Virus record (IMG/VR): IMGVR_UViG_3300042882_000311
Span: 1 to 34,064 of that record
From: a virus
Strand: one strand, 5' to 3'
DNA length: 34,064 nucleotides
Shown: piece by piece, positions 1 through 34,064 of the stretch
How the letters are laid out: each line of letters begins with the position of its first letter
Position numbering within the stretch: the first letter of the stretch is position 1
Notes under the pieces: model-generated
The model's database searches: none
The model's input: only the letters and a program-made list of their open reading frames with translations
What the model was told of the DNA's origin: nothing
Translations under genes and position numbers: made by a program

Positions 1-127
1 AATAAATACGCCACTCCTGATAAAATTTATGTAAATGGAAAAATTAATAAATTTTATATTTATTTGACTTTACGTTCAATTACTTTCCAAGAATTCAGGA
101 ACAAAGAAAACATCAAAAAGGAATCAA
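1..127. repeat. Terminal direct repeat, left copy
   Basis: These 127 bases are identical to 33938-34064. The sigma-like reading frame runs through the junction without a break when the copies are merged, so the contig is circular or circularly permuted with a unique length of 33,937 bp. A length of 127 equals a common maximum assembly k-mer, so this is more likely assembler overlap than a physical terminal repeat. Confidence 0.95.
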
Positions 128-417
128 TGGATAACTATTTGCATATCGCAGACCAAAGTTCATCAGATGATGATGAAGCGTTCCACAAAGTAAGTATAAT
201 TATTTACAAAGAAATGGATAATTGGCATTGGTACGACAAATTGCTATTTGAGATTTATCGGGACAATAAAATATCCATCCGAAAACTTGCAGAAAAAACT
301 GATATAAGTTGGGTGTCTATATTTCATACATTGAAAAAATGTAAACAGCGCCTCAAAGAAAATCATTTAGAAAACTGGCAAGATTATGCTAATCAAGATT
401 ATGAACGTATAAAATAA
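1..417 (+). CDS. Sigma-70-like factor, C-terminal part (gene split by contig ends)
   Basis: This is the 3' part of a gene that starts at 33830. Joined across the terminal repeat it encodes 174 residues, and position 1 is codon 37. An internal TTG at 64 is not the real start. The C-terminal third (about positions 220-400) resembles sigma region 4, a helix-turn-helix with IRKLAEKTDISWVSIFHTLK. Region 2-like sequence lies in the part before position 1. Such small sigma-like proteins next to the terminase are common in Bacteroidota phages and probably direct host RNA polymerase to late promoters; that role is inferred. The next gene begins five bases after the stop. Confidence 0.8.
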   Translation, partial: NKYATPDKIYVNGKINKFYIYLTLRSITFQEFRNKENIKKESMDNYLHIADQSSSDDDEAFHKVSIIIYKEMDNWHWYDKLLFEIYRDNKISIRKLAEKTDISWVSIFHTLKKCKQRLKENHLENWQDYANQDYERIK

Positions 418-422
418 AAATT

Positions 423-830
423 ATGGAAAACAAAAAAATGGACAAAAGATCCAAAACGCAAAAAAAAGAATTAATCGGCTTTGGTGATGTGGTTGAAGCA
501 ATAACAGAAGCAACCGGAATCAAAAGTGTTGTCAAAGCATTGTTTGGTGAAGATTGTGGATGCGATGAGCGTAAAAAGAAACTCAATGAGTGGTTTCCTT
601 TCAAAGTGCAAAATTGCTTAGAAGAAGAAGAATATATTTATCTTGACAACTGGTTTAAAACTAAAAGATTCCAGGTTAATATGAATGAGCAAAAAGAACT
701 GTTAACAATTTATAACAGAGTTTTCAACCGTAAAAATGTAGCGACAAGCTGTGCAAGTTGTGTTAGAAATATGGTAAGAGATTTGGAGAAAATTTATCAC
801 AGTTATAAAACAGAAAAAGAAAATGATTAA
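423..830 (+). CDS. Conserved Cys-rich phage protein, function unknown
   Basis: The product has 135 residues. The N-terminus is basic, followed by a GFGDVVEAITEATGIKSVVK stretch (about 19-38), a CGCDERKKKLN motif (C45, C47) and C65, then a CASC pair (C110, C113). The paired cysteines suggest a metal-binding fold. I recognise the pattern from small proteins encoded beside sigma-like and terminase genes in Bacteroidota phages, but know of no tested function. The start has the ATTATG context seen throughout this genome. It lies between the sigma-like gene and the terminase small subunit, so a role in packaging or late expression is possible. Confidence 0.75.
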   Translation: MENKKMDKRSKTQKKELIGFGDVVEAITEATGIKSVVKALFGEDCGCDERKKKLNEWFPFKVQNCLEEEEYIYLDNWFKTKRFQVNMNEQKELLTIYNRVFNRKNVATSCASCVRNMVRDLEKIYHSYKTEKEND

Positions 831-853
831 TTGAATTTCAAATTTTTTCAATT

Positions 854-1132
854 ATGGATAAAAGAAAAAACAACGGAGGCAAAAGAGCAAATTCTGGCAG
901 GTTAAAAAAAGACGAATTAATATCATTGATTGAAACAATGGATGCTATTAGTGTCCCTAATACTGTATGGAAAGCGTTATACGATAAAATTAAAGATGGC
1001 GACACTAACGCTATTAAAACTTGGTTACAATACAGATATGGTATGCCTAAACAAGTCATAGATCAAAACAATACCCATACAATGAATGACTTTGATATTA
1101 AAGGAATTTATGATAAAAAAGCATCAGAGTAA
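854..1132 (+). CDS. terS: Terminase small subunit (putative)
   Basis: The product has 92 residues with a basic GGKRANSGRLKK start, a helical DNA-binding-like middle and a DGDTNAIKTWLQYRYGMPKQ segment. That segment matches small terminase subunits of Bacteroidota phages, where residues like these precede the oligomerisation region. It would recognise the packaging site and recruit the large subunit. Its 3' end overlaps the large subunit gene, which implies translational coupling. Assignment rests on the motif pattern and on position directly before the large subunit. Confidence 0.75.
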   Translation: MDKRKNNGGKRANSGRLKKDELISLIETMDAISVPNTVWKALYDKIKDGDTNAIKTWLQYRYGMPKQVIDQNNTHTMNDFDIKGIYDKKASE

Positions 1133-2315
1133 ATGGAATGAATTAGCAAACGATACACGTTTTTTTGTATTGACTGGAGGGCGTGGTTCTGGTAAATCTT
1201 TTGAGGTTGGTAGATTTGCCAGCCTTTTATCGTTTGAAGTTGGTCATAAAATATTATTCACACGTCAAACAATGACATCAGCCCATTTGTCAATTATACC
1301 TGAGTTTCAAGAAAAAATAGATTTATTAGAATTAAACGGATGCTTTGATGTAAATAAACAAGAAATAAAAAACATACTCACAAATAGTGAAATAATATTT
1401 AAAGGTATAAAAACCTCAAGCGGTGACCAGACAGCAAACCTTAAATCATTACAAGGAGTTACAACATGGATATTAGACGAAGCTGAGGAATTAACAGACG
1501 AAAAGATATTTGATAAAATAAATTTATCTATAAGGCAAAAAGGAATACAAAACAGAGTTATCTTAATACTCAACCCATCGACAAAAGAACATTGGATTTA
1601 TAAACGTTTTTTTGAAAATGCAGGCGTGCAAGAGGGTTTCATAGGACAAAAAGGAAATACCACTTATATTCACTCAACTTATTTAGATAATATTGAAAAT
1701 TTAGCTGAATCTTTTATATCGGAAGTTGAAAATATTAAAGAAACAAACCCAAAGAAATATAATCACGTTATATTAGGTGGATGGTTAGATAAAGCTGATG
1801 GTGTGATTTTTACAAATTGGAAGTTTGGCGAATTTAATCCGGACAATTTGCAAACATCTTGTGGAATGGATTTTGGTTTTTCCATTGATCCAGACTCACT
1901 TACCGAAGTTGCAATTGATAAAACTAAAAAGCGGATTTATGTCAAAGAACATATTTATCAAAAAGGAATTAAATCACAAGACCTTGCCAAAATTATTTTA
2001 AATAGAGTTGGTAATAAATTAATCATTGCTGATAGCGCAGAACCACGTTTAATAGCCGATTTACAAAGTTTAGGCGTAAATATACAAGCGGTCAAAAAAG
2101 GAACCGTAGAAAGCGGCATTACAAGGATGCAAGACTATTTAATCATAGTTGAACATAACAGTCACAACATAGCAAAAGAATTGAATAATTACATTTATGC
2201 GGACAAAGGGTCTAAATTGTATGTTGATGCTTGGAATCACTCAATTGATGGAATAAGATATAATGTAATTTATCACTTAGACAATCCAAATAAAGGAAAT
2301 TATAACATATATTAA
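1086..2315 (+). CDS. terL: Terminase large subunit (PBSX-like)
   Basis: This is the ATP-driven DNA packaging motor and headful or site-specific nuclease. Counted from 1086 (409 residues), the Walker A is GGRGSGKS (31-38), the Walker B is WILDEAEE (about 128-135) and a coupling-like ILNPS follows near 160. The C-terminal RNase H-type nuclease has acidic residues in GMDFGF (D262) and IIADSAEP (D316). Length is normal for the family. The start may instead be the in-frame ATG at 1110, which leaves a 23-base overlap with the small subunit; homologues would decide. Packaging mode cannot be read from the sequence. Confidence 0.93.
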   Translation: MTLILKEFMIKKHQSKWNELANDTRFFVLTGGRGSGKSFEVGRFASLLSFEVGHKILFTRQTMTSAHLSIIPEFQEKIDLLELNGCFDVNKQEIKNILTNSEIIFKGIKTSSGDQTANLKSLQGVTTWILDEAEELTDEKIFDKINLSIRQKGIQNRVILILNPSTKEHWIYKRFFENAGVQEGFIGQKGNTTYIHSTYLDNIENLAESFISEVENIKETNPKKYNHVILGGWLDKADGVIFTNWKFGEFNPDNLQTSCGMDFGFSIDPDSLTEVAIDKTKKRIYVKEHIYQKGIKSQDLAKIILNRVGNKLIIADSAEPRLIADLQSLGVNIQAVKKGTVESGITRMQDYLIIVEHNSHNIAKELNNYIYADKGSKLYVDAWNHSIDGIRYNVIYHLDNPNKGNYNIY

Positions 2316-2347
2316 CACTTTATACAAATACTAATTTTAATTGTTTA

Positions 2348-3019
2348 ATGATTATGAAGACAGAAATAGAAATACCGGAATCACTTGAGGATATTACATT
2401 AGACCAATATCAAAGGTTCCAAGCAATAGACGAACCAACGAATGAAGACCTGTTATCTATATTTTTGAACATTCCAAAAGCGCAAATTAATTACATCAAA
2501 GCCAAAGAAGTTGATAGGTTAATTGCTCATTTGAATAATATCTTGCAAGAAAAACAAAGTCACGTTTTAAGGTTTCAATTAATGGGTGTTGAGTTCGGGT
2601 TTATTCCTAGATTAGACGACATCAGCTATGGAGAGAATAACGACATAACAGCATATATTGGAAACTGGAAAGAAATTCACAAAGCGATGGCGGTTTTATA
2701 TCGCCCGGTTATTCAAAGAAAGAAAGATAAATATTTGATTGTCGACTATAACGGATCTGCTGAATACGGCGAGTTAATGAAACAAATGCCATTATCAATA
2801 GTATTTGGGTCCATTGTTTTTTTTTACAATTTAACAAGCGAATTGCTGACAGCTATCCCGAATTATTTGGAGAAAGTGATGGACAAAGAACAGAAGAATA
2901 TTCAGGATTTGGAGTCAAATGGGGAAGATTTCAAGAAATTGATACCCTTGCTCAGGGAGACCTTAGAAGATATGATGAGATTACAAACCTATCCTTACAT
3001 AAATGCCTCATTAAATTAG
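2348..3019 (+). CDS. Tail assembly chaperone, short form (0 frame)
   Basis: The product has 223 residues and starts with ESLEDITLDQYQRFQAI, typical of tail assembly chaperones in Bacteroidota phages. These proteins coat the tape measure during tail building, like lambda gpG. The 0-frame ends at 3019, but the -1 frame is open through 3081 and encodes a very protein-like tail (separate entry). A run of nine T (2817-2825), read GTT TTT TTT TAC, is a canonical slippery heptamer for a -1 shift. The in-frame ATG at 2354 has the ATTATG context and may be the true start. No classical slippery site is visible nearer the point where the -1 frame becomes clearly family-like (about 2908). Confidence 0.8.
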   Translation: MIMKTEIEIPESLEDITLDQYQRFQAIDEPTNEDLLSIFLNIPKAQINYIKAKEVDRLIAHLNNILQEKQSHVLRFQLMGVEFGFIPRLDDISYGENNDITAYIGNWKEIHKAMAVLYRPVIQRKKDKYLIVDYNGSAEYGELMKQMPLSIVFGSIVFFYNLTSELLTAIPNYLEKVMDKEQKNIQDLESNGEDFKKLIPLLRETLEDMMRLQTYPYINASLN

Positions 3020-3081
3020 CTTATGAAAAGGAAAAAATTGAATTTGAAAACAGACAAGTAAAAAACAGTTTTAAACGATGA
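2824..3081 (+). CDS. Tail assembly chaperone, -1 frameshift extension
   Basis: This is the -1 frame segment that would be fused to the 2348 protein. After a slip on the T run it gives 85 codons, including GFGVKWGRFQEIDTLAQGDL and CLIKLAYEKEKIEFENRQVK. Such W/G and LAYxKEK patterns occur in the second half of tail assembly chaperones. It has no ATG start of its own near the beginning, and its TGA overlaps the next ATG (ATGA at 3078-3081). This is expected for a lambda G/GT-like extension. The left boundary depends on the slip site; 2824 assumes slippage at 2818-2824. Confidence 0.7.
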   Translation, partial: LQFNKRIADSYPELFGESDGQRTEEYSGFGVKWGRFQEIDTLAQGDLRRYDEITNLSLHKCLIKLAYEKEKIEFENRQVKNSFKR

Positions 3082-3533
3082 AAGGATTCTACAATTTAAC
3101 AAAGAAAATCAAAGATAGTTTGCTCGAGGACGCCTTTTGCAAGACTGTTATTTTTGGAAACGCTTCGGAAGTTGATTTAAACAAACAAACTTTATTTCCT
3201 TTGGCTAATTTTGTGATAACTGAGGCAGTTTTAAACGACAGTATCTGGACTTTTGGAATTGAATTAAGCTGCGCTGATATAGTTGATTTAAACAAGGCGG
3301 ATATGGTTGATGAGTTTACGGGCAACGACAACGAACAAGATGTTTTAAATACTCAGTTAGCGGTCATCGGTAGATTAATGGAACGATTAAATAGGGGAGA
3401 TATCCGGGATGATTTATATCAGTTAAGCGGTCAACCTACAATGGTGCCATTTACCGGTAAATTGGAAATGCTTTTAGCAGGGTGGACAGTTACTTTTAAT
3501 GTGGATATCCCAACAGATTTATCAATATGTTAG
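3078..3533 (+). CDS. Putative tail terminator or head-tail joining protein
   Basis: The product has 151 residues. It begins KGFYNLTKKIKDSLLEDAF and has a mixed alpha/beta pattern, with DNEQDVLNTQLAVIGRL in the middle and a C-terminal WTVTFNVDIP strand. Small proteins of this size and pattern near gp10-like genes are tail terminators or neck proteins in Bacteroidota phages. It overlaps the frameshift extension by ATGA and the next gene by seven bases, so the three are probably translationally coupled. I cannot tell a tail terminator from another neck protein by sequence alone. Confidence 0.6.
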   Translation: MKGFYNLTKKIKDSLLEDAFCKTVIFGNASEVDLNKQTLFPLANFVITEAVLNDSIWTFGIELSCADIVDLNKADMVDEFTGNDNEQDVLNTQLAVIGRLMERLNRGDIRDDLYQLSGQPTMVPFTGKLEMLLAGWTVTFNVDIPTDLSIC

Positions 3534-4048
3534 ACAATGTAAAAGAAACAATGACAACGTTTGCTAAGCGGGTTAAACAACAAGCTAGGACAAACTTAAC
3601 GAAAGGCAAACATAATGTCAGCGGGGACTTATATAATAGCGTGGATTACGAATTGATAATATCAAAAAATAGTTATAGTTTGTCTTTTTGGATGGAAGAT
3701 TATGCCGAATTTCAAGACAAAGGAGTTAGCGGAACGCAAAGGAAATATAACACGCCGTATTCTTATAAATCAAATTCTAATTTATTAGGTTTTGAATTGG
3801 CAACAGGAACATTTGCAAGGTGGGCTAAATTTAAAGGAATCAGGTTTCGGAGTTCAGGTGGTAAATTTGCCAAAGGAAATTATAAATCAATAGGCGTCGC
3901 CATTGCACTTGCTAAAAAGAAAAAAGGTATTAAGCCAACTCATTTTTTTACCAAATCTTTGGAGTCAGGTTTTAAAACTTTACCGCAAGATATTGTTGAA
4001 TCCTTTGCATTGAATTTAGATAATATAATTACTGACAAAGATGAGTAA
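3527..4048 (+). CDS. HK97 gp10-like tail completion / neck protein
   Basis: The product has 173 residues. It has the gp10-like layout: an N-terminal helix (KETMTTFAKRVKQQART), NVSGDLYNSVDYEL, FWMEDYAEFQDKGVSG, then a basic FAKGNYKSIGVAIALA segment and PTHFFTKSLESGF. These proteins join the tail tube to the connector at the head-tail interface. It overlaps both neighbours by a few bases (start 3527 before the stop at 3533; end 4048 after the start at 4041). Confidence in the family is good; the exact place in the neck is inferred. Confidence 0.75.
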   Translation: MLDNVKETMTTFAKRVKQQARTNLTKGKHNVSGDLYNSVDYELIISKNSYSLSFWMEDYAEFQDKGVSGTQRKYNTPYSYKSNSNLLGFELATGTFARWAKFKGIRFRSSGGKFAKGNYKSIGVAIALAKKKKGIKPTHFFTKSLESGFKTLPQDIVESFALNLDNIITDKDE

Positions 4049-5060
4049 AATTAATATAAGAAGTCCATATCATATAAACACGACAGCGATAAATCTAACA
4101 AGTGCCAAAATTGATTTATACATTTACACCGGTATTCAAACAACAAACAGAGGAACCATTATTTATTCTTTAGAGTCAACTGCTTACAACAATCAAGTTA
4201 CTTTTGAGATCAGCGAATTTGTAAAAGATTATTTGAGCATAGTTTTCAATGGTACTCACACACCACAAAATATATTTGTGGATTATCAGATTACTCAAAC
4301 GATATTTGATGTGACACAAACACCTGGAACAATTGTACAATTAACAGCTTTTGATGGGTATGGATATTTTGAGCAAGGAATTAATCCTGTTTTATCTGTT
4401 CCTTTACTGCAATCAAATAGCATCGTTTATAACTATGAAGGGGCAACAATTAAACTCCCAGTAGATACAAGCCTAACAGCGTCAGTTAAATTTTATTTAA
4501 ACGCTACATTATTACAAACAACTACAATCACATCCAGCGCATTAAGTACAGCACAGATTCAATATGTTTCTTTTACAGGTACAATTAATAGGGTGGTGGT
4601 TACTGATAATGTTGCCGCAGTGACTAATTTGGTGGTTTGCAATATTGAAGAATGTAAACATCAACCGTATAAAATTACATTTGTAAATAAGTTCGGAGCC
4701 TTGCAAGATCTTTGGTTTTTTAAACGTTCAAATAGTTCTATCACAGTAACAGATGAAAGGTATAAAGCAAACATAATGTCGAATGGTGGATATGATATAT
4801 TCAAACATCAAAGCAGGATATTAACTAAAAGTGGAACGGAAAAAATTACTTTGAATAGTGGTTTTGTGGATGAGCAATTTAATGAAGTGTTTAGGCAATT
4901 ATTACTAAGCGAAAAAGTTTGGTTAGGAATTGGCGGTCAAACTTTGCCGGTAAACATAACATCAAACTCGTTAGATTTTAAAACTCAATTAAATGACAAG
5001 TTGATTAATTATACTATTGAGTTGGCGTATGCTTTTGATAAAATAAATAATATAAGGTAA
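4041..5060 (+). CDS. Tail / baseplate protein, beta-rich
   Basis: The product has 339 residues, rich in Thr, Ile and Val, with a beta-strand pattern (ATIKLPVDTSLTASVKFYLN). A conserved NIEECKHQPYKITFVNKFGA motif is followed by LQDLWFFKRSNSSITV. I associate this pattern with a tail-tip or baseplate protein that precedes the large hub gene in Bacteroidota siphoviruses. The start overlaps the gp10-like stop, and the next gene begins one base after this stop, so the three form one translational block. A distal-tail-like role is inferred from position. Confidence 0.6.
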   Translation: MSKINIRSPYHINTTAINLTSAKIDLYIYTGIQTTNRGTIIYSLESTAYNNQVTFEISEFVKDYLSIVFNGTHTPQNIFVDYQITQTIFDVTQTPGTIVQLTAFDGYGYFEQGINPVLSVPLLQSNSIVYNYEGATIKLPVDTSLTASVKFYLNATLLQTTTITSSALSTAQIQYVSFTGTINRVVVTDNVAAVTNLVVCNIEECKHQPYKITFVNKFGALQDLWFFKRSNSSITVTDERYKANIMSNGGYDIFKHQSRILTKSGTEKITLNSGFVDEQFNEVFRQLLLSEKVWLGIGGQTLPVNITSNSLDFKTQLNDKLINYTIELAYAFDKINNIR

Positions 5061-8000
5061 ATGTATAAAATTGAGATTTACATATTAAATGATAGGATTG
5101 AATTATATCAGGACGAAACAATCCAATTAGAAAGTTCAGTTCAAAACATCAAAGATATTTCTAAAGTTTTTACTGATTACACTGAATCTTTTACCATACC
5201 GGCATCGCAAGACAATAATAAAATTTTTAGGCATTGGTACAACTCGGATATTTTAAGCGGATTTGATACGTCAATATTAATACCAGCTGAAATAAAACTA
5301 AACGGCATAACATACAAAACCGGTAAAATAAAACTTGAATCGGTTACATTAAAAGATGGCAAAGCTCAGAATTATAAAATTAAATTTTTTGGTAAACTTA
5401 TAAATTTAACTGATTTATTTGGTGAAGATTTATTAAGTGAGTTGAATTTGGTCGCATATTCACACGCTTATAACGGCGCAAATGTCAAAGCGGGAATGTA
5501 CGGGAATTTATTGAGCGGAAATATCATTTATCCTTTAATAAGCAGCTCAAGAAATTGGGATTACAATACGCCATCCGTTGATAACGAAATTAAATATAGT
5601 TCTGGAGGCGGAATTGCTTTTAACGAATTAAAACCGGCAATAAAAATAAATAGAATCATTGAGGCTATTGAAACAAAATATAGCATCACTTTTTCAAACG
5701 ATTTTTTAAACAATCCAGATAATGATATTGAGGAGCTATTTATATGGCTCAACGGAACCGAATCCGGCAACATTGGTTCTAATAATTTAACGGTAGATTA
5801 TAATGGCGGCGATAATACAAATGTAGATTTTGGCACCGACATCGGTACATTTAGGACATACAATACCTCGGCGTCTAATGATAGGATTTATTGGAATCAT
5901 TGGATAACTATAATTCCAAGTATCGGGTATGCTGCCGTAGATTATTCTATTAAAGTTTACAACGGTGACGATGTTATTTATTCTCAAAGTTATGGTGGGC
6001 CTTGGCAAGTTCAAATATCAGAATCATTTTTTCAGATTCAAACGCAGCAAAGCGGTGAAACAATTTACAATTTAAGGGTTGAAATTTCCAGCGATGAGGA
6101 ATTTAAATTTACCACAAGTTGGAAACAAAAAAAAATATGGAATGGAACTGATCCAACTTTCATAACAACAAGCACTGAACAAACTATAAGCAACGAGTTG
6201 GTGGTAACTAACAACCTGCCTAATATGAAAGTGACGGATTTTTTTACTTCATTGGTAAAAATGTTCAATTTGGTTATAGATCCAATAACGACAACAAATT
6301 TTTTGGTTTTACCGGTGGATGATTGGTACGGCTCAGGAGGCGTTTCTGATATTACAGATTATATTGATGTTGAAAGTTTTACAGTTAATAAACCGGAACT
6401 TTATAAAAATATCAATTTTAAATACGAAAAGGCAACCGACATATTAGGAGAACAATTTTATAATCTTTTCAAAGTTGGATATGGTGATTTGGAATGGGAA
6501 TCCGATGCAGACGGAGGCAAGTTAGATATTGAGGTTAAGTTTCAAAATCTTTTAATGGAAAGGTTAACCGATACCACAACCAATCAGCTAACAAATATTC
6601 ACATTGGAAACTCATTTGATAAAAATTTACAATCAATTTTATTAAAACCTATTTTATTTTTCAATCGAGGTATCACAAATACCACAGATATATTTGGTTT
6701 TATAGATGAAAATGACGTAAATACACCGATAAATTCTTATTTAAACGTAGGCCAGGAAAGTTCAATTGAAACAAATAGTAATATATCATTGAATTTTGGC
6801 GCTGAATTAAGCAGTTGGAACAGAATCAGCGAAACAAATAGTTTGTTTAACCTTTATTGGAGAAATTATATTACAGATTTATTCGATCCAAAACGCCGGG
6901 AATACGAATATAAGGCATATTTACCTTTGAGCATAATCAATGATTTAAAGTTGAATAACTTAATTATCATTAATAAAAAAATTTATATAGTTAATTCGTT
7001 AAGTATAAACCTAAGCACTGGGTTAGCGAGTTTAAAATTACTTAATTACATTGGCGAAGTTTTACTTTATAAGCTTAAACCATCCGATAATGCAACAGCC
7101 GTCGCTAGTTTAGGCGGAACGAGTATAATCTATGCGTTACTATCACAAAATAATAAAGTTTTGTTAGAAACGTTACTAACGGGTATTTCATCAGTATTTT
7201 TTAACGCTAGCCAAAATGAGATTAAAAGAACCAGTGCCAACTTAATTGGTACCAGTTCAATCTTTGCGATGGGGTTATCTAAAATACTTAGTTCCGTTCC
7301 AAATTTACAGGCCGTAACTAATGTAGGAAATACAACTACCAATATTTTAGAATCTGCAAACAGTTCCGTCAGTTTCTCAAGAATGACTCCTCAAGGTTTA
7401 TTATATTTGAGCTTATTAAGTACCCACGCGATGTCTCTTTTGGCATTTCAAGGCAAGATTACAAATAGAGTAAATTCTAATTTTGATTTTACATTACAAT
7501 TTCCTGAAAATGCGACGGCATCCTGGACTCAGACATTACAAAGTAAGACTGGTACGATTGCTTTATTAAGTGATATCGTTGTTGGAGGTGCCACGAATCT
7601 AACCTATACGGCTTCGCCTACAAATGGTCTTGTCAATTCCGATACAGGAACGGATGCTACAATACCATTAGGCACGTCAGTGAACGCTGGTTTATTAGCT
7701 CCGGCACAATTTACAAAATTAGCCAATACAAGCAATACAAACACAGGCGACCAAGACTTAAGTGGTTACGAAATTTTAACCAATAAAAGTCAAGCTATTG
7801 AAACAGATAAAGCCTCTACAACAAAGTACGGAAGCGTCAAGGCTTTTTATGATTGGGCTGTTGGTAAATTTCAAAGTATTTTAGTCAGTGGTACAAATAT
7901 AAAGACTATTAATAGCACCACCATTTTAGGAAGTGGAAATTTAACGGTGCAAGAAGTTTTAGTCAGTGGTACAAACATCAAAACCATTAACAGCTCAAGT

Positions 8001-8366
8001 ATTCTAGGCACTGGAAATTTAGTTGTATCAGCGACATTACCATATCAAGTCTATGTCGCTTTGGTAAGTCAAACGGGAACGTCAGCACCTACTGCTATTA
8101 TCTTACAAAACACATTAGGAGTTGTACCGGTATGGACAAGATATTCTGCAGGAATTTATAGAGCAACTTACGCAAATACATTTACTCAAGATAAAACAAC
8201 AATATTAACATCGACAAATTATATGACCGATTCGGGTATAATACAAGTTACCTGCAATAGTGGTTATTCTCCCGATATGATTCAACTTATATCGTATAAT
8301 AAAACTATGGTTCTCACAGATGATTTATTGGTTAGGACTGCAATAGAAATAAGAGTTTACCCTTAA
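5061..8366 (+). CDS. Large tail-tip / baseplate hub protein with fibre-like C-terminus
   Basis: The product has 1,101 residues, the largest gene. The N-terminal 700 residues form a hub-like region starting MYKIEIYILNDRIELYQDET, with FTDYTESFTIPASQDNN, which is typical of Bacteroidota phage tail-tip proteins. The C-terminal 400 residues are repetitive fibre-like sequence: TNTGDQDLSGYEILTNKSQA, then two tandem copies of VSGTNIKTIN...LGxGNL, 78 bases apart (7881 and 7959). The join suggests the baseplate protein carries its own fibre. It probably binds the tail tip to the host surface. It starts one base after the 5060 stop. Confidence 0.7.
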   Translation: MYKIEIYILNDRIELYQDETIQLESSVQNIKDISKVFTDYTESFTIPASQDNNKIFRHWYNSDILSGFDTSILIPAEIKLNGITYKTGKIKLESVTLKDGKAQNYKIKFFGKLINLTDLFGEDLLSELNLVAYSHAYNGANVKAGMYGNLLSGNIIYPLISSSRNWDYNTPSVDNEIKYSSGGGIAFNELKPAIKINRIIEAIETKYSITFSNDFLNNPDNDIEELFIWLNGTESGNIGSNNLTVDYNGGDNTNVDFGTDIGTFRTYNTSASNDRIYWNHWITIIPSIGYAAVDYSIKVYNGDDVIYSQSYGGPWQVQISESFFQIQTQQSGETIYNLRVEISSDEEFKFTTSWKQKKIWNGTDPTFITTSTEQTISNELVVTNNLPNMKVTDFFTSLVKMFNLVIDPITTTNFLVLPVDDWYGSGGVSDITDYIDVESFTVNKPELYKNINFKYEKATDILGEQFYNLFKVGYGDLEWESDADGGKLDIEVKFQNLLMERLTDTTTNQLTNIHIGNSFDKNLQSILLKPILFFNRGITNTTDIFGFIDENDVNTPINSYLNVGQESSIETNSNISLNFGAELSSWNRISETNSLFNLYWRNYITDLFDPKRREYEYKAYLPLSIINDLKLNNLIIINKKIYIVNSLSINLSTGLASLKLLNYIGEVLLYKLKPSDNATAVASLGGTSIIYALLSQNNKVLLETLLTGISSVFFNASQNEIKRTSANLIGTSSIFAMGLSKILSSVPNLQAVTNVGNTTTNILESANSSVSFSRMTPQGLLYLSLLSTHAMSLLAFQGKITNRVNSNFDFTLQFPENATASWTQTLQSKTGTIALLSDIVVGGATNLTYTASPTNGLVNSDTGTDATIPLGTSVNAGLLAPAQFTKLANTSNTNTGDQDLSGYEILTNKSQAIETDKASTTKYGSVKAFYDWAVGKFQSILVSGTNIKTINSTTILGSGNLTVQEVLVSGTNIKTINSSSILGTGNLVVSATLPYQVYVALVSQTGTSAPTAIILQNTLGVVPVWTRYSAGIYRATYANTFTQDKTTILTSTNYMTDSGIIQVTCNSGYSPDMIQLISYNKTMVLTDDLLVRTAIEIRVYP
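7881..8030 (+). repeat. In-frame 78-bp tandem repeat in tail-tip gene
   Basis: Two diverged copies start at 7881 and 7959. Each encodes VSGTNIKTINSxxILGxGNL. A 78-base period is exactly 26 codons, so copy number could change without breaking the frame. Repeats of this type are common in fibre shafts. Confidence 0.85.
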
Positions 8367-8398
8367 TAAATAAATAACAATAATTAAAAACAAAAACA

Positions 8399-8830
8399 AT
8401 GGCAAAAAGTAATTCATTAGAAACTGGAATTTTAAAGTTAATCTATCAAAACATCGCTTTGGCGAATATCGGAAACATTGGCGGATTATTGCCTAGTTCG
8501 GTCGCAGGTAGTTTGTATGTAGCTTTATATACTACGGCGCCAAATGATGATGATACTGGCACAGAAGCAACATATACAGGTTATGCTAGAGTAGCTGTGG
8601 TTCGTTCAATTGTAGGATGGACAGTATTATTGAATCAAGTTTCAAACGCTGGATTAATAACATTTGGAACCAATACCGGAACGGTACAAACTGTCACTCA
8701 CATTGCAATAAAAACAGCGAGTTCAGGTGGGGATATTTTGCATCACGGAGCTTTAGCCGTTCCATTGATAATTGAAAATGGAAACATCCCTAAATTTGAA
8801 ATTGGAAATTTAGAAATCACAGAAAATTAA
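8399..8830 (+). CDS. Phage tail-fibre / decoration-like protein
   Basis: The product has 143 residues. The SLYVALYTTAPNDDD start of the core and the YTGYARVAV motif match a widespread family of small phage proteins, usually annotated as tail fibre or virion decoration. The C-terminus is beta-rich. It begins after a 32-base AT-rich leader with no evident terminator, so it may be co-transcribed with the tail-tip gene. The family name does not fix a location on the virion. Confidence 0.65.
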   Translation: MAKSNSLETGILKLIYQNIALANIGNIGGLLPSSVAGSLYVALYTTAPNDDDTGTEATYTGYARVAVVRSIVGWTVLLNQVSNAGLITFGTNTGTVQTVTHIAIKTASSGGDILHHGALAVPLIIENGNIPKFEIGNLEITEN

Positions 8831-8833
8831 ATT

Positions 8834-8983
8834 ATGTTGATTCTAAAACTTTTAAATGCAGATGATTTTTATTGCTGTGGCCCTAATATTGACATAGCAA
8901 AAGGAAAATACAAATTGGCGGAAACTTTCAAAGAAGGATTCAAACAGGTAAAAAGAGAATTGTATGCGAAAAGAGATAATTGA
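8834..8983 (+). CDS. Small conserved-looking protein, 49 aa
   Basis: This 49-residue ORF starts at an ATTATG three bases after the previous stop. It contains ADDFYCCGPNIDIAKGKYKL and ends in a charged helix. It overlaps the tape measure start by 20 bases, which supports a real, coupled gene rather than a chance ORF. The CCG motif is the only notable feature. Function unknown. Confidence 0.6.
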   Translation: MLILKLLNADDFYCCGPNIDIAKGKYKLAETFKEGFKQVKRELYAKRDN

Positions 8984-10892
8984 AATCGAAGCCAAAGTAG
9001 GCGAAGCAACTAAAGATATCAAAAAATTATTTGATACAATGGTTGCTGCCGAAAAAGAAGCACAAAAAAGTGGCGAAACATTAAATAAAAACGTAAAAGA
9101 TTTAGGGGAAACCTCAAAAAAATCTGCAAAAGGGGTTGAGGGCATATCAAAATCCGTTAAGGGTATTGGCAATGCAATGAAAGTTGCCGGGATTGGGATA
9201 ATAATTAGCTTATTCACCTCACTAAAAGAAGTGTTCACAAGCAATCAAAAGGTTGCCGATTTATTGGCAACAGTAATGGAAACTGTTTCTTTGGTGTTTA
9301 ATGAGTTTGCCAATGTTATAGTCGGTACATACGAAAAAGTAAGTAAGGCTACCGGCGGATTTGATGCTTTGGGTAAGGTTTTAATGGGTATTTTAAAGTT
9401 AGCGATAACGCCATTGAAATTAGGATTTTATGGAATTACGTTAGGTCTTCAAGAAGCTCAACTAATGTGGGAAAAGTCTTTTTTTGGGGACAAAGATCAG
9501 AATGTTATTAATCAACTAAACTCAGATATATTAAAAACTAAACTGGCGCTTTTAGCAACTGGTGAAGATGCGATAAAAGCCGGGAAAGATATTGCTTCTA
9601 ATATCGGTGAAGCTATTGGTGAAGTCGGCTCATTTGTTTCTGAGGCAATTGAAGGTGTTAGTAAAATAAGTATATCTGGAGCTTATGAAAACGCCAAAGC
9701 AATTGTCCAACTAAAAAAATCAGCGGAAATAGCAGCAGCAGTTCAAGCTGGGTTAGTTGAAGAAAACGACAGGCTGGCTGAAAAGCAAAGACAGATTCGG
9801 GATAACGATTTAAAAAGTATTGATGAGCGTAGAAAAGCAAATGAAGAATTATTAAAAATATTAAAGAAGCAAGAAAAAGATATGACTGCTCAGGCTAAAT
9901 TGCAAACAGCCGCAGCCGCAGCAGATTATAATAAAAACCAAAGCACCGAAAATTATGTCGCTTTAATCCAAGCCGAAAATAATGAGAAAGCAATCAAGGC
10001 TCAAATTGAAGGATTTTTAAGCGAGCAACAAGCTAACAAAATTGCACTTGATAAAGAAGAAATTGAGTTAATTAATTCTAAAAAAGAGGCGAATTCTAAT
10101 TTATCAATTCAAGAAAAGCAATTTGCGGCTGAGCAAGAATTGAATGAAGTAAAAAAATTACAAGCGTTAAGAACCGCTTTAGAAGAAGAAAAAGTTATTG
10201 AATTAGAAAGACTTCAAGCAAAAATAGATTCGTATGTAGAAGGAACACAATACCGTTTGGATGCGGAAAATGAGTACGCATTAAAAAAACAAGAAATAGA
10301 TCAAACGATATTAACAAACACAAAGGAAACAAATAAAGCAATAATTGAAGAAGATAAAGTGGTCGCCGAAGCAAAAGCCGCTATTATGCAATCACAACTT
10401 GACAACATAGCTGGTGGGTTTGCTTTATTAGGGCAACTTGCCGGAAAGAATAAAGCTCTACAAGCGGCCACCATAATCGGTGAAAATGCCGTTGGTATTG
10501 CCAAACAAATAATCGCCACACGCTCGGCCAATGCTTTGGTGACCGCAAAATATGCTTTACTCCCGGGCGGCGTTGCTTTAGCCGCAGCCGAGAAAGCTAT
10601 GAATAATGTTTCTTTAGGTATTGGTATTGCCACATCCGTAGCAGCTACAGCAAAAGCATTAAGCGCTTTAGGCAAAGGTGGAAGTGCCGGAGGTGGTTCA
10701 CAAAACTCAGGTGGTGGCGGTGCGGTTCAATCGCCTAGCTTTAATGTAGTCGGTCAAAGCGGAACGAATCAACTTGCACAAAGTATAGGCAATCAAGCGA
10801 CTAAACCAATCAAAGCTTATGTTGTCAGCAAAGAAATGTCCAGTCAACAAGAGCAAGATAGAAATACTCAGGAAACGGCCACTTTTGGTTAA
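8964..10892 (+). CDS. Tail tape measure protein
   Basis: The product has 642 residues. The N-terminal 70 are helical and charged. A hydrophobic VAGIGIIISLFTSL segment lies at 74-87, with further hydrophobic stretches near 90-180 and a long coiled coil rich in Glu, Lys and Gln (about 240-480). An Ala-rich hydrophobic region (490-570) and a Gly/Ser/Gln-rich C-terminus follow. This is the scaffold that sets tail length. At about 0.15 nm per residue the helix predicts a tail near 95 nm, consistent with a siphovirus. It lies six kilobases after the tail chaperone rather than directly downstream. Confidence 0.85.
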   Translation: MRKEIIEIEAKVGEATKDIKKLFDTMVAAEKEAQKSGETLNKNVKDLGETSKKSAKGVEGISKSVKGIGNAMKVAGIGIIISLFTSLKEVFTSNQKVADLLATVMETVSLVFNEFANVIVGTYEKVSKATGGFDALGKVLMGILKLAITPLKLGFYGITLGLQEAQLMWEKSFFGDKDQNVINQLNSDILKTKLALLATGEDAIKAGKDIASNIGEAIGEVGSFVSEAIEGVSKISISGAYENAKAIVQLKKSAEIAAAVQAGLVEENDRLAEKQRQIRDNDLKSIDERRKANEELLKILKKQEKDMTAQAKLQTAAAAADYNKNQSTENYVALIQAENNEKAIKAQIEGFLSEQQANKIALDKEEIELINSKKEANSNLSIQEKQFAAEQELNEVKKLQALRTALEEEKVIELERLQAKIDSYVEGTQYRLDAENEYALKKQEIDQTILTNTKETNKAIIEEDKVVAEAKAAIMQSQLDNIAGGFALLGQLAGKNKALQAATIIGENAVGIAKQIIATRSANALVTAKYALLPGGVALAAAEKAMNNVSLGIGIATSVAATAKALSALGKGGSAGGGSQNSGGGGAVQSPSFNVVGQSGTNQLAQSIGNQATKPIKAYVVSKEMSSQQEQDRNTQETATFG

Positions 10893-10939
10893 ATTGTAAT
10901 AAAAAAACAAAATAATTGTTTAATAAATAAATATAAATC

Positions 10940-10980
10940 TTATGAGCAACGTAACTAATTTTCTTAACGGAAAGAAAAAA
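10940..10980 (+). repeat. 41-bp direct repeat, copy 1
   Basis: The 41 bases around the start codon and first codons of the 10942 gene recur exactly at 11395-11435. The match ends abruptly after a poly-A run. Confidence 0.95.
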
Positions 10981-11352
10981 TTAGAATTAGAATCTCAAAA
11001 AAAACAGAACCAAAAAATTTTTAAATTAGCATTGATTGATGACTTGACCAAATCCGTAGCCAAATCAAAGGAAGCTACACAAAGATTATTATCCTATGAA
11101 GTAAAGATAAAAGAAAGTACTGCAGCATTAAAAAAAGCGCAGGAAAATCATGACCTTAATCTTAGTGAAAATAAAATAGCACTTGAAGTAGCGATGGAAG
11201 CTGAAAAATTACATGGGCCTATATGGGAAAAAGTCCACGCAAGCGCAAAAGAGCTGGGAATAGAAACAGGAGCCATAAAAGGATATAATGAAGCATCAAA
11301 TCAAAATGAAGCATTATGGCGTTCAATTAAAAGAAATAGAGAATTCAAATAA
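10942..11352 (+). CDS. Paralogous small helical protein 1 (shared MSNVTNFLNGKKK leader)
   Basis: The product has 136 residues and begins with MSNVTNFLNGKKK, identical to the next gene at both protein and DNA level. A charged coiled coil fills the middle (about 20-100). The C-terminus, AKELGIETGAIKGYNEA, aligns with AKDLGINPDDIKGY of the next protein, so the pair shares both ends and differs in the middle. No family was recognised. Position between the tape measure and the head protease suggests a virion or assembly role. Confidence 0.7.
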   Translation: MSNVTNFLNGKKKLELESQKKQNQKIFKLALIDDLTKSVAKSKEATQRLLSYEVKIKESTAALKKAQENHDLNLSENKIALEVAMEAEKLHGPIWEKVHASAKELGIETGAIKGYNEASNQNEALWRSIKRNREFK

Positions 11353-11394
11353 ATGAAAGCAAACGAAAACAATCACAATTAAAAACAATTAAAA

Positions 11395-11435
11395 TTATGA
11401 GCAACGTAACTAATTTTCTTAACGGAAAGAAAAAA
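11395..11435 (+). repeat. 41-bp direct repeat, copy 2
   Basis: This is an exact copy of 10940-10980, again covering the start codon and leader of a gene. The two identical stretches are 455 bases apart, so recombination between them could delete the first gene while keeping the second in frame. Confidence 0.95.
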
Positions 11436-11666
11436 ATAGGATTGGCAAGTCAAAATGATTTATTCAAATTTGTGGACAAAATTACAACGGCACAATCACA
11501 AATAGATAAAGGAAGAGATGGGCTGAATTCCGTACTCCCTATGGCAGAAAAAGCTTTAACGGAAGTAGAAATGCAGGCTAAAGATTTAGGGATAAATCCA
11601 GATGATATTAAAGGTTATAAATCTTTAAAAATAGAAGTACAAAATACAAAAAGCAGTTATTTATAA
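11397..11666 (+). CDS. Paralogous small helical protein 2 (shared MSNVTNFLNGKKK leader)
   Basis: The product has 89 residues. It shares the first 13 residues exactly with the preceding protein and its C-terminal AKDLGINPDDIKGY motif approximately. The middle is shorter and unrelated in sequence, though also helical. The stop overlaps the protease start (TAATG), so it is translationally coupled to it. The shared leader may be a docking or localisation signal. Function unknown. Confidence 0.7.
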   Translation: MSNVTNFLNGKKKIGLASQNDLFKFVDKITTAQSQIDKGRDGLNSVLPMAEKALTEVEMQAKDLGINPDDIKGYKSLKIEVQNTKSSYL

Positions 11667-12253
11667 TGGAAATAATAGAACTTATACTAGACATTAACGA
11701 CAATATGAGCGGAATAGATGCTATTAGTGTAGTTGAAAGTCCGGCCATTGAAGTTGATTTTATTGCTTTGAGTTCGCAAAAAGTTGAGTTGGTTCAAGTT
11801 AATCCTGAAAAGCGTATTTTAATGGGCCCGGCATTGATACCAAACAAACATATTTTCAGAAAGGATAAAGCGAGAGAATACTATATTTTCTTTTCAAAGG
11901 AAACCGTAAATCTAGCATCCCAAATTTATCTGAAAAAATCAAAGCAGGCCAATGCAACTTTAGAACACGAAAGCAAATTAAAAGATATGACAGTCGTGGA
12001 AAGTTGGATAGTTGATAATCCAGAAATGGATAAATCCAAACACTATGGATTAAACGTTCCACAAGGTACTTGGATGGTATCAATGAAAGTTGATAACGAA
12101 AAAGTATGGACTGAGTTTGTGAAAACTGGGAAAGTAAAAGGCTTTTCTATTGAGGGTTATTTTGCGGATAAAGTGGAAATGAATAATCAGGAAGAATTAG
12201 AAGCTGAAAAAACATTAAGCAAGATTAAAAAAATAATTGAATATGGCATCTAA
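11666..12253 (+). CDS. XkdF-like putative head maturation protease
   Basis: The product has 195 residues and matches the XkdF-type putative phage serine protease pattern: VVESPAIEVDFIALSS, ILMGPALIPNKHIFR, TLEHESK (candidate catalytic His), TVVESWIVDNPEMDKS and GTWMVSMKVDN, then VKGFSIEGYF. It would trim scaffold and capsid proteins during prohead maturation. The catalytic Ser is probably in GFSIEGYF; this is inferred. The start is coupled to the previous gene. The capsid lies five kilobases further on, with fibre genes between, which is unusual. Confidence 0.75.
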   Translation: MEIIELILDINDNMSGIDAISVVESPAIEVDFIALSSQKVELVQVNPEKRILMGPALIPNKHIFRKDKAREYYIFFSKETVNLASQIYLKKSKQANATLEHESKLKDMTVVESWIVDNPEMDKSKHYGLNVPQGTWMVSMKVDNEKVWTEFVKTGKVKGFSIEGYFADKVEMNNQEELEAEKTLSKIKKIIEYGI

Positions 12254-12593
12254 TTATAAAATTCTTAACCAGTACAAAAATGACACTTTTGACGGTGTTA
12301 GATTTACGCTAAAAGACACAGATACATTGACGCCTATTTCTTTAGTTGATGCAACTATAAAGACACAATTTAGGTATAGAAGTGAAACTGGAAGAATAGT
12401 AAAGACAATCACAGAATTAGATGGTATTACGGTTGAAGATGCTGTCAATGGTATTTTTAAATTCAACCCTTTTGTTATAGATTGGGAAGCCGACATCTAT
12501 TACTATGATGTTCAAATAACTTTCTCGAATGAAGTCATAAAAACATATATCAAAGGAACTGTAAAAGTAATTCAAGATATTACCAATGGATAA
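12243..12593 (+). CDS. BppU-like immunoglobulin-type baseplate/virion module
   Basis: The product from the ATG at 12243 has 116 residues. The pattern NDTFDGVRFTLKDTDTLTPI, a hydrophobic beta core and YYYDVQITFSNEVIKTYIKG resembles the Ig-like N-terminal module of baseplate upper proteins. These small beta domains attach fibres to the virion. It overlaps the protease end by 11 bases and the next gene by eight. An in-frame TTG at 12237 would add two residues but has no better context. Confidence 0.55.
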   Translation: MASNYKILNQYKNDTFDGVRFTLKDTDTLTPISLVDATIKTQFRYRSETGRIVKTITELDGITVEDAVNGIFKFNPFVIDWEADIYYYDVQITFSNEVIKTYIKGTVKVIQDITNG

Positions 12594-12930
12594 TGTAACA
12601 ATAATAGTTGAAGATTTTACGCAAGATGTAACAATAATAGTTGAGGATTTTACGCAAGATGTAACCATTGAAGTTGGTGCTGGCGCGATTAAAGGTGATA
12701 AAGGTGATAAGGGAGATAAAGGTGATGTAGGTGCTGATGCTTTTTATTTACACGACAATCCAATGGCTTCAAGTTCTTGGCTGATAACTCATAACCTAAA
12801 TAAATATCCATCAGTCACAATAGTGGACACGGGTGGAAATGCTGTAATAGGGGAAATCAATTATATAAATTTAAACAGTTTGGAATTAACATTCAGCGCA
12901 TCTTTTTCAGGAAAAGCATATCTAAATTAA
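12586..12930 (+). CDS. Small fibre protein with collagen-like segment
   Basis: The product has 114 residues in three parts. It opens with two copies of VTIIVEDFTQ(D), from a 33-bp tandem repeat, then has a collagen-like GDKGDKGDKGDVG segment and a C-terminal domain with ITHNLNKYPSVTIVDTGGN and ASFSGKAYLN. The last domain is common in small Bacteroidota virion proteins. The collagen-like stretch suggests a trimeric shaft. It overlaps the preceding gene by eight bases. Confidence 0.7.
   Translation: MDNVTIIVEDFTQDVTIIVEDFTQDVTIEVGAGAIKGDKGDKGDKGDVGADAFYLHDNPMASSSWLITHNLNKYPSVTIVDTGGNAVIGEINYINLNSLELTFSASFSGKAYLN
12592..12657 (+). repeat. 33-bp tandem repeat in fibre gene
   Basis: Two 33-base copies (12592-12624 and 12625-12657) differ at two positions and encode 11 residues each. 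A partial third copy follows. This looks like a recent in-frame duplication in the fibre base. Confidence 0.9.
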
Positions 12931-12952
12931 TAATAAATAAAATCAAATAATT

Positions 12953-14101
12953 ATGAAAGTATTATCGAATCTAGACCTAAATAAAAATCAATTATTACAG
13001 GTGGTATTACAAGTTCTAGCCAGCGCACCAACATCGCCGGTAGAAGGTCAAATGTATTATAACAGCACTGACCAAACTGCCTATATCAGAAAATCATCAG
13101 CTTGGTTAGATCTGGGGGCGGTATCATCTGGCGCTGATGGATTAGGACCTGATGGAGATAAAGGTGACATCACTGTAGGCGGTACCGGGACGACATTGAC
13201 TATTGATGTAGATGCTGTGACATACGCCAAAATGCAAAATGTAACGACGGCGAATACGATGCTAGGTTCTTTAAGTGCTGGTGGTATAATTACGGAACTC
13301 ACGAAGTCACAAATATTGACATTGATTAACGTATTAGACGGAGCTGATGTCACTAATTCCACAAATGTAAATTCAGCCGGAGCAACAATGAATAGTGATA
13401 CCACATTGGCTGGAAATGGATATTTTTTAGATGACGATACAATGGCTGGAAATGATGCCACGAAAACAGTATCTCAACAATCATTGGTGGCTTATGTAGC
13501 GAGTTCAATAGCGACGGCATTAAGTAGTGGAATGACATATAAAGGAGGCTATAATGCGTCGACAAATACACCTTTATTAGACGCCACACCTATCGCCACC
13601 GCTATTGGTGATACATATACCGTGACGGTTGCTGGTACATTTTTTACAGTTCCCGTTTCTATTGGAGATGTTATTATTTGTGAATCCGTAAATGCAACCA
13701 CTGAAGCTCAATGGACGATAGTAGAGAAAAACATACCTGATATCGTTTCGGCAAGTGAAACCGCACAAGGTATTATTGAACTCGCTACACAAACAGAAGT
13801 TAATACCGGAACGGATACAGTAAGAGCAATCACACCAGCGACATTGAAGAGCAATCTAGGAGTCACTGCGACATTAAATAGTGCCTTACGATTCACTCAA
13901 CAGATAGGAAATGCGGTAGCCACGAATATTGTGGTGACTCATAATATAGGCAGACAATTTGTAACTGCTCAAGTTTTTGAAACGGCCTCACCTTATGCTC
14001 AGGTGGAATGTGATATTGAATGTGATACAGTAAACGCAACGAGTTTCACTTTCAATGTAGCTCCTTCATCAAATCAATATACGGTGATAATAGTAGGATA
14101 A
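12953..14101 (+). CDS. Tail fibre protein
   Basis: The product has 382 residues. The N-terminus (LSNLDLNKNQLLQVVLQ, then SPVEGQMYYNSTDQTAYIRK) is the attachment module seen on many Bacteroidota phage fibres. A long Thr/Ala/Val-rich shaft follows, including GIIELATQTEVNTGTDTVRA, a recognisable fibre repeat motif. The C-terminal 80 residues (TQQIGNAVATNIVVTHNIGR) form a beta domain likely to bind the receptor or cap the trimer. Host range role is inferred. Confidence 0.75.
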   Translation: MKVLSNLDLNKNQLLQVVLQVLASAPTSPVEGQMYYNSTDQTAYIRKSSAWLDLGAVSSGADGLGPDGDKGDITVGGTGTTLTIDVDAVTYAKMQNVTTANTMLGSLSAGGIITELTKSQILTLINVLDGADVTNSTNVNSAGATMNSDTTLAGNGYFLDDDTMAGNDATKTVSQQSLVAYVASSIATALSSGMTYKGGYNASTNTPLLDATPIATAIGDTYTVTVAGTFFTVPVSIGDVIICESVNATTEAQWTIVEKNIPDIVSASETAQGIIELATQTEVNTGTDTVRAITPATLKSNLGVTATLNSALRFTQQIGNAVATNIVVTHNIGRQFVTAQVFETASPYAQVECDIECDTVNATSFTFNVAPSSNQYTVIIVG

Positions 14102-14111
14102 AAATAAAATT

Positions 14112-14867
14112 ATGAGTAAAAGTTTTAAATCAGATGTAATTGTAAATGGTATTATAACCGCTGATAATGTGAGCGGTACCAATACAGGTGACAATGCCGT
14201 AAATACTCTATATAGTGGACTTGTTTCAAACGCAACTCATACTGGAGACGTAACAGGTTCTACCGCTTTAACGATTGGAGCAAACAAAGTTCTGACAAGC
14301 CATATCTTAGATGCGAATGTCACTTTAGCTAAGATGGCAAACGTAGCAACAGGAACAATATTTTACAGAAAAACAGCATTGGCGGGAGTACCAGAAGTAC
14401 AGACATTGGCTACCTTAAAAACTGATTTAGGACTTACAGGAACAAATTCAGGAGATAATTCTGCCAATACTCTTTACAGCGGATTAGTAACTAATGCAAC
14501 CCATACTGGAGAGGTTACTGGAGCAACGGCTTTAACGATAGCGAGTGGGGTAGTTGATATTGACAACCTTGCAGTAGAACTGAAAGCCACCACAGCTCTT
14601 GGGAACGTATCTGGAACAGTGAATATTAACTGGGCATTGGGCATTCAATATAATTTAACAATGACTGGAGCTACAACCCTGACGTTTTCAAATATGATGC
14701 AAGGAAAAACGATAACTTTAATCGTGACTGGAAATTATACTTTGACTTTTCCAGCGAGTGTAAAAGGTGATAAAACTGGTTTTGTTGGTACAAAAACCAA
14801 TCAAGTACAATTATATTGCTTTGACAGTACAACGCCACAATGTTCAATAGGTATTTTAAACTGGTAA
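14112..14867 (+). CDS. Tail fibre protein with duplicated repeat
   Basis: The product has 251 residues. It contains two related blocks, GDNAVNTLYSGLVSNATHTG (coding from about 14181) and GDNSANTLYSGLVTNATHTG (from about 14445), each followed by VTGxTALTI. The C-terminal 80 residues carry MTGATTLTFSNMMQGKTITL, a domain found in phage fibre and appendage proteins. It starts 11 bases after the previous fibre gene. This is probably a distal part of the same appendage. Confidence 0.7.
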   Translation: MSKSFKSDVIVNGIITADNVSGTNTGDNAVNTLYSGLVSNATHTGDVTGSTALTIGANKVLTSHILDANVTLAKMANVATGTIFYRKTALAGVPEVQTLATLKTDLGLTGTNSGDNSANTLYSGLVTNATHTGEVTGATALTIASGVVDIDNLAVELKATTALGNVSGTVNINWALGIQYNLTMTGATTLTFSNMMQGKTITLIVTGNYTLTFPASVKGDKTGFVGTKTNQVQLYCFDSTTPQCSIGILNW

Positions 14868-14871
14868 AATT

Positions 14872-15570
14872 ATGATATTTGGAAATAGTCAATTAATGAA
14901 AGCGTCTGTACCTACTGGCCCAATAGAGATAGTCAGTTATAGCGTTTTAAGTGCCACCCCATACCCTGTAGAATGCTGGATTGCATATCCTCCAAATATC
15001 GTGAATGGAGATTTAATACTGCTATTCATTGCAGATGCAAATGACACAAGTACTGACAGTTGGAATGAAGCAAATATGGATGATACTGCTGGCTGGGTTA
15101 AGATTCAAGGCTATGCGAGTTCGGTTTATGATACTGGAATGGCTATATTTTATAGAATCGCTGACAGTAATGAATCTAACAGGTATTTAACGATAACACC
15201 TACAGGGCAATATGAAATGACGGCATATTTGGTACACGTTAAAAATGCAAGTCCTACAGACCCAATCAGCACTGTAGGAACTGTAGAGAAAGCAGGCTCA
15301 AATACCATAACACCAACTGGATATACAGGCGTAGTTGGCGATATGAGTTTTGTCCTTGGCTCGTTTGATGGAGGTGATGGACACTCATTGACAGTCACTG
15401 GAACTGGCTGGACTTTATTGTCAGCAAACAGAAGTGGAACGAGTAGCATTTCGTCCACCTCAAATTGTGTCGGAAGTATATTACATACAGGCACAGCTGG
15501 AGTTAATGTAACGCTTGGAGCATCAGTATCGGATGGATTCGTAGGGATTCAAATAAGAATAAAAAAATAA
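14872..15570 (+). CDS. Beta-rich virion/fibre-tip protein
   Basis: The product has 232 residues, dominated by Gly, Ser and Thr with alternating hydrophobic residues. DLILLFIADANDTS and AGWVKIQGYASSVYDTGMAI suggest a jelly-roll-like domain. It follows two fibre genes with only five bases of spacing, so it is a candidate receptor-binding tip. I do not recognise a named family. Confidence 0.6.
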   Translation: MIFGNSQLMKASVPTGPIEIVSYSVLSATPYPVECWIAYPPNIVNGDLILLFIADANDTSTDSWNEANMDDTAGWVKIQGYASSVYDTGMAIFYRIADSNESNRYLTITPTGQYEMTAYLVHVKNASPTDPISTVGTVEKAGSNTITPTGYTGVVGDMSFVLGSFDGGDGHSLTVTGTGWTLLSANRSGTSSISSTSNCVGSILHTGTAGVNVTLGASVSDGFVGIQIRIKK

Positions 15571-15575
15571 AAATT

Positions 15576-16070
15576 ATGAAAGCAATATTAATAAACAACC
15601 AAATTCAATATTTTCAGAATTTCACAACTTTTGAAAATGCAGTCAATGTACAAAGTGCAACTGAACAACAAATCTACGATTGGGGATTTAGAGATGTAGT
15701 GGTTCCAATAATTACAGATTCGCAAATTATAGGCGAAATGTATTTTAATAAAGACAATGATGTTTGGACTTATAAAGTTATTGATAAAACTCCTAAAGAA
15801 ATAGAGGCGGAGAATATAGCAATAAAAAAGGATGAAAGAAATACATTATTAAGAAAAGGTATAATTGTAGATGGCGTCTGGTTTAACGAAGAATATCTTG
15901 GAAATTTTACAAGCGCAATCACATTGAAAGAAAAATCAGGAAGCCAAACTATTTTCTGGAAAGACGATTTAGATGTTTGGATTGAATTAAGTATATCAGA
16001 TGCTTATATTTTAGCGAATAAGGCGATGATGGAATTGCAAAAAATTTATTTGAATGATTTGAAAATATAA
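15576..16070 (+). CDS. Putative tail fibre assembly / appendage protein
   Basis: The product has 164 residues, starting MKAILINNQIQYFQNFTTFE. The C-terminal half is helical (LANKAMMELQKIY), preceded by GVWFNEEYLGN and TIFWKDDLDVWIELS. This arrangement of a beta half and a small helical end following fibres recalls tail-fibre assembly chaperones, which are encoded directly after their clients. Assignment is by position and general shape only. Confidence 0.45.
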   Translation: MKAILINNQIQYFQNFTTFENAVNVQSATEQQIYDWGFRDVVVPIITDSQIIGEMYFNKDNDVWTYKVIDKTPKEIEAENIAIKKDERNTLLRKGIIVDGVWFNEEYLGNFTSAITLKEKSGSQTIFWKDDLDVWIELSISDAYILANKAMMELQKIYLNDLKI

Positions 16071-16112
16071 CAAAAAAAGTGAATAAATGTTTAATTAATA
16101 AATACACGAACA

Positions 16113-16664
16113 ATGAGTAAAAAAACAGTTTTATCACAAATCAAGACTTTATTAAATATCGAGGTAAAACTTGAACAGATGAAGTTAGACAATGGAACGG
16201 TTATTGAGTCCGATTCATTTGAACCTGGTTATGAAGTATTCGTTCTATCTGGAGAGGATAAAATTCCTTTGCCAATAGGTGAATATACGCTAGAAGATGC
16301 AAGAATTTTGACCGTTGTAGAAGATGGTATGATTGCTGAGATTAAAGATGCAGAAGCAGAAGAAACTCCGCCAGCAACTCCGCCAGCACCAGCTGAAGTT
16401 CCGGTAGATGCACAAGCGTCAACTTCAACACCTAAAAAAATAATTGAATCAGTGAGCAAAGAATTGTTCTTTGAGGAAATTAAGAAGTTGTCGGACCAAA
16501 TTGCAGAATTAAAATTTGCAAAAGTAGAGCCAGCTGAAATTGTTTTATCAGCTGTAGAAGTTGTTGAACCGTTAATTCACAACCCAGAAAAGCTATCAAA
16601 ACAAAAGACTACTTTTTACAAAAAAGAGTCAATGGTTGAATTTTTAAACAATAGAAAAAAGTAG
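16113..16664 (+). CDS. Scaffold-like head assembly protein
   Basis: The product has 183 residues. It begins with a basic helix, then VKLEQMKLDNGTVIESDSFE and IPLPIGEYTLEDARILTVVE, a small beta domain found next to capsid genes in Bacteroidota phages. A Pro/Ala/Glu-rich linker (about 88-112) and a coiled coil (FFEEIKKLSDQIAELKF) follow. Position before the decoration and capsid genes fits a scaffold or assembly protein that the XkdF-like protease would remove. That function is inferred. Confidence 0.6.
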   Translation: MSKKTVLSQIKTLLNIEVKLEQMKLDNGTVIESDSFEPGYEVFVLSGEDKIPLPIGEYTLEDARILTVVEDGMIAEIKDAEAEETPPATPPAPAEVPVDAQASTSTPKKIIESVSKELFFEEIKKLSDQIAELKFAKVEPAEIVLSAVEVVEPLIHNPEKLSKQKTTFYKKESMVEFLNNRKK

Positions 16665-16667
16665 ATT

Positions 16668-17075
16668 ATGAAAACAGTATTCGCAACAAAAGGAGAAATC
16701 ACAAGACAGCTGACTCTAACTGCCAGCAAGACGCTTAGCACATCAGACGCTGAAAAAGACATTAATATAGCAACAGATGCGTTGGTATTGACATTGCCTT
16801 TAATCACTGACAACCTTATAGGTATGTCTTATTTGGTTAGAAATACAGGCGTGGACGGAAATAACCTCGTTAAAATCTCACCAAATGCTTTAGATAGCAT
16901 TAATGGCACCATCGCAAATGCGGCCGCGGATTCAGTCGCTGGTGGAGTAGTGAATAAAGATTTTGTAAATACGAAAGCGACTTCTAACAATGGAGATTGG
17001 GTTGAACTTGTTGCCGTCGCATTGACTAAATGGTACATCAAAGGTGGAGTTGGAATTTGGGCTTCAGAAGCATAA
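16668..17075 (+). CDS. Putative capsid decoration protein
   Basis: The product has 135 residues, beta-rich and small. TLTASKTLSTSDAEKDINIA and VLTLPLITDNLIGMSYLVRN resemble head decoration or head-fibre proteins encoded directly before the capsid gene. It starts four bases after the scaffold-like gene and ends 36 bases before the capsid start. Role inferred from size and position. Confidence 0.5.
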   Translation: MKTVFATKGEITRQLTLTASKTLSTSDAEKDINIATDALVLTLPLITDNLIGMSYLVRNTGVDGNNLVKISPNALDSINGTIANAAADSVAGGVVNKDFVNTKATSNNGDWVELVAVALTKWYIKGGVGIWASEA

Positions 17076-17111
17076 AACGATTATAAACGAATAAATAAAT
17101 AAATTAGAATT

Positions 17112-18038
17112 ATGGCAACAGACATCACGATTAGCTCCAATTATGCCGGGAAGGACGCTGGAGAGATTATAGGTAAAGCGTTCAAAGATGCTGATACTAT
17201 TTCAAAAAATTTAGTCACAGTTTTACCGGATATTGATTTTCAGGTATCACTTAGAAAAATCAGTTACACAGATGGTAGAGTAGATTATTCTTGTGGTTTT
17301 ACACCATCGGGAGCGGTAACGCTTTCTGAAAAGCTTTTAACTCCTAAAAAGTTAAAAATCGAACTTGAAATTTGTAAAGAAGATTTAAAACAAATTTGGT
17401 CTTCAGCATCTATGGGATTTTCAGCTCATAATGACAGTATGCCAGCTGATGTTGAAACAGCCTTATTAGCTGAAATTTTAGCGGACACAGCCGAAGCGAC
17501 TGAATTGGATATTTGGAGTGGCGTTGCAGCTACATCCGGAAGTTTTGGTGGATTCATTCCATTATTTACTGCTGATGCAAATATTATAAAAGCTGGATCG
17601 GGCATTACTTCCGCTTCTGCAGCAGTTACAAAATCAAATGTAATTGCCGAAGTTGAGAAAGTTATCAATGCTATTCCGGTTGAAATGCTAAGAAAATCAG
17701 ATTTGATTTTTGGTGTTTCAAGTAACATCGCAGTTGCTTACCAACAAGCATTAATTTCGGCTGGTGTCTCTAACGGTTTCGGCGGCGCTGATATGATGTT
17801 GAATTATGGTAATTTTAAAATGGAAGTTATCAACGGTTTACCGGCAAATACTTTTGTTGTTTACCAACGTAAAAACCTTTATTTTGGAACTGGTCTTTTA
17901 GCTGACCATAACGATATTCGCATTAAAGATATGGATGAATCTGATTTGAGTGGACAGGTTAGATATAAAATGGTTTATACTGCTGGCGTTCAATATGTGA
18001 ATAGTGAAGAAATTGTTTGGTATTTAACAACTACATAA
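17112..18038 (+). CDS. Major capsid protein
   Basis: The product has 308 residues. The N-terminal KDAGEIIGKAFKDADTISKN, the central KKLKIELEICKEDLKQIW strand-helix region, and the C-terminal GLPANTFVVYQRKNLYFGTG and MVYTAGVQYVNSEEIVWYL fit a HK97-type capsid of Bacteroidota siphoviruses. It forms the icosahedral head. A strong hairpin terminator follows, and a 36-base AT-rich leader with no recognised promoter precedes it, so it may share the fibre operon transcript. The gene is 15 kb from the terminase. Confidence 0.8.
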   Translation: MATDITISSNYAGKDAGEIIGKAFKDADTISKNLVTVLPDIDFQVSLRKISYTDGRVDYSCGFTPSGAVTLSEKLLTPKKLKIELEICKEDLKQIWSSASMGFSAHNDSMPADVETALLAEILADTAEATELDIWSGVAATSGSFGGFIPLFTADANIIKAGSGITSASAAVTKSNVIAEVEKVINAIPVEMLRKSDLIFGVSSNIAVAYQQALISAGVSNGFGGADMMLNYGNFKMEVINGLPANTFVVYQRKNLYFGTGLLADHNDIRIKDMDESDLSGQVRYKMVYTAGVQYVNSEEIVWYLTTT

Positions 18039-18054
18039 AATTAATTTAACATAT

Positions 18055-18090
18055 AAAGGGTATTTGGTTTTATATCTTATACCCTTTTTT
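18055..18090 (+). terminator. Rho-independent terminator after capsid gene
   Basis: A nine-base stem AAAGGGTAT (18055-18063) pairs with ATACCCTTT (18079-18087) across a 15-base loop, and T residues follow. It lies 17 bases after the capsid stop and would limit read-through to the tail tube gene. Confidence 0.85.
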
Positions 18091-18108
18091 AAAAACAAAA
18101 TATAGATT

Positions 18109-18636
18109 ATGAGCTGTGATATCACATTAGGCAGGTTAGAACCTTGCAAACAAAGCGTAGGTGGTTTAAAAGCCGTATATTTCATTAACTTTGACAGCAC
18201 TTTCTACGGATTGGCAACATTAGTGTCTGAAGAAATTACTGCTTTGGCTGCTCCAAAAGCTTGTTTTAAGTTTGAATTAAAAGGCGGAAATTCCTTTGAT
18301 GAAACAAACGAAAATTCAAGAGAAAATGGGACTAGTTTTTGGACCCAAACAGGTACCTTGGTACTTAAAAAACAAGACTTGACAACTCAAAAAGAAATGA
18401 AATTGTTAGCCGCTGGAAGACCTCAAGTAATTATTGAAGATTATAATGGTAATTTCAGGCTTGCAGGCGCTAAAAATGGTTGCGAAGTGATTGTTAATAC
18501 TGCATCTGGAACCGCAATGGGCGATTTAAATGGTTACAATATAACATTTACAGGTCAGGAAACTATCCCGGCTGATTTTATTGATGCTACATTGATGGAT
18601 AATGTTGCTGGTTTTACAGTTACTGAAGGAGTTTAA
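18109..18636 (+). CDS. Tail tube protein (putative)
   Basis: The product has 175 residues, starting MSCDITLGRLEPCKQSVGGL, followed by KAVYFINF. This start is characteristic of tail tube proteins in Bacteroidota siphoviruses. The rest is a beta pattern (FWTQTGTLVLKKQDL, RPQVIIEDYNGNFRLAG) as expected for a tube-forming fold. It is flanked by two hairpin terminators, which isolate it as a single expression unit, as expected for a highly made structural protein. Confidence 0.7.
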   Translation: MSCDITLGRLEPCKQSVGGLKAVYFINFDSTFYGLATLVSEEITALAAPKACFKFELKGGNSFDETNENSRENGTSFWTQTGTLVLKKQDLTTQKEMKLLAAGRPQVIIEDYNGNFRLAGAKNGCEVIVNTASGTAMGDLNGYNITFTGQETIPADFIDATLMDNVAGFTVTEGV

Positions 18637-18657
18637 TATTTTTTTTAAAATAAATGG

Positions 18658-18690
18658 GAGCCGTTATTTAATTATAACGGCTTTTTTTTA
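18658..18690 (+). terminator. Rho-independent terminator after tail tube gene
   Basis: AGCCGTTAT (18659-18667) pairs perfectly with ATAACGGCT (18674-18682) around a six-base loop, followed by a run of T. It lies 21 bases after the stop. Confidence 0.92.
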
Positions 18691-18736
18691 TAACAAAATG
18701 ATGGTTTTAATGTTTAATGTAAAAGAATAATAAGTT

Positions 18737-19057
18737 ATGATTATATTAAAACCTTTAGAAACAGCTCAAGTACTGAAATTTATAGGTAGGCAAAATGTGG
18801 GCACTCATTTGATTTTAAGAGATGAGCAAGATAATACGGAAATTCAAATCGATAGCGATTATGTAGTTGATGGGCAATACTTAAAAACCACAACCATATT
18901 TGATTTACAGGAAAATAGATTTTATAATTTAACAGTTTATAATTCTACGGAAATAATATATCGGGATAAGTTATTTTGTACGTCTCAAACGAACTATTCT
19001 ATAAATAATGGGGCTTATACCCAAAACGAATCTAACAACGATTATATCACTTTATAA
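18737..19057 (+). CDS. Conserved small virion-associated protein
   Basis: The product has 106 residues with a beta pattern: GTHLILRDEQDNTEIQIDSD, YLKTTTIFDLQENRFYNLTV and IIYRDKLFCTSQ. I associate this pattern with a small protein encoded directly before the portal in Bacteroidota phages. Its stop overlaps the portal start (TAATG), so the two are coupled. Function unknown. Confidence 0.6.
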   Translation: MIILKPLETAQVLKFIGRQNVGTHLILRDEQDNTEIQIDSDYVVDGQYLKTTTIFDLQENRFYNLTVYNSTEIIYRDKLFCTSQTNYSINNGAYTQNESNNDYITL

Positions 19058-20817
19058 TGGCAAACGAAGACAAAACAATCTATGTTACTTCACTGAGTAA
19101 ATACACAACTCCTGAAATTCTGGAAGTAAGGAATAAGGAGTGGGTTGAATACGGAAGTGATAATAATTACTTTCAGTATTTAATCGACAGATTTACAGGC
19201 TCAACAACCAACAATGCTATCATAAATGGAATTGTGAAAATGATTTATGGCAAAGGGTTATCGGCAACGAATGGAAGTAAAAAACCGGAAGCTTACGCTC
19301 AGGCGCTTTCACTATTTAAAAAACCTGATTTAAGGAAGTTTATAACTGACAGAAAAATGTTGGGAATGTCGGCTTTTCAATTAAGCTATAAGTCTAAAAA
19401 AATCGAAATGGTAACTCATTTTCCTATGAATACTTTAAGGCCAGAAAAGATGAATGATAAAGGTAAAATTGAGGCTTGGTATTACCATCCTAATTGGGCT
19501 AAAAGAAAGGCGAGTGATGAAACTGAACGCATTCCGGCATTTGGGTTTGGCAATAAAACAGGGAACGAGATTTATGTTATGAGCCCTTATGTTGCCGGAT
19601 ATGATTATTTTAGCCCAGTTGATTATGTTGGATGTTTACCTTATGCTGTACTCGAAGAAGAAATTAGCGATTATTTGATAAATGACGTTAGGAACGGTTT
19701 TAGCGGTACCAAAATTATAAACTTTAATAATGGTGTGCCTGATGAAGAAAAAATGAAGGCCATCACCAAAGATGTAAATAGGAAAACAACTGGCTCAAAT
19801 GGATTAAAAACCATTGTCTCTTTTAATGCAAATATTGAAAGCAAAACCACTATTGATGATGTTCCGTTAAATGATGCGCCAGCGCATTATCAATATCTTT
19901 CTGATGAGTGTAGAGATAAATTGATTGTAGGTCATAGGGTTACTTCTCCGATGCTTTTAGGAGTTCGAGAAACAGGTGGCGGATTGGGAAATAATGCCGA
20001 CGAAATCAAAACAGCTAATTTACTTTTCGATAATGTAGTCATAAATACTTTTCAAGAAGAAATCATAGATGCTATTGATGAGATTTTACTCGTAAATGAT
20101 ATTAGCTTAAACCTTTATTTTAAAACAATAGAACCGCTAGAATTTATCGATACAACAGGAATGGACAAGGAAACCAAAGAAGAAGAAACAGGCGTTAAAA
20201 TGAGCGCAGAAGTTGATTTGCTAGATTCATACGGTGAAGCTTTAAACCCAAAATGGGAACTGATAGATGAAAGGGAAGTTGATTATGAATTAGAAGCCGA
20301 ATTAGATGCTGAAATAGAATTAAAAAACAACCCGCCAAAATCTATTCTTTCTCAAATATGGAATTTAGTAAGTACTGGGACAGCGAATCCAAACGCAAAA
20401 AGTGGACAAGATGCAATCATTGACGGAAAGCGGTATTTTGTACGATATGAATACACTGGAAGTTTAACACCACAAAGAGAATTTTGTAAAAAAATGATGT
20501 CGGCTAACAAGTTATATAGAAAAGAAGATATAACTCGTATGTCTTCAAATGTAGTTAATGCCGGATGGGGTCCTAAAGGCGCTGATAATTACGATATATT
20601 TCTGTATAAAGGTGGCGGAGATTGTCATCATAAATGGGTTAGAAAAACATTTAAAACAGATGGGAAAGTTGATGTAAACAACCCAAACGCTCCAACAATT
20701 TCAACCAACAAAGCTGATAAAGAAGGTTATAGAATCAGAAACCCTAAGGAAGTTTCAATGATGCCTAAAGATATGCCTTATAATGGATTTTTACCAACTA
20801 ATAAAAGATTTAACTAA
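19057..20817 (+). CDS. Portal protein with MuF-like C-terminal domain
   Basis: The product has 586 residues. The first 400 have the portal pattern: EWVEYGSDNNYFQYLIDRFT, IINGIVKMIYGKGL, then the YLSDECRDKLIVGHRVTSPM region and GGGLGNNADEIKTANLLFDN. The C-terminal 150 residues are separate: DGKRYFVRYEYTGSLTPQRE, FCKKMMSANKLYRKEDITRM, GWGPKGADNYDIFLYKGGGD and CHHKWVRKTF resemble the conserved end of MuF/SPP1 gp7-like minor head proteins. The fusion would link connector and internal protein. It is coupled to both neighbours by TAATG overlaps. Confidence 0.8.
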   Translation: MANEDKTIYVTSLSKYTTPEILEVRNKEWVEYGSDNNYFQYLIDRFTGSTTNNAIINGIVKMIYGKGLSATNGSKKPEAYAQALSLFKKPDLRKFITDRKMLGMSAFQLSYKSKKIEMVTHFPMNTLRPEKMNDKGKIEAWYYHPNWAKRKASDETERIPAFGFGNKTGNEIYVMSPYVAGYDYFSPVDYVGCLPYAVLEEEISDYLINDVRNGFSGTKIINFNNGVPDEEKMKAITKDVNRKTTGSNGLKTIVSFNANIESKTTIDDVPLNDAPAHYQYLSDECRDKLIVGHRVTSPMLLGVRETGGGLGNNADEIKTANLLFDNVVINTFQEEIIDAIDEILLVNDISLNLYFKTIEPLEFIDTTGMDKETKEEETGVKMSAEVDLLDSYGEALNPKWELIDEREVDYELEAELDAEIELKNNPPKSILSQIWNLVSTGTANPNAKSGQDAIIDGKRYFVRYEYTGSLTPQREFCKKMMSANKLYRKEDITRMSSNVVNAGWGPKGADNYDIFLYKGGGDCHHKWVRKTFKTDGKVDVNNPNAPTISTNKADKEGYRIRNPKEVSMMPKDMPYNGFLPTNKRFN

Positions 20818-21374
20818 TGGCAAAAGCATTATTAATAACAACAACGGATATTAAGAAATACAGCGTATTGAACGGGAATGTCGATAATGATAAATTTATT
20901 CAATATATTGAAATCGCTCAAGATATTCATTTACAGCATTACATAGGAACTGACCTATTAGAAAAACTACAAAGCTTATTGCCTACGGATATAGACCTTC
21001 CACCAAACGCAAAATATAAAATAATATTAAATTCGTTTATTAAACCAATGTTAATACACTGGTCTTTGGTTGAGATGTTTCCTTTTATGGCTTATACCAT
21101 TGCAAACGGTGGTGTTTTTAAACACACCGCAGAAAACACTACAAGCGTAGATAAAAATGAAATTGATTTTTTAGTTGAAAAAGAAAGAAGCATCGCTGAA
21201 AATTACACTAGGCGGTTTATAGATTTTATGTCATACCATCAAGAAGATTATCCGGAATTTACTTCAAATACAAATGAAAATATAAAACCTAGTAAGACAG
21301 CTGATTTTGGCGGGTGGTATTTAGATGGCGGTAGCGAATGTTCTAATAGTGATTTTTGGGGAATTGGTAAATAG
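20817..21374 (+). CDS. Head-tail connector (adaptor) protein
   Basis: The product has 185 residues. AKALLITTTDIKKYSVLNGN, YIEIAQDIHLQHYIGTDLLE, FIKPMLIHWSLVEMFPFMAY and IDFLVEKERSIAENYTRRFI form a helical adaptor of the gp6-like type in Bacteroidota phages. It docks under the portal. The start overlaps the portal stop, and the stop is eight bases before the next small ORF. Confidence 0.7.
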   Translation: MAKALLITTTDIKKYSVLNGNVDNDKFIQYIEIAQDIHLQHYIGTDLLEKLQSLLPTDIDLPPNAKYKIILNSFIKPMLIHWSLVEMFPFMAYTIANGGVFKHTAENTTSVDKNEIDFLVEKERSIAENYTRRFIDFMSYHQEDYPEFTSNTNENIKPSKTADFGGWYLDGGSECSNSDFWGIGK

Positions 21375-21381
21375 AAACGAT

Positions 21382-21510
21382 ATGAAAAGAGGAACATACG
21401 AACCAAAGAAAGAGCACCAAGAGAAAATAAAACTTTTTTTAAAAAAAATAACATTGAAAAACGACATAAATTATGGAGAAGTTAAACTTGTTTCAATTAA
21501 AATAGATTAA
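21382..21510 (+). CDS. Small basic protein, 42 aa
   Basis: This 42-residue Lys-rich ORF (MKRGTYEPKKEHQEKIKLFL) lies between the connector and the holin candidate, with eight and three bases of spacing. The even packing supports a real gene. Function unknown. Confidence 0.5.
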   Translation: MKRGTYEPKKEHQEKIKLFLKKITLKNDINYGEVKLVSIKID

Positions 21511-21513
21511 TAA

Positions 21514-21795
21514 ATGGAAAATTCAAAACCGACAGTAAAAGTAGATGAGCTTTCAAATATAAACCTTGAAATAGGCAACACAAAAATCGAAATTGACAAA
21601 GATGGTTTTTTAGATATTTGGCAAAGGAAAATCACAAGCCGTAGATTTCTGGCCTGGATTGTTTCGTGCTTTTTAGTTATTGCAGGAAGCATAAACGGCA
21701 GCGATTGGGTATTATTAACTTCATTTTTTATTGGAGCAGAAATCGCAGAAAAATACAAAGACATACTCGACAAATACTTTAATAGCAAATCATAA
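21514..21795 (+). CDS. Putative holin, two membrane segments
   Basis: The product has 93 residues. The N-terminal 45 are polar (including IEIDKDGFLDIWQRKI), then two hydrophobic stretches appear: FLAWIVSCFLVIAGSI and WVLLTSFFIGAEIA. A charged end follows. Size, two membrane segments and position two genes before the endolysin suit a holin that opens the inner membrane for lysis. No specific holin family was recognised. Confidence 0.6.
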   Translation: MENSKPTVKVDELSNINLEIGNTKIEIDKDGFLDIWQRKITSRRFLAWIVSCFLVIAGSINGSDWVLLTSFFIGAEIAEKYKDILDKYFNSKS

Positions 21796-21808
21796 ACCCA
21801 CACCAAAC

Positions 21809-22183
21809 ATGACCGAAGAAACTAAAATATTTGTAAAAAAAGAAATAAAAACAGTATTTGTAGATATGCAACAAGAACAGGAGGACAGATGGCAACATTT
21901 CAGAGATGAGATAATTGATAAAATAAAACCACAATTCACAAGCGCACAATTAACAGGTTTTTTAATTACGCTTTTAGCGATGATGGTCGGAGCAATAATT
22001 TACGTTGAAAGCATAAAGCAACAAAGCCAAAATACAAAAGAACAATTGGAAAAACACGAAATATTAAAACAAATAGAATCAAAGGAAATGTCTGTAAAAA
22101 TGGATAAAATTTATGATTTAGCACTTGAAACAAATAAATCTGTCGCAGTTTTAGAATCAGGTGGAGTAATAAAAAGAAAATAA
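21809..22183 (+). CDS. Single-span membrane protein in lysis cluster
   Basis: From the ATG at 21809 the product has 124 residues. A helical cytoplasmic-like N-terminus (FVDMQQEQEDRWQHFRDEII) is followed by one membrane span (GFLITLLAMMVGAIIYV, about 52-68) and a coiled-coil outer part. It may be a second holin or spanin-like component. The ORF is open upstream, to 21731, but that extension overlaps the holin. Confidence 0.55.
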   Translation: MTEETKIFVKKEIKTVFVDMQQEQEDRWQHFRDEIIDKIKPQFTSAQLTGFLITLLAMMVGAIIYVESIKQQSQNTKEQLEKHEILKQIESKEMSVKMDKIYDLALETNKSVAVLESGGVIKRK

Positions 22184-22195
22184 TTTTAATACATT

Positions 22196-22660
22196 ATGAC
22201 CACAAACCAAATTATTAAAAAATACGGACAACCAAACATCACCGGAGCAGGATATCTTGTACATATAGATCTACCATACCCAATGCGCCTGGCTTGGGAC
22301 CTTAATACTACCATCATTAGGATGAGCTGCCACAGATTCGTAGCTGATAAGTTTTTAGCAATTTTTAATGATTTGTTAGAACAATACACCTTAAATGGAT
22401 TACAACAGCTTGGAATTGATTTATATGGTGGATGTTTTAATTATCGAAAAATGAGAGGTGGTAATTCTTGGAGCACTCACAGTTGGGGGATTGCAATTGA
22501 TTTGGACCCGGCGAGAAACTTACTCAAAGAAACTAAAATAACTGCTAGATTTGCAAGACCAGAATACAAACCGATGATTGCTATTTTTTATAAGCACGGT
22601 TTTGAAAATCTAGGAGTTGAAAAAGATTATGATTGGATGCACTTCCAGATTAAGCAATAA
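22196..22660 (+). CDS. M15-type peptidase, endolysin
   Basis: The product has 154 residues. The M15 (VanY/D,D-carboxypeptidase-like) zinc site is visible: H95 and D102 in THSWGIAIDLDP, and a DWMHF motif (D146, H149). It would cleave peptidoglycan cross-links to release progeny. No signal peptide is present, so export probably depends on the holin upstream. A terminator hairpin begins directly at the stop. Confidence 0.85.
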   Translation: MTTNQIIKKYGQPNITGAGYLVHIDLPYPMRLAWDLNTTIIRMSCHRFVADKFLAIFNDLLEQYTLNGLQQLGIDLYGGCFNYRKMRGGNSWSTHSWGIAIDLDPARNLLKETKITARFARPEYKPMIAIFYKHGFENLGVEKDYDWMHFQIKQ

Positions 22661-22693
22661 AAAAAGCCGGGAGTTACAACAACCCAGCTTTTT
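22661..22693 (+). terminator. Rho-independent terminator after endolysin
   Basis: AAAAAGC (22661-22667) pairs with GCTTTTT (22687-22693), one mismatch follows, and GGG (22669-22671) pairs with CCC (22683-22685). It is symmetric (A run before, T run after), so it could act in both directions. Confidence 0.85.
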
Positions 22694-22749
22694 AATCTTC
22701 TTCTTACTAAAGATTTAACACACTATGAAGCTCAAATATATAAAATATT

Positions 22750-23319
22750 ATGATACGATTTACAAAATATTTCCCTTATTTAGCGATTGCCATAATTTCT
22801 CTACTTTTTTATAGACAATGTAACATCCCGTTATCGCCACCGGAAATCACAATAAAAGAAAAAATCATTAAAATACCGGAAATAAAAAATCACTTCGACA
22901 CAATAACGATTTTAAAACCGTTCAAACAGTTTAAAATTGATAGCGCATACAAGAATAGGTATTTGATGGCAAAAGACAGCCTAGAACGTTTAAATTTATA
23001 TCTGTCGGCTATAACGGTAAAAGAATACAATCAGAATTTCACAGACAGCACTCAAAGCATTGATGTATGGACAAAAAGTAGAGGCGAACTATTAGCTCAA
23101 ACATTGAAATATAAAATATTTGAACGTCAGATCATAAATATTGATACAATTAAACTACCAAAATCGAGACGAACCATACATTTAGGATTTGAAACATCCA
23201 CAAAATTGGACTTAAAAGCATCTTTGCTTTATACCGACCGTAAAAAAACGATTTACAGCGTTGGTATTAACCCAGAAAAGACCGTATTTGTTGGCATTTC
23301 CATACCTTTATTGAAATAA
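22750..23319 (+). CDS. Membrane-anchored protein, DUF6808-like
   Basis: The product has 189 residues with one N-terminal hydrophobic anchor (YLAIAIISLLFYRQC) and a periplasmic-type soluble part. The pattern of an anchor, a helical middle and a terminal beta region (LKASLLYTDRKKTIYSVGIN) recalls DUF6808-type proteins encoded near lysis genes in Bacteroidota phages. A spanin-like role is possible. It lies between the endolysin terminator and the early promoter. Confidence 0.55.
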   Translation: MIRFTKYFPYLAIAIISLLFYRQCNIPLSPPEITIKEKIIKIPEIKNHFDTITILKPFKQFKIDSAYKNRYLMAKDSLERLNLYLSAITVKEYNQNFTDSTQSIDVWTKSRGELLAQTLKYKIFERQIINIDTIKLPKSRRTIHLGFETSTKLDLKASLLYTDRKKTIYSVGINPEKTVFVGISIPLLK

Positions 23320-23352
23320 TTTAAAAATAAATTGAAAATAAACATTATTTAA

Positions 23353-23384
23353 TTTGTTTATATTGTTTAACTTGTTTACATTTG
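23353..23384 (+). promoter_or_regulatory. Strong Bacteroidota-type promoter for early region
   Basis: TTTG (23353-23356) lies 20 bases before TACATTTG (23377-23384), a perfect TAnnTTTG box with ideal spacing for the primary sigma factor of Bacteroidota. It sits 30 bases before the 23414 start, after a long AT-rich gap. It probably drives immediate early genes with host polymerase. Confidence 0.85.
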
Positions 23385-23413
23385 ATAAATAATTAATACT
23401 AAAAACACACACC

Positions 23414-23578
23414 ATGAAAAATTTAAAAGTTGGAGACAAAATAAAGCTAAATGAAAATAACATAATTCGCATTTATGAAGTGAAAGAAATAGAGAATGGA
23501 AAATTTAAACTTTTTAATAAATTTAAAGTTAGCTTTTTTGCAGACTCAGAATATATCGCCAATAATTTAATAAAATAA
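23414..23578 (+). CDS. Small protein, 54 aa, first early gene
   Basis: A 54-residue ORF (MKNLKVGDKIKLNENNIIRI) directly behind the early promoter. It starts after an ACACACACC leader that recurs before 26297. Its alternating pattern suggests a small beta barrel. As the first early gene it is a candidate host-takeover protein. Function unknown. Confidence 0.65.
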   Translation: MKNLKVGDKIKLNENNIIRIYEVKEIENGKFKLFNKFKVSFFADSEYIANNLIK

Positions 23579-23605
23579 TTAAAAAGCAAATATAAATCGC
23601 ATACC

Positions 23606-23932
23606 ATGAAAAACTCAACAGAACAATTAGAATCAGCAATAAGAAGAACGGTAACTAACATCAACAGCGACACCGCCAGATTGAATGAAAATTTTTACAA
23701 CGAATTGGAATGGGTAACAGAAACCCTTTTATCAAACCACATCAGATTGATGAGCTACAGGAACGCAATAAAATACGGAATCGAATTGGAAATCATAGAA
23801 TTGAAAAAACACGTTTCCAGGAGCTACAATGTAATAGGGACATCAACCTGCCAAATTAGAAATTTTAAAACAGCTTTGGAATTCAAAACAAAAATGGAAT
23901 TAATAACAGAATTGGAATCTTACACAAAATAA
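23606..23932 (+). CDS. Early hypothetical protein, helical
   Basis: The product has 108 residues and is largely helical: QLESAIRRTVTNINSDTARL, then LEIIELKKHVSRSYNVIG. No catalytic motif or membrane segment is visible. It lies in the early operon after the 54-residue gene. Function unknown. Confidence 0.65.
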   Translation: MKNSTEQLESAIRRTVTNINSDTARLNENFYNELEWVTETLLSNHIRLMSYRNAIKYGIELEIIELKKHVSRSYNVIGTSTCQIRNFKTALEFKTKMELITELESYTK

Positions 23933-23956
23933 AAATAACACCTAAAAACACACACA

Positions 23957-24187
23957 ATGAGAAATTTATATCAAAAATTATCAGACGAAAACCAACAAAA
24001 ATTAATGGACTACGGAAAACAATATCCGACAACTACTGCCATTTTATTAGGAGTTTTAAATCAAGAGCAAAGCTGGAGCAAAATTACATTAGGGGACTCA
24101 TTAGCCTTATGGTTTATTTTTGAACCTGTTAAACCTTTTGACTTTGACGCATTTATTAACTTTTTTGAAAATGAAAAAGATATTTAA
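23957..24187 (+). CDS. Early hypothetical protein
   Basis: The product has 76 residues. PTTTAILLGVLNQEQSWSKI and LALWFIFEPVKPFDFDAFIN are mixed hydrophobic and acidic. The leader again carries ACACACAC before the start. The next gene, a tiny membrane protein, starts within its last codons. Function unknown. Confidence 0.6.
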   Translation: MRNLYQKLSDENQQKLMDYGKQYPTTTAILLGVLNQEQSWSKITLGDSLALWFIFEPVKPFDFDAFINFFENEKDI

Positions 24188-24263
24188 CTTATTGATGTAT
24201 ATTTTAATTGCATTAGCAATATTGAACATCATATACCAAACTTATAAATATTTACAACAATGA
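24171..24263 (+). CDS. Tiny one-helix membrane protein, 30 aa
   Basis: A 30-residue ORF (MKKIFNLLMYILIALAILNI) is almost entirely one membrane helix. It overlaps the preceding gene by 17 bases, and its TGA overlaps the next start (ATGA), which argues for translation. Function unknown. Confidence 0.6.
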   Translation: MKKIFNLLMYILIALAILNIIYQTYKYLQQ

Positions 24264-24547
24264 AAAACGAAATTTTAAAAGCGATTGGAACCATCGAAAT
24301 CCATTATTCAGATTTTGACCACGATTACGATTGGAGCAAAAGAACTTATGCCAAATGTATTAAAACCGTAGAAAGCGAAAATTACAATATTGAAGTAGAG
24401 TTTGAGGAGGAAGCCAGATGGACCGCACCGGATGATTACGACATTGTGAACCTTGCTGTAGCAGGTATAAAAATAACAGATGAGAACGGCCTGGAAATAG
24501 AAACCGACATCAAAGACAAAGAAATACTAACAGCAATAAATTATTAA
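24260..24547 (+). CDS. Early acidic protein
   Basis: The product has 95 residues and is strongly acidic, with YSDFDHDYDWSKRTYAKC and EEEARWTAPDDYDIVNLAVA. The start is coupled to the tiny membrane ORF. Acidity and small size resemble DNA-mimic or anti-host proteins, but there is no other evidence for that. Function unknown. Confidence 0.65.
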   Translation: MKNEILKAIGTIEIHYSDFDHDYDWSKRTYAKCIKTVESENYNIEVEFEEEARWTAPDDYDIVNLAVAGIKITDENGLEIETDIKDKEILTAINY

Positions 24548-24549
24548 TT

Positions 24550-24819
24550 ATGAAACTTAAAATTGAAACCAAAACAGTAAGCGAGATCGAGATCACGCTA
24601 CCAGCATTTATTAAAAGCGGAAACATCCATTTTTATAAAGTTTATTCAGAGGAAAAATGCATAGGAGTTACACTCGCAGATGGGATGCACTCGATCCACC
24701 AAGCGCACTCCGGCCTTGCATTTTCTGGGAATGGCAAAGAGGAATCCACTGAAGCTGAATTTAATGCAGCATACAATAAAGTAGCCAAACATTTAAAAGC
24801 CATAAAAGATGCAAAATAA
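24550..24819 (+). CDS. Early hypothetical protein
   Basis: The product has 89 residues: ETKTVSEIEITLPAFIKSGN, then HFYKVYSEEKCIGVTLADGM. It has a compact alpha/beta pattern with a helical C-terminus. The next tiny membrane gene starts within it (24809). Function unknown. Confidence 0.65.
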   Translation: MKLKIETKTVSEIEITLPAFIKSGNIHFYKVYSEEKCIGVTLADGMHSIHQAHSGLAFSGNGKEESTEAEFNAAYNKVAKHLKAIKDAK

Positions 24820-24940
24820 ATTCTGGCATTGGGCCGACAAAATAACCTACTACTTACCAATGCTAATCCTTTTTGCATTGCTGACATTTATCACCATAAA
24901 AGGAATTAGCCTATTTTTAAACTTTATATTTTCGCTATGA
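24809..24940 (+). CDS. Tiny membrane protein, 43 aa
   Basis: A 43-residue ORF with YLPMLILFALLTFITIKGIS as the membrane helix and a short aromatic-rich N-terminus (QNKFWHWADK). It overlaps both neighbours (11 bases upstream, four bases downstream in an ATGA). Function unknown. Confidence 0.6.
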   Translation: MQNKFWHWADKITYYLPMLILFALLTFITIKGISLFLNFIFSL

Positions 24941-25035
24941 AAGAAGCACTTTGTTATTTTTTATTCACAGTCTGCGTCAGTTTTACGATTGTTTTAATTT
25001 GGATGACATACCAACTGATGCAAGTAATTTTTTAA
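24937..25035 (+). CDS. Tiny membrane protein, 32 aa
   Basis: A 32-residue ORF (MKEALCYFLFTVCVSFTIVL) that is one membrane helix. It starts in an ATGA overlap with the preceding tiny gene and ends three bases before the HTH gene. It is one of three such proteins within 900 bases. Function unknown. Confidence 0.55.
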   Translation: MKEALCYFLFTVCVSFTIVLIWMTYQLMQVIF

Positions 25036-25038
25036 ATT

Positions 25039-25239
25039 ATGGAACAACTATTAATATTTGAGATTTACGAGAAATTGAGATACGGAAGTAAACAAGCTGC
25101 CTGCTCCAGAATCGCCTTTGAATGCAACAGACAGCCAAACAGCGTAAGAAATTGGTTTTGCAGCTGGCACAAAGTCCCTGCAAAATTCGAATCAATAACC
25201 ATTAAAATTTTAGAAGATGAACGGACAGCAACAACTTAA
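25039..25239 (+). CDS. Small helix-turn-helix protein
   Basis: The product has 66 residues. YGSKQAACSRIAFECNRQPN and SVRNWFCSWHKVPAKFE read as helix, turn, recognition helix and final helix, like the DNA-binding part of Cro/XRE-type regulators. It may regulate early transcription. It overlaps the next small ORF. There is no dimerisation region. Confidence 0.6.
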   Translation: MEQLLIFEIYEKLRYGSKQAACSRIAFECNRQPNSVRNWFCSWHKVPAKFESITIKILEDERTATT

Positions 25240-25348
25240 AGAAATGGAAAAGCACTCCAGCACGATCCTGGATCCTGAGTTTTTATTCGAGATGAACCGG
25301 AGGTACCGGGAACTCCAGGACCAAGTAAAAAAAGACATAAACTTATGA
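25217..25348 (+). CDS. Small helical protein, 43 aa
   Basis: A 43-residue ORF (MNGQQQLKEMEKHSSTILDP), charged and helical. It overlaps the HTH gene by 23 bases and the PP-loop gene by ATGA, so it is likely translated in a coupled series. Function unknown. Confidence 0.55.
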   Translation: MNGQQQLKEMEKHSSTILDPEFLFEMNRRYRELQDQVKKDINL

Positions 25349-26223
25349 TAACAGTAAACAGCATAAGCGGAGGGAAAACATCAGCCTATGTCGCAAAAGA
25401 ATACCCATCAGATCATAACGTTTTTGCATTAATTACAACCGACAGTATTAATTGTAAATACCCAGACAAAAAGATTAGACAAATCGTTTCTGATAAAATA
25501 GGCAAGGAATTTATAGGGACTTTAGAAGATGATATTATCATAAATACCATTATAGATTTAGAGCAATTTATAGGATCAAAAATAGATTGGGTAGCAGGTA
25601 AAACATTTGATGAGGTAATTACAAGAGGGAAAAGAACGGATGGCAAAACTGCAATTTATTTGCCTAACCCAACTATGAGATTCTGTACAACAGAAATGAA
25701 ATTAAAGCCAATTTTTGAATGGTGGCAAAAAACAATTAATGAACCTGCAATATTCAATATTGGATTTAGAGCAAATGAGCAAAGACGAGCTAAAAATATG
25801 CTTGATAAAACAAATGAAAATGGACTTAGTGAATTTAAAGCAATTATTGGTCAGTCAAAAAACGGAAGAAATAAATGGAAAAATATAGGATGGCAAAAGC
25901 CAGAATTTCCTTTAATTAAAGATAAAATTTTTAAAGATAATATCATTGAATATTGGAAAGATAAGCCTGTGAGATTTGCAAACCATAATAATTGTATCGG
26001 ATGCTTCCATAGAGAATTGCATTTTTTAAAATATATGGCAGATAAACACCCTATAAAATTCCAATGGTTTATTGATATGGAAATACAATCAAGAGAAACT
26101 TATAATGACAGAAGCTGGAATTTAAGCATCAGCTATGAAAAAATAAAAAAATATTCTTTTCAAGAAACGATGTTTAAAGATGAAGATTTTAATGATTGTG
26201 ATACAGGATATTGTGGATATTAA
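25345..26223 (+). CDS. PP-loop / PAPS-reductase-like enzyme
   Basis: The product has 292 residues. The PP-loop SGGKTS (8-13) binds ATP for adenylation. LPNPTMRFCTTEMKLKPIFE is typical of the phage PAPS-reductase-like group. Two more Cys clusters (NNCIGCFHRE; CDTGYCGY at the end) may bind metal or an iron-sulphur centre. The family covers sulphur transfer and nucleotide or DNA modification; this member's substrate is unknown. It probably does not reduce PAPS for biosynthesis in a phage. Coupled to the preceding ORF by ATGA. Confidence 0.75.
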   Translation: MITVNSISGGKTSAYVAKEYPSDHNVFALITTDSINCKYPDKKIRQIVSDKIGKEFIGTLEDDIIINTIIDLEQFIGSKIDWVAGKTFDEVITRGKRTDGKTAIYLPNPTMRFCTTEMKLKPIFEWWQKTINEPAIFNIGFRANEQRRAKNMLDKTNENGLSEFKAIIGQSKNGRNKWKNIGWQKPEFPLIKDKIFKDNIIEYWKDKPVRFANHNNCIGCFHRELHFLKYMADKHPIKFQWFIDMEIQSRETYNDRSWNLSISYEKIKKYSFQETMFKDEDFNDCDTGYCGY

Positions 26224-26231
26224 AAAAGACC

Positions 26232-26253
26232 TTGAATAAGTTTTTTTATTCAA
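26232..26253 (+). terminator. Weak hairpin after PP-loop gene
   Basis: TTGAATAA (26232-26239) pairs with TTATTCAA (26246-26253) across a U-rich loop. No T run follows, so this is a weak terminator at best. A near-consensus TACATTTA box (26264-26271) follows but lacks an evident upstream element. Confidence 0.4.
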
Positions 26254-26296
26254 TAATTATGATTACATTTAAGAAATAAATTTTAAAACACACACC

Positions 26297-26953
26297 ATGA
26301 AAAAAACAAACATTTATCAAAAGCTACTGGTTATCCAGAAAGCAGTCAAAGGCCTTAAAAAGGACAAAAAAGGTAACAACTACGACTACGTGACCGGGAA
26401 CAAATTATTATCATTCGTGAAACCTTTAATGGATGAGCAAAGCCTTATTTTAAAACAGGAAGTCCTAAGCATCGACAACCAGAGAATGGACTACCACACA
26501 GGAGTAGGGACACAATACGAGAAACCCAAATCGGAAATCTTATCCAAAGTAATGATGCGTTTCACTTGGGTTGATTGCGAAACAGGCGAAATGGATGAAA
26601 ATTTATTCGGAGCCAACGGCCAAAACGAATGGGAAAAAGGACTTGGATCCGCACTTACTTATGCCGAAAGATATTTTATTTTAAAATATTTTCACATTGC
26701 AACCGATGAGGATGACATCGACAACCCGGACCGCAAACCAGAAAAGACAGAGACAAAAGATGCAGAGCCAAAACAATACGCCAATGCCGAGCCAAAGAAG
26801 ATACCAGCTCCAAAAAGACTAACCCCAGAGCAGGTGAAACTGATACCAACATCAGAGGAGCTAAAAAGTCTGCTTGTGGTTTTGGCAAACTACACGCTGA
26901 CAACGGAGGAAAAAAGTATGATCGACAAACGCATCAACGAATTAAAGAAATGA
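26297..26953 (+). CDS. erf: ERF-family single-strand annealing protein
   Basis: The product has 218 residues. The ERF-type core covers about 1-140: YQKLLVIQKAVKGLKKDKKG, YVTGNKLLSFVKPLMDEQ, then GLGSALTYAERYFILKYFHI. It anneals complementary single strands in recombination and repair. A Lys/Glu/Pro linker (about 145-180) separates a short helical C-terminus. It opens a recombination block that continues through Gp157 and NinG. Confidence 0.85.
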   Translation: MKKTNIYQKLLVIQKAVKGLKKDKKGNNYDYVTGNKLLSFVKPLMDEQSLILKQEVLSIDNQRMDYHTGVGTQYEKPKSEILSKVMMRFTWVDCETGEMDENLFGANGQNEWEKGLGSALTYAERYFILKYFHIATDEDDIDNPDRKPEKTETKDAEPKQYANAEPKKIPAPKRLTPEQVKLIPTSEELKSLLVVLANYTLTTEEKSMIDKRINELKK

Positions 26954-27057
26954 GCACTAAAGACCTTTTAAACCAGTACAACGAATTGCAAACTGAATTA
27001 TTAACCGAAATCGAAATGAGCGCAGGCTTATATTTGGAATTTCAAAACACACTTTAA
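26950..27057 (+). CDS. Tiny helical protein, 35 aa
   Basis: A 35-residue acidic ORF (MSTKDLLNQYNELQTELLTE). It starts in an ATGA overlap with the ERF gene and ends two bases before the next. Coupling and packing support a real gene. Function unknown. Confidence 0.5.
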   Translation: MSTKDLLNQYNELQTELLTEIEMSAGLYLEFQNTL

Positions 27058-27059
27058 AA

Positions 27060-27545
27060 ATGAAGAGTTTATTTAACATCACGCTTGAGCAAAAAATGCT
27101 AATGAGCCAAATCGAAGAAATGGAGGGTGAAATCACTCCCGAAATGGAAGTGGCATTACAAATCACCGAAAGCGAGCTACAACAAAAGTCAATCGCTTAT
27201 TTGGAGGTAATTCGACAAAAGGAAGCGTTTAACCAACTTGTGGATAACGAAGTTAAAAGGCTTCAACAAATGAAGAAAGTAAATAACAACGTTATTGACA
27301 GATTGAATGAAAACCTTTTAATGGCCGTTAAGACCTTTGGGACTTATGAAGTAGGACTACAAAAATTCGGAACCCGAAAATCAAGCCAGGTAATTGTGGA
27401 TGATGTAAACAGCCTGCCGGACATTTACAAAACAATTAAAGTAACCGAAGCGGCTGATAAAGTCGCATTGAAAAAAGCACTTGAATCAGGTGAGGAAATT
27501 AAAGGAGTTTATATTCAGGATAATTTGAATTTGAAAATTAACTAA
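27060..27545 (+). CDS. Gp157-like siphovirus protein
   Basis: The product has 161 residues. The long coiled coil (about 5-95), with ITPEMEVALQITESELQQKS, then FGTYEVGLQKFGTRKSSQVI and a C-terminal beta region match the siphovirus Gp157 family, found beside recombination genes. Its role is uncertain. The stop is shared with the next start (TAATG). Confidence 0.75.
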   Translation: MKSLFNITLEQKMLMSQIEEMEGEITPEMEVALQITESELQQKSIAYLEVIRQKEAFNQLVDNEVKRLQQMKKVNNNVIDRLNENLLMAVKTFGTYEVGLQKFGTRKSSQVIVDDVNSLPDIYKTIKVTEAADKVALKKALESGEEIKGVYIQDNLNLKIN

Positions 27546-27979
27546 TGAAAAAAATAGAAATCACCACCTCAATAATAAACGGCAAAATCAAACGAAATAA
27601 AAACATCGTTATAGACGCTTTTAAAACCTTTGAAGGTAAAGAGTTTACATTGATATTAAAGCCATTTAGAAAATTGAGAAGCAACAACCAAAATGCTTAC
27701 TATTGGGGTTTGGTGATTCCTATTTGGCAAAAAATTATACAAGACGAGTGGGGAGAATATTATTCAAAAGAAGAAATTCACGAATTTTTAAAGTATAATT
27801 GTAATTACATCGAAAAAGTAAATGAATCCACAGGCGAAATATTAAGACTTTCAAAATCCACCACAGAAAATTCAACAACGGATCAAGAAGCATTCCATAC
27901 CCAAGCCAGGAACATCGCTTTTGAGATGTTCAACATAGAAATACCATTACCAAACACACAAACACAAATAGAAATATAA
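27545..27979 (+). CDS. NinB-like recombination protein
   Basis: The product has 144 residues. LKPFRKLRSNNQNAYYWGLV resembles the R-x-x-x-Q-x-x-Y-x-W core of NinB/Orf-type recombination mediators, and YSKEEIHEFLKYNCNYIE fits the middle. NinB binds single-stranded DNA and helps the annealase. The family match is moderate, supported by ERF and NinG nearby. Confidence 0.6.
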   Translation: MKKIEITTSIINGKIKRNKNIVIDAFKTFEGKEFTLILKPFRKLRSNNQNAYYWGLVIPIWQKIIQDEWGEYYSKEEIHEFLKYNCNYIEKVNESTGEILRLSKSTTENSTTDQEAFHTQARNIAFEMFNIEIPLPNTQTQIEI

Positions 27980-27980
27980 A

Positions 27981-28262
27981 ATGGAAAATTACATAGAAGC
28001 TGTAAGGGCAGCAAAACAAAACCAATATTTAATGTGCTATTCTTATTCAGTAAGTTGGATAAAAGATCAAATTAAATTCACATCAGAAGATTTAATCGCT
28101 GCTTATGAAAAAAACGGAGCAAATATTCCAGAAGAAAAAAGAGTTTGGGGAGCCGTTATTAGGGAACTACAAAAAAATAATTTTATCAAACACGCCGGAT
28201 TCTCAACTTATAAAAAACCTTGTGGACACTCCAAACCTATCAATGTATGGATAGCAAAATAA
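27981..28262 (+). CDS. Small winged-helix-like protein
   Basis: The product has 93 residues. DLIAAYEKNGANIPEEKRVW and GAVIRELQKNNFIKHAGFST look like a winged helix, followed by a KKPCGHSKPINVW tail. I have seen this pattern in phage recombination clusters without an assigned function. Its end overlaps the NinG start by 16 bases. Confidence 0.6.
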   Translation: MENYIEAVRAAKQNQYLMCYSYSVSWIKDQIKFTSEDLIAAYEKNGANIPEEKRVWGAVIRELQKNNFIKHAGFSTYKKPCGHSKPINVWIAK

Positions 28263-28678
28263 TTAAAAAGTATAGCGATAAATCAATAGCTCATTTGATA
28301 GGAACGGCCACAACGCATTTTAATAGATTTATAAGACAAAGGGATGCGCCAGACGGATATGGTCGATGTATATCAAGTGGTCAGCACTTGGTTGTGCCAT
28401 CAGAAAACGCTCAAGCAGGACATTTTTACAGCGGTGGGCATTACCCGGAATTAAAATTCAATGAAGATAATGTTCACTTGCAAGGAAAATCAGACAATTA
28501 TTACAAAAGTGGAAACCTATTGGAATATAGAAATAATTTAATCAGTAAAATTGGGATTGACCGAGTGGAACGATTGGATGATATTGCAGCACAAAGCAAA
28601 CGTCAAAAATATAAATGGGATAGATTTTTTTTAATAGAAATTATAGAAAAATATAAAGCAAAAAACAGAAACCGATGA
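28247..28678 (+). CDS. ninG: NinG-like recombination endonuclease, altered zinc site
   Basis: From the ATG at 28247 the product has 143 residues. THFNRFIRQRDAPDGYGRCI, AGHFYSGGHYPELKFNEDNV and LLEYRNNLISKIGIDRVERL match NinG (HNH/Holliday-junction-type nuclease). The usual CISC motif reads CISS, and the usual HxQCxxCN reads HLQGKSDN, so three zinc cysteines appear to be lost together while the AGH and NVH motifs are kept. This may be a zinc-free subfamily or an inactive member. Confident on family, not activity. Confidence 0.8.
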   Translation: MDSKIIKKYSDKSIAHLIGTATTHFNRFIRQRDAPDGYGRCISSGQHLVVPSENAQAGHFYSGGHYPELKFNEDNVHLQGKSDNYYKSGNLLEYRNNLISKIGIDRVERLDDIAAQSKRQKYKWDRFFLIEIIEKYKAKNRNR

Positions 28679-28842
28679 TAGTTAAAAGAAAATTCAAGTG
28701 TACCGGATGCGGTGACGACAGGCCTTGTTTTTTAGAAACAAACGAAGATAAAAATGTTTTTGCTTTTTATGACAAGACTGAAGATTTAAAATGCGTATTA
28801 GACGCTACAAATCAAACATCATATAATTGGGAAGAAATATAA
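28675..28842 (+). CDS. Small zinc-finger-like protein, 55 aa
   Basis: A 55-residue ORF. FKCTGCGDDRPC gives a C-x2-C-x5-C pattern, with a fourth Cys at residue 40, consistent with a small zinc ribbon. It starts in an ATGA overlap with NinG. Function unknown. Confidence 0.6.
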   Translation: MIVKRKFKCTGCGDDRPCFLETNEDKNVFAFYDKTEDLKCVLDATNQTSYNWEEI

Positions 28843-28847
28843 AAAAT

Positions 28848-29000
28848 ATGAAAACAAAAAGAGGAGGTAAACGAATAGGCGCTGGAAGGAAACCTAAATT
28901 TTTAGGACCCACAAAAACGGTATCTTTTAGAATACCGGAAGATATTGAAATTGAATTTAAGGAGTTTGTAAAAGATAAATTAAAAATTTACGAAAAGTAA
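28848..29000 (+). CDS. Small ribbon-helix-helix-like DNA-binding protein, 50 aa
   Basis: A 50-residue ORF. A basic RGGKRIGAGRKPK leader precedes TVSFRIPEDIEIEFKEFVKD, a strand-helix pattern like Arc/MetJ-type repressors. It ends 21 bases before the first RNA element's promoter box, so it could regulate that promoter. Inference only. Confidence 0.55.
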   Translation: MKTKRGGKRIGAGRKPKFLGPTKTVSFRIPEDIEIEFKEFVKDKLKIYEK

Positions 29001-29021
29001 TGTTTATTAAAAATAATTTAT

Positions 29022-29029
29022 TACATTTG
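29022..29029 (+). promoter_or_regulatory. -7 type box before RNA element A
   Basis: TACATTTG is a perfect TAnnTTTG box. No convincing TTG lies about 20 bases upstream, so activity may be weak or need an activator. Expected transcription begins near 29034, at the base of the first hairpin. Confidence 0.6.
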
Positions 29030-29033
29030 AATT

Positions 29034-29126
29034 CGCAATCATTTGGTGGAATGATTACACTTAAAACTTTTTATATAATCCTTTTGGGAGTAGATGCCAC
29101 CACATCGAAACCAAAAGGATTTTTTT
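29034..29126 (+). ncRNA. Structured RNA element A (kissing-hairpin leader/terminator)
   Basis: Hairpin 1 is AATCATT (29037-29043)/AATGATT (29050-29056), seven pairs with loop TGGTGG (29044-29049). Hairpin 2 is an 11-pair terminator stem (29077-29087/29111-29121) with a purine-rich internal loop, an upper stem GATG/CATC (29093-29096/29103-29106) and apical loop CCACCA (29097-29102), followed by T. The two loops are exact complements, predicting a kissing interaction. Element B repeats this architecture with different loop bases. It ends 20 bases before the ABC-GNAT start, so it is either a ~90-nt RNA or that gene's attenuator. Confidence 0.75.
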
Positions 29127-29146
29127 ATACAAAAAATTAAAAATTT

Positions 29147-30322
29147 ATGAAATACATCGAAAAAACAAATGTAATATTAAACGATAAATATACTGAATAT
29201 ATTTATGAAGCGTTTGATATTCAAAACAAAGAAAGTACAAGTGTTAAAATTCCTATTAATTTTGGAGAATGTAAAACATTCGATTGGAATATAGGTGTGA
29301 TTTATGGTGGTTCAGGAACTGGTAAAACTACATTATTAAAAGAATTTGGTGATTTAACTCCATCTGTTTTTGATATGAAAAAACCATTAATTAGTAATTT
29401 TGATTGGTTAGAACCAAAAGAAGCTACATTTTTATTATCTGCTATGGGGCTTGCTTCTGTCCCAACTTGGTTAAGACCGTTTGCTGCATTATCAAACGGA
29501 GAACAATATCGAGCAGAACTCGCTTACAAAGTCGCTAAAGCAAAAGACGGCGATACTATTTTAATTGATGAGTATACGTCAGTAGTTGACAGAGATGTTG
29601 CTAAAGCAATGTCTAACGCATTACAAAAATATATCAGGAGAAACAATAAAAGAATAATTTTATCATCTTGTCATTTCGATATTATGGAATGGTTGTTACC
29701 AGATTGGACTTACTCACCATTGAAAGGTCGTGTAGAAAAGCACGACTATCGAAGGCAAAGCCGCCCAAAAATTGAGCTATCGGTATTTCGATGTAGATAT
29801 GAAACTTGGAAAATATTCAAACAATATCATTATTTAACTGAAGATCTAAATAAGGCTTGTATTTGTTATGTGACTACAATAAATGATAAACCGGTTTGTT
29901 TTAATGCTGTTTTGCCTTTTCCTCACGGTAATATAAAAAACGGTTATAGAATGTCAAGGATAGTAGTACTTCCTGATTATCAAGGTTTAGGCGTTGGCGG
30001 TAAGATAACCGATTACATCGCATCCTTGTATGCTAAGAAAGGTAGAACGATGTATGTCAAAACATCAAACCCAGCTTTGTGGGCTCATCTGGATAAATCA
30101 CCAAATTGGCATTTAACTACAGAAGTGACAAAAGAACAATTAAATTCTGAATGGATGGAAAAAATGCAAACTGCTGATAAATCAGGTATGTTGAAATACA
30201 GGAACGCAATTACAAAATCTTATAAATGGATTGGTGAAAAATCGCAAGACGATACTGATATAATTTTATTTAAAAATGAAGTTTACAAACACGTTGCTCA
30301 AAATCAAATATCAATGTTTTAA
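29147..30322 (+). CDS. ABC-ATPase fused to GNAT (Mom-like) domain
   Basis: The product has 391 residues. Residues 1-200 are a soluble ABC-type ATPase: Walker A GGSGTGKTT (54-62), signature LSNGEQYRAELA (115-126), Walker B DTILIDEYTS (136-145) and switch His in SSCH (176). Residues 210-370 are a GNAT fold, with RIVVLPDYQGLGVGGK (271-286) as the cofactor loop. ABC-GNAT fusions occur in phages and resemble the GNAT-fold Mu Mom adenine-modifying protein; the substrate here is inferred. It ends in QNQISMF, a sliding-clamp-binding type motif. Element A sits directly upstream. Confidence 0.8.
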   Translation: MKYIEKTNVILNDKYTEYIYEAFDIQNKESTSVKIPINFGECKTFDWNIGVIYGGSGTGKTTLLKEFGDLTPSVFDMKKPLISNFDWLEPKEATFLLSAMGLASVPTWLRPFAALSNGEQYRAELAYKVAKAKDGDTILIDEYTSVVDRDVAKAMSNALQKYIRRNNKRIILSSCHFDIMEWLLPDWTYSPLKGRVEKHDYRRQSRPKIELSVFRCRYETWKIFKQYHYLTEDLNKACICYVTTINDKPVCFNAVLPFPHGNIKNGYRMSRIVVLPDYQGLGVGGKITDYIASLYAKKGRTMYVKTSNPALWAHLDKSPNWHLTTEVTKEQLNSEWMEKMQTADKSGMLKYRNAITKSYKWIGEKSQDDTDIILFKNEVYKHVAQNQISMF

Positions 30323-30331
30323 AATAATATT

Positions 30332-30499
30332 ATGAAAATACAAAAATCAATATTTAAAGGCACCTTAATTCAAATTGGTAAATTAAATTATGTTAATGCT
30401 CAATATATTTCTAAAACTTTAAATGATAATGATTCTAAAATCAATTATTCAAAATCAATATCTATTAATTCAACTAAATATTTTTTATTATGCAAATAG
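30332..30499 (+). CDS. Small hypothetical protein, 55 aa
   Basis: A 55-residue ORF (MKIQKSIFKGTLIQIGKLNY), Ser/Asn/Lys-rich, starting ten bases after the ABC-GNAT gene with an ATTATG context. It overlaps the next ORF by ten bases. Function unknown. Confidence 0.5.
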   Translation: MKIQKSIFKGTLIQIGKLNYVNAQYISKTLNDNDSKINYSKSISINSTKYFLLCK

Positions 30500-30669
30500 G
30501 AGAAAAATTTACTTTTTACAGTAACGGACAACATCGAAAAGCATTATTTTTAGAAACATTCAATGATAAAATAGTTGCTATTGTTTGTGATGACATAAAA
30601 TCTCAAGGGATAAAAATTGAAATAGACGAAAGTCAAATTATAGACGAAAGTCAAATTTCAATGTTTTAA
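30490..30669 (+). CDS. Small protein ending in clamp-binding QISMF motif, 59 aa
   Basis: A 59-residue ORF. A small beta-like domain (GEKFTFYSNGQHRKALFLET) is followed by IDESQI IDESQI SMF, made by an 18-bp tandem repeat. The final QISMF matches the bacterial sliding-clamp motif QL(S/D)LF and repeats the C-terminus of the ABC-GNAT protein two genes upstream. It may bind or block the host clamp. Role inferred. Confidence 0.65.
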   Translation: MQIGEKFTFYSNGQHRKALFLETFNDKIVAIVCDDIKSQGIKIEIDESQIIDESQISMF

Positions 30670-30671
30670 TT

Positions 30672-30893
30672 ATGGATCCAAACAAAATAATTTACGAAAA
30701 TTTAAAAACGACAGACGAAAAAAGAATTTACGCTTTAAAACATATCACAGATGAAAAATTTATAAAATTATTAGAATGGGACAAGATAAGTTTATCAACC
30801 ATCAATATAGCTTTTTATTCATTTCTAGGAGAAGAAATAGAATTAAGAGGAAACAGCAGTAAACTTATGCAAAAAGAACAAAGAAAATTTTAA
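30672..30893 (+). CDS. Hypothetical protein, 73 aa
   Basis: The product has 73 residues, helical (ENLKTTDEKRIYALKHITDE), with no recognised motif. Starts two bases after the QISMF gene with an ATTATG context, so probably the same operon. Function unknown. Confidence 0.6.
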   Translation: MDPNKIIYENLKTTDEKRIYALKHITDEKFIKLLEWDKISLSTINIAFYSFLGEEIELRGNSSKLMQKEQRKF

Positions 30894-30908
30894 TCAATAA
30901 TTTATAAA

Positions 30909-31037
30909 ATGGAAGAATTTAGATTTAAAAATGATAATGATGAATTTCATATTATCATAGAAGCGAAATCTTTTGAAGAAGCTAAAGAACAGTTTAATAA
31001 AAAATATAAAACTAAAAATGTCATTATTACAAATTAA
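30909..31037 (+). CDS. Small hypothetical protein, 42 aa
   Basis: A 42-residue ORF (MEEFRFKNDNDEFHIIIEAK) with a beta-hairpin-like start and a charged helix. It closes the module; its stop lies five bases before the promoter box of RNA element B. Function unknown. Confidence 0.5.
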   Translation: MEEFRFKNDNDEFHIIIEAKSFEEAKEQFNKKYKTKNVIITN

Positions 31038-31042
31038 TTTTA

Positions 31043-31050
31043 TATATTTG
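31043..31050 (+). promoter_or_regulatory. -7 type box before RNA element B
   Basis: TATATTTG is a perfect TAnnTTTG box followed by AAT, as in element A. Like A, it lacks a clear TTG about 20 bases upstream. Expected start near 31055, at the base of hairpin 1. Confidence 0.6.
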
Positions 31051-31054
31051 AATC

Positions 31055-31134
31055 ATAATACGTCGCAGGTATTTAGAAAATATTTTATAACCTTATGGGG
31101 ATTCGCTGCGACCGATGAACCATAAGGTTTTTTT
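31055..31134 (+). ncRNA. Structured RNA element B (kissing-hairpin leader/terminator)
   Basis: Hairpin 1 is AATAC (31057-31061)/GTATT (31069-31073), loop GTCGCAG (31062-31068). Hairpin 2 is a ten-pair terminator stem AACCTTATGG (31089-31098)/CCATAAGGTT (31120-31129), upper stem TCG/CGA (31103-31105/31113-31115) and apical loop CTGCGAC (31106-31112), then T. The two loops are exact seven-base complements. All four stems and both loops differ in sequence from element A yet pair, which supports the fold by covariation. It ends 11 bases before the DUF6291-like start. Confidence 0.75.
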
Positions 31135-31145
31135 ATTTTTATATT

Positions 31146-31793
31146 ATGGCAGAAAACAAAAAATCTTTTTTACTTTATGTGGATTTAATACACACAGTAA
31201 ATCAATTACCGGATGATAAAGCTGGACAACTTTTTAAACATATACTTTTATATGTCAATGATAAAAACCCGATAACAGACGATTTAATAACTAAAATTTC
31301 TTTTGAACCAATTAAACAACAATTAAAAAGAGATTTAAATAAATATGAAAATATTTGTGATAGAAATTCCAACAATGGCAAACTGGGAGGCAGACCTAAA
31401 AACCCAAATAAACCCAAAAAACCCATTGGGTTATTTGGTAACCCAAATAAACCCAGGAAAGCCGATAGTGATAGTGAGAGTGAGAATGAGAGTGAGAATG
31501 ATATCTTATTAAGAGAAAAAAAAGATTTTTATAATTTTTCAAATGAATTATTTAATGATCCGCAATGGAATGAAAGCATCCGCAGATTAAATAAAATAAA
31601 TTCCGATGAACTTTTAAAATATTTAGATAAATTTGATTTGAAAATGAAAAATGAATTAGACAACAAAACAAACAAAAAAGAATACGCTGGGCATTTTTCA
31701 AGATGGTTGAGTATTGAAAAAGAAAAAAGTATTTTAAAAAACGGAAAAGAAAAATTAACTGGGGCTCAGGCCTTTTTAAAACAATTTGAATAA
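31146..31793 (+). CDS. DUF6291-like replication-region protein
   Basis: The product has 215 residues. KKSFLLYVDLIHTVNQLPDD, KAGQLFKHILLYVNDKNP and FEPIKQQLKRDLNKYENICD, then NGKLGGRPK, match DUF6291-type proteins in Bacteroidota phage replication modules. An acidic SDSESENESEND linker (low complexity) separates a helical C-terminus with GHFSRWLSIEKEKS. It may be a replisome organiser. Coupled to the next gene by TAATG. Confidence 0.7.
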   Translation: MAENKKSFLLYVDLIHTVNQLPDDKAGQLFKHILLYVNDKNPITDDLITKISFEPIKQQLKRDLNKYENICDRNSNNGKLGGRPKNPNKPKKPIGLFGNPNKPRKADSDSESENESENDILLREKKDFYNFSNELFNDPQWNESIRRLNKINSDELLKYLDKFDLKMKNELDNKTNKKEYAGHFSRWLSIEKEKSILKNGKEKLTGAQAFLKQFE

Positions 31794-32536
31794 TGAATGA
31801 ATTAATCCAATATCAAAAACCGGAATTAATTATTTTGGCTGAAAAAACAAAATTAAGGAATTACGATGTTGAAAAAAGAAAAATGTTTGCGGTTAAATTA
31901 GTTGCAAAGCTTTTAAATTTACTCGGTGTAAATGACGGCAAAACAGAGCAACATAATGCTTTGGCAATTCACATTTGCGATTTTTACGGTCACGTTTCTT
32001 TTGAGCAAATTGATAAAGCTTTTGGTTTATTTGTTTTAGGGATTTTTAAAACAAAACCTTTCCAACAATTAAACGCCGTTGTATTTGGTCAAGTAATGGC
32101 TGATTTTTCAGATTACGAAAAAGAGCAAACTAAAATTTATAAATTAAAATTACAAGAATTTAAAAATCAAGCCAAACCTATGGAACAAACTGAAAAAGAT
32201 GCGTTAATGGAAACAGCCATCGAAAACGCAATCGAGCAATATAAACGAACCGGAGATATTGAACTCGCACCCAGCAAATACGATTGGTTAGATTCAAAAG
32301 GTAAAATGCGGGGAAATCGCACAGCCGCCGAATGGGACGTTTTAAAAAGAAATCAATATAATTCTGTCAAAAACAGACTAATCGAAGTCTACACAAAGGC
32401 TAAGGCGTCTAGCGTCGAAGAAAAAGCGGAATTTAAAAACGCCATCATTGAATTGCAACAAACTAAAAGCACCAAAGCAATAAATCAAAGCAAATACGAA
32501 CTATTGGAAAATTATTTTAATTCACTTGTAAGTTAA
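31793..32536 (+). CDS. Putative replication protein / helicase-loader candidate
   Basis: The product has 247 residues, helical and charged: LAIHICDFYGHVSFEQIDKA, PFQQLNAVVFGQVMADFSDY and KYDWLDSKGKM. No Walker motif is visible, so it is not an AAA+ loader; lambda P-type loaders also lack one. Position between the DUF6291-like and DnaA-like genes suggests a replication partner. Family not recognised with confidence. Confidence 0.5.
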   Translation: MNELIQYQKPELIILAEKTKLRNYDVEKRKMFAVKLVAKLLNLLGVNDGKTEQHNALAIHICDFYGHVSFEQIDKAFGLFVLGIFKTKPFQQLNAVVFGQVMADFSDYEKEQTKIYKLKLQEFKNQAKPMEQTEKDALMETAIENAIEQYKRTGDIELAPSKYDWLDSKGKMRGNRTAAEWDVLKRNQYNSVKNRLIEVYTKAKASSVEEKAEFKNAIIELQQTKSTKAINQSKYELLENYFNSLVS

Positions 32537-32539
32537 ATT

Positions 32540-32926
32540 ATGAAATACCACATCCAACTAACCGACATCAAAAAAGACATCGAGGAAATATTCGAAATCC
32601 CAGACATCGCAGACAAATACAGAGGGAGGGAACTCGTTATGAGCAGATACTTATATTACATTTTAAGCAAACAATTTACATTTGAAAGTTTAGGAAAAAT
32701 AGGGAAAACCGTAGGCAGGGACCATTCATCAGTTATACATGGCCTAAACAAATATGAGGAGCTAATAAAATATTTTGATGGCCATAAATACGCTCAAGGG
32801 ATCCTGGAAAAGAAATACAAGGAAATGGACAATGACCGGAAAGCTATCGAGTTTTTGACTTCATATAACAGCGAAGTAAAAACCACATTTATAACCAAAA
32901 GACAAATGGAGCTCCAAGTAAACTAA
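32540..32926 (+). CDS. Free-standing DnaA domain-IV-like origin-binding protein
   Basis: The product has 128 residues. ELVMSRYLYYILSKQFTFES and LGKIGKTVGRDHSSVIHGLN reproduce the DnaA C-terminal domain, with the GRDHSSVIHG signature at 59-68. There is no AAA+ ATPase domain. It may bind a DnaA-box-like phage origin or compete with host DnaA. It ends the replication block. Confidence 0.8.
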   Translation: MKYHIQLTDIKKDIEEIFEIPDIADKYRGRELVMSRYLYYILSKQFTFESLGKIGKTVGRDHSSVIHGLNKYEELIKYFDGHKYAQGILEKKYKEMDNDRKAIEFLTSYNSEVKTTFITKRQMELQVN

Positions 32927-32945
32927 ACATCGGCTTTAATTACGC

Positions 32946-33035
32946 ATAACGGTCGAGGCTATGAGCAGTTGCCTTGTAAATACTGTTTAATTAACCAACA
33001 AATGCTGATAGGCAATTGCTTATAGCCTTTGTTAT
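32946..33035. repeat. Long inverted repeat, attC-like fold
   Basis: An 18-pair stem, GGCTATGAGCAGTTGCCT (32957-32974) with 33010-33027, holds with two G-U pairs. An outer ATAAC (32946-32950)/GTTAT (33031-33035) pair lies beyond a small asymmetric internal loop. The 35-base terminal loop is AT-rich. It fills the gap before the 33050 gene. It could be an operator, part of the origin or a cassette end; the outer boxes do not fit the integron consensus well. Confidence 0.7.
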
Positions 33036-33044
33036 AAAACGTTT
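33031..33044 (+). repeat. Inverted repeat flanking 33050 gene, left arm
   Basis: GTTATAAAACGTTT here is the near-perfect complement (13 of 14) of 33219-33232, AAATGTTTTATAAC. The two arms enclose the 33050-33220 gene. Confidence 0.8.
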
Positions 33045-33049
33045 TTATT

Positions 33050-33220
33050 ATGGAACTTACAGACAGAGAATTAGCATTAAGATGGTGGAATAGAAAATCC
33101 ATTCAAGAAAGAACTGAACTTGCAAAATTAGCAAAATTGGAAATAGAAGATAGAAATTTTAAGACATTGACAGGTAATGAGATTGAATGGATTTGGCGTA
33201 ACCAACCGTACAACTCCTAA
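33050..33220 (+). CDS. Small Trp-rich protein, 56 aa
   Basis: A 56-residue ORF (MELTDRELALRWWNRKSIQE), with four Trp, bounded by inverted repeats. The start has the ATTATG context. It ends in EWIWRNQPYNS. No family recognised. The cassette-like flanks suggest an acquired accessory gene. Confidence 0.6.
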   Translation: MELTDRELALRWWNRKSIQERTELAKLAKLEIEDRNFKTLTGNEIEWIWRNQPYNS

Positions 33221-33232
33221 ATGTTTTATAAC
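33219..33232 (-). repeat. Inverted repeat flanking 33050 gene, right arm
   Basis: AAATGTTTTATAAC, complement of 33031-33044 with one mismatch. It overlaps the gene's stop codon. Confidence 0.8.
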
Positions 33233-33239
33233 GGTGACT

Positions 33240-33248
33240 ATAACCAAA
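33240..33248 (+). repeat. Inverted repeat flanking 33263 gene, left arm
   Basis: ATAACCAAA is the exact complement of TTTGGTTAT at 33411-33419. The two arms enclose the 33263-33406 gene, in the same layout as the repeat pair around 33050. Confidence 0.65.
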
Positions 33249-33262
33249 GAAACGGATAAATT

Positions 33263-33406
33263 ATGACTGAGCAAATAAGAATAAAAGAACAAAAGTATAA
33301 GACTTCTAAGTACAATACTAAAGATTGGGAAAATTCAGTTACGATAATTAGATGGGAGCATAACTATGAAAATAGCGAATACATAATTGATTATAAACAA
33401 AAGTAG
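33263..33406 (+). CDS. Small hypothetical protein, 47 aa
   Basis: A 47-residue ORF (MTEQIRIKEQKYKTSKYNTK) with ATTATG context. It sits between a second inverted repeat pair (33240-33248/33411-33419). No family recognised. Confidence 0.5.
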   Translation: MTEQIRIKEQKYKTSKYNTKDWENSVTIIRWEHNYENSEYIIDYKQK

Positions 33407-33410
33407 TTTT

Positions 33411-33419
33411 TTTGGTTAT
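33411..33419 (-). repeat. Inverted repeat flanking 33263 gene, right arm
   Basis: TTTGGTTAT, exact complement of 33240-33248. The 33420-33566 gap that follows holds a ten-base palindrome GCGTTAACGC (33444-33453) and a CCGATAG/CTATCGG pair (33494-33500/33537-33543), and no gene I can support; an operator or origin is possible. Confidence 0.65.
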
Positions 33420-33566
33420 GGGTTAGTTGGTAAATGTTTGGGGGCGTTAACGCTTTATAAGTAAGTAAAGCAATAAAGCTAAGGAGATAAAAACCGATAG
33501 GAAAAGTACAAGAAAATCAGCCCATATATTTTACAACTATCGGATAACATTAATAAAATAAAATAA

Positions 33567-33755
33567 ATGCCCAGCACAAAAAAGAAAGCCAGATATTTAA
33601 TTGAAACATTCGAAGCAAACAAGGAGGAAATAATAAACATAATCAATGAAATAATTACAAAAGCAAACAACATCGAAGCTGATTATTGGAGAAAAATTAA
33701 AAAAGAGGTCAATAGAGCATTGTCGAATGAAAAAAAAAATATAAATTTGAAATAA
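33567..33755 (+). CDS. Small helical protein, 62 aa
   Basis: The product has 62 residues, basic and helical (ETFEANKEEIINIINEIITK). The last early gene before the sigma-like gene. No family recognised. Confidence 0.55.
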   Translation: MPSTKKKARYLIETFEANKEEIINIINEIITKANNIEADYWRKIKKEVNRALSNEKKNINLK

Positions 33756-33814
33756 AATTATAACTAATTGCTTAACAACCTTGCAATAAAAGATTCTAAA
33801 TGCAATGCGATTAC

Positions 33815-33822
33815 TAACTTTG
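33815..33822 (+). promoter_or_regulatory. -7 type box of sigma-like gene
   Basis: TAACTTTG is a perfect TAnnTTTG box ending only seven bases before the ATG at 33830. The start site is expected within a few bases of that ATG, implying a leaderless or nearly leaderless mRNA. No clear TTG lies about 20 bases upstream. Confidence 0.55.
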
Positions 33823-33829
33823 TAAACGT

Positions 33830-34064
33830 ATGCTGAAAGACATCGCTAAATATCACAAGGAATGGATCAAAATGGTTAAATCAATGGGCGGCGGTGATTA
33901 CTCGGAAGATGTGGTACAGGAAATGTACATAAAAATTAATAAATACGCCACTCCTGATAAAATTTATGTAAATGGAAAAATTAATAAATTTTATATTTAT
34001 TTGACTTTACGTTCAATTACTTTCCAAGAATTCAGGAACAAAGAAAACATCAAAAAGGAATCAA
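33830..34064 (+). CDS. Sigma-70-like factor, N-terminal part
   Basis: This is the 5' part of the gene that continues at 1-417 (position 33938 equals position 1). The first 36 codons, MLKDIAKYHKEWIKMVKSMG and GGDYSEDVVQEMYIKI, carry the sigma region 2 pattern (acidic ED-VQE helix). Full length is 174 residues. The ATG at 33830 is chosen because region 2 begins right behind it. An internal ATG at codon 15 would remove part of that helix. Confidence 0.8.
   Translation, partial: MLKDIAKYHKEWIKMVKSMGGGDYSEDVVQEMYIKINKYATPDKIYVNGKINKFYIYLTLRSITFQEFRNKENIKKES
33938..34064. repeat. Terminal direct repeat, right copy
   Basis: Identical to 1-127. See the left copy for interpretation. Genes in the overlap are counted once in a circular map. 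Confidence 0.95.

Follow-up and report, generated by a model that had tools for sequence, protein, structure and literature searches.

A leader shared by two adjacent phage genes resembles the C-terminal end of the phage's own scaffold protein and may mark exchangeable internal head proteins

The stretch of DNA analysed here, which we call the window, is a virus record of 34,064 bases that begins and ends with the same 127 bases (an exact direct repeat, 1-127 and 33938-34064). Because its ends overlap in this way, the record is probably a whole genome that was assembled as a circle. Two adjacent genes, referred to as gene 1 and gene 2, open with the same 41 bases. This identical start region had been pointed out in a preliminary description of the DNA, and it is indeed an exact repeat, with 10940-10980 equal to 11395-11435. 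The features on which the analysis relies are as follows (a slash within a motif marks a candidate cut).

1086-2315, terminase (Pfam Terminase_3)
8964-10892, + strand, tape-measure-like gene, upstream of gene 1
10940-10980, + strand, leader copy 1, in gene 1 (exact repeat; 2 bases and codons 1-13)
10942-11352, + strand, gene 1, 136 aa, predicted internal head (cargo) protein (open reading frame, C-terminal profile)
11395-11435, + strand, leader copy 2, at the start of gene 2 (exact repeat)
11397-11666, + strand, gene 2, 89 aa, predicted internal head (cargo) protein (C-terminal profile, relative in locus L119)
11666-12253, + strand, XkdF-type prohead protease (Peptidase_S78_2, Pfam PF14550)
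12243-16070, fibre-like gene block between protease and scaffold
16113-16664, + strand, predicted scaffold protein gene, 183 aa (position, composition, relatives)
16158-16178, + strand, scaffold N-terminal motif IEVKL/EQ, possible processing site
16626-16661, + strand, last 12 codons of the scaffold gene, ESMVEFLNNRKK, the peptide that the leader resembles
17112-18038, + strand, major capsid protein, HK97 fold (AlphaFold2 and Foldseek)
19057-20817, + strand, portal protein (phrog_33693, E 3e-102)

The repeat spans 2 bases 5' of the ATG and codons 1-13 (MSNVTNFLNGKKK) of both open reading frames. Leaving aside the 127-base overlap of the contig ends, the longest other exact repeat in the window has 20 bases, and in 50 third-order Markov sequences no repeat exceeded 19 bases; 41 bases is far beyond chance. 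The middles of the two proteins had been described as unlike and their C-termini as similar, and BLASTP and MAFFT agree: the N-termini are identical, the C-termini similar (AK[ED]LGI....IKGY), and the middles align only with large gaps. The likeness extends a few residues beyond the leader (L.LxSQ). In the AlphaFold2 model of gene 2 the leader has low confidence and is followed by helices at residues 16-64 and 74-88, so that the confident helix is modelled to begin at residue 16, the predicted cut. A fold search with this model found nothing (best E 2.3).

Assembly error, which had been named as a possible source of the identity, is ruled out, as the two copies have different flanks and several relatives (L024, L091, L153, L186 and L188) also have tandem paralogues that begin with a common leader. 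The preliminary description had offered selection on the leader or recent conversion as explanations. Selection on the leader is supported, and for conversion or duplication there is a weak sign: paralogous leaders of relatives use differing codons at 20 of 83 identical residues, compared with 0 of 12 in the window (P about 0.04). Since the relatives' leaders are conserved as peptides while their codons change, and no such change is seen here, the 41 identical bases likely reflect constraint on the peptide combined with a recent duplication or conversion.

Genes 1 and 2 are placed between the tape-measure-like gene and the protease gene, whose product matches PF14550 with an E-value of 6.9e-14 and 52.4 bits, above the curated cut-off of 24. 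In relatives, the tape-measure-like gene lies 12-197 bases upstream of the protease with no gene between them (70/80 loci with enough upstream sequence), and the pair is therefore an insertion at this place in this phage. The scaffold gene was assigned because it precedes the capsid gene and encodes a protein with an acidic middle, a basic end and, in an alignment of 20 relatives, a conserved C-terminus; there is also a weak match to the family that contains the P12024S protease-scaffold protein, phrog_24921. The AlphaFold2 model of the capsid protein has a pLDDT of 71, and Foldseek places phage capsid proteins and encapsulins at the top of its matches (best E 6.9e-12). Among cultured phages, Nonlabens phage P12024S/L, whose host is a flavobacterium, has the head genes nearest to those of the window. 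Within the fibre-like block, one gene has collagen-like GDKGDKGD repeats and a 33-base tandem duplication (12593-12658); the interval between protease and scaffold is shorter and variable in relatives, which marks it as an insertion hot spot.

Searches with the two window proteins did not lead to relatives directly. A tblastn search of 50,697 phage records gave one chance match (E 1) for one protein and none for the other, and back-translated scans of viral contigs with the window proteins, including one with a two-sequence alignment, found no relative. Relatives were reached through the protease neighbourhood, using 80 viral contigs with a related protease. A search with a C-terminal pattern revealed them on the opposite side of the protease; MTTEKLVNNALFG and MNTQKEVFNKLFKEE are examples of their leaders, behind which stands KTELATQKVELA. 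A pattern search of viral contigs with the N-terminal motif added further members, for a total of at least 109 distinct proteins. Among the matches listed, 112 open reading frames in 210 loci were reduced to 109 by leaving out L201, which is lipoprotein-like, and L028 and L146, which missed the stricter motif. As the 109 relatives were selected by the N-terminal motif, its conservation among them is not evidence; the C-terminal profile, the leader-scaffold comparison and the swap tests described below are independent of this selection, although the swap alignment is anchored by the motif. The pattern search of genome contigs gave 10 matches, which is about chance level (~7 expected by our own estimate from the information content of the pattern).

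The resulting family, drawn from uncultured relatives, consists of at least 109 small helical proteins with an N-terminal leader, a short motif, a variable body and a conserved C-terminal end. Their bodies fall into 39 sequence clusters among the 109 proteins (among the matches listed). Fifty-five members share a locus with a scaffold gene: in 40 cases the member ends 4-70 bases ahead of the scaffold gene, and in 10 it is located about 2.5 kb beyond the start of that gene. The largest array seen comprises three tandem cargo genes with like leaders on the reverse strand of L186, at about 1278-2384. A tblastn search of the GenBank phage collection with five members found no phage with a family gene, and a profile search of P12024S found no cargo gene. 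Neither Pfam nor PHROG gave a convincing match for the window genes or their relatives, and a PADLOC search for defence families gave weak matches for two of eight proteins, none of them convincing.

The window genes are tied to this family by a profile built on the C-terminal 60 residues of the 109 relatives and on none of the window sequences. It picks out exactly two of the 256 open reading frames in the window, gene 2 (E 3e-9, rank 1) and gene 1 (E 2.2e-4, rank 2), the next having an E-value of 0.57. The body of gene 2 is 55% identical over 78 residues to a relative at 1312-1608 in L119 that stands behind a different leader; the alignment begins at the motif (KKIGLASQ in gene 2, QKIELATQ in L119), and the leaders upstream of it do not align. 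Consistent with this, the profile of the relatives' leaders fails on the window leader, with gene 2 at E 1.4 and gene 1 absent from the list, while the best window match of their leader/motif profile is the protease (E 0.005). As the C-terminal profile matches and the leader profile fails, the window genes combine a body and C-terminal end of the family with a leader of their own.

A cargo search was also run over 40 records, mostly longer than 20 kb, with a profile that contained the window genes, so that the window's own matches in it are circular. Among the 17 protease-selected records (those numbered L003-L073), 6 have a real cargo match and 11 have none, and hence either the function is dispensable or some of the records are fragments. 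The match in G011 and the second match in G008 lie in frames of tape-measure size and were not counted as cargo.

The preliminary description had speculated that the leader is a shared docking signal for head assembly, and the main finding of this work supports it at the level of sequence. When the window leader SNVTNFLNGKKK is compared with all 12-mers of the other open reading frames in the window, the one ranked first of 16,960 is ESMVEFLNNRKK, residues 172-183 and thus the exact C-terminal end of the 183-residue scaffold. The two peptides have 5 identities in 12 positions, and their DNA has no further likeness beyond these residues; 16 of 200,000 shuffled leaders reach the same score against ESMVEFLNNRKK. 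Likeness between scaffold C-terminus and leader had first been spotted by eye (in L121: ...TTTDRVFNKLFNN and MSPETKKVFTKLFKEN) and was tested afterwards. The match is particular to the lineage: the window leader scores 30 on the scaffold ends of the window and L003, 28 on that of L001 and 14 on the next, and against the scaffold end of the window none of 74 leaders from relatives scores above 18, compared with the 30 of the window leader.

The relation holds across the family. For 56 leader/scaffold pairs, the window included, the score is 21.05 on the phage's own scaffold C-terminus and 17.53 on those of others, a difference reached in 0 of 5000 permutations. The scaffold N-terminus, used as a control for the same pairs, gives no signal (3224 of 5000 permutations), and the idea that the leader is a homologue of the scaffold N-terminus was rejected on this ground. 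As most pairs fall in one broad lineage, a further test drew a single pair from each of seven scaffold lineages; in 10 such draws, 2-20 of 2000 permutations reached the observed value for the C-terminus and 163-1244 for the N-terminal control. When the C-termini of all open reading frames of at least 100 aa in a locus are compared, that of the scaffold ranks first for 43 of 51 cargo genes (7.4 expected), and for 32 of 39 when only distinct leaders are considered (5.6 expected). There are also leaders that do not follow the rule: for 15 of 56, the TPEALKILNTFQ and NTLQNVYNKLSD types notable among them, the scaffold C-terminus is not the best match within the phage's own scaffold. In a reverse scan of 958 open reading frames in scaffold loci, six uncatalogued N-termini match the scaffold end with a score of at least 24, and four of these six are further family members by sequence; among catalogued members, 15 of 57 reach that score. 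The rule is specific rather than sensitive. A similar proposal, that the protease C-terminus copies the N-terminus of the scaffold, reached only rank 5 of 10,605 and is not claimed. We found no account in the open-licence papers searched of a cargo leader that mimics the scaffold tail.

Leaders and bodies follow different histories. Over 55 genes, leader similarity tracks scaffold similarity (Mantel r 0.56, 0/2000 permutations), body similarity hardly does so (r 0.11, 2/2000), and leader and body are nearly independent of each other (r 0.10, 8/2000). In most loci it is the body, and not the leader, that is closer to the scaffold gene, and linkage would therefore predict the opposite pattern. 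Of 99 pairs with nearly the same leader, 83 have unlike bodies. The change is sharp at the motif: in 240 pairs that share a leader but not a body, identity is 81-99% before the motif and drops to about 10% within a few residues after it, and in 18 pairs that share a body but not a leader, identity is 6-44% before the motif and mostly 50-100% after it. Some of these exchanges are younger than the divergence of the head genes, since between L171 and L197 the body has a dS of 0.77, the scaffold one of 1.98 and the capsid protein one of 1.83. Where it could be measured, pairwise dN/dS of the bodies is 0.09-0.49, with no positive selection seen; this purifying selection indicates that the bodies are working proteins. 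Homologues without the leader had been proposed as grounds for abandoning the signal. Such homologues do exist, with other leaders, and the pattern in which each lineage has its own leader supports a signal. An Erf-like single-strand annealing protein is encoded at 26297-26953 (phrog_2324, E 1.5e-30) and could be the agent of short-homology cassette exchange.

A processing signal had also been suggested, and it is supported less strongly, by a recurrent site of the form [VIT][EDKNQ]L/[AES]. The motif [VIT][EDKNQ]L[AES] stands directly behind the leader in relatives. Every one of the 19 non-redundant scaffolds has it in its N-terminal part, where 2.2 are expected from shuffles, compared with 3-7% in three control stretches. 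It is also found in 4 of 18 capsid N-termini, which is the number of distinct extended ones. An extended N-terminus distinguishes five of the 113 capsid proteins (L026, L029, L071, L072 and L091), and all five have V[NED]L right before the usual start residue (MSKLKNVEL/ATTTN compared with M/ATTTS), which points to a cut after the leucine and suggests a maturation cut of the capsid protein in these lineages only. In the protease segment between PAIE and the catalytic domain, the strict motif occurs in 6 of 21 cases and looser forms are seen; it was not found in that segment of the window protease, whose N-terminal part has LSSQKVEL (residues 35-42), resembling the cargo motif. Proteases of about 300 aa in L111, L152, L164 and L190 end in the motif (like SELKNQKVELA) followed by a cargo body. 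The C-terminal profile search recovered the fusions of L152, L164 and L190 and also L128, which is probably another. Such fusions may be a second route by which cargo enters the head, with the same kind of site. The motifs of the window genes depart from TEL/VEL (here the slash separates two forms), and the cut is predicted after L16 in both, at LEL/ESQ in gene 1 (codon 16 at 10987-10989) and IGL/ASQ in gene 2 (codon 16 at 11442-11444).

We consider it probable that the leader is a docking peptide modelled on the scaffold tail and cut off by the XkdF-type protease, leaving internal head proteins whose bodies are swapped as cassettes. Genes 1 and 2 would encode accessory internal head proteins, or cargo, and their leader of 13 residues would imitate the peptide, presumably coat-binding, in which the phage's own scaffold ends, so that the docked cargo would be built into the prohead amid the scaffold molecules. 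During maturation the protease would cut behind the leader (LEL/E in gene 1, IGL/A in gene 2), and the helical body would then be free within the head. Recombination at the boundary of leader and motif would swap cargo bodies between phages, and the leader would remain with the head module because it must fit the capsid of that phage. Coat-protein binding, packaging, the docking partner, the cut and the fate of the cargo are what we infer from sequence. That the cargo is ejected into the host and serves there in takeover or counter-defence is a guess by analogy with T4 and P1, and exchange of bodies between phages fits roles in host interaction.

Other explanations account for part of these observations. 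The proteins might be auxiliary assembly factors that dock like the scaffold, shape or time prohead assembly and are then cut up and lost, with nothing delivered to the host. The leader-scaffold data apply equally to such factors, and the common C-terminal end and purifying selection (dN/dS 0.09-0.49) are what a constant role would give. Their 39 body clusters among 109 proteins (among the matches listed), the swapping of bodies between phages with differing head modules, which is unlike a factor tied to its capsid, and the failure to find the bodies in many relatives all speak against this explanation, and we regard it as unlikely.

Even less can be said for the view that the leader is only a recombination anchor, a short homology for cassette exchange by an annealing protein with no role as a protein. 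The exact 41-bp identity, the Erf-like protein at 26297-26953 and the position of the swaps at the leader boundary would all fit. An anchor of this kind would not predict a match to the scaffold C-terminus of the same phage, however, nor leaders that are conserved as protein in relatives while their codons differ (20 of 83 identical residues), and we think this view very improbable. We give no more credence to the N-terminus being a protease substrate tag whose likeness to the scaffold C-terminus is incidental. The motif does recur in the scaffold, the protease and some capsid proteins, but the stretch that matches the scaffold lies upstream of it, and the match to the C-terminus holds across seven scaffold lineages where the N-terminal control fails.

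Our preferred reading, a removable docking leader on exchangeable cargo, has counterparts among known systems. Encapsulins, which are among the Foldseek structural matches of the window capsid model, use a short terminal peptide to dock cargo to a shell of HK97 fold; they are not known to involve a scaffold, a protease or DNA.

One close counterpart is phage T4, whose internal proteins are described, in the portion of the source used here, as having targeting propeptides of 10-19 residues that are removed by the prohead protease (PMC9026906). According to a second excerpted account, T4 Ip1-3 share only the leader and each inhibits a different GmrSD restriction enzyme (PMC12373910). The genes of the window resemble T4 IPI-III with their capsid targeting sequence (CTS), as far as the excerpts describe it, in having a short N-terminal leader common to otherwise unlike small proteins, which are head proteins in T4 and are predicted to be so here. 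Lengths are also comparable, with 13 identical residues in the leader and a predicted propeptide of 16, and likewise in relatives; and, as with the T4 internal proteins, these are variable accessory genes present in one to several copies per phage (up to three in L186). Unlike T4, the phage has a genome of 34 kb, an XkdF-type protease and a [VIT]xL/A-like site. Its leader differs in sequence from the CTS and imitates the scaffold C-terminus, its helical bodies have a common C-terminal end, and cleavage and packaging are predictions. It would thus work like the T4 CTS without detectable homology and is not a member of that group by sequence.

In phage P22, the C-terminal helix-turn-helix of the scaffold is reported, in the part of the source consulted, as the coat-binding part in which basic residues are important, and proteins fused to a truncated scaffold that retains this C-terminus become encapsidated (PMC9962691). 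Those fusions are man-made and have the peptide at the C-terminus, whereas here separate natural genes bear a similar peptide at the N-terminus, ahead of a possible cut site; the comparison is functional, and homology is not claimed. By analogy, the natural arrangement would act like a P22 cargo fusion with a removable tag. In phage P1, the relevant passages describe an N-terminal signal of DarB, of which 30 residues suffice, that directs the protein into the head; DarB is a large single protein, and these passages mention no scaffold mimicry (PMC9024508). In SPN3US, a giant myophage with another protease and motif, the prohead protease is described in the extract as removing N-terminal propeptides from several head and ejected proteins, several of them longer than 100 residues (PMC10052503).

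Internal ejected proteins are known from large phages (T4, P1 and SPN3US). If the leader copies the scaffold tail, packaged proteins could be recognised by sequence alone, a docking site on the coat would be predicted, and a natural removable tag for loading capsids would become available. The exchange of cargo behind lineage-specific leaders also yields a list of proteins that might be injected as effectors by these phages, with 39 body clusters among at least 109 proteins. We put forward tentatively, as a serious possibility that falls well short of the confidence given to the leader itself, that the small siphophage-like viruses of this group have a general cargo-loading system. Helical effectors with a scaffold-tail leader and cut site, or fused to the protease, would be traded as cassettes and injected early, probably against host defences, convergent with the T4 internal proteins, and the cargo of such a phage would be readable from its genome by comparing N-termini with the C-terminal end of the scaffold.

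Two further genes of the window may be recorded here. A gene at 25345-26223 is phosphoadenosine phosphosulfate reductase-like (phrog_424, E 5.4e-26), and 29147-30322 encodes a protein of 391 aa that matches phrog_11143 (E 2.1e-134), with weaker matches to ABC-ATPase and acetyltransferase families; P12024S carries a gene annotated with an ATPase plus a GNAT domain.

Follow-up and report, generated by a model that had tools for sequence, protein, structure and literature searches.

Two short segments of a viral genome record, in each of which the loop of one hairpin is the complement of the loop of a neighbouring terminator, raise the question of what kind of RNA they encode: a chance pairing, a pair of independent small RNAs, or leaders that belong to the genes behind them. 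Both segments, here called E1 and E2, lie in the window, that is, the whole 34,064-nucleotide stretch of DNA analysed (IMG/VR record IMGVR_UViG_3300042882_000311). The preliminary description had given them a shared anatomy of promoter box, 5' hairpin, AU-rich linker and terminator hairpin, and this anatomy is present in the sequence and agrees with the predicted folds; the complementarity it had reported, of the entire hairpin-1 loop with the entire apical loop of the terminator, is exact in E1 and in E2. The box, TAnnTTTG, is the Bacteroidota promoter consensus at -7 (PMC7366714). The parts of E1 and the gene behind it are as follows.

29022..29029, + strand: promoter -7 box, sequence TACATTTG, of the TAnnTTTG consensus
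29037..29056, + strand: hairpin 1, stem AATCATT/AATGATT, loop TGGTGG at 29044-29049
29057..29076, + strand: AU-rich linker, 20 nt
29077..29121, + strand: whole terminator hairpin, lower stem of 11 bp
29077-29087 with 29111-29121, + strand: lower stem arms AATCCTTTTGG/CCAAAAGGATT
Interior of the terminator, + strand: internal loop GAGTA/GAAA, upper stem GATG/CATC
29097-29102, + strand: apical loop CCACCA, complement of 29044-29049
29120..29126, + strand: U-tract, T7
29147..30322, + strand: first gene after E1, with its ATG at 29147, an ABC-type ATPase fused to a GNAT acetyltransferase (phrog_11143)

E2 has the same layout, with different stems and loops.

31043..31050, + strand: promoter -7 box, sequence TATATTTG
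31057..31073, + strand: hairpin 1, stem AATAC/GTATT, loop GTCGCAG at 31062-31068
31074..31088, + strand: AU-rich linker, 15 nt
31089..31129, + strand: whole terminator hairpin, lower stem of 10 bp
31089-31098 with 31120-31129, + strand: lower stem arms AACCTTATGG/CCATAAGGTT
Interior of the terminator, + strand: internal loop GGAT/TGAA, upper stem TCG/CGA
31106-31112, + strand: apical loop CTGCGAC, complement of 31062-31068
31128..31134, + strand: U-tract, T7
31146..31793, + strand: first gene after E2, a DUF6291 + DUF7833 protein in the replication-initiator position
31793..32926, + strand: a phrog_26016 protein and then a DnaA C-terminal-domain protein, in the same module as the DUF6291 gene

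Each element thus combines a TAnnTTTG box, a complement of at least 6 nt between leader and hairpin loop, and a start codon within 40 nt, and among all TAnnTTTG boxes of the window those of E1 and E2 are the only ones followed by a candidate that has both a U-tract and, immediately after it, a start codon. When the two regions were dinucleotide-shuffled, the full E1 architecture arose in 2 of 40,000 shuffles and the full E2 architecture in 0 of 40,000. Cross-pairing between E1 and E2 is limited to 5 nt or less. The supposition that no Rfam family has this layout was borne out, as none matched E1 or E2 at E<=1; over the window, Rfam 15 at that threshold gave only a chance mir-355 match lying elsewhere, and on the relatives described below (19 loci at the gathering threshold, 6 at E<=1) it gave only DUF805b, off the elements. 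This DUF805b cis-regulatory motif (RF02914) occurs at L099:3531-3563 and L423:815-849, loci that carry kissing leaders and include that of the cultured Flavobacterium phage lillamy9-6. A 29-codon open reading frame (29051-29140) begins with an ATG inside hairpin 1 of E1 and extends across the terminator; it is probably there by chance, as it is not conserved in other subfamilies. A leader peptide was considered and rejected: E1 has this short frame (ATG at 29051), but inspection revealed no conserved open reading frame in subfamilies A or B or in E2. At the level of the whole record, positions 33830-34063 (the record end) repeat the protein read at 1-417 (NKYATPDKIYVNGKINKFYIYLTLRS...), which makes it probable that the genome is complete and has a direct terminal repeat or is circularly permuted.

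The case for the structure had been staked on homologues in which both loops stay complementary, and many were found, with clear covariation. Relatives of both downstream proteins were taken from IMG/VR and scanned for terminators with a TAnnTTTG box ahead. In all, approximately 90 sequence-unlike relatives occur in Bacteroidota phage contigs; 'unlike' clusters were defined by shared 8-mers, without phylogeny, and their independence may be incomplete. Once clustered by sequence, the promoter-anchored terminators numbered 67, of which 25 had a complement of at least 7 nt between leader and terminator loop, against 1.3 when leaders were swapped between clusters. Where the terminator stood near the start codon of a DUF6291 gene, 27 of 30 unlike leaders had a complement of at least 6 nt (3.0 expected). 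Two further initiator families, neither of them used to set up the scan, supplied a fresh set of 160 loci with 67 matches against 0.6 in shuffles; the matches fell into 33 unlike clusters that partly overlap the earlier ones. The kissing words themselves are hypervariable, with 54 distinct words in 59 leaders. A U-tract is present in 46 of these 59; the other 13 have no recognisable U-tract and some of them are likely chance matches. Kissing leaders also occur in cultured phages, namely Cellulophaga phi13:2 and phi19:3, Flavobacterium elemoA, lillamy9-6 and hattifnatt9-1, and Olleya Harreka_1. The RNA is a class spread across Bacteroidota phages and is not peculiar to the window genome.

Within the class, the internal loops recur with different kissing words. 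The E1-type loop AGUA/GAA, which we take to be a bulged-G or sarcin-ricin-like signature, is found with other words in L117, L110, L143, L135, L161, L188, L227, L244 and L459, and in the cultured Olleya phage Harreka_1 it accompanies the kissing pair GTGGTGG/CCACCAC. The E2-type loop GGAU/UGAA is shared by L029 and L193, and most of subfamily B has it in reversed strand order, UGAA/GGAU. A MAFFT alignment (A4) of the E1/E2 type was poor. The leaders of L110 and L143, both before DUF6291, are near-identical in their flanks and lower stem and wholly different in the upper stem of the terminator and on either side of its loop, suggesting that the apical part evolves very fast or is exchanged. In hattifnatt9-1 the kissing leader preceding the replication genes reads GTGAGACG, and a second kissing leader, GTCGTCG (L424:1097), lies directly ahead of an endonuclease gene annotated PF07463. 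At the DUF6291-like gene of proteobacterial phages (L427 and L428) no element is present. The models R1 and R2 found no match in 395 Bacteroidota genomes each, which is weak evidence of absence from bacterial chromosomes, as these are narrow subfamily models and R1 misses even E1 and E2.

Covariation was assessed in two subfamilies by counting structure pairs against shuffled and slid controls, in alignments that include related sequences. The 7-bp kissing helix of subfamily A (20 sequences) is paired throughout (100%), and 6 of its 7 pairs show two-sided change. In subfamily B (17 sequences) pairing of the kissing helix holds in 98.5% of cells, 7 of its 8 pairs show two-sided change, and RNAalifold chose it unprompted as the consensus structure. 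With all helices of subfamily B counted, 94.7% of cells are paired and two-sided changes number 94 cells, against 28.8 in shuffles; when the partner was slid by 1-3 columns, pairing fell to 35-48%. Subfamily A had been gathered with a score that includes kissing, and this is covered by a recognition test independent of it: pattern scans that extended A and B made no use of the kissing word, and leaders recognised in this way keep the word in 21 of 21 cases in subfamily A (by script) and in all 11 true leaders of subfamily B (nine by script, L399 and L402 by eye). The preliminary description had spoken of compensatory change inside one genome, a claim that has only two copies behind it; between genomes, compensatory change is what the alignments show. 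One explanation for the data would be chance complementarity in AT-rich terminators, and some weak matches of the scan in coding sequence are indeed chance (about 12.5 of 99 at score 22). As an account of the class, however, this is barely credible: it is refuted by the covariation in A and B, by the swapped and shuffled controls and by the 2 and 0 of 40,000 shuffles for E1 and E2. We regard the two-hairpin kissing structure as near certain.

The position of the elements bears on what they are for. In 95% of 74 kissing leaders, no more than 30 nt separate the end of the element from a same-strand start codon (of an open reading frame of at least 60 amino acids), with a median of 18 nt, whereas only 13% of 1,137 other intergenic terminators of the same loci lie so close. 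The distance from hairpin end to start codon is 0-26 nt in nearly all leaders, whether or not a U-tract is present, and the elements have the place of a cis leader, after the promoter and ahead of the start codon on the strand of the gene. DUF6291 is the first gene behind 40 of 65 leaders and among the first four behind 49 of 65, which is partly due to fetching through DUF6291, as half of the loci were obtained in this way and the gene context is biased accordingly. In Flavobacterium elemo phages, a relative of the DUF6291 + DUF7833 protein carries the annotation 'replication protein'. Several other leaders head operons with a DnaD-like, Lin1244_N, DUF1376-like or HTH-type initiator followed by a DnaB helicase or Toprim primase; as these initiators belong to different families, the class marks replication operons whichever initiator is present. 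Behind E1, the ABC-GNAT gene of phrog_11143 (window 29147-30322) is common in phages of many phyla and stands within the replication module in several relatives; in L054 and L070 it is the third gene of an initiator/DnaB operon. The idea that E1 is an ancestral regulator of ABC-GNAT was rejected, as no element lies immediately before relatives of the gene. Tight same-strand spacing and position at replication operons lead us to read the elements as cis-acting leaders, and the case for this role is strong. The two RNAs of the preliminary description are thus right in structure and better framed as cis-acting 5' leaders near start codons, heading replication operons, than as free-standing molecules.

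We propose that the kissing of the two loops tunes the terminator in cis and so sets readthrough into the gene behind it, a role that comparative sequence evidence makes probable though far from assured. Transcription would start a few bases past TAnnTTTG, placing hairpin 1 at or near the 5' end of the RNA. As the terminator hairpin emerges from RNA polymerase, its apical loop would kiss the hairpin-1 loop intramolecularly through 6-9 base pairs, with the linker of about 15-20 nt bridging the lower stem of the terminator. The distance from the kissing word to the terminator base is mostly 21-25 nt, about half of the unlike leaders falling in this range, and such clustering is expected if the linker must span the terminator stem; the correlation of linker length with terminator height is weakly negative (rho -0.32), and nothing is drawn from it. 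E1 and E2 have the stem and following U-tract (T7 each) of an intrinsic terminator, termination itself being predicted. As the terminator lies directly before the start codon, with no space for a second promoter, expression from the leader promoter needs readthrough, and the kissing complex would determine how much of it reaches the downstream gene. Most likely, kissing would stabilise the terminator until a phage or host factor relieves it. A conventional antiterminator was rejected, since leader complementarity to both terminator arms is at the shuffled level (5' arm, 3.69 versus 3.79 in the null; 3' arm, 4.19 versus 4.13). As there is no antiterminator and kissing is itself compatible with the terminator stem, an effect on termination is an assumption of the model; we infer this effect, as we do its direction, the co-transcriptional timing of kissing and the signal. 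Leaders that lack a U-tract may be weaker terminators or translational versions, and termination is perhaps not the whole story.

That last point touches on another reading, in which hairpin 2 and its loop govern ribosome access to the start codon, and the hairpin-1 loop and the start region are competitors for the hairpin-2 loop, the terminator being secondary or ancestral. The close approach of the hairpin to the start codon (0-26 nt in nearly all leaders) would fit this. In addition, L086, L221, L258 and L187 repeat the kissing word exactly, over 7-9 nt, right before the start codon, which gives the hairpin-2 loop two possible partners, and a loop complement of at least 7 nt around the start was found in 5 leaders against 1.0 expected. 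The repeated words (L086:4778-4904, L221:2870-3001, L187:2867 and L258:139) resemble a decoy of the ribosome-binding region, and the repeat before the start covaries between L086 (AAACACCAC) and L221 (AAACACTAC). These repeats support the view that some members, at least, are translational variants. As an account of the whole class we consider translational control unlikely, as the repeat occurs in only about 4 of 59 leaders and is absent from E1 and E2, and the U-tract kept in 46 of 59 is unneeded for control of translation.

The remaining readings have the RNA acting in trans. With its own promoter box and terminator, each element could yield a compact and stable RNA of about 85-95 nt with targets in the host or the phage, in which case its closeness to a start codon would be incidental; a terminated leader would accumulate anyway, whereas independent small-RNA genes would not be expected to show either the 95% versus 13% difference in start-codon spacing or the association with replication operons, and the hypervariable loops (54 words in 59 leaders) leave no common target visible. 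We therefore hold free-standing small RNAs to be rather improbable. Alternatively, a terminated leader might kiss the nascent leader of another genome copy, providing copy-number feedback or exclusion of related phages. Loops that are hypervariable yet always complementary, at the head of replication-initiation operons, are what such self-recognition would predict, as is the lack of cross-pairing beyond 5 nt between E1 and E2, and the loops of ColE1 RNAI set plasmid incompatibility likewise (PMC9458437). Both partners are present in one molecule, however, the word mostly standing 21-25 nt away from the base of the terminator, and pairing in cis should win; to this self-recognition we allow a slim chance. 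The same slim chance applies to its extension, in which the loops would form an identity code, each phage replication operon having its own trans-acting kissing pair as the phage counterpart of plasmid incompatibility.

Tuning of a terminator in cis, the reading we prefer, has partial parallels among known RNAs. The put RNA of HK022, an antitermination leader, likewise opens an early phage transcript with two hairpins; unlike in the kissing leaders, the second of these is not a U-tract terminator, and put is not known to be defined by loop-loop complementarity. The pRNA of phi29 is a phage RNA with complementary loops, like the kissing leaders, but there the loops join one molecule to another and the function is DNA packaging, whereas kissing leaders head replication operons. 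ColE1 RNAI/RNAII (with Rom/Rop) has in common with them fully complementary, variable loops of about 7 nt and a link to replication control; its partner is an antisense RNA at the plasmid origin, whereas here both loops lie in one sense RNA ahead of a phage protein-coding operon, without an antisense partner. Bacteroidota phage terminators in general share the GC-containing stem and U-tract, but the other terminators of the same loci are mostly far from start codons. Attenuators and riboswitches, including the terminator-embedded HMP-PP/thiS aptamer (PMC6478431), likewise have a promoter, a structured leader and an intrinsic terminator directly before the start codon; they differ in that the kissing leaders have no alternative antiterminator pairing, the contact being that of a 5' hairpin loop with the terminator's own apical loop, and in that the loops vary widely in sequence, which a ligand-binding aptamer does not. 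The class thus resembles terminator leaders and ColE1 loops, yet lacks a defining feature of each, the antiterminator of the former and the antisense partner of the latter.

In the open-access literature we found no report of kissing loops with such phage terminators, and none on DUF6291; to our knowledge, RNA-level replication control in Bacteroidota phages has been little studied. The kissing leaders appear to be a class of structured RNA that is widespread, strongly supported by comparison and so far undescribed, and pairing that is always kept despite variation of the loops points to an RNA switch of viral gene expression that is likewise undescribed. A 5' hairpin that kisses the terminator's own loop would be a new way of tuning an intrinsic terminator, and the hypervariable loops could supply orthogonal regulatory parts for Bacteroidota.
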